Of a stretch of DNA of 64,000 nt, positions 1 to 64,000 are shown piece by piece (position 1 is the stretch's first letter; every line of letters begins with the position of its first letter). Source of the stretch: Cliona cf. orientalis (lineage: Eukaryota > Porifera > Demospongiae > Clionaida > Clionaidae); assembly GCA_963930775.1 (NCBI GenBank), contig OZ005703.1, positions 6,572,001 through 6,636,000 of the forward strand, in the 5' to 3' direction. The translations under genes were made by a program, and so were the position numbers. The notes beneath the pieces are model-generated. The model had not been told where the DNA came from. It was given only the letters and a program-made list of their open reading frames with translations, and made no database searches.

Positions 1-73
1 GAAGGGGGGTGGGGCTGGCCCAGGGGCGAAGTATGACATACTGCTGCTAACAAAGTTAAACCTTGCACAGGAG

Positions 74-3000
74 ATGATGAGCCGGAAAGCGCCCATGCTG
101 ATAGTACTACACTTACTGACTTTTTCGGCCGTTTGCTTGGGACAAGATCAATCCCTTGGTCCATGTAAGTCAGTCTCTCTCTCCCTCTCCCTCTTCTGTC
201 TTTCTCTCACTAATCTTCATCATAAACCTATATTAAAACACAGATGATATCTCAGGCAGTGGTACTATTCCAGACTTGTCCCCATTCACATGCGCCAATG
301 ACAACGTGACCACCTTACGACTAGAAATCTTTGATATCCTACCCAATAGACTAGCTCAACTGTTGGGATGTGCTGCGACTGATTCCTCTGATGAGCTGCT
401 CTACACAATATCACTCTCAGATATACAGCCCATCAAGATATCAGAATTATCCAATATCAGTATTGTTGACGATTACTTGGACCAGGGAACTTATCAAGCT
501 ACAATTGAGGTGTGTGTTCTTGGAGAAAGTGGGAATGACAGTCCAAGGCTCTCCTGTGATGATGTGCATACTGAGACTCAGATTTATAGTAATGTGACGA
601 TAATTGTTGGTACCGATGAAGATTTGGCCCCATTCACATGCACCAACGATAACGTGAATATCTTACGGCTTGAAATCTTTGATATTCTATCCACTACACT
701 AGCTCAACTGTTGGGATGTGCTGCAACTGATTCGTCTGATGAGCTACTCTACACAATATCACTCTCAGATAGACAGCCCATCAAGATATCAGAACCCAAT
801 AGCACTGTTGATGATTACTTCGACCAGGGAAGTTATCGAGCTACGATTATAGTTGAGGTGTGTGTTCTTGGGAACAACAGTCTCTCCTGTGATGACATGA
901 TGCAGACTGAGAATCAGACTTACAGCGACGTGACGATAGTTGTTGGTCCAAATACCAAACGTCTTTTTCCCTATGGACCAGGAGATGAGATAGTCTCTGA
1001 TATTGATGATGAGACATTTAGCATCGTATCTTCTGATGGGATACCCTTTTTGACAGACACATACAACATACTCCATGTAAGTTGACATACGTGGCTACCT
1101 AGCCACTGCACAATAATTAATTTTAGGTTGAATACACTATTATCCCAGTAGATCTGTTCCAAAATTAATATCAATGTTCTTACTTAAACTTCGTAAAATT
1201 TAACGAAAGCCTGGCCTGGGGTGTCAGCTAACTATGTCTATAGTGCTTATAATAATATATGATCATGTGTAATATCCTATGTGCTTTTCTTAATATTCAG
1301 ATCAGCAGCAATGGATTGGTATCATTTACACGGCCATATCGAGCATGGTGGGCGACTCCCATTCCTTTTGGGAGGTACCCTACTCCAATCATTGCCCCGT
1401 ATTGGTCCGACATAGACTTCCGCAACAATCTCCCTGACTCTGGGGTATACTATAGAATCTACGAGGTGGAAGCGAACGATCGAAGGACTGTGAACGTTCT
1501 GCGAGAGTTCAATACTAGGTTGGCAAATTATGCTGGCATCAATTTTGATGCAGAATGGTTGATGGTAGTCACTTGGAAAGATGCTACTCCTTACTATGGT
1601 CGGAGAAATACTGATGAGGTATGTTATAAAATTACATGTAGCTATAGTCTATACAAGCCAGCTGAGTTAGGGAGTATATTATAGTCTCAGCATTGATTAA
1701 AAATACACAAGATCAATTTTTCGTGTACTTTGACCCCTTTTCTCAGGTTGTGACCTTCCAGCTGGTGCTAGCAACAGATTTCTTGACAACCTATGCCTTC
1801 TTTCTCTATGATGATTCAACATGGAGCCTCAGCCGCAGATTCTGGCCTCGAGTGGTAATCGGTCATGATAATAAAGATTTCACCAACTACGACAACATCC
1901 AACTTACCAGTCCAGAGTATCTTCGCATACAAAACATCCAGGGTAATACTGGTCGTACTGGTGAATGGTACTTCAACTATACCGCCCAAGGGGAAGTTGA
2001 TTCCGCAAAAATCTGCCTTCAGTGGGCCCAGAGACAAGACAGAAATGTTTCTGCCGCATTTGAAGGGGTACCGTCTTGCCCTTGCACTCATCAACAAGCC
2101 TGGAGAGATTGGAGCTTCTGGTTTGGGTATTACTGGGGCTTTTCGGCTCGCCCAAACTGTGCCACTTTACTGTTCTCACGGAGACAGAGTACCATTGAGT
2201 GTTGCTATGACGATGATGGGTCATTGATTGTGGGGGCCAATGATGGAGGGAGTTTTTTGCTCTACAATCCATTGTTTCGACATCGGCAGAATATTCTAGA
2301 AGATCGCCAACCTTATCGCTATTGCTGTGAGGAGTCGAAGCTATGTCAGCTGTACTATCTGCATAGACCTTCCGATGATTGCAGCATGTATGTCAACATA
2401 AGACCTGGTGAGTATAATAATTATAGTTTCCATTGGATAATTATAACATATTGACTCATATTATAGTCTTGTCTCCAAGCCCATTCCAAGTTTTCAGATT
2501 TGTATGCTGAATGCTGAAATAGAGAAAATCTGAGAATGGGCCTTGGGATGAGCAAGGCTACATTGCCTATGTATAGGCAATCATCCATAGACCGTATTAA
2601 GCCCAGTATAATAATTGTAGGGACTAATGGATCTCTTTCATTCTGATTGTAGCATGGATGTTTGGAGATCCTCATTTTGCATCCGTCGACAACAACAACT
2701 TCACCTTTAACGGTATCGGAGAATACCTTCTCCTTCAGTCCTCCACCAATGACCTGACAATTCAGTCAAGACTGGTGCAGTTTGAAAACACCAATGCCTC
2801 AGTGATGAGTGCGATAGCCATCGAACAAGGTGGCATTCAACTCCAAGTCGAAGTAAAAGATGGCGCTCTCCAGCTCTCCGTTCAAGGTATCTCACAGTCC
2901 TTGCCCACTGGAGACAACGTATACATCGTCACAGCAAATGGCATTAACTCCATACTCAACAACGGCCTGGATATTCAGAGTGTCACTTCGCAAGATTTGC

Positions 3001-6000
3001 TGATCCAACAAGATTCAAGTGATCAGCTTTCGCTACAAGTTGATGATTCAGGCACTTTGGTTGTCATCACGCCAGGGGGAGCCACGGTGATGGTCTCACT
3101 CCAGATGTCATTTCTGCAGACCACCATGACTTTATCTGACAATTACATGGAAGAGACAAGAGGACTGATGGGTGTGTATAATGGAGATCCATCTGATGAT
3201 TTCACCCTTCCAGACAGTACAGTTCTCAGTGGCAGTCTAACTGAAGCTGAAATCTACAGTTTTGGATTGCAGTGTAAGTATAGGTGTGATCTAGCAAATC
3301 CCCATGTAATATTAGCGTATACACTACCTTCCGAGGATGTAGATATTTGGTATACCTGAGGATGATTAGAAATTATCCTAGCCCCTGGGTTACTTTTCAG
3401 CCATTATTACTAAATTTTATCATTACACTAACTGTGCTGTACCTGTAGGGCATGTGGATGAAACTGATTCTATCTTCCACTACTCCGATAATACAAGTTA
3501 CAGTACGTATAACTTGGACTACCTGACTTTCATGCCGACATTCACGAGTGAACTGATGAGTAGCCTACCATCGGATGCGGATTCTGTTTGCCAGGGAAAC
3601 CAAGCTTGTCTGTACGACTATGCAATCTCTGGAAATGCTGAGCTCGGAAACTCCACACAAATGGCAGCAATGAGTGGCCAAGACCTTCAAGCTATTCTGA
3701 GTAAGATTCTGTGTTTTCAATGCCATAGCTACCACTCTGAAATAAAAATTGTGCGATCTCAAACATTAGGTTAATTTTGCAACCTAGCATGCTTTTTTAG
3801 CCAAAATTATGAGTACTAATATTGTGTTGATGCTTGTGCACAGGTGGCTTTCTTATATTATTCATATACTGTGTGTGGTCAGTTGCTTCATGAATAATGA
3901 TAAAGTGGGATGGTGCCATGGAAGCCAGCAGCAAAATAAATATCCAATTGAATTTCATTACTATGTATGCAGCTGGCTTAGCAAATGTAATTTGCAATCA
4001 TCTCTCTCTCTCTCTCTTTCTCTTGTTCTCTTACACACCCACCAACTAACAGGCAATAGTCCTCCAAACATCACTGGTTCATTCTTGCTGTACGTCAACA
4101 GTGGAGAGTCTGTCAATGAGATGTACAATGCTGATGATCCTGACGAAGACAGTATCAGTACCTTTATCTTAAAGGTATTACATTAAATCAGCTAATTAGC
4201 TGATTAACTTGCAGATATGTGATAATAACTGTAGCTGCTAAGTAAGATTTTAGCCAAAAATGTAAGCGATACATCAGTAGACTATCAGAACAGTGCAAAC
4301 TTATCACTAGTAGATCCCCTTAATACCATACCAGAGTAACCCTTATCTACTCCTGTACCATACTTATCACACTGTTAAGAGCAGGTAGCAATAATAATTT
4401 AAACCTAACAGGATGGTCCAGAACAAGATGGGATCACCTTTACAATGTCTATGACCTTCATGGATGGCATACTACGGTGGAATAGCCCAGGACTCAGTGT
4501 ACCCTCTTCGCCAATAACGCTATTCGCTAACGATTCCAAAGGAGCATCGTCAACAAGAAGAGTCTCCATTGTGCTCTGCGGCTGTATAAATGGTGGCATT
4601 TGTGTTCAAGCAGATCGTAAAGTGGAGAACATTCGATTCGATGAAAACGGCCACTTTAAGCAGCTCTGCAGCTGCCCTCAGTTTTATGGAGGAGACTCGT
4701 GTGAGATTGAAATGAGGGGCTGTGACTACAGCGTGTGCCCCGATTCTAACGTTTGTGAGGCTGATGCCGCAGAGCCAAGTGGCTATGTGTGCACTGGATG
4801 TCAGGATGGATTTATGATTGTGGACTCAAAGTGTATAGGTAAGAAGAGTTTAGTGGTAGTGTATAGCGATTTTTTTTGATGATCATAGCCATCTTCTGAA
4901 TTCATTAGATATTAACGAGTGTGTGGAGATGACGAATAACTGCACCCAAAATCAGCTTTGTGTGAATACTGAGGGAGGTTTCATTTGTGAGTGCAAACCA
5001 GGCTTCAGATCACTAGATGGCGGAGCAACATGCCAAGGTACTGCAATATTATAATATTATTATCATAGTGTGCTATGATTTATGAATGTAGAAACACTGT
5101 GTGCTGGCTTATACTTAGGCTTAAGCAACAAGATGACTAGGTAGCCCAGTCTGTTTTTAGTTTTTGTCTCATTTCATTGAGACTTTCGTCTCATTTTTTG
5201 AGCCCTCATTTTTTTGAGCCCTTGTGCCCTTTATTTAAAGTTTTGTGATTTCTCTGTTTTGCTATCCTGATGAGTCACATCACTTGTGATGAAAAGCTTA
5301 GATCAAATTTACAGTTGAAGTCACCCGTCATCTTGTTGCTTAAGCCTAAGTATAAGCCAGCACACAGTGTTTCTACATTCATAGTGTGCTATGATTACTA
5401 AATTTTGTGTTGATAAGAAAGTTGAAAAACCTCACCGTTTCCCTACAGATATTAATGAATGTGCAGAGGGAGTTTCAAGCTGTTCTCAAGTGTGCACCAA
5501 CACAGTGGGAAGCTATACTTGCAGCTGCCATCCTGGATACACTCTTGATGCAGATGGTTCCACCTGTACCCGAAGCGCTGGTATGCTATGCTATGCTAGT
5601 GATGTATGGACACAATTATTTCATTTTTGATAATTTTTTTATACATAGTTGGTGGCTTTGTTTGTGATGAGGGGGCATATGTCATGATGGCAGGAGAACA
5701 CCAGTGTGTCTGCCCTGTGGGACAACAGTGCATGGGAGTCTGTAATTCAAGTGACGTGACAGCTCTTCAGAATGGAATACAAACTTGTCAAGGTTTGTGT
5801 ACCAATGATTAAGGCTTATGTATGTGGTAAATAATATGTCACGGTTTGCAATTGTCTACCAAAGGCTTATGTATGTGGCATATAGCTATCGTACTATCTA
5901 GTAAGAGTAACAATTATTATACTCATTAATCATTTTGTTGTTATCTACAGATTGCACTGGGCAACAGTATGGATATGAGTGTGGAGAAACTTGCAGCTGT

Positions 6001-9000
6001 ATGAATGGAGGCAGCTGCAATAATACCATTGGATGCATATGCCCTAGTGGGTGGACTGGATCTACTTGTACAATTGGTAAGTCATGAGTTACAGCATAAT
6101 ATTATGCTATGTCCAGCTGTTTCCAAAGATGAACTCTCTTATTATACACATGCGCACAATGCTGAGTTACTTTTCAATCCTCATCGCTAGACACTTTGAC
6201 TTACTTTCCATAGTCACTTGCATGATAATATGGAGCTAACATGTATTACCGGTATAATGTAATCTCTTGCAGAGGTGAATGCTCATGCTCCCGTTTTCAG
6301 TGTGGTCACACCAGTCATGCTAAACTGGACAGCTTTGGCAGGACTCATGGTGGCCCGTGTCAATGCCAGTGATGCAGATACTGGTCCCAATGCAGGAAGC
6401 GTAACTTACTCTCTCGTTAGACCAGAGGTTTCACCTCCAACTGGCATTTCTGACGGCTTAACCATCTTCAATATCTCCCCAACTACTGGCATTATCACTC
6501 TAACTAGCAATCTCATCGACCACATTGATGATTTCTCTGAAATTCTCCTCACAATTAAGGCACAAGATCAGGGTCCCATTCCACTCTCAGCTACTACAGT
6601 ATTAAGCATAGTTCCAATTCCCGTTCCATATCTGGAATTTGATACCAGAATTCAAGTACCAGAGGACACCCCAGAAAACACTGACCTCACCAGTGTTACA
6701 TGTGCAGAACGTGGCCGCCCTAGCAACTCACTTAGCTTGAACTTACAAGGAAATTTCTCAAGATTTTTTGCAGTTAGCTTAGCAACTTCTCAACTGAGTT
6801 TAGTCCGAAAGCTTGATTTTGAATCTCTTACTGATCGAAGTGATCCATTCTACCGACTCGACTTAGTCTGTCAAAATCAGTATGGATTATCTGTTGAGAG
6901 GAAAATCGAGATTGAGGTTCTGAATATAGATGATAATCCATTCGTCTTCAGTCGCACTTTCTATTCAGCTTCAGTGCTAGAAAATGCATCTATTGGAATG
7001 GCTGTCATACAAATTACTGCCTCAGATGCTGACTTTCCTAGTGGCATGATAACCTACGCTTTTGTTGAGAATGACAGTCATTTCACTATTGGTACAGCGA
7101 GCGGTACAATCTCGATCATGGCTCTGCTTGATCGTGAAGAGCAGGATTTCTACGCGCTCATGGTAAGAGCAGAACTTGCTGGATCTCAGATTGATGTACC
7201 GGTGAACATCTCCGTATTGGACGTCAATGACGAGACACCAGTGTTCATAGATCAGCCCTACATCGTCAATAATCTCACCACAATGAACGAGGTCGGTGAT
7301 CATGTCGTCACAGTTATAGCACAAGACCCTGATGCAGGGGTAAATGGACAAATAACATACTCGCTTGCTAATAATAGCTACTTTGCTATCAATGAATCAA
7401 CTGGTGTTGTGTACGTGGATGCTCCTCTTCCGCCGATTGACCCGCTGATGCTACAGGTGACTGCAACAGACGGTGGAGATCCTGCACAGATGTCGAGCAC
7501 CACCATACATATTTTTGTGCAGCCGTCTCCGGAGGGAGTGAGATTTACGAGGACGAGGTTCAACTTTCGAGTTGAGGAGGATACGCCAAGGGGTGCTCTC
7601 ATAGGCCAAGTCGAGGCCTCTGTTGTCGACGGTCGAAACGTCACCCTCAATGATAGCCGCTCATACCCTGTGGTGTACTCCATTGTGAATAGTAGTGATA
7701 TATCGATATTCACGATTATCAGCACGACTGGTGAAATTTATCTCCTCTCAACGTTAGATTTTGATCAGTCAGCAAGACAGTATTTGTTGACCATCCAAGC
7801 ATTTCACCAAGTTACTAATGAGCTAAATTTTACAGCAGAAGCCACTGTCCTTATTGAAGTCTCAGACATAAACGATAACCCACCTCGGTTTTTCCCAGCA
7901 GCTTATGCAATTGCTGTTGAAGAATTTACTCCAGCCAATTCTTCTATTGTCAATGTATCAGCAACAGATATCGATTCAGATAGCAATATCACCTACTCCG
8001 TAGCAAGTGGTGATAGTGGACCATTCCAAATCCATCCATACACTGGAGTCATTTCAACCACGCAAGAGCTTCTCATTGCCAGAGACTATCGATTCTTTGT
8101 GACAGCTTTCGACGGGAAGCTTTCCTCAATGGCGGTCGTCTTCATTTCAGTGACAAGGTCAGTCTCAGTTGAACCAACTTTTACTAGAGAGCGGTACATA
8201 TTCAATCTTCCAGAGAGTGCCACTAGGGGATCGTATGTGGGTATGGTAGAAGCTGTGACTAGAGGTAGCCTTTCGTCTCTTGATTTCAATCACCTCCAAT
8301 TTAGAATTGTCATGCCTGTTGATGTCAATGTAACCTCGCAGCCTGGAGATGGACTCTTTCACATTGACGACATAAGCGGCAATATAAGTACACTAACAGA
8401 TTTCGAATTTGATGCTGAAAATCGGACAACTTACGTGTTCTTTGTTCAAATTTACAGCAACATCGATGATGCTGTGCATGATACTACTACAGTTGCAGTT
8501 GAGCTCCTAGATGCCAATGATAACTCCCCTGTTTTTTCACAATCCCTTTACACCCGTGTTATTGAAAGAACGGCAGCTCCTGGGTCAGTCATTCTCAATG
8601 TCTCTGCCACTGATCGAGACTCCACAACGAATAGTGAAATAAGATACTCTATCGAACCACTCTCGTTTGACTTTACCATCAATCGTACGAGTGGAGAAAT
8701 ATCCATAGCAAGCAGCTCCTTAGAAGTAGGGAATTATCGTCTGACAGTTATTGCAACAGACAAAGGCTCCCCTCCTCTAAATGGAACTACTACAGTCATC
8801 ATAGCTGTTATTCCTGCAGTACCCAGTAATCTAGTGTTCACACAGCCTGTCTATCGCTTTGGTGTGTCTGAAGATGCTGAAGCCAATGCTTTAGTAGGAA
8901 GAGTGCAAGCTCTAGATGCTGCAACAAACATGACTCTCAGTAGTGTAGAGTATTCCACGTCAAATCTGAGCATCTGTCTTCATGTGGGTCAGGATGATGG

Positions 9001-12000
9001 TGAGATACGAGTATCATGTGATTTAGACAGAGAAACAGAGCCAAGATATGAGCTACAGGTTTTCGCCAGAGATAGAAATGCAACTGGGTATGGTACAGTC
9101 ATAGTAGATGTTCTGGATGTCAATGATAATTCTCCGAAATTTTCTCTCGATGTGTACGCTGAAGTTATTGATGATCAATTTGGCAATGAAACAGCCATCC
9201 TTCAAGTGAATGCCATAGACTCTGATGCAGGGCGGAACAGTACCATTACTTATAGTTTTACACCAACAGTAGGAGCTGTGGAAGATGTATCGAGCCACTT
9301 TAGGATAAATTCCAGCAGTGGTGCAATCTACCTCCACCAATCTACAATCGCCATAGGTGACTACCGGCTCACTGTACAAGCTACTGATAGCGGAGTACCC
9401 CAGACAATGAGCTCAACAGCAATAGTCCTGATTTGCGTCATAAGAGCCCGACCTTCTGTCTTCTTTTTCAACACATCTGCCACTCTGTTTATTGATGAGA
9501 ACCAATCTCCACAGACAACAGTAGGTAGTGCAGTTCTACTGACAACAGGGGGAATAATCAATCCAATGGATTTTATGAATAATCTTCACTTTTCTATAAT
9601 CGGGGGAGACTCAGTCGAAACTACAAACAGCTCCTTTCCATTGTTTGGAATTGATTCAGATACGGGTAGAGTGTACACGATAGCACCACTAGACCGCGAA
9701 GAAGCCGACAGACATGTGATAGTAGTGCTTGCAAATTTTACGCTGTATGGCCTCACTGAGCAAGGCTCTTTGAATATTGAAGTCATAGATCAAAACGATG
9801 TCAGACCAATGTTCGGCTTGGCAGAGTATGTTGGAATAACGGAGGAGAATGCAGAAAATGATACAGTCGTCGTTAATGTTACCATTGTAGACGAGGATGT
9901 GGGGCCTAATGCGGAGATTGAGTTGTACCTAATTAACCCCATTGGCAACCCTTTCAGTATTCGTGTGCGACAGACTAACTACCCTTATACGCATGGAGAA
10001 ATCTTTGTGCAGAATTCAGATCTCCTCATACCAGGACTGTACAACTTTGGTGTCACTGCTTCTGACAGAGGAATAAATCCACTTACCAGCACTTCTCGTA
10101 TCTATATCACAGTGGAACACTCTCCACCAGAATTTCTCTCCTTTGAGTTCAATCCGTACATTTTTGAATTGACCGAGAATGCTATGGTGACCTCCACTGT
10201 TGGTAATGTATCGATTGAACAACCTATAACTCCAGCTCTTGATACCCTACTGTATAGCATTGTTGCAGGCAATGAAGGAGGGTTCTTTGGAATCAATGGA
10301 TCAAGTGGTGTCATCTCAAATCAACGGCCTATCAATAGAGAAACCAATTCGCAATTCAACCTCACCATTGAAGCACGTGTACTCTCAGAACCCTCACTTG
10401 CACCAACTGTGACTACTGTTGTCGTAAATATAGCTGATACAAATGATAATGTACCCGTATTTTCCACTGGCTCATATTCGGTCACATATCTCACATCAGA
10501 CCTTACAGCTAGATTCAGTCTGGTAGATGTGATGGTAACGGATGCAGATATTGGGTCCAACGCAGCTGTGGTGCTCAGTTTAGAGGATGCGTCATCGAGC
10601 GGTGACTCCAGAAATTTTAACATCACACCTGATGGGAGGATATTCAACACCACCAGCTTGAATGCTACACGCTATATCTTCAACGTTGTAGCAAGAGACA
10701 TGGGAGCACCTCCACTATCCTCAAGTGCCTCCGTATCGATCACAATCCAACTACCAGTTCCTGATAGCATTAGTTTTGTTCAACCTGGAGGCTATGTCTT
10801 CAACATCAGTGAGAATGTGCCCTCAGGTGCTATTGTAGGAGATGTTGTGCTAGCACCAGTTCCTGATCACGTTATTCAATTCATTGAATTTACAGACAAC
10901 ACTACTGATTTTCAACTTGTTCGAAATGCTGGTGAGGTCCGAGTGCAAATACAATCGCTGAATCTTTTTGATTACGAGGCAAGACAATCCTACACCTTCC
11001 GAATCGAGGCAAGAGTACTCAATAGCACAGTGCTACCGCCTGTCAATCTGCGAACATCTGTCATAGTTACAGTTATTGTCATTGACACAAATGACAATGA
11101 ACCAGTATTTGTCAACTTTCCCTCTAGACTAGCTTATCTGGAGAATAGAACACGTGAAGAATTGGTCCATGACTTCAATGCAACCGATGCCGATTCTGGT
11201 ACGAATAGTATAATTGAATATCAAATTGTGAATCAAGATATTCAAAGTAAATTTCGCATTGACAGTGCAACCGGGGAACTGTTTGTATCTGCAAGGGTTG
11301 ATAGAGAGGAACGAGAAACTTATCGAATCATCATCCAAGCCATGGATCGTGGAACGCCAAGGCAATCTGTACAGAGCACCACAACTATCACCTTGTTAGA
11401 CATCAATGACAACGTCCCAAGAATGACTAACGGTTTCTCAATGTCTGTCCGTGAAAGAGTTCAACCTCCTCTGCAGCTTACACAGTTCATGGGTGTTGAC
11501 CCCGATCTAGGTAGCAATGGAACATTTCAGTTCTCTGCAGTTGCTGGTGGTAGCATTCCAGATATCATTGCTTCCATTGTCACCATCCATACAAACGGCA
11601 GTGTGGAGTTAGCCAGAGAGCTTGACTACGAACAGGTACAAACTTACACAATCCACGTACGTATAGCCGATCAAGGAACACCACCATTGCAGTTCATCTA
11701 TATGAATATCACTCTTCAAGTGATCAATGAACCAGACAACACTCCACAGTTTATCATTCCAGGTGGTGCACCATTTTACAGCAATACTACCCTACCAAGG
11801 CTGAGGAATGGAGACATATTGGCCCTAGTTAGAGCAACAGACTTAGATCCTAATGACATCATAAGCTATGAAATAGCCTCGATTACAGTGGAAGGAAACA
11901 ACGGGATGCAGCCTGCTTTCAGAATCGATTCCAGTACTGGAAGCATATACCACAGTGGTGTCCGTGGTCTCATACCTGAAGCAAACTTTACCATAAATGT

Positions 12001-14864
12001 TGTGGCCTACGATAACAGTCGGTTTAACCTCTCAGTTGGAACTCAGGTGAAAATCACGGTCCTACCAGAAAGACTGCAGTTCACACAGGCCAATTACACA
12101 GTGCAGCTTTCTGAGGATGCGTCTATCAGTAGTGTGGTGTCTAGAGTACCATTGCAGCCTCTCTCTGCTTCCTCTTTAGTGCACTATCTCATCAATGTCG
12201 ATCAACCTGCTGGTCAGACTGGGGTGTTTAGGGTAGATGGACAAGGACAATCAGAAGCGATTATACATCTAGCACGGAGAATTGATAGGGAAAATATCGA
12301 GAATTACACCCTGTCAATTACTGCTCAGCGTGTTAATGAATCAGATGTGACTGCTATAGTGTTCATCAATGTTACTGATGTCAATGATAATCGACCTCAG
12401 TTCTCAGATCCACCCGATTCCGTGATATTCGTTTTAGAAAGCACAACATCACAGGTAAGGGTCTCAAAGGTGAACGCAACAGATGCAGACAGCGGAGAAA
12501 ATGGCCGTCTACAGTACAGATTCAGGACTTCAGGAAGAAGTTTTCCATTCATGATTGATCTAAATACTGGTGATATTGAGGTTTCTGGTGATCTTGATTA
12601 TGAGATGACATCAAGCTACACAGTCACAGTAGATGTGTCTGATTCTGGAGCCCGTCCACAGGTCCAATCACAGGTCTACATAATACAACTTATAAATGAG
12701 AATGATAATTTTCCTGTATTCAGTAGTGGTGCTTATTTTGGTGAAATTTATGCTGGCTCATCTCCCGGTGACTACGTTCTACATACACGGATTCAAGTCA
12801 CAGATCGAGATGACCCAAGTGCTGAACAACCTATAACTTTTGAAATTACCTTTGCTGAAGACTCCTCCAGGTCCGATTATGTCTTTGAGGTGGAGAGTGA
12901 AGCTCCGCATCGTATTCGAATTGTCAGTCTTCCTCAACAAGACACTGTCACAGAGTCTCAACTGCTTCAACTAAGAGTAACAGCAACCGATGTCGGGCTT
13001 AGTGCGGCGTCTGCGAGGCTGTTCATTTCTGTGTTCACATATTCCAATCTGATTTCCTTCCAGTTTAGTGGAATAACCTTTGCACAACTTTTGGACTGTT
13101 CTGGACTACTGAGTTCCATCTGTGGATTCCTCCGTGCTCTGGCTATAGAGACTCAGACACACACCAATACTCCAGTTACATTCTACAATTATTCTATACA
13201 GAGCTCACCTGCAAGTCCATTAGAGTAAGTGCCACAATAATATTTGTAGCATACATTTCATACAGACTCCTAGTAAAGCTCTTACCTTGTAATTTATACA
13301 TTGACCGTAATGATAGTATTACTCTTTTTAGCTATATACTATTATAGCTCATTCAGCTGCTCATAATATTAATAACACACATAACAATATGCACACTTAT
13401 AGTGTTGATGTCGTGGTGTATGGGTGGTTTGGAGACTTGGAACCGCGAAACAACAACGGTGAACTTTCTGAAAATTCAGAAACCCCTCAGCCAGTTCAAT
13501 ACGTCCAATACGATGAAGAACTCTTTACAATGATTGCTGACGCAAACATCTTCGAACCCTTAACATTTGGGGTGGAGTTCAAGCCAAATGTTGAAGCAAC
13601 TCAGACGGAAGGGCCAAGCGTTGAGGGTGATGGTGGTGGTATTCCAACAGTGGTGATCCTTGGTGTGGCTGTAGGAGGAGGTTTAGCGGTAATGGTGATC
13701 TTCCTGATCATTGTGCTCGTTTGTGTGTTTGGCCGAAGGAGAGGAAACGATAAACCTAAAAAGAAAAAGAGAAGAAGGTAAGAATGTGGAGAGAGGGAGA
13801 TAAAGAGCAACTCAGAGAGAAAGAGAGAGAGAGAAGTGGGGGTGGGAGGGAGAGAGATATGATTCGTCTTCATAATTTCACAGAGGAGTCAGGAGGTCCA
13901 GTGATCCATATGACAGAGGACTTGATCGTCATTTGGACAAACCAAGGCCAAAACCTAAGAAGAAATCTAAAGGGCGAAGAGAGGCAGAGAGAATGGTGCT
14001 GTCACCCTCCATGACAACTGACCAAGCCTATGAAACAATGTTCGATGATGACGAACTCCTGGGCAACAAACAGACAATGCCTTGGTTTGATCCAAACTAC
14101 ATGGCTTCTAACGACAATGTAAGTAAAGTCACAATAATTTTAATCTTCGTTAGGAGTAGTTTGGTGATTTTTTAAGGTTGTGTGGGCATTTGCTGGCCAG
14201 CTATCTCATTTCTGACTTGCATTGTACTTCTGGTGTTGTTGTAATAGCTGTGATTATGAATTTCAGGCATCCTACGATGGAGATATTGACCAGCAATCCT
14301 CTCTGGATGGGAAGGGAGGAGGAGGAGGAGGGGGGCTGGGCCTACGAGCTACCGTGGACGGCAACGCTCGCAGACGACGACACTCATCAGATGAAGATGA
14401 ATCAGTGAAGGAGCTGAGTACGGCTCAGGAGTCTCACCTGCAAAGCTATCAGGAGTCCACACCAATGCAGCCAGGTCAGTGTCACCGTACAATGTCAGGT
14501 GTACAGTACATGAGTGTGTGTAGAGTGCTGCGATTTACGTATTACTTTAGAGGGTGGGAGTACATGATTTCCTCAAACGTATCTGATACCACCCCCTCCC
14601 CCAGCACAAGAATTGGAGTTGATGTACATAATAATAGGCGTGAACTTTTTATGCATAGGAATCTTTTTAAGTGGAAAATTTGTTCTTTTGATGTATATAG
14701 CTATCAGTTGTATGTGCATGAACTCTACAGGTCAAAGAATGGGAGAGTTTGATATGTTTGTGAAGAACCGTGACTCAGACAAGCCATTCAGACCATCCTT
14801 ACCAACGAACTGGGAACGACAACAGCAGTACTTAGCAGCAGCCAATGCAACTTCAAGATTTTAG
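74..14864 (+). CDS. Giant NIDO-AMOP-VWD-EGF-cadherin transmembrane adhesion protein (17 exons, about 3919 aa)
   Basis: Exons: 74-164, 244-1076, 1301-1618, 1747-2407, 2653-3273, 3449-3700, 4053-4174, 4412-4838, 4909-5037, 5449-5580, 5649-5792, 5951-6076, 6273-13224, 13403-13777, 13884-14118, 14267-14474, 14731-14864; all phases agree. A hydrophobic signal peptide (ending near VCLG) is followed by two near-identical ~110-residue repeats of no family I recognise. Then come NIDO (about 265-500), AMOP (about 502-632, with CPC and ECC motifs), VWD (from about 636, GDPHF), EGF and EGF-CA modules (DINEC) to about 1285, about 21 cadherin repeats (1286-3600), one membrane helix (about 3681-3707) and a ~210-residue basic, Gly-rich and Ser-rich tail. 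NIDO-AMOP-VWD order is known from MUC4-like proteins; joining it to a cadherin rod is unusual. Likely cell-cell or cell-matrix adhesion (inference). I see no clear catenin-binding motif. Start chosen because the ATG pair at 74/77 opens the signal peptide. Confidence 0.85.
281..945 (+). repeat. Tandem duplicated ~110-codon module in exon 2 of the giant cadherin gene
   Basis: Two in-frame copies lie at about 281-610 and 629-945. Both begin with PFTC, carry the block [20 protein letters not shown], then a VDDY-DQG-Y segment and an EVCVLG...SCDD segment, and end in VTI-VG. The DNA is also very similar, so the duplication is recent or homogenised. Four conserved cysteines and alternating hydrophobic residues suggest a secreted beta-sandwich (inference). 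I do not recognise the domain. Confidence 0.8.
5081..5383. mobile_element. Short inverted-repeat element (MITE-like) in a cadherin-gene intron
   Basis: Positions 5081-5137 are the exact reverse complement of 5327-5383 (57 bp arms), around ~190 bp of T-rich DNA. The direct repeat GTGTGCTATGATT lies at 5068-5080 and 5384-5396 and may be a target duplication, although 13 bp is long for a DNA transposon. It sits in the intron between two EGF exons. No transposase is encoded. Confidence 0.8.
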
Positions 14865-15049
14865 ATTATCATAATTAACTACCACAATTTTTAATGTGGC
14901 CCATTATCACTTATAAGAGATGCATAATTATTATGTTTATCACATACCCATTGACATAATATTATTGTTATTATTATAAATCTTGTGCTTAGTTTATAAG
15001 CAGTATGATAAAATATCTTCCATTCATAACATTATGCATTATGCATAAT
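14865..15049. other. AT-rich spacer between convergent genes
   Basis: This is the 3' flank of the giant cadherin gene running into the 3' flank of the first SelJ-type gene. It is AT-rich with TAATAT/ATAATA runs and a small ATTATGCAT palindrome near 15033. No gene is seen. Confidence 0.6.
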
Positions 15050-15096
15050 ATCAGCTCATTGCTACTTGTTTTACAACTTTAAGCAATGAGCTTCAT
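15050..15096 (-). promoter_or_regulatory. SECIS element of SelJ-type copy A
   Basis: Read on the minus strand: ATGA quartet (15096-15093), an 11-nt strand AGCTCATTGCT (15092-15082), an 18-nt loop containing TAAA, then the exact complement AGCAATGAGCT (15063-15053) and GAT (15052-15050). TTGT and ACAA in the loop can form a short extra helix, as in form-II SECIS elements. The flanks GCAT and ATGC can pair below the quartet. It begins about 50 nt after the TAA stop. It fits the eukaryotic SECIS consensus (ATGA, unpaired AAs, GA). Confidence 0.85.
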
Positions 15097-15144
15097 AACA
15101 TGCACAGTGAAATGAATATCAGATTGTAATGTGTGTGATAGAGT

Positions 15145-16741
15145 TTACAACTGAGCTAGCTCAATAGCCAACTCCAGAGCGTGCTTGGCACTGTCTGTTT
15201 TCTGGATCCATTCCAGTGGAATCGAACTGAGTCCATACTTTGCCCCGAGACAGGCTCCGACAAAAGACACCCTTGAACAATTGCACCCTCCCCCAAGCAT
15301 AGTGGCTCTCACCACAGACACGTAGTCAGTGTCATCAAGAAGACACCTCACTGCAGCCTGCAGAGAGCCAGGCAAATCTGAAAGAAAGAGCAATGATTGC
15401 ATCATCAATTGTGATAATATTAAGTTAGCAAAAATAATTCAGCATTGAAAGCTGAGAGAGACTAGCTATAATATGGTCTCATTGTGTGTATAAGTTTATA
15501 TACCTGTGATCATTTTTGCTATACTCCACCTACCTCATTGTTTTCCAAACTTCTTAGCTGTCTCAGTAACTCCAAGGCCTCTGGTCTCGAACACATCCTT
15601 CAGATGGCCCGACATGGCTCTATCCAGTGGCAAGGGGAAGGAACGATCTGGCTTCTTCAAATCCTCAATCACCTTCTCAAGTGAATGCACGTCTGCACTT
15701 GCTCCATCTAAGACGTACTGCTCCACAAGTCGGCAGGCCGCCATCACAGATGTGAGCATGAGATCTGACTTCTGAAGCTGAGCTGCTGCATCATAGGCTG
15801 TCTCAAGCATGTTTGGCTTGCCAGCTAGTAAAGCCACGAGTGGCACAAGCCTTGGGATGTTGTCAGGATCGACATTTAGATCTTCTTCGAGCATATCTTC
15901 AACTTCTTTTCCCTCTGCATAGAGATTTGAGAATCTGCGAAGGAGAAAGTTGCGCCATTTTCCCTGAATGGGAAACATGGATCGGTCAGTCATGTTCTTG
16001 GAATAGCTGGCTGTTGCTTTGCTATCGTAGGGAGAACCTGGTCCAAATGCTTTGAAAATCTTTTTGGCATTATCCTTGGCATCAAAACCTAAGCAAAGAA
16101 GCATATAATATTATATAGGCAACATTATTAATGATCGTATTTCTAGCCCAAATTCAATAGTACATGCTTAGATGATCACAATATGCACGAATATGCCTCT
16201 AATATCTACCTTTACAAGCTACCAGAGACTCCAACATGACAATCAACAGGTCACCATATGGACTCTGCTGGCCAGTTGTTTGAGTGTAGAAAGGATTGAC
16301 AGACTTCGGCAAGAACTCAGGATTAATACCCTCCACTGCTTTGGCCAAATCCTCCTCCTTGTACACCCAGTGAATAGGCTGAGCTGAATCAAACATACAG
16401 AAATTCAGATTTATATATTTCTTAGCACATGTGATTGCACACACAGCTAATAGCTAATATTATTATCATTATCACACATTCTCAAGTCATTGAAACACAC
16501 TGCTACCCACTAGTTTCACCCCCCACTGGGCTCATTTCAATATAGGCCTAATTATCACTCACTCATACACAACACTATTATAGATTTATAATATAGTAAT
16601 TTAGAGGGATTTGAATGTGGTTCTCTACTGAAATTGAGTACCTGCTGCATCAGCTACCAGTGATCCTAGAATAGCTGCCACCTTCCTCTGCTGAGCGTCA
16701 GGCAGACTGCCCGCCTTGGACAGCAGCTCCGACAACTCCAT
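15145..16741 (-). CDS. selj-like: Selenoprotein J / J1-crystallin-like protein, copy A (4 exons, 353 aa with one Sec)
   Basis: Exons in transcription order: 16741-16642, 16383-16210, 16088-15534, 15377-15145; phases agree. The protein runs from MELSELLSKAG through QPIHWVYK, TTGQQSPYGDLL and GKPNMLE to the last-exon block GGGCNCSRVSFVGACLGAKYG, which matches the J1-crystallin/SelJ branch of the ADP-ribosylglycohydrolase fold. A TGA at 15537-15535 (codon 276) lies in frame between KKFGKQ and DLPGSLQ, one base before the last intron. The tandem paralogue has TGA at the same site, and a SECIS-shaped hairpin lies about 50 nt past the TAA stop. I therefore read TGA as selenocysteine. SelJ is a known selenoprotein family related to jellyfish J1-crystallins (established). 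Its enzyme activity is not clear. Confidence 0.82.
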
Positions 16742-17107
16742 CGCCGATTTTTATGATGAAACAATGCTGTAGAGAGCGTTAGATCTGTATATTAAGGAAG
16801 ATGTGGGTGAAGCCACCTAGCAAGGTAGCTACAACTCAGCAAAAAAGTATAAAATGGCTGCCAGACCTAGGACATGCAGGACGAGGGCTACATGTAGTAA
16901 ACAGGGTGCGGTCAAAACTACCTAGCCCCACCCTTATCACGTGTGCAGTAGCTGAGCTGAGCCCCACCCTCATCACATGTGCAGCAATAGCACCTGCAAC
17001 AGCACCTGCAACATGAAAACTACTAGATTTTTAGCAATGATACAAAAATTAAGACTAGTAATAGTATATACAAAAATATTGTTCATTTTCATTATGCACC
17101 ATAGAAT
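16742..17107. other. Spacer between the two SelJ-type genes
   Basis: The presumed promoter of copy A lies at its low end. A near-tandem repeat near 16930-16985 (CCCCACCCT.ATCAC.TGTGCAG.A) and an AT-rich stretch follow. No coding region is supported. Confidence 0.5.
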
Positions 17108-17152
17108 ATCAGCTCATTGCTTGTCTTCACAACTTTAAGCAATGAACTTCAT
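17108..17152 (-). promoter_or_regulatory. SECIS element of SelJ-type copy B
   Basis: Minus strand: ATGA (17152-17149), AGTTCATTGCT, a 16-nt loop with TAAA, AGCAATGAGCT, GAT (17110-17108). The helix keeps 11 pairs; relative to copy A one C changes to T, giving a G-U pair, while the loop drifted. This shows the structure is preserved. It begins about 49 nt past the TAA stop at 17203-17201, the same distance as in copy A. Confidence 0.85.
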
Positions 17153-17200
17153 AACATGCACAGTGAAATGAATATCAGATTCTGATGTGTATGGCGGAGT

Positions 17201-19939
17201 TTACAACTGAGCTAGCTCGATAGCCAGCTCCAGAGCGTGTTTGGCACTGTCTGTTTTCTGGATCCATTCCAGTGGAATGGAACTGAGACCGTACTTTGCC
17301 CCGAGACAAGCTCCTATGAAAGACACCCTGGAGCAGTTTCATCCACCCCCAACCATAGAGGCTCTCACCACAGACACATAGTCAGTGTCATCAAGAAGAC
17401 ACCTCACTGCGGCCTGCAGAGAGCCAGGCAAATCTGGAAGATTAAAAGAAAGAGCACTGTACCAAGTTTTGGCTATAAGTTTATATTAATTTTACGCAAA
17501 TTAGGCATTATAATAATTTTGTACTGTACCTCAAATTTTTCCAAACTTCTTTGCTGCCTCTGCCATATCAAGACCTCTGGTCTCCAGAACATCCTTCAGG
17601 TGGCCCGCCATGGCTCTATCCAGTGGCAAGGGGAAGGAACGATCTGACTTCTTCAAATCCTCAATCACTTTCTCGAGTGAATGCACGTCTGCACTTGCTC
17701 CATCTAAGATATATCGCTCCATGAGTCGGCAGGCCGCCATTACGGTGGTAAGTATGAGATCTGATTTCTGAAGCTGAGCTGCTGCATCGTAAGCCATCTC
17801 GAGCATGTTTGGCTTGCCGGCTAGCAAAGCCACGAGTGGCACCAGCCTTGGGATGTTGTCAGGATCCACGTTTAGATCTTCTTCGAGCATATCTTCGACC
17901 TTTTTCCCTTCAGCATGGAGGTTTGAGAACCTTAGGAGGAGAGGATTGCGCCATTTGCCCTGAATGGGGAACATGGACATGTCGCTCATGCCTGTTGGAT
18001 CGTAGCTGTTACATGCATCATTGTCGAAGGGGGAACCTGGTCCAAATGCTTCAAAGGTCCTCTTGATACTGTCCTTAGCGTCAAAACCTACTCAACAAAT
18101 AGACAGTGTATATAGCTACATAATTCAAATATTCATCAACAGAAATAACATTGATACCTTTGCTAGCGGCCAATGATTCCAGCATAACCATCAACAGGTC
18201 GCCATACGGGCTCTGCTGTCCAGTTGTTTGAGTGTAAAAAGAATTGATGGATTTTGGCAAGAACTCAGGATTAATGCCTTCCACTGCTTTGGCTAGGTCT
18301 TCATCCTTGTACACCCAGTGAATAGGCTGAGCTGAAAGTGGTACAAATTGTTTGATAGATATCTACATCGTAAGTTATATGCACGGAAATAGATTTCATG
18401 CATTTCTGTGAATATATCAATAAACACATAATATGCATAGTTACATATTACCGTATAGCGGGAAACTTTTGAGGGAGAAAACTTTCACGAATTTCGCGAT
18501 TTTTCAGCCATCCGCGAAAGTTTTCTCCACGAAATTCTAGGCATTCCACACCCATTATCCGATCAATTTTTGCATTCCGTGAAAGTTTTCTCCGTGAAAT
18601 GCTCCTTTCCTACCAATCCGCGAAAGTTTTCTCCCTCGAAAATTTCCCGCTATACGGTATTTAGTCTCATAGTCCTGGCCAGCCCCTTAACAGAGAGGAA
18701 GATTGTGCCCTATGGAATTGGTTCCCAGTTCATTGAGCCTCCATAGAGGGAAAGCTACACAAAAGAAGGTAATTTACGCCAAGCGTAATGGTGGACCAGG
18801 TCGTCAACACAGCTGTCTAGCTGTCTAGCTGCTACTGACAGGTGGCGTTCAAATTTACACCAACTACAGCCCTGCCCAGATGTCTCAGTAATAAGATAAA
18901 CACTTTCTTACAGTCAAAAGAGATAAGCCATCTACATGAAGTTTTCATTTGCATTTGTGTTAGTATGCTCCATTACTCACTACGTGCGCCTGGGCAAACT
19001 GTCACCCGTAACCTTAATGCAGGTCCTCTTAAAAGTCTTACAATAGGGAATATGCACCCCACCTGTCTGCAAGCCAATTAGTGGTTCGTATGGTGACATC
19101 ACTTTCATACCTATTCAAAAGCCCCACAGCTGTAGTTTTGACTTAATAGCTAATTACTAAAAAATGCCACCCAGAAATCATTATTAGTGTTCCTAGGTAA
19201 CAGCATTAATGACAGATAACAATTGATTTTGATGATCTACCTCGATCTGATGGATATTCAATTCCAGGAGAGAGAATGATGTAGCAGTATAGAGGATATA
19301 CTGCTAAATGATACCACATGAGTATATATATTGTGCCTAATATTATTAGTCAAATTTGTGGCTAGTACCTGAATGATCAGGAGGAATTTGTGTTAGCCCC
19401 ACATCCTCCCTCCACCCACACACACCCACACACGCCCATGTCTACTGGCAGATGGTCTTTTATTTTTTTGAAACCAAAAACTGCTAACAAAGTTATCACC
19501 AACTGCTAAATTTTTGATATCTTGGCGAAATATTATAGTATGTATAATATAATATCGTTCTCAGATCAAGGGCTTATCGAGCCGTCGATGCCCTTGTTCT
19601 ATTGATGATGTAGCATAATTCATGTTGATATCATTCATGATAATATTATTATGGCCACTAAACTCGTCTGATGGGTTTGCTCCAACACCTTAGTAATTTT
19701 AAAAATGCTAGCTTAGTGTAAAAGTGATGGAATTATCAACAGTCTAGCTGGCTAGAACCCTACTCAGTTTCATGGTACCCATGCATGCTTCCTATAGCGA
19801 CTCGGGGTTGGACTGCTCGAGGTAATTCTGTAAACTCACCTGCTGCATCAGCTACCAGTGATCCTAGAATAGCTGCCACCTTCCTCTGCTGAGCGTCAGG
19901 CAGACTGCCCGCCTTGGACAGCAGCTCCGATAACTCCAT
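17201..19939 (-). CDS. selj-like: Selenoprotein J / J1-crystallin-like protein, copy B (4 exons, 354 aa, two in-frame TGA)
   Basis: Exons in transcription order: 19939-19840, 18331-18158, 18087-17530, 17433-17201. Sizes are 100, 174, 558 and 233 nt, against 100, 174, 555 and 233 in copy A, so there is no frameshift. A TGA at 17533-17531 (codon 277) stands at the shared Sec site after KKFGKI. A second TGA at 17341-17339 (codon 309) stands where copy A has the Cys of GGGCNCSR. A SECIS hairpin lies at 17152-17108. A Cys-to-TGA pair between paralogues is the classic sign of Sec/Cys exchange, so this may be a two-Sec protein. If only one TGA is recoded, the second would truncate 46 codons. Intron 1 is 1.5 kb and holds a MITE. 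The first exon faces calreticulin across a ~500 bp shared promoter region. Confidence 0.75.
18449..18659. mobile_element. MITE with TACCGTAT ends in SelJ-type copy B intron 1
   Basis: The ends are TACCGTATAGCGGGAAA and its inverted copy TTTCCCGCTATACGGTA. The inside repeats CGCGAAAGTTTTCTCC several times in one or both orientations. The terminal TA could be a Tc1/mariner-type TA target duplication (inference). It is about 211 bp and noncoding. Confidence 0.75.
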
Positions 19940-20291
19940 CGCGGCCGATTTCAACGGTAGCCCGCCGCAGCCAAGCTACGATGAGACCATGCAGCCAGCG
20001 AGCAGCTCAGCTACTAAAATGGCCGCTATCTGTCTATATATAGTAATAATTATATATAGGTATGTAAATAATTATCATCGCTGGCTAATTGAACTACATG
20101 CTAAGCGCTTAGCCCCACCCCCTAGTGGTCTCGCTCACGCCATTTCCGGCCTGCACCGCAAACCAGCCCCACCCTATGCCTAGCCCTCGAGTTTTTAATT
20201 TTGGAGGTGGGCATGGGTCTCGTATAGAGTGAGCCCCACCCCCTCACGAAAAGGCGCGTGATTGATTTGTACACGTGTTCGCGTACCTGGA

Positions 20292-20323
20292 CCAATCGGA
20301 TTGGACCACATGCCACATGACGT
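20292..20323 (+). promoter_or_regulatory. ER stress response element (ERSE/ERSE-II-like) upstream of calreticulin
   Basis: CCAAT at 20292-20296, nine bases, then CCACA at 20306-20310 match ERSE (CCAAT-N9-CCACG) with one mismatch. Overlapping it, ATTGG-A-CCACA fits ERSE-II (ATTGG-N-CCACG), also with one mismatch. TGACGT follows at 20318-20323. It lies 113-144 bp before the calreticulin ATG, where ATF6/XBP1-type control of ER chaperones would be expected. Confidence 0.6.
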
Positions 20324-20435
20324 TTGCGCATGCTCCATGGTACTTCTCAAATATACCTCGTGCATTGGGGGCTGCCAATCTAGTTTGAGATAGAGAAAAA
20401 GAGAAGGCGGGTTTCGAGGCTTTGAAGGTGGGAAG

Positions 20436-23400
20436 ATGAAGACGCTCTGCTTGCTTTTCGGTCTACTGGGTCTTGCTTTGGCTGAGCCCACTGCCTACTT
20501 TGTGGAAAAATTTGAAACAGGTATGAAAAAATGCCGTGATACATCCACGCTTGTAAGTCGATATTCGTAGGCGTGTTTGGGGGTGCAAAGTCTACGATTC
20601 GTTGCTTTCTTGTATTTAAAGACATCATAGCCCGTATGTATAAGGCAATTAAATTTGTCTTTATTATATGTTACCTAATAAAATAATTAGATTTTCGGTA
20701 AAAGTGATTACAATTTTTTTTTTTCATTTTTGTCAGGTGATTGGAAGGAGAGGTGGGTACAGTCTCAGCATAAGTCAGACTACGGCAGTTTTGAATGGAC
20801 ATCTGGAAAGTTCTACGGTGACGTAGACAAGGACAAGGGTAAGACCTGACAAATGTTTCTCGCGTCGTATTTCGTTTGCTTGTCGTTGTCATTTGAGGTG
20901 ATAGTTGGTACTCCCGCAGAGTGCTAATGTGTCCTAGGCATATAGGTATACTTTTAGTGACAGCATGTTGGGGATACAGGATTTCTCTAGACGATTCCAA
21001 GGCACGTGTTGCTAGGGGCGCTAGTTTCTAGCTGTGTGCTATGTTACATGCTATTATCTCAGTCAGACAGAAACAGTGTGTTTCCAAACTGCCCCACGAT
21101 GTATAGTGAACATAAAAACGTTTCTTTTCCTCAACTATATGTACCTGAAATATTTCCAAGTTGTTATTTCCTGCTGTTAAAGGGGTTTCACCTTAACTTC
21201 CACCCCTCCCCAACCCTTTTCACTCATTGATACAAGTACATATAATATCACGAGCTTATCTGTAATCCCGTAATCCCTTGATATTGTGAAAAATTGGTTG
21301 TGTGCACGATATACTGTTCGCGCTGTTTGTCCATGATTTCCTTCAAAAATGTTCCACCTTTCCGCTCTCTTTCTCTTTCCCTCCCTTCCTCTTCCTCCCT
21401 CCTTCCCTCTCCGTCTCTCCCTTTCCCCGTCTCCCTCTCCCTCCGTCTGTCTCTCTCCCTTCCCTGTGTCTATGTCTTCAGGTATCAAGACGACACAGGA
21501 CGCTAAATTTTATGCCGTCTCCGCTGCCTTTGACAAGTTTTCCAACGAAGGAAAGACGGTCGTCGTCCAGTTCACCGTCAAGCACGAGCAGAGAATCGAC
21601 TGTGGAGGTGGATATGTGAAGGTGTGTGGGTGGATGAGTGTGTGTGTGTGTGTGTGCGAGTGCCTGCATGTATATTATCTTAAGAACACTTTGTTTGCAG
21701 GTACTAAATTTAGCAAAATTGTACCCGCGAATATTAATTTTTTCAACATTTTCGAATAAATAGAATGTTAATTTTGAAAAAATTGCTGAAATGAGTACCT
21801 GCTAAATGCGCTATTTCCAAAATCCACTAAAACTTGTACCCGCAAATAATTGTAGCCCTAAGGTGTGTGGATGTATGTGTGTTCTTGTGTTTGTGAGTGT
21901 ATCACAGTGGTGTATGAGAGTTGATGCTTAGGTGGGTGGGTGAAGTTTATTTAAAGCACACCCCAATTATTTGCGTAGTCAAGTCGTTTCCTTTCACTTT
22001 CGTCCTGGCAAAGGAAAGAAAGCCACACATTTTCAATGGTTGCTCCCTCCTGCATTGCTGTACTTGCATAGTATTATAAGCGCCCCCTTACACTGTATTC
22101 CAGTGTTCTCCCCAAGTAAAATTCAAGGCACGATAGGAGGGCATGGTATGGGTGGAGCCTGTAGCCACTTCAAAGCTTTTGGGTTGTCCCCATTCCCCAC
22201 ATCAAAGGGAATGCTGTACTGAAGGCTTGTTGAGCCGACATGCCTTAGATACGCTGGGGAGAACACTGTACTCCTTTGTGCTAAAGAGCTGCTGCACATG
22301 TATCTATTCGTGTAGAGGGTCCCTTGTTCTTTGATATGAACAGACAGCGTAAACCACGCATTATAGTGTTGTCTTTTCATGCAAAAAGCAATACCATTAT
22401 GGGCCATGTATTGTATGTTTATCTTGGCATATTGATGGTGCTTGTGTATACAGCACTTCCTCTGGTAGAAATGACATGTACATGTAGAGGCAGGCTTCCT
22501 AATAGCCTGAATACTGTCAGTTTCTGACGTTCATACTATAGTATAATAGATCTGTCTTTCATACCTCTTTTTTTGCCTTTCTCTCTCTTTCTCCCATCCT
22601 CCCTTCAGGTGTTCCCCAGTACACTTGACCAAGAGCAGATGCACGGTGAATCTCCTTACAACATCATGTTTGGTAAGAAATTATAAACTCTTATAAATAC
22701 CTCTCTTCTCAAAACTTGTTCTTGTTGTGCTTTGTAAGAAAGAGCTATTTCTCTTTCTTGCGTTTTGTGAGATTTTACAATGTACGACTTTTTGTCATAG
22801 GCCCTGACATCTGTGGACCTGGCACAAAGAAGGTGCATGTGATCTTCAACTACAAGGGGAAGAACCATCTTGTTAAGAAGGAGATCAGATGCAAGGTCAG
22901 TTGGTTGGTTGGCATAATATGCAGCAATTCCAAATGACAACTTTATGCATTCTCGAGGTTGTACCTTTTAGTCTATCAAACTAGCATTTTCAGTGCTGCA
23001 TGATTTGCCATGATCACATGCCCTGTAGGGAGAGACCCTATTATACTAGGATGCCTGAGCAGTTACCAGGAAGAAATGGTAGTGTTTTATAACAAGGGGG
23101 GAGGGAGGGGGAGTCTGTGTAAGGAAGTAATAATAATAAGTGCATCCTACCAAGTTGATAGTGCATTCCTGAACCTCTCCCCACCCCTCTCTTCTCTTTC
23201 TCTCTCTCCCCCCCCCCTCCCTCTCCCTCCCTCTCTCTCTCTCTCCCTCCCTTCCTCCCTCCCTCCATAGGATGATGAGTTCACTCACCTGTACACCCTC
23301 ATCGTTCGTTCGGACAACACCTACGAGGTGAAGATTGATAACAAGCGTGTCGAAGGTGGTAGCCTTGAGGACGACTGGGACTTCCTCCCTCCCAAGGAGA

Positions 23401-24976
23401 TCCCCGACCCTGAAGCCAAGAAGCCTGAGGACTGGGACGACAGAGCAAAGATCGATGATCCCGACGCTACAAAGCCAGAGGTACTGCGATACAAAATATA
23501 TTATAGCAGTATCCTGTTTAAGAAGAGGCCTTGATCTTGAAGTGGGTGGAGCCTGAAAGCTTTAATATTGCTTTGCCTCCCACTAGCACTTCTGCTAGAA
23601 TCAGAATGTGCACGCAGTACAGTGACGACCTTTACCTATCAGTAAGTATTTCATTGACGACCTTTCCCTACTCGTTTGCAGGATTGGGACCAACCAGAGT
23701 ACATTCCGGATCCCGATGCTGAGAAGCCAGAGGACTGGGACGACGACATGGACGGAGAGTGGGAACCACCCATGATCCCAAATCCAGAGTACAAAGGTCA
23801 GTAAATTTATTGGCAACAAAAATTAATAATAATCATGCTTGATAGAAAATTGCCACTTATGATAATATGTTGTATCCTCAGTGTTGTAATTTGTGACAAA
23901 TTGCTGTCTTCCTCAATTTTAATTCCATACTAGTTCTTGCATTAGCCAAATGGACTAATCTTGTCCTGCTGGAAGCAATATTTCGTTCATTGTGGTTTAT
24001 GTAATTGAAATACTAATTTTCCTACCTTGTATAATGTACATGTAGGTGACTGGAAACCAACTCAGATCGACAACCCGGACTACCAGGGAGAGTGGGTGCA
24101 CCCGAAGATCCCCAACCCAGAGTACGAGGCAGACGAGTTCCTCTATCGATACGAGGACTTTGGAGTCATCGGTCTGGACTTGTGGCAGGTTAGTGCTCTC
24201 TCCTCCTCTCTCCCTCCTCTCTCTCTCTCTCTATTTTCCTTCATTTTACTTTCTCAATTTTCTTCTCACCCACGTTTCATGCAGGTCAAATCTGGCACCA
24301 TCTTCGATAACTTCCTCATCACGGACGATGAGAAATACGCTGAAGAGTTTGGGGATGAGACCTGGGGCCAGACCAAGGATGCAGAGAAGAAGATGAAGGA
24401 CGAACAAGATGAAGAGGAGAGAAAGAAGGCCGAGGAAGCAGCCAAGGCCATGGAGGAGGAGGAAGAGGAGGAGGAGGAGGAAGGAGAGGATGAGGATTTC
24501 GACACAGAAGAGGTTAGCTAGCTGCTGCTTTTAGTTTTGTGTCTAATAAGTTTTTTTTACTAAGCCTTCTCCCTCTCCCGTAGTAATTATTCGCATAAAG
24601 CATTGTTTTGCCTATTGTCTGCAAAGACCCTGGGCTTGTGCTTTGATGGACACTAACTACTATTCTATGCAGCCACTTGCATGCACTATATTGTGTGTTT
24701 TATCAAGAGTGGATTTCATAATCCCAACGATCTAGAAGCATGATTTTAGTGGTGGCACAGATGCTTAGCTTGCCAGATTTTTAGTTTTAGCACCATCATG
24801 ACATTTTCTGCTTACAGTGCACAGAATTATTAATTTGATATCACAACGTTGTACCCCAGAGAGCCACGAGTTGATCTTTTTTTTCTTTTTCGTGATAAAT
24901 CCAGGGAGGTGAAGATGAGGAGGGAGAGGGAGAAGAAGAAGAAGAGGGAGAGACGGCTGGCAAGGACGAGTTGTAA
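20436..24976 (+). CDS. CALR: Calreticulin, ER calcium-binding lectin chaperone (10 exons, 417 aa, KDEL)
   Basis: Exons: 20436-20520, 20737-20838, 21482-21621, 22609-22672, 22801-22895, 23271-23480, 23682-23796, 24046-24188, 24285-24512, 24905-24976. A signal peptide ([16 protein letters not shown]) leads to the lectin N-domain ([26 protein letters not shown]). The P-domain follows with three IPDP..KPEDWD-type and three GEW/GDW..IPNPEY-type repeats, then [10 protein letters not shown] and an acidic, calcium-storing tail ending KDEL. The length is typical of the family. It folds glycoproteins and buffers calcium in the ER lumen. It is divergent from SelJ-type copy B and has ERSE-like sites upstream. 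A second possible last exon ending RDEL lies 330 bp downstream. Confidence 0.97.
21356..21478 (+). repeat. Pyrimidine-rich low-complexity tract before calreticulin exon 3
   Basis: CTCTTTC/CCCTCC-type repeats run into the acceptor at 21481. Similar tracts precede exons 4 and 6 (22568-22608, 23180-23268). They act at least as polypyrimidine tracts. Confidence 0.8.
22101..22268. mobile_element. Small inverted-repeat element in calreticulin intron 3
   Basis: The ends CAGTGTTCTCCCCA and TGGGGAGAACACTG are exact inverted copies about 168 bp apart. No coding potential is seen. The target duplication is unclear. Confidence 0.6.
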
Positions 24977-25307
24977 CCAACCAGCCCCCGTCCCTTTGTT
25001 CACCACGTAGGACCAAAAAACCTACCCTAGGGAGCATCATTTGTGTTGTCGTCGTTATTAAAGTTTATTATAATAGGCAGCTTTAATTTCAGTATTTGTA
25101 ATAATGTTATTATGAAATTTGTTTTGTATAATAACCGGTATAGCAAAAGATGCAGAGTTTAACTATAATATTGTTTGGCTGCCAAATTAGACAATAATTA
25201 TTATTTATTGGGTATATTGGAGTAGTATCGGATCAAGTATACCTTGGGTTCACTCACTGGTGGTGAACATGTTATATTTGGAGTGATGCAAACTTCTTTT
25301 ACTCCAG

Positions 25308-25373
25308 TTTTTGGGTGATGAAGATGTACCAGAGGAAGAAACATCTGAAGGGGAGGGCAGAGATGAGCTGTGA
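25308..25373 (+). CDS. CALR: Possible alternative last exon of calreticulin ending RDEL
   Basis: After an acceptor (CTTTTACTCCAG) an open 21-codon stretch starts FLGDEDVPEEE and ends GRDEL followed by TGA. Its phase (0) matches the calreticulin donor at 24512, so splicing 24512 to 25308 would replace the KDEL tail with a shorter acidic tail and an RDEL retrieval signal. Alternatively it could be a decayed copy of an old exon. Its conservation in two further copies (35875 and 43148) argues that it was once functional. Confidence 0.6.
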   Translation, partial: FLGDEDVPEEETSEGEGRDEL

Positions 25374-25798
25374 TGACCTGTCCCCAATGCTGTCTAGAGA
25401 TTAAATATTACCTGTGTTGGTGTTAATACTTATAGGCATTGCATTATTGAGCTATAAGTGAAAATAATATTTATTCGTGCGGCGATCATTACCAACTATG
25501 TGACGGTTCCACGGTATGCATGCGCAGAATGAACGCGCGTGCACTTTGTACTTAACGCATTAACGTGACACGAACCATGCACTGGGGACGAGACTAACCA
25601 TGCACAAACAACCGGTTGACCTGGCTGTACCCTATTTGACCCCAGCCAAGATAAACAATAATGTTTAGCATTTTCACTATGAATCTATATGACATTGTAA
25701 TTTTATATTAATGCAGCAGTGCCACCGCAGACTAGCGGTATTTTGTTATTGCACACAGTGACTCTATAATAATTAAACTGTTGGTTTTCCATTGTTAG
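25374..25798. other. Spacer copied as part of a segmental duplication
   Basis: Positions from about 25475 match 29658-29960: GGCGATCATTACCA, then CATGCGCAGAATGAACGCGC, then the stretch leading into the receptor gene's last exon. This shows that DNA around the 3' end of receptor A was duplicated to its other side. No gene is seen. Confidence 0.7.
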
Positions 25799-28700
25799 CT
25801 ACTGGTATCGATTATCTGCTGTAGCGTACACTGGAGCCTCTGGTTTGCTATCAGGGAACTCATAGGGAACTGGACATCCTATTGTTTCATAGTTCCCTCC
25901 ACCTCCTCCCCCACCTTGTCCAGATCTAGCCAGCTTGTCTGGATCCTCATACTCTCCACCTGCATCTCCCAAACCCCCCAGCTTCACATCATCATAGGCC
26001 ATGTTTGCTGACACAGCAAAATCACTTGTACTCTTGCCAGACTTTCTTCGCCTGTTGAATCGTAGAAATGTTCACCATGTATCTATCAGCTTGATGCCGA
26101 TAAAACTAGCTATAAGAAATTTGTTACCTACCAGCAGATCACTGTGATAACGATAGCAGCCACTGTAGCAAAGATTCCCTCCACAAGAATAAGTCCACCA
26201 ACAGCAATACCAACATTACTGGTACATGTACATGTGCACGATGATTCTGATGATGATAATTATTTTGCATGTTCACCAAACAGTCATTACAATGATAATG
26301 TGTTGATGTGATCTCCTTATGATAATTAGATTGCGATTTTACCTGGTATCATAGTTGCTGTGACCGGTTGACTAGGCAACTGAGTTGATGACTCAGATAC
26401 AGACGTTACTGAAAAAGATACTTAGCTAAATTTTTTGTGCCATGAAGTACAATAACAGTCTTTGCTCACCGATATTTATGCAAGTAGTCTTGTTAGCGAA
26501 GGTAGCATCAGGTACCACACAACAGAACTGGCCAGTTGGGGATATGGCATTGTTCTTGCGATTTAAACGTACAATACCAGGGCCTCTGTTACAATAAAGG
26601 TCATCACCATTGTCTTTAACACGAACAAGTGATCCATTGGGGTAAAACCACTCCCCCAGACCTACCCTTCTACCTGTATCCTCACCATGGCAACACTGGA
26701 TTAGGTCAGTGACACAGAGCAAAGCTCCATCATCTCCTTCTCCAATCTCACCAATCAGAATACTATCACCATTGCGATAGAACTGACCTCCCTGTGTGAG
26801 GAACACACCTGCATGAAATATGAATGAATATTGGACTCTAGCTACCTGTATAATAATAGATCTATACATATGCACACAACATAATATATATACCAATAGT
26901 GATTCTAGCAGTGTTATTTAGTGAACCAGATTCAGAGAGGTAGGTTGAGGATGGCTGTGGTCTGATGGTAGCAATACAGGTATAGTTTCCAGAGTCGTTC
27001 CTCCCAAATGAGTTAAGCAGGGTGGTATAGGTGAAGGTTGTACCAGACACTATTGGTCCACTCAGAGCCAGTGGAGCTCCATCCCTGGAGAGCCGTGCAT
27101 CCACCATCAGCAGTGAGAGATCAGACTCCATCATAGATGGGCCCAACTCAACCACACAATTCACAATGATAGTACATACAATAGCATTGACTGGGCTAGA
27201 TGGAGTGCTTGTGACAGATACAGAGGCTGCGGAAGGGACTGAGGGAGTCCCGAAGAGAAGATCATCACTATTTTCACATTGCTACTAGTATACTAACTTG
27301 TTAATCTTAGGTCTTTAGTATGATTGAGCATCACCCCATCCACAGAGACCTGGCAGGTGTACTGACCAGCATCAGATAGACTGAGAGAAGAGAAGGATAG
27401 AGTCGGTCCAGTGCTAACTTCAGTGTCATCCTTCCTCCATCGGTATGCACTGACAGTACCATTAGTTCTAGTGACTTCACAGGTGAGGGAATAGCTCTGT
27501 CCTAGAGCTGGAGTGGCTACACTACCGGTGATCTGTACGCTGGTACCTGGATGTCAAATAGACCAATCATCGCATAAAAAACCCACAAAAATGGTCAAAA
27601 ATAATTTAAGCTTGTTCTCTCCTTCACACAATTACATGTACAACCTTAACAACACATGCAGTTACCATGGCATACAGCTGTCGGTCTTTAGCCCCCTCAT
27701 ATATATCACATGCCTACCTATGATATCAGCACAGAGTCTCTGTGTCATACCAGCAGCATCAGATACTTCACAGCAGAACAGTCCAGTTGGCATGAAGACA
27801 CTAGTATTGAGGCGGTTCAGGTTGACTGTTCCATCCTCATTGCCTCTGTTTCTATAGAATGCTGTAGCCATATCGGCCCCTGCTCCTAACACTGGAACAC
27901 GTGTCCCATTAGGAAAGTACCAGTCTCCAGCTCTGCCCTCAAATGATGCACAACATGGCATCCTATCAGTGATGCACTGGAGTCCAGTGTTGGATGTGGC
28001 ATTATTCTTTCCAATCTCAGTGATGGAAATGGCACTGCTGTTAGCATAGACTGTTCCTTTTAGAGAGAGGTAGACACCTGTGTGTGTTTGCGTGAGTGTG
28101 TGTGCATGTGCATGTGTTTTCGGTGGCTCCATAATAATATTATTATTGTAGGGGCAAATCAAGTTAACTCACCAACAGTGACTCTGAGTGTTTCATGTTG
28201 TGGACTACTGTCAGAAAGGAATGAATTTGGAGGTGATGGACTAACAGTAGCAGAGCAGGTGTAGAGTCCAGATTGATCTCTCCCAAATGAGCTGATGGTA
28301 GCCATGCTGCTGTAGGTGGATCCAGATACTGATGGAGTGGTGGCAGTCAGTAGACGCCCAGCTGGATCTCTCAATTGAATATTCACAGTCACTGGGACAC
28401 CTCCTAGTGCTGGGTCCACGTCAGCCATGCAGGTCAGAGTAACAGTGGATCCAATTGGACGAACCATGAGTGGGTTAACTTGATTCATTGACATCCTGAT
28501 CGCTGTTGGCCTAGGTACTAAAATAATGAGAAACCTATTGTGAAAGTTTACATTTAGAATCACTCACTCTGCACAGTGATGGTCCTGGATGCTGAGTCCG
28601 TAGCACTGCCCAGTGTAGCTCTACATGTGTATGTCCCAGCATGAGAGGCTGCCAGTGAGTTAAATGTCAGTGTGCTCATGCTACCATTCGTCACTACTCC

Positions 28701-29530
28701 AGATGTGATCATATTGTCCATAGGACCCATCAGCCAGGTGATGGTTGGTTGATCATTTGACCCAGTCACAGTAACAGTACACTCCAGACTGTAGCTCTCC
28801 CCAGCAGTGGCAGTACCAGAAGAAATGATGGGGGAGACAGTGACAGTTACAGGTGTACTAGTAGTTATAATCTCACTGGTGGTAACTATAGGAGGCTCTG
28901 TGGGTGAAAATGCAGTAACTGTTGGTAGTACATCCACTAGAATGGAATAAAACAGAGAGCAGTAGTATCACTACAGTACAGTTCATGATAATACGAGCCA
29001 CTCACCAATATTCACATACATAGTTACATTGTCACCATCAGCATTGGGTACCTCACAGCGAAAACGACCTCTCTCTTGTGGATTACCAGTATCACGATTC
29101 AAGCGCACTGCTTGAGTAAATCTATTTCTATAGAAGAAGCTTCTAGTCGGATCAAGAGCAACCTCATGTGTGAAACTCTGTACTTGGCTCCCATTAGGGT
29201 AGTACCACTCTCCCTGGACTATGGTCCCATTTGGGTGATCTTCACGTCCACAACAGTCACTTCTGTCAGTGTTGCAATATAGACCATTGTCATCTTCACC
29301 AATATCACTGGCTATGACATAGCCATCATTGGGGATAGCCACTCCATTGAGCGAGAGATACACTCCTGCAGCTGGCCATGGCGGGAATGTTAAAAATATG
29401 AACCAGTTCACTCTCAAGAGGTATAAAATCACTCACCTGTGGTCTGCCCACTGGCAACTGAAACGATGGCAGTTATGAATAGCAGTACAGTAAGCAAGAG
29501 TGAAATCTGCGAGTATCGATTCTCAGCCAT
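25799..29530 (-). CDS. Ig-superfamily transmembrane receptor A (11 exons, about 964 aa)
   Basis: Exons in transcription order: 29530-29437, 29365-29006, 28936-28568, 28517-28173, 28077-27718, 27546-27298, 27238-26894, 26808-26470, 26408-26343, 26246-26132, 26051-25799; every ectodomain exon is phase 1-1. After a signal peptide the order is X - Ig - Ig - X - Ig - Ig - X - stalk - membrane helix - tail. Ig exons show the usual C...W...DxGxYxC pattern (AGTYTC, SGLYTC, AGQYTC, SGNYTC). X is a ~115-residue cysteine-rich module (YLSLNG, CNTDR..CC, GEW-YPNG, FYRNR, RFRCEVP-A) that I cannot name. The tail has tyrosines in YEDP, NYETI, VPYEFP and PVYATA, possible SH2 or kinase sites. Likely a cell-surface recognition or adhesion receptor (inference). 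Confidence 0.85.
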
Positions 29531-29657
29531 AGCTTGTATAAACTTTTTGTCAAGTTGTTATCAGCTAGGGTGACTCGATATTGGCATGCGAGCAACTGAT
29601 CATCCAGGATCAGCCCCGCCTATTTGCAAGTACCGGTATTGATTATAGTGTGCTGTA

Positions 29658-30026
29658 AAATGTTCGTGCGGCGATCATTACCAGCTATTAGATCGTCACG
29701 ACGCATGCGCAGAATGAACGCGCGTGCACTTTGTACTTAATATGACACTAAGAACAAGTTGACCTGCCTGTATATACCCTAGTTGTCCAGCCAAGTTTAT
29801 AGCGAATAATAATAATATTATAATCTGGTCATTATGAATCTACATGACATTGTAATTTTATATTAATGCAGCAGTACCACAGTGGTAGTATTAATTTTTT
29901 TGTTATTGCACGCAGTGACTCTGTAATCATTAAACTGTTGTTTTTCTGCTGTTTACTACTGGTATCATCTGCTGTAGCGTACACTGGATCCGAGCCTCTG
30001 ATTTACTAACAGGGAACTCATAGGCT
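29658..30026 (-). pseudogene. Relic of a fourth Ig-receptor last exon and its 3' flank
   Basis: 29958-30026 matches the end of the receptor A last exon (the EFP...SEA region and codons for TYR-containing motifs) but has a 5-bp insertion (GGATC) that breaks the frame, and the homology stops abruptly. The adjoining 29658-29957 matches the 3' flank of receptor A. It lies between receptor A and sulfotransferase 1, so a receptor copy was lost or truncated here. Confidence 0.7.
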
Positions 30027-30801
30027 ATCGCCAAGATGATCAGAATTGGCCAACGCAGGGATGGTTGAACAACTGAGGAGATTTGTGCCAACAAAATAAG
30101 ACTAAAATTTAATTAATAAGTGAAACGGAGCTGGTTGAGAAGTGAGTTGGTTCATAAACAACTTGGATGAGATAATATTATAAGCTAGAAGCAAACTCTG
30201 GAGTTTAATAATAAGTAATAAAGGACAGTGAGTATTGCATAAATTAACTTTCAGTGAAATCTCCCACCAAAATGAAATTGGACAAAAGAGAAACATGCGG
30301 ACATAGCTATACAATTAAGTGAAGTATCAAAAATACAGACAGGTGCACTGGGAGGGTGATAAAAAGACCTACAGTGACTGGTGAAATAATTAATGAATTA
30401 ATAGAAAGAATAGTTAGCTCAGATGGCCCTGAAAAAGTACATTATATGAAAAAGATCTTGTTACAAAAATCAAAACATCACCACATTGTCTGTTTCTATA
30501 ATACCATAGAGTCAATACAGACTACACAATCTAAAATTTGTTTATTGAGCCATGATTCAGCAGTGCATATGAGGTGGGGCTTATGAACTAAGTAAGGGCT
30601 GAATCAATCATAGGAAGCTACGGGCATTAAAACACAAAACAGAAATAGCACCTATATCTTAAATAAAATTAATGATGGGATGATGTGCCAGATCGTAATG
30701 TAACATTTAGAGTAGATATTGGGTGTGGTGCTCAAGCTCCAAGCAAAGAACTTTGACCTACATCCATCAAGGTACCGAGTTGTCTATAGTTGACAGTTAA
30801 T
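30027..30801. other. Spacer upstream of sulfotransferase 1
   Basis: Mostly AT-rich DNA without a supported gene. The last ~80 bases (GTGCTCAAGCTCCAAGCAAA and what follows) are shared with the DNA just before the other cassette sulfotransferases, so they are probably leader or promoter sequence. Confidence 0.5.
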
Positions 30802-32076
30802 ATGGCCCTGTTGAAGAAAATTGCTATAATATTGAGTGTCCTAGTTGCAGTGGTGATATTGTTACTTCCCTCTAGTGGATTTTTCAGTCAAAATAATACC
30901 ACTAGATGTACAGGAAGGCCAAAATACACTCCCAGGGAATCTCAGCCAAGCTCTGCCAATCCAGCCGCTACCAATAATAAAATAAAAGACTTTGCAGTTG
31001 ATGTGACTATTGACCAACCTTCACCATGGATAAATTACAGTAAGCAGGAGTTTAAAGGGGCTCCTAGCTTGACCAAGGATGTTATTGATGGCATCAAAAC
31101 GTTTGTCATGTTTATTGGTTATCCGAGAAGTGGACACAGCATTGTGGGCAGTCTGATGGACGCTCATCCTCACATAGTGATTGCCAATGAGTTCATGCTG
31201 TTTAGAAACTGGAAGTACTTCTCTGATAGGCAGAAAGAATCCGGTGAAGCCAATCCGTTCTACCAACACAAGAGTTATCTCTTCAATATTCTGTACAGAC
31301 GGAGCTACTGGGATACCACTGATGGATTCAGGAGTGAAAAGAACACAGAGAAGAACTATACCCTATCCATGAACTCTCTATGGCAGGGGAAGTTTGATAA
31401 ATACATCAGTGTCATAGGAGATAAAAGTGGAGGGGTGACTTCGACTACTTATCTAACCTCAAAGACAACATTTTCTCGCTATTTTGAGGAGCTAAGGACA
31501 ACTATAAAGCTTCCTATCAAAGCAGTACATGTTGTTAGAAATCCCTATGACCAGATCTCTACTTGTGTTCTATACGATGATTATGTTCATTTACCAGAGT
31601 ATATCAAAGTCGCACTAAAGGACAGTACTCAAGAAATCTTTAAACATAAATCACAATCGGTTACAGTTGCCAAGTACAAAGCAGCAATGACTGCTCTACA
31701 AGCAAAAGGAGACAATGAAACATTTGCGGCAGCCAGATATAGTAACGAAATAATACTACAAAACTGTATTCACAAGTTAGCTGCAGGGGCGAGCGCTGTC
31801 ACCAAAATGGCAGATCTCATTGGACCAAGCAATGTAATTGAGGTACACAATCCTGATTTTGTGAGTGACCCTAAGGATACTGTGGGAAAGTTATGCTCAT
31901 CGCTGGAAGTTGAGTGTGCTCCAGAATACCTTGAGGCATGTGCTAGCAAGGTGTTTAAGAGTGTCTCTAGAACGAGGGACATGTTACTCTGGTCTCCCAC
32001 AATGATAGCCAAGGTAGAGGAAGAAGTCATCCAAACTTACCCGTTCTTCAACAGATACTCATTTGAAAGCGAATAA
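30802..32076 (+). CDS. Carbohydrate sulfotransferase 1, type II Golgi membrane protein (424 aa, single exon)
   Basis: A short cytosolic start (MALLKK) leads into one membrane helix, a Thr/Ser-rich stem, then a PAPS-dependent sulfotransferase domain. The 5'-phosphosulfate loop is GYPRSGHSIVGSLMDAHPH (about residues 104-122), and the 3'-phosphate site is VVRNPYDQIST (about 243). The family moves sulfate from PAPS to sugar hydroxyls or amines in the Golgi; the acceptor here is unknown. The ATG at 30802 was chosen because, in this copy, the longer N-terminus of paralogues 3 and 4 meets a TAG upstream. No intron is present, unlike the neighbouring receptor genes. Confidence 0.85.
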   Translation: MALLKKIAIILSVLVAVVILLLPSSGFFSQNNTTRCTGRPKYTPRESQPSSANPAATNNKIKDFAVDVTIDQPSPWINYSKQEFKGAPSLTKDVIDGIKTFVMFIGYPRSGHSIVGSLMDAHPHIVIANEFMLFRNWKYFSDRQKESGEANPFYQHKSYLFNILYRRSYWDTTDGFRSEKNTEKNYTLSMNSLWQGKFDKYISVIGDKSGGVTSTTYLTSKTTFSRYFEELRTTIKLPIKAVHVVRNPYDQISTCVLYDDYVHLPEYIKVALKDSTQEIFKHKSQSVTVAKYKAAMTALQAKGDNETFAAARYSNEIILQNCIHKLAAGASAVTKMADLIGPSNVIEVHNPDFVSDPKDTVGKLCSSLEVECAPEYLEACASKVFKSVSRTRDMLLWSPTMIAKVEEEVIQTYPFFNRYSFESE

Positions 32077-32101
32077 TAGGACATCAATCTGTAATTATAT
32101 C

Positions 32102-32234
32102 TACCGTATTTCTTCTAAAAATTCGGCATGAAAATAATAATATTGCTTTAGCTTCGCTAGCATATACGCGTGACGACCTTTGCCGAAAATTAGAGACTAT
32201 TCAGAAGGGCCGAATTTTTAGAAGAAATACGGTA
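32102..32234. mobile_element. 133-bp MITE with TACCGTATTTCTTC ends
   Basis: Left end TACCGTATTTCTTCTAAAAA and right end TTTTTAGAAGAAATACGGTA are inverted copies (about 26 bp of pairing). The terminal heptamer TACCGTA is the same as in the element at 18449, which suggests one terminal-repeat class. Confidence 0.75.
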
Positions 32235-32610
32235 ATTGATTTTGATTACGTGAAATTACGTAATATTGTATTACAGTTTATGGTTTATCATAGACTGTAT
32301 ACTATAGGTGCTATTTCTGTTCTGTGTTTTAATGCCCGTAGCTTACTTCCTAAGATTGAAGTGCTCAGTGCCCTTACTTTAGTATTAATTTTACGCTTGA
32401 TCATTGATCGAGCGAGTGACCCCACCCATTGGTTTGTATAAACCTTATTTAGCAATATTGCAGGGATACATATAAGCACTGAAATGACTTAAATTAAATG
32501 CATCCATGGTATTATAATAATTCTATATTAGTTAGGTAGTAGCTAATAGCTAATAATTAGACTACAAAGAATCACATTCCAATATCTCCTTTGGTAGCTT
32601 GTTTCAATAA

Positions 32611-32863
32611 GGCCACTCCAATATGATTAGTTGTTTCCCATTTCCCGCCCGCATCCTTTCCACAATTTCCAGATTTTGTTCATTATAGTGTATTAGTATA
32701 CCCGCTCTTATCTCGTTGTCTAACGGTAGCTTTGGCAAAGGTCGTCAATACTGCTGGCGCTCTAATACGTATAGTGATAATGAATAATGAATAATGAACC
32801 GCCCGCCCGCATGCCCCAGGCTTTCTGATGAAAGGGGAAACAGTGAATCATATTGGAGTGGCC
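32611..32863. mobile_element. PIF/Harbinger-type MITE (GGCCA ends, TAA target duplication)
   Basis: The ends GGCCACTCCAATATGATT and AATCATATTGGAGTGGCC are inverted copies, flanked by TAA on both sides (32608-32610, 32864-32866). Inside, CCGCCCGCAT occurs near both ends. A 3-bp TWA duplication is typical of PIF/Harbinger elements (established); the assignment is inference. Confidence 0.75.
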
Positions 32864-32953
32864 TAATTACAGATTGTAGATGGAAAAAAAGAGCTTTGGT
32901 ATACAGACGTCTTGAAGGGAAGTAGACTGAGAGATTGTGCATTTACGTATCGG

Positions 32954-33601
32954 TTACGGTATGGAATTGGCTACTCTGTTGCTTATTGGAACCTCTGGAA
33001 AGTCAGTAAGATTGTGGATAATCTTATACAGATGACAGAGGGATGCTTGGACACGTCGTGTCTGAAGGGATGGAAGTGATGTCCTACTGAGAAGATCAAT
33101 ATAGTCTGAGTCCCATGACTTGGTACACGCTCTCAGGGCAAATTTCTGCACTTTCTCGAGTGCTTCAATTTCACCCTTCAAGTGTGGGTTCCAGACAGCT
33201 GATGAATATTCAAGATGGGGACGGATAAAACTTTTATATAATGTCAATAGTGTTTGTGAATTTGAGTTCTGGTAGAAATGCCTGTATAATAGTCCTATCA
33301 GCTTCCTAGTCTTGTTACATATGTTAGTGATATGTGGACTCCAGCTCATATCTGATGTTATTGTTACACCAAGGTACTTACATTCCGTCACTGTAATAAG
33401 TGGTGTACCATCTATGGTCAAGTTGGGTGGTGCTACAGAAAGACCTCTCTTTCTTGAGATGAACATTTGCCTGCACTTATTTGTGTTAAAGTTTAGATGT
33501 TTGCTTCTTATAGTACTTGCCAGTGTGCTCGATCCTTTGATTTCGCTTTGATCGCCGTCGCAGATGTAAGTAGCTACAGAGCACATTGCGGTGCCGACCA
33601 T
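32954..33601 (-). mobile_element. 5'-truncated LINE reverse transcriptase fragment
   Basis: About 200 codons encode the C-terminal part of a non-LTR retrotransposon RT: FNTNKCRQM, then LGVTITSDMSW, IRPHLEYSSAVWNPH and LEKVQKFALR. These are usual after the RT palm in CR1/Jockey-like elements. The catalytic YxDD region is absent, so the copy is inactive. It sits between sulfotransferases 1 and 2. Confidence 0.85.
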
Positions 33602-33916
33602 CCCTTAGTTGTGGGTGTCTTTAATTTGGCTTCCCACATCAGCTTAGAGACACACTATGTAGTGGTTGAAATAATTATACTTGTACACACACAGATTGTA
33701 CACACACAGTAGTGCAAAAGTATAAGCCTGCACTGAAAGCAAATTATATGATTGTTCAATGCTAGTAGCTAACACTCCACCATCTTATTTGAATTCAGTT
33801 CTAGAGGAAACACTGTATATTGGGTGTGGTGCTCAAACTCAAAGCAAACAACTTCGACCAGGTCCTACATTCATCAAGGTACCAATTTTAATTGTCTAAT
33901 ATAGTTGACGGTTAAT

Positions 33917-35194
33917 ATGGCCCTGTTGAAGAACATTGCTATAATATTGAGCGTCCTAGTTGCAGCAGTGATATTGTTACTTCCCTCTCTGAGAGGATCT
34001 TTCAGTCAAAATAATACCACTAGATCTGTAGGAAGGCCACAATACACTCCCAGGGCATCTCAGCCAAGATCTACTAACCAAGTGACTACCAATAATAAAA
34101 CAAAAGATTTTGCAGTTGATATGACCATTGATCAACCTTCACCATGGATAAGTTGTGGTAAGAATGACTTCAAAGGGGCTCCTAACTTGACCAAGGATGT
34201 CATTGATGGCATCAAAACGTTTGTCATATTTATTGGTTATCCAAGAAGTGGACATAGCATTGTCGGCAGTCTGATGGATGCTCATCCTCACATGGTGATT
34301 GCCAATGAGTTCATGCTGCTTAGAAACTGGAAATACTTCTCTGATAGGCAGAAAGAATCCGGTGAAGCCAATCCATTCTACCAACACAAGAGTTATCTCT
34401 TCAATACTTTGTATAGACGGAGCTACTGGGATACTACTGATGGACTCAGGAGTGAAAAGAACACAGAGAAGAACTATACTCTATCCATGGACTCTCTCTG
34501 GCAGGGGAACTTTGATAAATACATCAGCATCATAGGAGACAAAAGTGGAGGGGTGACTTCGACTACTTATCTAACCTCAAAGACAACATTTTCTCGCTAT
34601 TTTGAGGAGCTAAGGACAACTATAAAGCTTCCTATCAAAGCGGTACATGTTGTTAGAAATCCCTATGACCAGATCTCTACATGTGCTTTATACGAAGATT
34701 ATGTTCATTTACCAGAGTTTATCAAAGTCGCACTAAAGGACATTGATAGCACTCAAAAAGTCTTGAAACGTAAATCGGTTACAGTTGCCAAGTACAAAGC
34801 AGCAATGACTGCTCTACAAGCAAAAGGAGACAATGAAACATTTGCAGCAGCCAGATATAGTAATGAAGTAATACTACAAAACTGTATTCACAAGTTAGCT
34901 GCAGGGGCGAGCGCTGTCACTAAAATGGCAGATCTCATTGGACCAAGCAATGTAATTGAGGTTCACAATCCTGATTTTGTGAGTGATCCTAAGGATACTG
35001 TAGGAAAGTTGTGCTCATCGCTGGAAGTTGAGTGTGCTCCAGAATACCTCGAGGCGTGTGCTAACAAGGTGTTTAAGAGTGTCTCTAGAACGAGAGATAT
35101 GTTACTCTGGTCTCCCAAAATGATAGCCAAGGTAGAGGAAGAAGTCATCCAAACTTACCCATTCTTCAATAGATACTCATTTGAAAGTGAATAA
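33917..35194 (+). CDS. Carbohydrate sulfotransferase 2 (425 aa, single exon)
   Basis: Close paralogue of sulfotransferase 1 with the same MALL-type start, membrane helix, GYPRSGHSIVGS loop and VVRNPYDQIST site. Small differences (for example an added Ile-Asp after ALKD) show drift in the loop before the C-terminal third. It appears intact. No receptor gene lies head to head with it now; the LINE fragment occupies the upstream side. Its 3' flank (GTAATAATTTATTATATC) is the uninterrupted version of the site hit by a MITE after copy 3. Confidence 0.85.
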   Translation: MALLKNIAIILSVLVAAVILLLPSLRGSFSQNNTTRSVGRPQYTPRASQPRSTNQVTTNNKTKDFAVDMTIDQPSPWISCGKNDFKGAPNLTKDVIDGIKTFVIFIGYPRSGHSIVGSLMDAHPHMVIANEFMLLRNWKYFSDRQKESGEANPFYQHKSYLFNTLYRRSYWDTTDGLRSEKNTEKNYTLSMDSLWQGNFDKYISIIGDKSGGVTSTTYLTSKTTFSRYFEELRTTIKLPIKAVHVVRNPYDQISTCALYEDYVHLPEFIKVALKDIDSTQKVLKRKSVTVAKYKAAMTALQAKGDNETFAAARYSNEVILQNCIHKLAAGASAVTKMADLIGPSNVIEVHNPDFVSDPKDTVGKLCSSLEVECAPEYLEACANKVFKSVSRTRDMLLWSPKMIAKVEEEVIQTYPFFNRYSFESE

Positions 35195-35874
35195 TAGAAC
35201 ATCAATCTGTAATAATTTATTATATCTAACAAGAATATTGATTAGTACATGCAACTATGTAATATTGTATAACAGTTTATCATCTAGGTTTTCAAAAAAA
35301 TCTTAGTTTAAGGGGCGCCAATAGTCTGGCATCAAATTAGTTACATCATAACACTAATTACCAAACTGATAGCAACCTAAACGTATATAACTAGGGCCAT
35401 TGGTTACAACAACTAATATACAAAAAGTTCCAGAGCCTAAAGAAGTAGACTACTCCAGCTCCTGCATGAACACCCGGGATTTGTGAGTTAACCCCTATAA
35501 AATTATGTAGTAGCCAGTAACAGTACTGACTGGAGATTCTGTTAATTTCCCTGAATGTGTAATTATGGTCATATATGCATGCTGCATGCCCTTGTCCATG
35601 AGCCACTTAGGTGGGTAGGGAGAGTTTCCATGGAACAAAAGAGCTTTTCAACCTACCACCCCTAGTTCTCAAGGCTAGGCACCTATGTGGCTCTGCCTTT
35701 TGCTTAAATTAGGTTTGCCTGAGCAGGCAGTGGGATGGTTTCCCGGCCTTAGGTTTGGATTGGTAGTAGAAGATAAATCTACTGAATTTTCATGCATTAT
35801 TATTATTATGATTTATACACTCTCCCCCTCCTCATAGGCATGTTGTCTGCCCCCTCTCCCCCCCTTTTCCAGTT
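35195..35874. other. Spacer before receptor cassette B
   Basis: No gene is supported. The duplication shared with the third cassette starts near 35807 (TTTATACACTCTCCCC), just before the copied calreticulin exon. Confidence 0.5.
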
Positions 35875-35938
35875 TTTGGGAGATGAAGATGTGCCAGAGG
35901 AAGAAACATTTGAAGAGAAGGCCAGAGACGAGTTATGA
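35873..35938 (+). pseudogene. Orphan copy of the calreticulin RDEL exon (cassette B)
   Basis: After CCCCTTTTCCAG there is an open stretch starting FLGDEDVPEEE and ending ARDEL, then TGA. It is colinear with 25308-25373, with a few changes (SEGEG became FEEKA). No other calreticulin exon is near, so it was carried by segmental duplication. It could only be used if spliced from something upstream. Confidence 0.8.
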
Positions 35939-36179
35939 CCTGTCCTCAATGCTATCTGGAGATTAATTTTATCAGTGACTGTGTTATTGAATAAATTGCT
36001 GTAAGTATGCGGCAATCACTAACGTGACAAACAACAGGTAGCTATAACCAAGATAAACGACTATAATGTTTAGCTAATATCTGTGCAAAACTTTCGTTAT
36101 GAACCTGAATCTACATGACATTGTAGTAGTAATGGTATTTGTTATTGCATGCAGAGAATATAGTAATTCTGAGTCAACA

Positions 36180-38754
36180 TTAAACTGTTGTTTTTCCACT
36201 GTTACCAGTATCTGCTGTACATGTAGCATACACTGGAGCCTCTGGTTGACTAATAGGAAACTCATAGTTGCCTCCACCTCGTTCAGATCTAGCCAGCTTA
36301 TCTGGATCCTCATACTCTCCACTTTCATCTCCTAAACCCTCCAGCTTCACCTGACCGTAGGCCATGTTTGCTGACACAGCAAAATCACTTGTACTCTTGC
36401 CAGACTTCCTTTTCCTGTGGGGTACAGTGAATTTCACCATGTATCAATTTGTAGCAACTGCTAGCATTTTGTGATAAATAACATTTACTATCTATAGTGT
36501 AAAGAAATTTATCTAATTTGTTATAATATACCCACCAGCAAATCACTGTGATAATGATAGCAGCCACTGCAGCAATGATTCCCTCCACAAGAATAAGTCC
36601 ACCAACAGCAATGCCAACATCTCGGGCGCATGATTCTGATCAATAATTGTTCACCAAATTTAATAGTCATTTACAATGATGATAATTATGTCAATCTTAA
36701 ATTGGAGTTTTACCTGATATCACAGTTGCTGTGACCGCTTCACCAGGCAACTCAGTAGATATAGACCCCACTAAAAAGAGAGTTGCACACACCATAAAAT
36801 GTTAATAGTAGCTAGCAATAACAGTCTTAGCTCACTGATATTAACACAGATAATTTTGTTAATCAAAGTAGCATCAGGTAAAACACAACAGAACTGCCCA
36901 GTTGGAGATGTAGTATTGTTTCTGCGATTTAGACGTACAATACCAGGGCCTCTGCTGCGATAAATGTCATCACCACTCCATGGACGGCGAACTTGTGATC
37001 CATTTGGGAAAAACCATTCCCCCAGACCTCGACATCCAACAGGGTTATCAATAATACGGCAACACTGGATTAGGTCAGTGACACAAAGCAAAGCTCCATC
37101 ATCTCCCTCTCCAATCTCATCAATCAGAATACTATCACCATTGCGATAGAGCTGACCTCCTAGTATTAGGTACAGACCTGGAACAGTAGTGATTTCAACA
37201 GCATTAGTTCCTGAACCAGATCCAGAGAGGTAGGTTGAAGATGACAGTGCTCTAATAGTAGCTACACAGATATAGCTTCCAAAGTCACTCCTCCTAAATG
37301 AGTTGAGCTGGGTGGTGTAAGTAAAGGTTGTGCCCCTCAATGTGTTAGAGAGACTCAGGATAGCTCCATTTGGGTGGGTCAGCTGTGCAGACACCATCAA
37401 CAGTGAGACATCAGACTCTGAGTTTAATTCCACAGTGCAGGTCACAGTGACAGAGGATGTAACATATACTGGGCTAGATGGAGTACTTGTGACATACACA
37501 GAGGCTGTGGAGGGGACTGAGGGAAGAAGAGAAGAGCATCACTCTATAAAAATTATTTCTCATAATAATACCCAACTTGTTAGTCTTATGTCTTTAGTAT
37601 GATTGAGCATCATCCCATCCACAGAGACCTGGCAGGTGTACTGGCCAGCATCAGAGAGACTGAGAGAAGAGAAGGAGAGAATTGATCTTGTTTCAGAGAG
37701 CACATTATCACCTCTCTTCCATTGGTATGTACTGACAGGACCACTAGCTCCACTGACTTCACAGGTGAGGGAGTAGCTCTGTCCTAGAGCTGGAGTGGCT
37801 ACACTACCAGTGATCTGTACAGTGATGCTGGTAGCTGAATGTCAAGATCACAATAGTCATATGAAAACTTGCATTTTGGCTGTTGCGCCCCCTTGGCATC
37901 CCATCATAATTACACATAGCTATATTATGCTAATGGTATCATAGACATTATTCCCCCCTCTATAGTCTATGATGGGATACAGTAAAGGATGGGGGAAAGC
38001 TTTCCTATATAGAATTTGTAAGAGACAACAACTTAGCTTTGAATTTTCACTGTGGCATACATTGTTGTGTAGATTTAATATCTGGACCGTAGCTCTTCGT
38101 AGTGTCAGAAGCAGTGATGGGGAAATCAGTAATTGTAACAGTTGTAGGTGGAATAGCAGGCCTGCCCACTAGAATGGAATGAAAACGGAAAGCAGTATAG
38201 TATCACAACAGCACAGTTTATGATGATACAAGCCACTCACCAATATTCATATACATAGTTACATTGTCACCATCAGCATTGGGTACCTCACAGCGAAAAC
38301 GACCTCCCTCTGGTGGATCACCAATACGATTCAAACACACTGCTTGAGCAAATCTATTTCTATAGAAGAAGTTTTTAGTTGGATCAAGAGCTTTCTCATG
38401 TGTGAAACTCTGTACTTGGCTCCCATTAGGGTAGTACCACTCTCCCCACTGAGCTGCGGTTGCGTTTAGATGGTCTGTCCGTCTGCAACAATTGCTTCTG
38501 TCAGTGTTGCAATGTAGACTAGCATTCTGTTCACCAATGTCACTGGCTAGGACATAGCCATCATTGGGGATAGCCGTTCCATTGAGCGAGAGATACACTC
38601 CTGAGGATAAAATATAGCTAGGGTTGAATCAGTTCACTATCGGAGATATAAAAACATGTAGCTACTCACCTGTGTTCTGTCCACTAACGATGGCAGTTAT
38701 GAATAGCAGTGCAGTAAGCAAGAGTGAAATCTGTAAGTATCGATTCTCAACCAT
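36180..38754 (-). CDS. Ig-superfamily transmembrane receptor B, short form (about 591 aa)
   Basis: Exons in transcription order: 38754-38670, 38600-38241, 37834-37577, 37516-36836, 36770-36714, 36635-36536, 36414-36180; phases agree. Order: signal peptide, X, Ig, Ig fused to X in one exon, stalk, membrane helix, tail. Compared with receptor A it lacks two Ig modules and the middle X module; a decayed start of the first missing exon remains near 38168-38085. The tail keeps YGQVKLEGL, EYEDPDKLA, NYEFP and APVYAT but ends differently (GKTTV). Divergent from sulfotransferase 3 across about 340 bp. Confidence 0.78.
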
Positions 38755-39095
38755 AGCTTCTATTTCCGTTTGATATGTAAAGTCTGGGTTCTGTCTTCAC
38801 AGTAGTCTGAATAACGCGCGAGCAACTGCGATCAGCGCGATAGCGAACCAGCCCCTCCTATCAAGAAATAATATCCCTATTTAATATATTTCAGCGGAGC
38901 TCGAAGGGCGTGGCTTAATTTCGAGACAGAGCGTATACCGGTAGCAGACGTTACCCATTGCGCATGCGCACCGAGTACTACCGCCAGATAATTTCTGTTG
39001 TGTCCACAGTCTGGGCGGCACATTCAGAGTAGATATTGATTGGGTGCAGTGCTCAAGCTCCAAGCAAAGAACTTTGACCTACAGGTACATCCCTC
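38755..39095. promoter_or_regulatory. Short bidirectional promoter between receptor B and sulfotransferase 3
   Basis: The two start codons are 341 bp apart on opposite strands. The GC-rich centre holds the palindrome TGCGCATGCGCA (38959-38970), close to the NRF1-type site. The same layout and palindrome occur in the third cassette (46302-46659). Confidence 0.65.
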
Positions 39096-40408
39096 ATGGC
39101 ACCGAGTAGTCTACAATTGGCGGTTAAACTGGCCCTGTTGAAGAAAATTGCTATAATACTGAGCATCCTAGTTGTAGTGGTGATATTGTTGCTCCCCTAT
39201 AGTGGATCTTTCAGTCAATATAATACCGCTAGATCTGTAGGAAGGCCACAATACACTCACAGAGCATCTCAGCCAGTCTCTGCTACCAAGACCAAAAATA
39301 AAAATTTAATAAAAGATTTTGCGGTTGATGTGACTATTGATCAACCTTCACGATGGATAAGTCGTGGTAAGCATGAGTTTAAAGGGGCTCCTAACTTGAC
39401 CAAGGATGTCATTGATGGCATCAAAAAGTTTGTCATGTTCATCGGTTACCCTAAAAGTGGACACAGCATTGTGGGGAGTCTGATGGACGCTCATCCTCAC
39501 ATGGTGATTGCCAACGAATTCTTGCTACTTAGAAACTGGAAGTACTTCTCTGATAGGCAGAAAGAATCTGGTGAAGCCAATCCGTTCTACCAAAACAAGG
39601 CTTATCTCTTCAATACTTTGTATAGACGGAGCTACTGGGATACTACTGATGGATTCAGGAGTGAAAAGAACACAAAGAAGAACTATACCTTATCAATGGA
39701 CTCCTCTCTCTGGCAGGGGAAGTTTGATGAATACATCAGTATCATAGGAGACAAAAGTGGAGGGGTGACTTTGACTACTTATCTAACCTCAAAGATAACA
39801 TTTTCTCGCTATTTTGAGGAGCTATAAGGACAACTATAAAGCTTCCTATCAAAGCAGTACATGTTGTTAGAAATCCCTATGACCAGATCTCTACATGTGC
39901 TTTATACGATGATTATGTTCATTTACCTGAGTGTATCGAAGTCACACTAAAGGACAGTACTCAAAAAGTCTTGAAACATAAATCACAATCAGTTATAGTT
40001 GCCAAGTACAAAGCAGCAATGACTGCTCTACAAGCAAAAGGAGACAATGAAACATTTGCGGCAGCCAGATATAGTAACGAAATAATACTACAAAACTGTA
40101 TTCACAAGTTAGTTGCAGGAGCGAGCGCTGTCACCAAAATGGCAGGACTGATTGGACTAAGTAATGTTATTGAGGTACACAATGCTGATCTCGTGAGTGA
40201 CCCTAAGGATACTGTGGGAAAGTTGTGATCATCGCTGGAAGTTGAGTGTGCTCCAGAATACCTCGAGGCATGTGCTAATAAGGTGTTTAAGAGTGTCTCT
40301 AGAACGAGAGACATGTTACTCTGGTCTCCCAAAATGATAGCCAAGGTAGAGGAAGAAGTCATCCAAACTTACCCATTCTTCAACAGATACTCATTTGAAA
40401 GTGAATAA
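39096..40408 (+). pseudogene. Carbohydrate sulfotransferase 3, pseudogene
   Basis: Colinear with the intact copies from MAPSSLQLAVKLALLKK to NRYSFESE. A 2-bp TA insertion near 39825 turns the FEELR codons into a stop (39825-39827) and shifts the frame. A TGC-to-TGA change (40226-40228) gives a second stop in KLCSS. The stretch between is still open in the shifted frame, so loss is recent. The ATG at 39096 is real and gives a longer N-terminus than in copies 1 and 2. Confidence 0.9.
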
Positions 40409-40429
40409 TAGAACATCAATCTGTAATAA

Positions 40430-40966
40430 GGCCAAACAAACTTAATTACTAGTTTCTCAGGCTTTCAAATTTCAAAACCCATGCGGGAGGCGGCTTTTTA
40501 ATGAAAAATGGGCGTGGCGCTAGTGGCCACGCCCATTTTCGCTAGTGCTACACGTGGTTGATACACAAGCTAGTGCAGAAATACAAGTATTGAAGTCCAA
40601 CCAGAGAGAATATCTAGCCTAACAATCAAGTTTAGCTTTCTATTTAGTAGAGAAAAGTTTCATCAGTCGTACTAACCTTGTAAGATGACAAGTTTTAGCC
40701 TGCACCAGATGACGTCATCATCTTTGAAGAAAATAGCTAGTTAGCTGCTGGCTAAATACCACGGAGACTTCAGTTGTGAGATATCAAACAAACAGTCTCG
40801 AGATGCCAGAAAACAGTTAGTTTCTTTACTGTACATTCCAATTTTTGTCTGTTAATTAAATTAATTAACACGTGACTGCTCACGTGAAAAATAAATAAAA
40901 AAGTCTTGCTTTCTCAAAATTTGATGCGGGCGGGCCTGAGAAACTATTAATTAACTTTGCTTGGCC
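40430..40966. mobile_element. 537-bp PIF/Harbinger-type MITE after sulfotransferase 3
   Basis: The ends GGCCAAACAAACTTAATTA and its imperfect inverted copy at 40948-40966 are flanked by TAA (40427-40429, 40967-40969). The homologous site after sulfotransferase 2 (about 35213) has a single TAA and no insert, so the insertion boundaries are exact. It contains GCGGGCGGGCC and similar GC blocks as in the elements at 32611 and 45705. Confidence 0.85.
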
Positions 40967-40983
40967 TAATTTATTATATCTAA

Positions 40984-42003
40984 TGAACCCTTGACCATCT
41001 CCCCAGTAGCTGCACGGTGTAATGGTGCATGTGGTAAAAGGTCGTCAATAGAATGCGTACACATCGATTGATGCTGGCCCCAGAAATCGTGGAGATGGCG
41101 TCTAAGATCGACTCTCAACCTTGATAGCGACAAGTTTCGATGCTTCAATCATAGAGACGAACTCGACAACACAGTATTCCTTCCGAACTTCAGGTTGGTC
41201 ACGCTGCTGCAGTCGCGCGCGGGCGTGCGATAAAGAGGCTGGGCACGAGACTAGGCCAGCCCCTTGTGGCAGTGATGCGTGCTACATGTGCTATATGTAG
41301 CGCAAGGCTAGCTTTATTTATCCATGGCATTACGTAAGCCAAGAAAACACGTGAAGTTCAACCAACAGTACTTCTCAGAGAAAGTAGCGCTCAGGTTGTA
41401 ATCTATTCGCTGGATACACGCGTAAGATACTCTACATATTTACTGATTTTCAAGTCTCAGAAAGGCTCCAGCGAGGCCCTGAATTTTCTCATAATTACCT
41501 CATAGATTACACCATAGGTTTCATCATAATTACACTATAATTACCTCATAACCACAGAAAAGTAAATTGTTACTGGGGAGATAATGAAAAACTTAGAGAC
41601 TACGTCCAGAGTCCCTCATGAATATGCCGCCATAAATTCGAACTAGGACACATCGACAAACTGCGCATGCTCCGTATACGCGTACAATATTGGGGCGCGC
41701 GGCTTGAGCCGGTTGACCTTCACCCGCCATGTGCTCGACTGAATAGGGAAATCCCCCCGAGTGCGAGCTCGCCAAAGAAAGCGAACCGAGAAAATCGCCA
41801 TATCTCATCGATGGTCCACGATGTCTTCTACGCTAGGTTCGAATTCTGGGTCCCAACAACCTTTCATGCGCGCTAAACATTTTGAAACAGTTTCACAGCA
41901 ATTACATCATAACTTTCATCATAGGTTTCATCATCATTTCATCATAATTTCATCATAGCGAGAGCCGAATTCTTTGTTTCTAATTGGGACTCTGGACGTA
42001 ACG
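40984..42003. mobile_element. Composite insertion of about 1 kb, flanked by TAA, with a nested inverted-repeat element
   Basis: Compared with the flank of sulfotransferase 2 (ATCTAACAAGAATATTG), this copy is interrupted between one TAA (40981-40983) and the next (42004-42006). Inside, 41601-42000 is bounded by TACGTCCAGAGTCCC and its inverted copy, a nested MITE. Runs of TTTCATCATA-type repeats lie near 41490-41550 and 41890-41960. No protein gene is supported. Confidence 0.65.
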
Positions 42004-42073
42004 TAACAAGAATATTGATTAGTACATGCAATTATGGTATAACAGTTTTAATATCATGCATTATTATGTATAG

Positions 42074-42218
42074 GTTATTGCCCTAAGCCGAGGCTCTACG
42101 GCGTTTTAGAAACCCGAGGGATGTTGCATAATCGCCGAGGGCGGAGCCCGAGGCGATTATGCAACATCCCGAGTGGTTTCTATCTAATAGCCGTAGAGCC
42201 GAGGCGTGGGCGATAACC
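42074..42218. repeat. Long palindrome (about 145 bp)
   Basis: The left half (GGTTATTGCCC, CTCTACGGC, GGGATGTTGCATAATCGCC) is mirrored in the right half (GGCGATTATGCAACATCCC, GCCGTAGAG, GGGCGATAACC) around about 42143. It would form a near-complete hairpin. It is GC-rich in an AT-rich setting and is probably a foldback/MITE element. Confidence 0.75.
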
Positions 42219-43081
42219 GGCTTAGACTATGGGGCGCGCGGCGCTGTGCATTTGTGGTCTGCTATAGTGCATCCTGTTGCTAGGTTACCAATCATCTGTG
42301 TGAGCGTGGTTTTGTGGGTAGTTGCTTAGTAACCGTGCTGCAGTGAAAAGTGACCAATCAGATTCATGTTGCAGAGCAGGAAGTATGCAGCAATGATGTC
42401 ACACTTCCTTCACGTATATAAGCTAACAAGGCCGCCATGTGCGTTATTCACTCTGCAACGCCTGTGTATACGTAGTAGTGCTAGTGCTGGTGGCTCTGTA
42501 GATCTATTGACCGCCACGTATGGTCTCCTATTTGCTACTAAAGCTGTTTGAGACACCCAAGGCTTGGCTATAAAGCCAGAGGAGAATTTTTCTAGGACCT
42601 TTTGACCGTGAGATCTGGACTGCGCAGGGAATGAAGGTGATTCTATGCTTCAAGCAGCTGAGGAGCAACTGTCTCAGCCGGGTGTCATGCGACACCCCCT
42701 TCTACACATGCGAGACTCGTCTCACAACAGTTTTTAGTGGTAGGAGAGACTACATGGCGTTCAAAAGAGCCACCAATACTAGCACTCGTGCCGCGTGTCA
42801 GTAGACTCAGCTCAGTCCCCATTTGAATTTTGCCAGAAAGCAAGGTTTTTGCTAATTTAAACCTACAAATTTTACCATCAATCCGAAAATCAATCATGCA
42901 GACAATAATTAAACTCAATTTCTGCCTATTTCTTCCTTTTTGATGCATTTTGTTTAATACAATTCAAATTCATGACAGGTCTTCTAACGAAAATTAACTA
43001 CTCCATTCTGAGTATCTACACTATTTTAGATACCTCATTAAATTCAAAAGATCAAAGCATATTATGCATACCATAGTCTAA
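42219..43081. other. Spacer with no supported gene
   Basis: There is a CCAAT box and TATATA-like stretch near 42350-42420, then unique-looking DNA. The short open frames here resemble nothing I recognise. The third cassette's duplicated block begins near 43082. Confidence 0.4.
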
Positions 43082-43145
43082 TATGATTTATACACTCTCC
43101 CCCTCATAGGCATGTTGTCTGCCCCCTCTCCCCCCCCTTTTCCAG

Positions 43146-43211
43146 TTTTTGGGAGATGAAGATGTGCCAGAGGAAGAAACATTTGAAGAGAAGGCCAGAG
43201 ACGAGTTATGA
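43146..43211 (+). pseudogene. Orphan copy of the calreticulin RDEL exon (cassette C)
   Basis: Nearly identical in DNA to 35873-35938: acceptor CCTTTTCCAG, FLGDEDVPEEE start, ARDEL end and TGA stop. No upstream calreticulin exons are present. It marks the left part of the duplicated block. Confidence 0.8.
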
Positions 43212-43453
43212 CCTGTCCTCAATGCTATCTGGAGATTAATTTTATCAGTGACTGTGTTATTGAATAAATTGCTTTAAGTATGCGGCAATCACTAACGTGA
43301 CAAACAACAGGTAGCTATAACCAAGATAAACGACTATAATGTTTAGCTAATATCTGTGCAAAACTTTCGTTATGAACCTGAATCTACATGACATTGTAGT
43401 AGTAGTGGTATTTGTTATTGTACGCAGAGAATATTATTAATTCCGAGTCAACA

Positions 43454-46301
43454 TTAAACTGTTGTTTTTCCGCTGTTACCAGTATCTGCTGTACATGTAG
43501 CATACACTGGAGCCTCTGGTTGACTAATAGGAAACTTATAGTTGCCTCCACCTCGTCCTGATCTAGCCAGCTTATCTGGATCCTCATACTCTCCACTGTC
43601 ATCTCTTAAACCCTCCAGCTTCACCTGACCGTAGGCCATGTTTGCTGACACAGCAAAATCACTTGTACTCTTGCCAGACTTCCTTTTCCTGTGGGGTACA
43701 GTGAAATTTCACCATGTATCAATTTGTAGCAACTGCTAGCATTTTGTGATACATAACAGTTACTATCTATAGTGTAAAGAAATTTGCAATGTCTAATTTG
43801 TTATAATATAGCTACCTACCAGCAAATAACGATAGCAGCCACTGCAGAAATGATTCCCTCCACAAGAATAAGTCCACCAACAGCAATACCAACATCTCGG
43901 GCGCATGATTCTGATAATAATTATTCACCAAATTTAATAATGATGATAATTATGTCAATCTTAAATTGGAGTTTTACCTGATATCACAGTTGCTGTGACC
44001 GCTTCACCAGGCAACTCAGTAGATATAGACCCCACTAAAAAGAGAGTTGCACACACCATAAAAAGTTAATAGTAGCTAGCAATAACAATCTTAGCTCACT
44101 GATATTAACACAGATAATTTTGTTAATCAGAGTAGCATCAGGTAAAACACAACAGAACTGCCCAGTTGGAGATGTAGTATTGTTTCTGCGATTTAGACGT
44201 ACAATACCAGGGCCTCTGCTACGATAAATGTCATCACCACTCCGTGGAAAACGAACTTGTGATCCATTTGGGAAAAACCATTCCCCCAAAGCTCGACTTC
44301 CAACAGGTGTATCAATAATACGGCAACACTGGATTAGGTCAGTGACATAGAACAAAGCTCCATCATCTCCCTCTCCAATCTCATCAATCAGAATACTGTC
44401 ACCATTGCGATAGAGCTGACCTCCTAGCTAGTGTTAGGTACAAACCTGGAATGGTAGTGACTTCAACAGCATTAGTTCCTGAACCAGATCCATGGAGGTA
44501 GGTTGAAGATGACAGTGCTCTAATAGTAGCTACACAGATATAGCTTCCAAAGTCACTCCTCCTAAATGAGTTGAGCTGGGTGGTGTAAGTGAAGGCTGTG
44601 CCCCTCGTTGTATTAGAGAGACTCAGCATAGTTCCATTTGGGTGGGTCAGCTGTACAGACACCATCAGTAATGAGAGATCAGACTCCATTATTGCTGAGT
44701 TTAACTCCACAGTGCAGGTCACAGTGACAGAGGATGTAATATACACTGGGCTAGATGGAATACTTGTGATAGACACAGAGACAGTGGAGGGGACTGAGGG
44801 AAGAAGAGTACAGCATCACTTCATGGAATTACCTCTCATAATATACCTAACTTGTTAGTCTTATGTCTTCAGTACGACTATGCATCATCCCATCCACAGA
44901 GACCTGGCAGGTGTACTGGCCAGCATCAGACAGACCGAGAGAAGAGAAGGAGAGAGTTGGTCCAGTGCTAGCTTCAGTGCCATCCTTCCTCCATTGGTAT
45001 GCACTGATAGTACCACTAGCTCCACTGACTTCACAGGTGAGGGAGTAGCTCAGTCCTAGAGCTGGAGTGGCTACACTACCAGTGATCTGTACAGTGATGC
45101 TGGTAGCTGAATGTCAAGATCACAATAGTCATATGAAAATTTGCATTTTGGCTGTTGTGCCCCCTTGGCATCCCATCATAGTTACATACATATTATCAGG
45201 AGCACCTGATATTATGCTAATGGGATCATAGACATTATTCCCCCCCTCTATAGTCTATGATGGGATAGTAAAGGATGGGGAAAAGCTTTCCTATATAGAA
45301 TTTGTAACTTAGCTTTTAATTTTCACTGTGACATACATTGTTGTGTAGATATAATATCTGGACCATAGCTCTTCGTAGTATCAGAAGCAGTGATGGGGAA
45401 ATCAGTAATTGTAACATTTGTAGGTGAAATAGCAGGCCTGCCCACTAGAATGGAATGAAAACGGAAAGCAGTATAGTATCACAACAGCACAGTTTATGAC
45501 GATACAAGCCACTCACCAATATTCACATACATAGTTACATTGTCACCATCAGCATTGGGTACCTCACAGCGAAAACGACCTCCCTCTGGTGGATCACCAA
45601 TACGATTCAAACGCACTACTTGAGTAAATCTATTTCTATAGAAGAAATTTTTAGTCGGATCAAGAGCTTTCTCATGTGTGAAACTCTGTACTTGGCTCCC
45701 ATTAGGCGGGGCAAACTGAATTCGCTGTTTATCGTCACCGCCCGCATGGATTTTCAGATTTTCTCAAAATTTTTCAGATTTCATATTCAATACAGTAAAC
45801 ATATGGCACTTTGAGCCCCACCCACCGATCGCGTTAATTAGAGGGCGGGGCGTCGGCGATTTCGAGGTTCGAGCATAGCTTTCCAGCACTCTCTACTAGT
45901 TTGAAATATGAAAAATGACCGCCCGCCCGCATGCAAAATCGAAATCTTTGTGACGATAAACTGTGAATTTAGTTTGTCACGCCTTAGGGTAGTACCACTC
46001 TCCCTGAACTATGGTAGCATTTGGGTGATCTTCACGTCCACAACAATCTGTTCTGTCGGTATTGCAATGTAGACTAGCATTGTCTTCACCAATATCACTG
46101 GCTAGGACATAGCCATCATTGGGGATAGCCGTTCCATTGAGCGAGAGATACAGTCCTATATAGCTAGGGTTGAATCAGTTCACTATCGGAGATATAAAAT
46201 CACTCACCTGTGGTCTGTCCACTGACAACTGAAACGATGGCAGTTATGAACAGCAGTGCAGTAAGCAAGAGTGAAATCTGTGAGCATCGATTCTCAACCA
46301 T
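43454..46301 (-). pseudogene. Ig-superfamily transmembrane receptor C, probably a pseudogene
   Basis: Exons matching receptor B: 46301-46208, 46155-45517 (interrupted), 45106-44852, 44793 to about 44100 (frameshifted), 44034-43978, 43910-43820, 43688-43454. A 279-bp MITE splits the first X module. A 4-bp insertion near 44425 (CTAGCTAG versus CTAG) breaks the frame between the second Ig and last X module. A 9-bp in-frame deletion shortens the membrane helix. The tail motifs YGQVKLEGL, EYEDPDKLA and APVYAT survive. A shorter product by splicing around the damaged exons is possible, because the exons are phase 1-1. Confidence 0.75.
45705..45983 (-). mobile_element. 279-bp PIF/Harbinger-type MITE inside a receptor C exon
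   Basis: Receptor B reads CCCATTAGGGTAGT; here the site is split after TTA, and TTA is repeated on the far side (45702-45704, 45984-45986). The ends begin GGCGGGGCAAACTGAATTC and GGCGTGACAAACTAAATTC as inverted copies extending through TTTATCGTCAC. The inside again carries CCGCCCGCAT near both ends. Confidence 0.9.
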
Positions 46302-46659
46302 AGCGTTTGATAAGTACGAGGATAAGTATTATTAAAAGTCAGGTTGCTGTCTTCACAGTAGTCTGAGTAGATAAATTATACACGAGCAACTTCGATCAGC
46401 GCGATAGCGGACCAGCCCCTCCTATTAGGAAATTTCCAGGGGAAGAGTCTCTAGACCGTCACGTAAACTATAGCTGTTCTCGCGCTCGCGGCGATCGAAG
46501 GGCGTGGCTTAATTTCGATACCAGACGCCCATTGCGCATGCGCGCCGAGTACTACGCGATATGTGCCAATTTCTATTGTGTCCACAGTCTGGGCACATTC
46601 AGATTGGGTGCAGTGCTCAAGCTCCAAGCAAAGAACTTTGACCTACAGGTACATCCCTC
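46302..46659. promoter_or_regulatory. Short bidirectional promoter between receptor C and sulfotransferase 4
   Basis: Start codons are 358 bp apart in opposite directions. TGCGCATGCGCG lies at 46533-46544 next to CCGAGTACTAC, as at 38959. The leader GTGCTCAAGCTCCAAGCAAA is shared with sulfotransferases 1 and 3. Confidence 0.65.
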
Positions 46660-47955
46660 ATGGCACGAAGTAGTCTGCAGTTGGCGGTTAAACTGACCCT
46701 ATTGAAGAAAATTGCTATAATACTGAGCATCCTAGTTGCAGTGGTGATACTGTTACTCCCCTATAGTGGATCTTTCAGTCAAAATAATACTGCTAGATCT
46801 ATAGGAAGGTCACAATACACTCACAGGGCATCTCAGCCAAGCTCTGCTACCAAGACCAATAGTAAAATAAAAGATTTTGCAGTTGATGCGACTATTGATC
46901 AACCTTCACGATGGATAAGTCGTGGTAAGCATGAGTTTAAAGGGGCTCCTAACTTGACCAAGGATGTCATTGATGGCATCAAAAAGTTTGTCATGTTCAT
47001 TGGTTACCCTAAAAGTGGACACAGCATTGTGGGCAGTCTGATGGATGCTCATCCTCACATGGTGATTGCCAACGAATTCCTATTGCTTAGAAACTGGAAG
47101 TACTTCTCTGATAGGCAGAAAGAATCTGGTGAAGCCAATCCGTTCTACCAAAACAAGGCTTATCTCTTCAATACTTTGTATAGACGGAGCTACTGGGATA
47201 CTACTGATGGATTCAGAAGTGAAAATAACACAAAGAAGAACTATACCCTGTCCATGGACTCTCTCTGGCAGGGTAAGTTTAATAAATACATCAGTGTCAT
47301 AGGAGACAAAAGTGGAGGAGTGACTTCAGATACTTATCTCACCTCAAAGACAACATTTTCTCGCTATTTTGAGGAACTAAGGTCAACTGTAAAGCTTCCT
47401 ATCAAAGCAGTACATGTTGTTAGAAATCCCTATGACCAGATCTCTACATGTGCTTTATATGATGATTATGTTCATTTACCAGAGTGTATCAAAGTCGCAC
47501 TAAAGGACAGCACTCAAAAAATCTTGAAACGTAAATCGGTTACAGTTGCCAAGTACAAAGCAGCAATGACTGCTCTACAAGCAAAAGGAGACAATGAAAC
47601 ATTTGCGGCAGCCAGATATAGTAACGAAATAATACTACAAAACTGTATTCACAAGTTAGTTGCGGGAGCGAGCGCTGTCACCAAAATGGCAGGACTGATT
47701 GGACTAAGTAATGTAATTGAGGTACACAATGCTGATCTCGTGAGTGACCCTAAGGATACTGTAGGAAAATTGTGCTCATGGCTGGAAGTCGAGTGTGCTC
47801 CAGAATACCTCGAGGCATGTGCTAGCAAGGTGTTTAAGAGTGTCTCTAGAACGAGGGACATGTTGCTCTGGTCTCCCAAAATGATAGCCAAGGTAGAGGA
47901 AGAAGTCATCCAAACTTACCCTTTCTTCAATAGATACTCATTTGAAAGCGAATAG
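46660..47955 (+). CDS. Carbohydrate sulfotransferase 4 (431 aa, single exon)
   Basis: Intact copy closest to pseudogene 3: both have MA.SSLQLAVKL before the membrane helix, GYPKSGHSIVGS in the PAPS loop (Lys replaces the Arg of copies 1, 2, 5 and 6) and LVAGASAVTKMAGLIGLSN near the end. VVRNPYDQIST is kept. The Arg-to-Lys change in the loop is conservative. It is divergent from receptor C, whose own frame is broken, so this is the intact survivor of that pair. The 310 bp after it hold no gene. Confidence 0.87.
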   Translation: MARSSLQLAVKLTLLKKIAIILSILVAVVILLLPYSGSFSQNNTARSIGRSQYTHRASQPSSATKTNSKIKDFAVDATIDQPSRWISRGKHEFKGAPNLTKDVIDGIKKFVMFIGYPKSGHSIVGSLMDAHPHMVIANEFLLLRNWKYFSDRQKESGEANPFYQNKAYLFNTLYRRSYWDTTDGFRSENNTKKNYTLSMDSLWQGKFNKYISVIGDKSGGVTSDTYLTSKTTFSRYFEELRSTVKLPIKAVHVVRNPYDQISTCALYDDYVHLPECIKVALKDSTQKILKRKSVTVAKYKAAMTALQAKGDNETFAAARYSNEIILQNCIHKLVAGASAVTKMAGLIGLSNVIEVHNADLVSDPKDTVGKLCSWLEVECAPEYLEACASKVFKSVSRTRDMLLWSPKMIAKVEEEVIQTYPFFNRYSFESE

Positions 47956-48267
47956 ATCTAATAGCTATGAATCAACCTCTAAAGAATATTGCATGTATTT
48001 ACACAATAATAGTGTACAACAGTGTGTCATGTATGTCAGTTTCTTTGTAGATGTCATTTTTTAACACGAGTGCATGCAGGTGGCATAATACGTCATTCTG
48101 GCAGCTGTACTGTACTATGGAAATTGTTCCTTTTGTGTGCATTCAGAGAGCCAGCCAGTTATAATCATTATGTGTATGCATGACACATTTTGGCACGTAA
48201 AAGCTTCAGGCCTGATTTAAGATCAGCAAAAGGTCAAAAAAAATATCAGTATTCAGTGTACACGGCA

Positions 48268-49560
48268 ATGATGACAACACTAAAGAAAGCTGCGGTGTTA
48301 TTGACAATTTTTTTTGCAGCAGTGGTACTTTTTCTTGCTTCCAGTGGATCGTTCAGTGAGAGTAAAAATGAAAATTCAGCTGTTGAGAGAGCACGATACA
48401 CCCACAAGACTCCCCCATCTTCTGTTATCAACCAAGTCATCATCTCTACTAATAAAATTAAAGATTTTGCAGTTGACAGGCCAATGAAGGAGCCTTCACA
48501 CTGGATTCGTTTTGCTAATCGTAAACTTGATGAAGCTCCCACCTTGTCCAAGGATGATATTGGTCGCATCGAGAAATTTGTTATGTTTATTGGTTACCCA
48601 AGAAGTGGACACAGCATTGTGGGGAGTCTGATGGATGCTCATCCTCACATGGTGATTGCCAATGAATTCATGCTTTTTAAAAACTGGAAGTATTTCTCCG
48701 ATAGGGAGAAGGAAGATGGTGAAAGAAATCCTTTCTATAAGAATAAATATTATCTCTTCAACTCCCTCTACAAACGGAGCTACTGGGATACTACTAGTGG
48801 ACTAAGGAATGATCAGAACGCGATAAAAAATTATACCTTATCGATGGACTCCTCTCTCTGGCAGGGGAAGTTTGATAAATATATCAGTGTCATAGGAGAC
48901 AAAAGTGGAGGAGGAACGGCGGCCACGTACCTCAAGTCTAAGTCAACATTTACTCGCTATCTTGAGGAGTTAAAGACAACTGTAGAGATTCCGATAAAAG
49001 GAGTGCACGTCATTAGGAATCCTTTTGATCAAATATCTACATGTGTGCTATATAAAGACCACAATCAGCTATCAAGCTACACAGAACTGGCATTAATTGA
49101 CGGCATCAGTACTGGTGAACTAAACAAGCATCAATCAAAACCTGCTGCAGTGTCGCAGTACAAATCAGCAATGGCTGCTTTGCAAGAGAAAGGAGATAAC
49201 GAAACATTTGAAGCGGCCAAGTATGAATCAGACAAGAGACTTGACTACTGTATTGGTATGTTAGTGAAGAGAGCAAGTGCTGTTGCAAGAATAATGGAAC
49301 TGATTGGACCAAGCAATGTGATCGACATACATAACACTGACCTTGTGAATGACCCTAAGGCGGCTATAGGAACGTTATGCTCATCGCTGGAAGTTGAGTG
49401 TGCTCCAGAATACCTCGAAGCGTGTGCTAACAAGGTGTTTAAGAGTGTCTCTAGAACGAGGGACATGTTGCTCTGGTCTCCCAAAATGATAGCCAAGGTA
49501 GAGGAAGAAGTCATCCAAACTTACCCATTCTTCAATAGATACTCATTTGAAAGTGACTAA
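48268..49560 (+). CDS. Carbohydrate sulfotransferase 5 (430 aa, single exon)
   Basis: A more diverged member: MMTTLKKAAVLLT start and membrane helix, a different stem, GYPRSGHSIVGS loop, and VIRNPFDQIST at the 3'-phosphate site. Across residues of the middle domain it differs widely from copies 1-4, yet the last ~180 bases are almost identical to them, a sign of gene conversion. The ATG at 48268 was chosen because it directly precedes the membrane helix as in the paralogues; the open frame runs further upstream without an ATG. Confidence 0.85.
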   Translation: MMTTLKKAAVLLTIFFAAVVLFLASSGSFSESKNENSAVERARYTHKTPPSSVINQVIISTNKIKDFAVDRPMKEPSHWIRFANRKLDEAPTLSKDDIGRIEKFVMFIGYPRSGHSIVGSLMDAHPHMVIANEFMLFKNWKYFSDREKEDGERNPFYKNKYYLFNSLYKRSYWDTTSGLRNDQNAIKNYTLSMDSSLWQGKFDKYISVIGDKSGGGTAATYLKSKSTFTRYLEELKTTVEIPIKGVHVIRNPFDQISTCVLYKDHNQLSSYTELALIDGISTGELNKHQSKPAAVSQYKSAMAALQEKGDNETFEAAKYESDKRLDYCIGMLVKRASAVARIMELIGPSNVIDIHNTDLVNDPKAAIGTLCSSLEVECAPEYLEACANKVFKSVSRTRDMLLWSPKMIAKVEEEVIQTYPFFNRYSFESD

Positions 49561-50084
49561 TGAACTTATCAACCAATCATCTCTCTTTTTAGTGATGTTT
49601 TCCATTTTTGGATTGCCTATTCAGATTATATGAGCATACTTTAAGCAGTATCACGTGTGTGCTTTCATGTATGAGCTGCGAGTCAAAGACCCAAGTATAC
49701 AGGGCCCAATTACATGGCTATTTACAAAATTGATAATAATTAGTGTAGCTGTTAACTATTAATCTATGCTCGTTATAATATAGTAGATGCAAATTGTATT
49801 GCCGATTGAAATAGTTTGCATTTGAGTTGCCAGATACTCCAGGTGGGTAATTACATTTATGATACTCTGTTGAAGTTTAACTCTCTGTATTCTCTTGGCT
49901 CATTGCTCTAATACATAGTAATGATGAATACTGTAGCAGTGCAACCAGTGCCACTACTGTTTATACTCTCTGGACAGAGCCTGCCAGGCATATGACTCAT
50001 GTTTTTCCAACTTGTCATGCAATCCTCATGCAAGCCTATGTAGCTGCTCCGTGGAATATCACAGAGTCAGAATTTGCAGTAATT

Positions 50085-51371
50085 ATGGTAGGCACAAAGA
50101 AGGAAATTGCTGTGTTTGTAATCATTTTGATTGCTACACTGACATTTCTACTTGCCACTAAATTAAATAGTTCAAATAATGTCTCAGAAGAACTTCATTA
50201 TGCTCATGAAACACATCCAGGCTTTGTCGATCATGATCATGATATTGCAATTTCTGACTCAAATCTAGTAAAAAAGGACTTTGCAGTCAACAGGACTATC
50301 AATCGACCCTCAGCGTGGATAAGAAATGGCAAGAGTGAGCAAAAGGGTAGTCCTGCCTTGACCCAAGATGTCATAAACCACATCGAAAGGTTTATTCTCT
50401 TCATTGGTTATCCAAGAAGTGGACACAGCATTGTGGGCAGTCTGATGGACGCTCATCCTCACATGGTGATTGCCAATGAGTTCCTGCTGCTTAGGAACTG
50501 GAAGTACTTCTCTGACAGAGAGAAGGAATATGGTGAAAGCAACCCCTTTTACAAACACAAGAGTTATCTCTTCAATACTTTGTATAGACGGAGTTATTGG
50601 GATACTACTGATGGATTTAGGAGTGACCAGAACACAAAGAAAAACTATTCCTTATCAATGGACTCCACTCTCTGGCAGGGGAAGTTCGATAAATACATCA
50701 GTGTCATAGGAGACAAAAGTGGAGGGGTGACTGCTGGTACGTATCTAATATCAAACTCTACATTTTCTCGCTATTTAGATGAACTGAGGGTCACAGTGAA
50801 TATTCCAATAAAAGTAATACATGTCATACGAAATCCTTATGATCAAATATCAACATGTGTGCTTTACAAAGACCACAATTTCTTGCTAAAATATCTAAAA
50901 GTGGCACTAAAGGACAGCCCTGATAAAACGCTAGAGTACTCTAAGTCGAAATCAATCACCGTTTCCAAATACAAAGCAGCAATGGCCTCTCTACAAGCAA
51001 ATGGGGACAATATGACATTTGCAGCAGCCAAGTATAAATCTGAAAGAAGGTTGGATTACTGCACTCGTAGGCTAGTAGAAAGGGCAAGCGCTGTTACAAA
51101 CATAATAGATCTCATTGGACTAAGCAATGTAATTGAGGTGCACAATGCTGATCTTGTGAGTGACCCTAAGGATACTGTAGGAAAATTATGCTCATCGCTG
51201 GAAGTTGAGTGTGCTCCAGAATACCTTGAGGCATGTGCTAATAAGGTGTTTAAGAGTGTCTCTAGAACGAGGGACATGTTGCTCTGGTCTCCCAAAATGA
51301 TAGCCAAGGTAGAGGAAGAAGTCATCCAAACTTACCCATTCTTCAACAGATACTCATTTGAAAGTGACTAG
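50085..51371 (+). CDS. Carbohydrate sulfotransferase 6 (428 aa, single exon)
   Basis: MVGTKKEIAVFVIILIATL forms the anchor; the PAPS loop GYPRSGHSIVGS and VIRNPYDQIST are intact. An upstream in-frame ATG at 49992 would add 31 residues, but the paralogues begin next to the helix. Like copy 5 it is diverged in the middle, but from about 51105 to the stop it becomes nearly identical to copies 1-4. The switch point differs from that of copy 5. The spacer before it (49561-50084) and after it (51372-51719) shows no gene. Confidence 0.85.
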   Translation: MVGTKKEIAVFVIILIATLTFLLATKLNSSNNVSEELHYAHETHPGFVDHDHDIAISDSNLVKKDFAVNRTINRPSAWIRNGKSEQKGSPALTQDVINHIERFILFIGYPRSGHSIVGSLMDAHPHMVIANEFLLLRNWKYFSDREKEYGESNPFYKHKSYLFNTLYRRSYWDTTDGFRSDQNTKKNYSLSMDSTLWQGKFDKYISVIGDKSGGVTAGTYLISNSTFSRYLDELRVTVNIPIKVIHVIRNPYDQISTCVLYKDHNFLLKYLKVALKDSPDKTLEYSKSKSITVSKYKAAMASLQANGDNMTFAAAKYKSERRLDYCTRRLVERASAVTNIIDLIGLSNVIEVHNADLVSDPKDTVGKLCSSLEVECAPEYLEACANKVFKSVSRTRDMLLWSPKMIAKVEEEVIQTYPFFNRYSFESD

Positions 51372-51719
51372 CTAATCCACAGTACCAAGAAAAAACTATA
51401 GTACTGTTACAGTAATGACATGATCTTTTGTGCACATGATGTTGTATTGTACATTTCAGTAATGCTTGGTATAAGTTCAATTGCATACTTGACCTTGGAG
51501 ATGAGAGCTAAGGCCCCAGTAACTCTCATTTGCTCCATAAATATCATTAGCTTTGTAGCTATGTACCAGGCTGAGAGGTCTCAAGCTCCATGCAGGATGT
51601 ATTTCAATGGTATCTGTTTATAATGCATTCTAACACATGGCATTGCCATGCAATAGATTATTTTTATGTACTCATTTTAATAGCGAAATTTGTCTACTAT
51701 AGAGCTCGAGCTTAGAAAC

Positions 51720-53048
51720 ATGAGTGAGTTGAACAAGAAGTGCTTTGCTGTCTTCTTAGCATTTGGGGTGATGATGCTATTTGTTGGCTATCACCTTGGG
51801 CGTATAGGAGAACCACCTCCCAATCCACTAGGTACTAGTGGACCTCGACCATCCCTCATGGCGGCACAAAGTGCAGAGAACACTGTAGTCACTAGAATCA
51901 ATCAAGTCAACGCTCCTCGTAAGAGATATCAAGAAATTCCAATAATGTCCAGTCGTGAGACTAAGACAAAGCCACACTCACCTGTATCACAGCTGCCCAA
52001 GTTCGATGCAGCTGCTAGAAAAAGAGAAATCTTAAAGGATTCACTTAAAGACAACAACGGATTGAGTCGTCATAACCACCGTCTACTACCACAGGCTGTG
52101 ATCGATGGAGTAAAGATGTTCGTTTTCTTCATCGGCTATTCCAGAAGTGGCTCGAGTATTGTGAGCAGTCTTATGGACGCTCACCCACACATGGTGGTCG
52201 CTTATGAGTACAAGATGTTTTTAAAGTGGAGTCAAATGCTAAGCAACAAAGCATACCTTTATGATACGTTATACAACAAGAGCCAAAATGATGCCTTGAC
52301 TGGTTGGAGAAGCGAACAGAACGTGCTTAAGAGCTACACATTGCATATTGGTACTGGATGGCAGGGTGGATATGATCAATACATATCAGTGATTGGGGAT
52401 AAGAACGCTCAAAACACCGTTTGGAAATTCTTGCGCTCAAAATCACGTTTCTCTGAGGTATATGAACAGCTACGGGAAACAATTGAGGTGCCTGTTAAGG
52501 CTGTCTTTGTTGTGCGCAATCCTTATGACATCATCTCAACACATGCGCTGTACCAACACTCAGATGAGCTTAGAGAACTGCTGCTTAAAATAAATTCAAC
52601 AGGCAAAGAGAGCACTAACAATGGAATAACAACAAAACCAACAACTGATTTTAAGTACTACATGAGGAAGATTAAGGAGAGTGGTGATAAACAGACGTAC
52701 GAAGATGCCAAATTTAGGGTTGAGAATTTGAAAAATCTAACTAAGCAAGTAGCTAAATTTGCAAAAGCAATTTCAGAGATGATTGACTTACTCGGAAGTG
52801 AAAACGTGTGGCTAGTGCACAATATGGATCTGGTCAACAATCCAAGGGCAACCATTATGGAGATGTGTGACTTCTTTAGCGTCTACTGTTCAGCTGACTA
52901 CATACAGACATGTGTGGACTCGGTATTCAAGAGTGTTTCCAAGTCAAGAGAGCTAGTATACTGGCCAGAAACAGAAAAGCGCTTAGTGATAGATACTCTA
53001 ATTAATGCTTTTCCTTTCTTTAATAGGTATACTTATGACAGCGATTGA
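51720..53048 (+). CDS. Carbohydrate sulfotransferase 7, second subfamily (442 aa, single exon)
   Basis: Start MSELNKKCFAVFLAFGVMML gives the signal anchor, followed by a long Pro/Ser/Lys-rich stem. The PAPS loop is GYSRSGSSIVSSLMDAHPH (about residue 137), closer to the RSGSS form of vertebrate carbohydrate sulfotransferases than the RSGHS of copies 1-6. The 3' site is VVRNPYDIIST. It shares DMDLV-like HNMDLVNNPRAT and CVDSVFKSVSKSRELVYW with copy 8. The acceptor sugar is unknown. The spacer 53049-53475 shows no gene. Confidence 0.85.
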   Translation: MSELNKKCFAVFLAFGVMMLFVGYHLGRIGEPPPNPLGTSGPRPSLMAAQSAENTVVTRINQVNAPRKRYQEIPIMSSRETKTKPHSPVSQLPKFDAAARKREILKDSLKDNNGLSRHNHRLLPQAVIDGVKMFVFFIGYSRSGSSIVSSLMDAHPHMVVAYEYKMFLKWSQMLSNKAYLYDTLYNKSQNDALTGWRSEQNVLKSYTLHIGTGWQGGYDQYISVIGDKNAQNTVWKFLRSKSRFSEVYEQLRETIEVPVKAVFVVRNPYDIISTHALYQHSDELRELLLKINSTGKESTNNGITTKPTTDFKYYMRKIKESGDKQTYEDAKFRVENLKNLTKQVAKFAKAISEMIDLLGSENVWLVHNMDLVNNPRATIMEMCDFFSVYCSADYIQTCVDSVFKSVSKSRELVYWPETEKRLVIDTLINAFPFFNRYTYDSD

Positions 53049-53475
53049 TGCTCTTAGCTACTGCACTGTATATAGTCCAAATCTATTTATTGTATCAGTG
53101 ACTACCTCATTTTTTTATATAATTATTGGCTATGTGGTATGGTGAATATACTAAATTCTGCTGTAGCTATATATATGTTTGGTAGCAGTTACCATAGCAA
53201 TATAATTTTCAACCCCAAATTGTGTGACAGAGGGTCATTAGCAAGTTAACTTAACAGCCGGGTCAGTAGTGACTGTTGGTTTTGCATATTCCGTGAAGCG
53301 GCATATTATGGTAACCATTCCGAGACACTGCATTTGTATGGCATCTTTGTATCGTGTGTACATTCCAAGAGTACTCATAAGTTACTGTGGTAACCGACTA
53401 ATGCATAACTAGGAAGTTACAGCTACTGGGACACTCCCACCATGCGTGCGTTTGGCTAAATCTGCTAAGAGAAAG

Positions 53476-54594
53476 ATGAGTACAACGAACAAGAAGTACC
53501 TTGTCCTTTTAGCATTTGTGGTGGTGACGCTATACATTGGCTACCATTATGATAGTATTGGGCCACACTCTCTGGTATCACATCTGTCTCTGTCTACTGC
53601 TATACCTACTGGGAAGAGAGAACTATCAGCTTCATCTCATAACCACAGCCTACTACCACAGGCTGTGATCAATGGAGTAAAGACGTTCGTCTTTTTCATG
53701 GGCTATTCCAGAAGTGGCTCGAGTATCGTGAGCAGTCTCATGGATGCTCACCCACACATGGTCGTCGCTTACCAGTACAAGGTGATCAGCGAGTGGAACG
53801 AAACCCTGAAAAACAAAGCGTACCTTTATGGAGAACTTTACGAAAAGAGTCTAAAAGATGCTACAGTAGGTTGGCGACGTGAGGACAATATGGCTAAAAG
53901 CTACACATTGCATATCAATACTGGATGGCAGGGTAGATATGACAAATACATATCAGTGATTGGGGATAAGAGTGCTGATAAGACCGTTAATCTGTTTTCA
54001 CGTACACCGAAACGTTTCTCTCAGGTCTACGAACAACTACGGGAAACTGTTGGTGTACCTGTTAAGGCTGTCTTTGTTGTACGCAATCCTTATGACATCA
54101 TCTCAACCCGTGCGCTGTACCAAAATCCTGAAGAGATTCGGAGTGTACTTAACACAAGCTCAACCGATGAAGTAAAAGGAATACCTGCAACCAATTATAA
54201 GTTACACATGAAGCAGATTAAGGAGAGTGGTGATGAGAAGGCTTACGAAGATGCCAAATTTAGGGTTGGCAATTTGAAACATTCCATTCAGAGAGTAGTT
54301 AGACAAGCCAAGGCACTTTCAGGGATGATTGAGTTACTCGGAAGTGAAAATGTGTGGCTAGTGCACAATATGGATCTGGTCAATAATCCAAGGGCAACCA
54401 TGATGGAGATGTGCGACTTCTTCAACGTCTACTGTTCAGCTGACTACATACAGACGTGTGTGGACTCGGTATTCAAGAGTGTTTCCAAGTCAAGAGAGCT
54501 AGTATACTGGCCAGAAACTGAAAAGCAATCAGTAATAGACAATATAGTTAAGGTATTCCCGTTCTTTCATAGGTATAGATACAACAGTGACTAA
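53476..54594 (+). CDS. Carbohydrate sulfotransferase 8, second subfamily (372 aa, single exon)
   Basis: Start MSTTNKKYLVLLAFVVVTLY, a short stem (about 70 residues shorter than copy 7), PAPS loop GYSRSGSSIVSSLMDAHPH and VVRNPYDIIST. It is a tandem duplicate of copy 7, and the C-terminal ~90 codons are especially alike. An ATG at 53442 is out of frame; 53476 is the first in-frame ATG and directly precedes the helix. Confidence 0.85.
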   Translation: MSTTNKKYLVLLAFVVVTLYIGYHYDSIGPHSLVSHLSLSTAIPTGKRELSASSHNHSLLPQAVINGVKTFVFFMGYSRSGSSIVSSLMDAHPHMVVAYQYKVISEWNETLKNKAYLYGELYEKSLKDATVGWRREDNMAKSYTLHINTGWQGRYDKYISVIGDKSADKTVNLFSRTPKRFSQVYEQLRETVGVPVKAVFVVRNPYDIISTRALYQNPEEIRSVLNTSSTDEVKGIPATNYKLHMKQIKESGDEKAYEDAKFRVGNLKHSIQRVVRQAKALSGMIELLGSENVWLVHNMDLVNNPRATMMEMCDFFNVYCSADYIQTCVDSVFKSVSKSRELVYWPETEKQSVIDNIVKVFPFFHRYRYNSD

Positions 54595-55149
54595 TAACTC
54601 TTAGCTACCACAGTGCTGTGCATTAGCACTCTCAATAATTCATCAACCCTATAATATCTCTGGAAAGGTTTTACAAGTACTACAATGTCATGTATATGAT
54701 ATCGCTTCTGTCACAACTGTTACATTTATTCATTATGATTACTATTATACAATACTGCAACATCAAGTTTGAATTTGTGTGTCCTGCCATGGAGTAGCTA
54801 TGTGGCATGGAGTGTGCATCTCCCACCTGTCTAGCTGTCTGGCTATCACTGCATGGTAGGTAGCTACAACATTGTTTCTTTTAGCTACAGTCACACAGTG
54901 ACATTAACCGCTAATAATTGGCTAATTAACTGCTACAAGTGACGTTAGCCAGCTATAATAGCTACTCTTGCTAATGCACACTTGTTACTGGATTATCTCA
55001 GCATAATATTATTATTAGCTATAGCTACTTCATTAAAAACCTAAAATTTGGCTTCACTTAAGCACCTAGCATCAATTGCATTGCTCAGTAGCTACCTAGT
55101 GTATACTACTAAGCAATAGATTAGGTTACTTGGAATGTGAATTTAGTTA
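54595..55149. other. Spacer between sulfotransferase 8 and the sulfatase
   Basis: AT-rich DNA with many AGCTA tetramers. No gene or clear repeat is seen; it presumably includes the sulfatase promoter. Confidence 0.4.
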
Positions 55150-57647
55150 TTGGGATACCTAGTGTTGTGTCCCATCTCCGGGCACTCATACAAGCTAGAC
55201 GATGCAACCAACACAGATATGACAAAGTTTAAGACTCTTGCTCTTTATTTCAGTGTCTCTGCGTCACTTGTGGTGATGGTTTTAGCTGTTAGAGCACTTT
55301 GGCAACCAGTGTCTAGTCATCCTGGGAGCGACAATGGGGCAACGGTCAAGCATTTATCTCAGTTAGATCATTCGTCTCATTTGTCTCAGCTCCATGATAC
55401 TGTAATGCGGCGGCGACAGAGTTTGACTAATAGGACCAACATAATCTTCATCTTGGCTGATGATATGGGATTATGGGCGGCTGGAGCGTATGGAAATCCC
55501 GAGATTCATACTCCTAATATTGATCGACTGGCTCGAGAGGGTCTCAAGTTCACCAACGCCTTCAGCAATACTCCAGTGTGCTCAGCAAGTCGAGCAAGCA
55601 TCTTAACAGGTAAGCAACTAATGTTATGACAAGTAGCACTAAATTGCATAGAAAACTGTGATAGCAAGGATAGTAAAATACCAACTGACAAGGTACACCC
55701 TATATAGCTAATCTATGAATAAAAATTATGAGTAGGGATATTATCTCATTTTAAACCTAAGTTGTGTCCATTTGTCCCTGCAACCTCATAGCTACCCGGC
55801 CAACTTTTCTATTTATTTTTTGTGCTAGCTGCACTATATGTGACCCGCTATGAGAAAAGGGACCACTTGGGATATTTTTTCATTTTCTAGTAATTGCTAA
55901 AATGTGTGGAAGATTATTATTTTTCACTTTTCTGTTTTTTGGTTTATTAGAAAATGTAGATTTTTGGCTTCATAGTGATATACTATGTTCATAGAGTTGC
56001 AACATGTAAACTATAGTTATGGGTATTATTATTTACTTGGGCGCATACAAATTAATGTAAATTTCAATTAAAAATGCGCATTTTCCGAAAAACGAATATA
56101 CCTACCCGAGTGTATAAAAATGGTCATAACTCTGCTTGTGATCAATATTTTTTCATGAAACTTGCACCATTGGATTTAGCACACATAGAGCTATCAATCC
56201 ATGCCAAAAACTCAATTTTTATAAAATATCCCGAGTGGTCCCTTTTCTCATAGCAGGTCACATATAGCTACCTTTTTGTTAGCTATTTGACACTATAGGT
56301 CGACTTCCAACCCAGAATGGAGTTCTTGACTATGTGCAGCTTGGATCTGGGTGTGGCGGTGAGGGAATTGAATACTTACACAAGGAGATCTCGTACACAG
56401 ACATCCTCACAAAGCATGGCTACTTCTGTGCACTGGTCGGCAAGCATCACCTTGGATACGATCGCAAGATACAGCATTCTTTCAAACATTGGTACGTATT
56501 TGGACGTGGGGTGGTACCTATAGCGTACAAAGATCCCATAATGGTCAGCAATTCAGAGTGTGTTGTAGTGAAGGGTTATACAACGGATGTCATTGGAGAT
56601 GGAGCAATTGACTTCTTGAACAGCTATGCCAAGGACCAGGGGTCAGGAGCAGATCCTTTCTATCTCTCTGTACATTTCACAGCACCTCACACTCCACACA
56701 TAGGGGAGGACGGTAGAGCAGATTCTATGCATCCGGAGAAGTACGTCAATTTGTACGAGAAAGCATCTTTCGTGTCCTGCCCTCAAGAAGAGTTGCCTAA
56801 ATCTGATATTAATTATCTATCACGAAGATGTCACAATAACCGTGAGTGTTTGAAAGGCTACTATGCTTCTGTGACTGGAATGGACATGAATATTGGAAAA
56901 ATCATGGACACTGTTCGTTGGCTTAATCTAGACCAAAATACACTCATAGTGTTTGCTAGTGATCATGGATACAACGCTGGTCACCACGGGCTGTGGGGTA
57001 AGGGAAATGCCGGCTATCCTCTAAACGTCTTTGAAACGTCTCTCAGGATCCCCATGATTTGGCGTCACACTGGAAAAATTGAGCCGGGTGTGGATGAATC
57101 GGTTGTCCAAGTGCTAGATATCGCTCCCACACTACTAGACTATGCTGGAAACTTAAAATTTCCTACCTCAGCCAATATTCCTGGAGAGAGCTTTACGGAT
57201 CTACTTCTCAGACCAGAAAAGCGTAATTCCAATTCCCTGAAAGCAAGAACAATATTTGGGGAATATGGGGCAACTAGATTCATCCGAATGAATGCCACAA
57301 CTAAGTACATTTCTCGACTAACGGGAGCTCAGAAACAGTTCAATCTTAATGAGGATCAAAGCCATGAGCTATTTGACCTTGCACATGATCAGAGTGAGTC
57401 CTCAAATCTCATAAACTCTAAGGCTCTCACACAGGAGTACTTGGCTGAATTACAGTCTTATGAGAAGTCGCTACAGGATTGGTTCGGACAGTATGAGGAT
57501 AAGGACATTAGCAGCTGGAGAGAGTTTGTTACGGGGAATGGGCAGCGCAGACCTATTACCTATGCCTATAAACGTACACCACAGTTGAAGGAAAAGCTAG
57601 CACCTTTCAAATTCAACGTTGCTAAATACAAGAAGAACCATGAGTGA
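55150..57647 (+). CDS. Sulfatase of the formylglycine type (2 exons, 602 aa)
   Basis: Exons 55150-55609 and 56299-57647. A signal anchor (TLALYFSVSASLVVMVLAV) precedes the type I sulfatase domain. ILADDMG gives the metal-binding Asp pair, and CSASRASILTGR, split by the intron, is the motif whose Cys (144) is oxidised to formylglycine. HHLGYD, HFTAPHTPH and DHGYNAGHHGLWGKGN complete the active site. Such enzymes hydrolyse sulfate esters, often on glycosaminoglycans; the substrate is unknown. An in-frame ATG at 55219 fits the anchor better and may be the true start. It lies in the same direction just after eight sulfotransferase genes, so the locus holds both adding and removing activities for sulfate. 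Confidence 0.9.
55835..56266. mobile_element. 432-bp inverted-repeat element in the sulfatase intron
   Basis: The arm TATATGTGACCCGCTATGAG continues with AAAAGGGACCAC; its inverted copy ends at 56266 (about 44 bp arms, few mismatches). It fills most of the intron. There is no coding content. Confidence 0.8.
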
Positions 57648-57890
57648 TATTTATTATTAGTTATTTCAGGAGTACATTACTAATGTACTCCTGGTTATTT
57701 ATAATCACGTTCTTTATGTATGCAAGTGCATATTTAGATCTATTTATTATTAAATTTTGTGTTAAATTATAATAACTGCAATAATTTTTCTATAATATTA
57801 TAATAATTACGCAGCAACTAACTTAAATGCTATTTATACTAAAAGTGCGAATTAAGAAGTACAGCTTAGCTACTTAGCTAGAATATTCAA

Positions 57891-58922
57891 TTACATGTGT
57901 AGACCTTTAAGCTTACTGCTCAGCAAATCATCGATGGCTTCTTCGTCTGAGTTGACGGGCGTTCCGTCGCTCAGGTTTTGATCCTCACTTAAATCGCTGA
58001 TAGAGGATGCCTCAGACCTGACGCTGGTACTATCATCCCACTCTCCTTCCTCAACTTCTGATGACCTGAGGTTTCGACAATCACCGTGTTTCTGACACAT
58101 CTCACAGGCAGCACTGTCGTGAGGCTTTTGTGAGGCATTTCCACCAGTATATCGCAAAGGCTGGACATTATATGGGTAAACCTCTCTTCCACAGCCTCTG
58201 CATTGCTGCCAATTCTCTACCCATTTATTCTCAGTCTCATCCCATTCAATCCAAGTGTATCCACTAGACCACTGTCTTCCACATGTAGAGCAATTAAAGT
58301 CTCCAAACATCCTCTGAATTATAATAAGAATAATTATTAGCAAGTGTTTATGGGCCTCTAAAACAGAAACTGAGCACATCCTCTTAATATATTTGTATTT
58401 CAGTAGTCACAGTAGCGGTAATGGGGACACCATGATGAAAATTAATGACTAAGCTATAGTAGCTCCCCAGATTTCACTGAACTTACTACAATCATTATCA
58501 TGATCATGGTTTATTGGGATAAATACATTACAGATTAGCTAGATACCTTTGGATTGGGTATAAAGTCGTGAGGTTGAATCCCTGTTTGGCCACACCCTTC
58601 ACAAGTCTTAGGACCTCCTTTAGAGTTCTTCATCTTCCATTTTTCTCCACATTTTGGACACTTGTATTTTGCTGTCTGTGAGAATATAAAATTAATGATA
58701 AAAACATCACTTTTACAGGGCGATCAAACACTGCCCCAAAGTCCCGGGCTATCTACAGTCTGGCTTGGAGGAGGCGGGGGAATGCCGCCTCCCAAATTGT
58801 TTTAGTAGCAACAGTCATACAAATAACTTAGTTGAAACTTGTGTTCACTGACTTACTCCTTTCTGGCCTTTGCTGTCAATGAGGCCAGGTGGACGTTTCA
58901 CTGGTGCCGCACGTTCAGCCAT
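57891..58922 (-). CDS. Shiftless-like zinc-ribbon protein 1 (3 exons, 205 aa)
   Basis: Exons: 58922-58857, 58675-58547, 58313-57891. The order is a CxxC...CxxC ribbon (CPKCGEKW, CEGCG), then a second CxxC ribbon (CSTCGRQWSSGY, CRGCGREVYPYNV), a His/Cys block (HDSAACEMCQKHGDC) and an acidic Ser-rich tail ending near DDLLSSKLKGL. This resembles SHFL/C19orf66, a vertebrate regulator of ribosomal frameshifting and RNA turnover, and the 3CxxC zinc fingers of ZAR1/RTP proteins. RNA binding is likely (inference); an antiviral role cannot be concluded. Confidence 0.7.
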
Positions 58923-59349
58923 ATAATAATTATTATAATATTATGTTGTATGTGTGATCTCCAAGAAAACAGCTGCCTGCCAATTCAAAACTCAGGTTGT
59001 AGCTTCTTTTTGGTTATCACTGAGACTTAACTTGATCTTGCATTGTGGTCTTACTTATAAATTACAGTTACAAGGAAATCCAGCCTGGATCCAAATTTAA
59101 CGGGAAATGGATGATAAGAATGCAACGAATATTATTATACTCTACACCACAGAGCATACAGGGGAACTCATGAATACACAAACAATCTAGAGTATGTGGT
59201 ATGTACATGTACCTATACAATCATACGTCATTATGATCATATAGTACTATAAATTCATCATACGGGGCATTACCTATGAGTGTCATTCCGCAGGGATATG
59301 AGTAAACAGTGACTGGACAAAGGTTGATCCAATGGAAAAAACTGACCAT

Positions 59350-59630
59350 TCATAAACTCTAAGGCTCTCACATAAGAGTACTTGGCTGTCTTATGAGAAG
59401 TCGCAACAGGATTGGTTCGGACAGTATGAGGATAAGGACATTAGCAGCTGGAGATTGAGAGTTTGCTATGGGGAATGGGCAGTGTAAGCTTATTACCTAT
59501 GCCTATAAAAATGCATCAGGTTCATCATAGTTGAAGGAAAAACTAGCACCTTTCGAACCATGAGTGATATTAAATTTTATTGTTAATTATTTATAGTCAC
59601 ATTCTTTATGTATGCATGTGCATGTTATTT
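59350..59630 (+). pseudogene. Relic of the sulfatase 3' end
   Basis: It matches about 57411-57720: AACTCTAAGGCTCTCACA, GATTGGTTCGGACAGTATGA and GGATAAGGACATTAGCAGCTGG are shared, with small insertions, deletions and stops. It shows that the sulfatase end and the adjacent zinc-ribbon gene were duplicated together. Confidence 0.85.
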
Positions 59631-59742
59631 GACTTAATAATAACTTTTGTATGCAGCAACTAACTATAGAAAAGCTATTAGCTACTAAAAAATTAATTAA
59701 AAGAGACACATGTACAGTTCAGGTACTTAACAGAGTATTCAA

Positions 59743-60524
59743 TTATTTCGTGTGTAGACCTTTAAGCTTGCTACTCAGTAAGTCATCAATGGCTTCCTCA
59801 TCTGAGTTGACTGGTGTCTCATCATGATCACTCAAGTTTTGATCCTCACTTAGGTCAGATGCCTCAGATATTATGCTGGCATCATCATCCTCAACTTCTG
59901 ATGATTGTAGTTTTCGACAATCACCATGCTTTTGACACATCTCACAATTTGCACTGTCGTGAGGCTTTTGTAAGGCATTACCACCACTGTATCGCAAAGG
60001 CCGGACATTAAATGGGTAAACCTCTCTTCCACAGCTTCTGCATTTCTGCCAACGATCCACCCATTTTTTTGCCCAGTTATCCCATTCCATCCAGGCATAA
60101 CCACTTGACCATTTGTTTTCACACGAACACTGAAACTCCCCGAACATCCTCTAAAATAATAAAGAAGCATGCTGTGATTCTCAAATGGAAATGGCTGATG
60201 GTTCATAGCTATAAACTATGATAATAAAAGGGGTTGCTATGAATGAATGCAATGTACGATACCTTTGGTGTCTGGTAGGGCATGAAGTCGTAAGGTTGAA
60301 TCTTCTCTTTGCCACAGCCTTTACGTTGACAAGTCTTCGGACCTCCTCTGGAGTTCTTCACCTTCCATTTTTTTCCACATACTGGGCATTCGTATTTTGC
60401 TATCTACATGTAAGCGGAGTGACACAATATATTTACAGCTAAAATTTAATAATAAAGTATAGTGGAAGCTTACTCCTTTCTGCCCTCTGGTATCTATCGG
60501 AGGTGGATCTGGACGTGCAGCCAT
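59743..60524 (-). CDS. Shiftless-like zinc-ribbon protein 2 (3 exons, 199 aa)
   Basis: Exons: 60524-60474, 60403-60263, 60150-59743. Same plan as copy 1: CPVCGKKW...CQRKGCG, then CSCENKWSSGYAW...CRSCGREVYPFNV, HDSANCEMCQKHGDC and an acidic tail with DEEAIDDLLSSKLKGLH. The second ribbon begins CSCE rather than CSTC, so one CxxC is CxC. The first linker has two more residues. Conserved Cys/His positions with drift elsewhere suggest both copies are under selection. It arose with the sulfatase relic at 59350. Confidence 0.7.
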
Positions 60525-61023
60525 GGTCTCTGTGTATATAGATTTCGACTTCACTGGTTAGCTATAATACTGGGTTAGACTTTTAAATAGTGCGCATGCA
60601 GGAAGTTATGGATATAGCAGGAACACTATGAATACTCTACAGTACAGAGTAACAGGAAGTTATGAATGTCTGTTACAACATTAACATGCCGCTTACAAAT
60701 CTACAATTGTCCATACTATTAGATGAGTCAACAATGATACAGCAAATTTCAAGGTTAATGGATTCAACAACCTGACCCTATAAAAATTATGATGGTCATG
60801 TTCAAAATTATGACAGCAATAATATTGTTACAAGCCAGCTGATTATCTACAATGACATGGCACTCTAAGACTTATTGATGATTGTGGAATCACTGTTGTT
60901 ATGATAATGCAAAGAGTGACAGAGCAGTTATGATCATTACACTATCAAAGTATCATGTATTATAAACTTCTTAAGTATAGCATAATAATATTATTATTAT
61001 GCCATGACCCTATAGAAAAGTAT
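60525..61023. other. Spacer between the zinc-ribbon gene 2 promoter and the XPB 3' end
   Basis: AT-rich with no supported gene. There is an ATAATAATATTATTATTAT palindromic stretch near 60982-61000. Confidence 0.4.

Positions 61024-64000
<2,977 letters not shown>

Follow-up and report, generated by a model that had tools for sequence, protein, structure and literature searches.

Two tandem genes in the genome of the sponge Cliona cf. orientalis, with a probability that we put at about 0.9, encode SelJ-type selenoproteins of the ADP-ribosylglycohydrolase fold in which a UGA at the border of exons 3 and 4 is read as selenocysteine (Sec). Both genes lie on the minus strand of the 64,000-nt stretch of DNA analysed here (positions 6,572,001 to 6,636,000 of contig OZ005703.1, assembly GCA_963930775.1; hereafter the window). 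The gene structure, the UGA at a Cys column, the SECIS elements, the Sec machinery genes and the constraint on the codons past the UGA can all be seen directly. From these we infer Sec insertion at codon 276 of copy 1 and codon 277 of copy 2, as well as the protein function discussed below.

Gene structure and SECIS elements of the tandem pair

Copy 1 (16741-15145) is a four-exon gene whose introns are all GT-AG and whose exons join in frame (Table 1), giving a product of 353 residues when the TGA at codon 276, its single internal stop, is counted as one residue. Residues 22-331 match Pfam ADP_ribosyl_GH (PF03747) with an E value of 1.7e-28, placing an ADP-ribosylglycohydrolase domain over the whole protein. 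An initial annotation had pointed out that this TGA closes the reading frame while the conserved C-terminus resumes in phase in the next exon, and that it lies one base from the last exon junction; indeed, the exons join in frame through to the TAA and the G at 15534 is the sole base between the TGA and the last intron. A stop codon so close to the last junction escapes the 50-55 nt decay rule, so termination at codon 276 would not trigger junction-dependent decay. The selenoprotein gene proposed in that annotation is supported, but a second, tandem copy with an extra TGA had been overlooked. Copy 2 (19939-17201) lies upstream of copy 1 and its protein is 88% identical to that of copy 1; in its 354 codons there is no frameshift and no stop besides two TGA codons, which are 32 codons apart.

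Table 1. Exons, in-frame TGA codons and SECIS-type elements of the two gene copies (window coordinates; a slash marks the exon end)
Feature	Position	Strand	Remarks
Copy 1 exon 1	16642..16741	-	ATG start; donor CAGCAG/gtactc
Copy 1 exon 2	16210..16383	-	
Copy 1 exon 3	15534..16088	-	3' end is TGA G/gtaggt
Copy 1 in-frame TGA, codon 276, predicted Sec	15535..15537	-	Cys in 61/61 bacterial relatives and the C8 paralogue
Copy 1 exon 4	15145..15377	-	TAA stop 15147-15145; GGCNCSR with Cys308 (TGC), where copy 2 has TGA
Copy 1 SECIS element	15040..15106	-	Rfam SECIS_1 40.5 bits, above gathering (35)
Copy 2 exon 1	19840..19939	-	
Copy 2 exon 2	18158..18331	-	
Copy 2 exon 3	17530..18087	-	3' end is TGA G/gtacag
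Copy 2 first TGA, codon 277	17531..17533	-	Same site as copy 1 TGA
Copy 2 exon 4	17201..17433	-	TAA stop
Copy 2 second TGA, codon 309, GG[TGA]NCSR	17339..17341	-	TGC (Cys) in copy 1; Asp in 61/61 bacterial relatives and the C8 paralogue
Copy 2 SECIS-like element	17095..17160	-	SECIS_1 32.7 bits, below gathering (35); fold z -2.1

The 3' untranslated regions (UTRs) of both copies carry SECIS-type hairpins. The one behind copy 1 had been read from the letters (ATGA, an 11-bp helix, TAAA and GAT some 50 nt past the stop) and is recovered by the Rfam covariance model SECIS_1 above its gathering threshold, with E = 1e-4 over the whole 64 kb; it is the sole Rfam match at gathering in the window. Its AUGA starts 48 nt past the stop; the 11-bp helix comes next, then UAAA in the loop and finally UGAU. 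Its predicted fold (z = -5.4) is equalled by only one of 200 shuffles. The stretch originally delimited, from position 15050, covers the gene but stops 10 bases short of the end of the Rfam match. The copy 2 hairpin scores below gathering and eight of 200 shuffles fold equally well, but the layout is kept. A scan of both strands of the 64 kb for that layout, home-made and designed once both elements were known, returned two sites, one behind each gene copy, against a mean of 0.2 sites (both strands) in ten mononucleotide shuffles. A genome-wide RF00031 search (217 Mb, 149 contigs) gave no match and missed even the window's own 40.5-bit element; the control genomes likewise gave none, so this absence carries no weight.

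Comparison of the two copies yielded a dN/dS of 0.135 overall (dS 0.52, dN 0.07) and of 0.066 in exon 4, where 16 differences are silent and 4 are replacements, the TGC/TGA codon being included as one of the 4. From the stop to the end of the SECIS the 3' UTRs are 85% identical (88 of 103 aligned positions). Introns 1 and 2, the upstream DNA and the DNA past the SECIS are alike only at the level of shuffled sequence, and intron 3 is slightly above it (0.57 vs 0.46). These values bear on the plainest alternative, namely that translation really ends at the exon-end TGA, yielding a 275-residue protein, with exon 4 and the hairpin being remnants or belonging to another isoform. TGA is a stop in the standard code and, as noted, this one would escape decay; but the codons further down show strong constraint between the copies, SECIS-type hairpins stand in both 3' UTRs and the homologous residue is Cys in every bacterial relative (next section), and we consider a true stop very improbable. 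In the preferred reading, the 3' hairpin would recruit the Sec machinery during translation, the UGA would be decoded as Sec at a loop position that holds Cys in all relatives examined, and translation would then continue through the conserved C-terminus to the TAA.

Exon 1 of the two copies (16642-16741 and 19840-19939) shows one silent difference in 100 bases between flanks that are alike only at shuffle level, a pattern suggestive of either gene conversion on the scale of an exon or strong constraint. A MITE-like element (18449-18659) with 45-nt inverted ends that are 91% complementary sits in intron 1 of copy 2. Elsewhere in the window, a single open frame at 6263-13225 (2321 residues) holds 16 cadherin-domain stretches and is preceded by NIDO and VWD pieces at 1666-3356. 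A run of long open frames occupies 30790-54591; the three tested (30790, 48184 and 49881) all match Sulfotransfer_3, and by eye the other frames of the run start alike. A sulfatase lies at 56283-57644.

The exon-end column in relatives and the fold

At the column of the exon-end TGA, Cys is found in all 61 bacterial relatives and in a paralogue from the same sponge genome (C8:1406654-1409231, L011; here the C8 paralogue). This supports the selenoprotein reading of the initial annotation. Sixty of the bacterial relatives were obtained by an alignment-based scan of bacterial genomes via N-terminal patterns and one is plasmid-borne (L012; its near twin, L013, was left out), so that for 60 of the 61 the exon-end column was not itself selected for. 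Single-protein scans of genome-contig and viral-contig collections yielded nothing useful. The C8 paralogue has 337 residues, is 32% identical and contains no in-frame TGA; its motifs FGLACGMPGS and AGDNCSR place Cys at the exon-end column and Asp at the column of the second TGA. In its gene model, TGC G/gt stands at the same place and in the same phase as TGA G/gt in the tandem copies. It is possibly a J1-crystallin-like gene in the Cys form.

Since the TGA sits at an exon edge, splicing might bypass it through an alternative donor or acceptor. The homologous TGC of the C8 paralogue, however, is exonic in our gene model and followed by G/gt in the same phase, which makes the codon part of the ancestral exon; moreover, inspection by eye found no good in-frame donor upstream, and a SECIS would be without a role if the TGA were spliced out. 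We regard such a bypass as extremely improbable. The Cys column of the bacteria and the exonic TGC of the C8 paralogue together identify the exon-end codon as the ancestral Cys/Sec site and as exonic, and reading it as Sec is the interpretation we retain.

The column of the second TGA is Asp in all 62 relatives examined (61 bacterial plus the C8 paralogue). In a pairwise alignment to the MJ1187 structure (1t5j) it coincides with the leading Asp of the metal motif GGDTD, which we take to be D314 of human ARH3; in the mt-SAF23 alignment it comes directly after GG, and the 2cwc alignment is shifted by one position there. For one of the bacterial relatives, a confidently predicted model (mean pLDDT 94.8; 21 of the 60 relatives used) matches the folds of ARH3, DraG and MJ1187, with ARH3 D314 mutants among the fold matches. 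Both columns fall in loops of this model: the Cys column (C235) follows helix 224-231, and the Asp column (D267) immediately precedes helix 268-283. Among the bacterial relatives the first Asp of GGD(T)D is kept in 61 of 61 and the second position is mostly Cys (54 of 61). The GGD(T)D motif of active metal-dependent ADP-ribosylhydrolases is absent from both sponge copies, copy 1 reading GGCNC and copy 2 GG[TGA]NC. Because the metal-binding Asp residues are replaced by Cys or UGA, the protein most likely has a thiol/selenol redox or a structural role and would not be a magnesium-dependent ADP-ribosylhydrolase.

The second TGA of copy 2

The second UGA of copy 2 occupies a Cys/Sec exchange column within an otherwise intact frame. 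We rejected GG[TGA]NCSR as the canonical Sec site, since the bacteria have Asp there (61/61) and Cys at the exon-end TGA (61/61). We also rejected copy 2 as an old pseudogene, in view of its intact frame, the constraint between the copies and differences that are not one-sided.

We see about an even chance that copy 2 is a functional SelJ with two selenocysteines, its second UGA also being read as Sec. In such a history, the ancestral Asp at the metal-ligand position of an ADP-ribosylhydrolase would first have changed to Cys, and a tandem copy already bearing a SECIS would then have changed this Cys codon from TGC to TGA. With the second Sec then lying 32 codons past the first, what was a metal site would have become a candidate site for a diselenide or selenenyl-sulphide bond, and the sister copy 1 would retain Sec and Cys.

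Somewhat less credible to us, though by no means far-fetched, is that copy 2 has recently become a pseudogene, or that the second TGA either terminates translation or stems from an assembly error. It is a single extra TGA known from one genome assembly, the SECIS of copy 2 has the lower score, and selection measured on a pair of copies cannot date a very recent change, so that the second TGA may be very young. Several observations speak against such decay or error. Apart from the two TGA codons, the frame is open throughout. In the codons past the second TGA there are 12 silent differences and 1 replacement, where the counts between and after the TGAs exclude the two TGA codon positions and skip one gapped codon. 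The amino acid differences between the copies are also distributed to both sides: at the 42 differing columns the C8 paralogue agrees with copy 1 in 9 and with copy 2 in 5, and the corresponding counts for the bacteria are 10 and 14. Finally, a nonsense mutation striking at random would seldom hit a Cys codon, as Cys to TGA accounts for just 6 of the 136 single-step nonsense changes open to copy 1, yet the second TGA sits on exactly such a codon.

Selenocysteine machinery and comparison with known systems

The genome that carries the tandem pair also contains genes for Sec synthesis, namely a tRNA-Sec, SepSecS and a UGA-containing selenophosphate synthetase (SPS). Four tRNA-Sec matches exceed the cut-off, the best at 76.8 bits with the anticodon tca (checked with ARAGORN) and the other three at 47-49 bits. 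The SPS-like gene has an in-frame TGA in LKG[TGA]GCKVPQEE; it was recognised by three exons that match the selD model with scores short of the family cut-off (best E 1e-5), and the candidate SECIS element scores a weak 26.3 bits (E 0.083).

In-frame TGA codons were also found in AhpC-like genes, with UxxC in eight and UxxU in one. The AhpC-TSA search gave 13 matches, 12 of them taken as loci; two of these, L024 and L025, carry Cys in the active site, with a TGA elsewhere in L025, and one (L029) is unassigned. Six genes with U-P-P/Q-C (L026, L027, L030, L031, L034 and L035) stand within about 12.5 kb (C6, about 10518770-10531269), and two more (L028 and L033) are on C3. Judged by likeness among these close paralogues, the eight look like an expanded AphC-like selenoprotein family. 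The UxxU gene (L032, C17:1291385-1291699) has two TGA codons in the motif HFI-U-R-P-U-NNH and is perhaps SelL-like. Rfam SECIS models found nothing in 11 AhpC-like loci, either at gathering or at E 0.5, and a home-made SECIS scan with strict settings gave no matches in ten AhpC-like loci and the SPS locus. With looser settings and no shuffled control, the 700 nt past the stop showed AUGA...UGA hairpins in all five AhpC-like copies examined. A silicatein-type motif, CGASYAF, which we take to be the form that the papain active site has in silicatein, is present in 2 of 30 loci examined, out of 116 matches. Both this motif and the AhpC-like genes with in-frame TGA support the sponge origin presumed in the initial annotation. 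According to the relevant part of a 2012 survey, AphC-like selenoproteins among eukaryotes were reported from sponges only (PMC3473315); a later algal survey records AhpC selenoproteins in algae as well (PMC7539508).

The SelJ/J1-crystallin label of the tandem pair is a putative one, given by description and by fold family, the aligned relatives being bacterial plus the C8 paralogue. Alternatively, the pair might represent a different branch of the ADP-ribosylglycohydrolases in which Sec was acquired independently of fish SelJ, a reading for which a comparison set of bacterial relatives and the C8 paralogue leaves room. We think a separate branch unlikely. SelJ was reportedly described by Castellano in 2005 from fishes and the sea urchin, with Cys forms in cnidarians, and the Sec and Cys forms of the present fold family fit that description. 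In addition, a transcript of another sponge, Cliona varians, is annotated as 'Selenoprotein Jb; J1a crystallin', selenoproteins being otherwise unmentioned in the portion of that paper concerned (PMC4144087). We therefore keep to SelJ-type selenoproteins.

A Sec-containing SelJ from a sponge was absent from the open-access reports among the matches listed. If our reading is true, such a SelJ is placed in sponges, against a survey table that, in the part concerned, has SelJ in amphioxus and none for the sponge Amphimedon (PMC3473315). The initial annotation held SelJ to be reported from few animal groups; its range is wider than that, SELENOJ being recorded from algae in the pertinent section of the algal survey (PMC7539508). 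Given this occurrence, a Sec-containing SelJ in a sponge would suggest that SelJ was present early in animals. The same survey, where it treats the matter, considers Sec usually more difficult to gain than to lose (PMC7539508). In this respect the two neighbouring genes amount to a natural experiment, with one ancestry, a SECIS for each copy and TGC vs TGA at one active-site column, so that selenocysteine gain becomes directly testable.

The ADP-ribosylhydrolases ARH3 and DraG share the Pfam family and, through the model of the bacterial relative, the fold; they differ in that their GGDTD metal motif has become GGCNC or GG[TGA]NC in the sponge copies. The cnidarian J1-crystallins are Cys homologues within the SelJ subfamily and are, to our knowledge, without UGA or SECIS; by description, the C8 paralogue, also a Cys form, is likened to them. 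With SelJ/SELENOJ the pair shares the ADP-ribosylglycohydrolase fold, a Sec residue with Cys homologues and a SECIS in the 3' UTR, but the sponge genes are in tandem and copy 2 carries a second UGA. Two Sec residues are also found in SelL and the UxxU-type SelW, where they are two residues apart, in contrast to the 32 codons and the other fold of copy 2; in SelL, as far as the source goes in the relevant section, both are served by a single SECIS (PMC3316567). A system close to copy 2 is the two-Sec SELENOJ of Alexandrium tamarense, known from ESTs, whose second Sec is described in the section on that gene as lineage-specific and taken as a Cys-to-Sec gain (PMC7539508). Both are of SelJ type with a second Sec (a possible one in copy 2); the one, however, comes from the ESTs of an alga and the other from the genome of a sponge.
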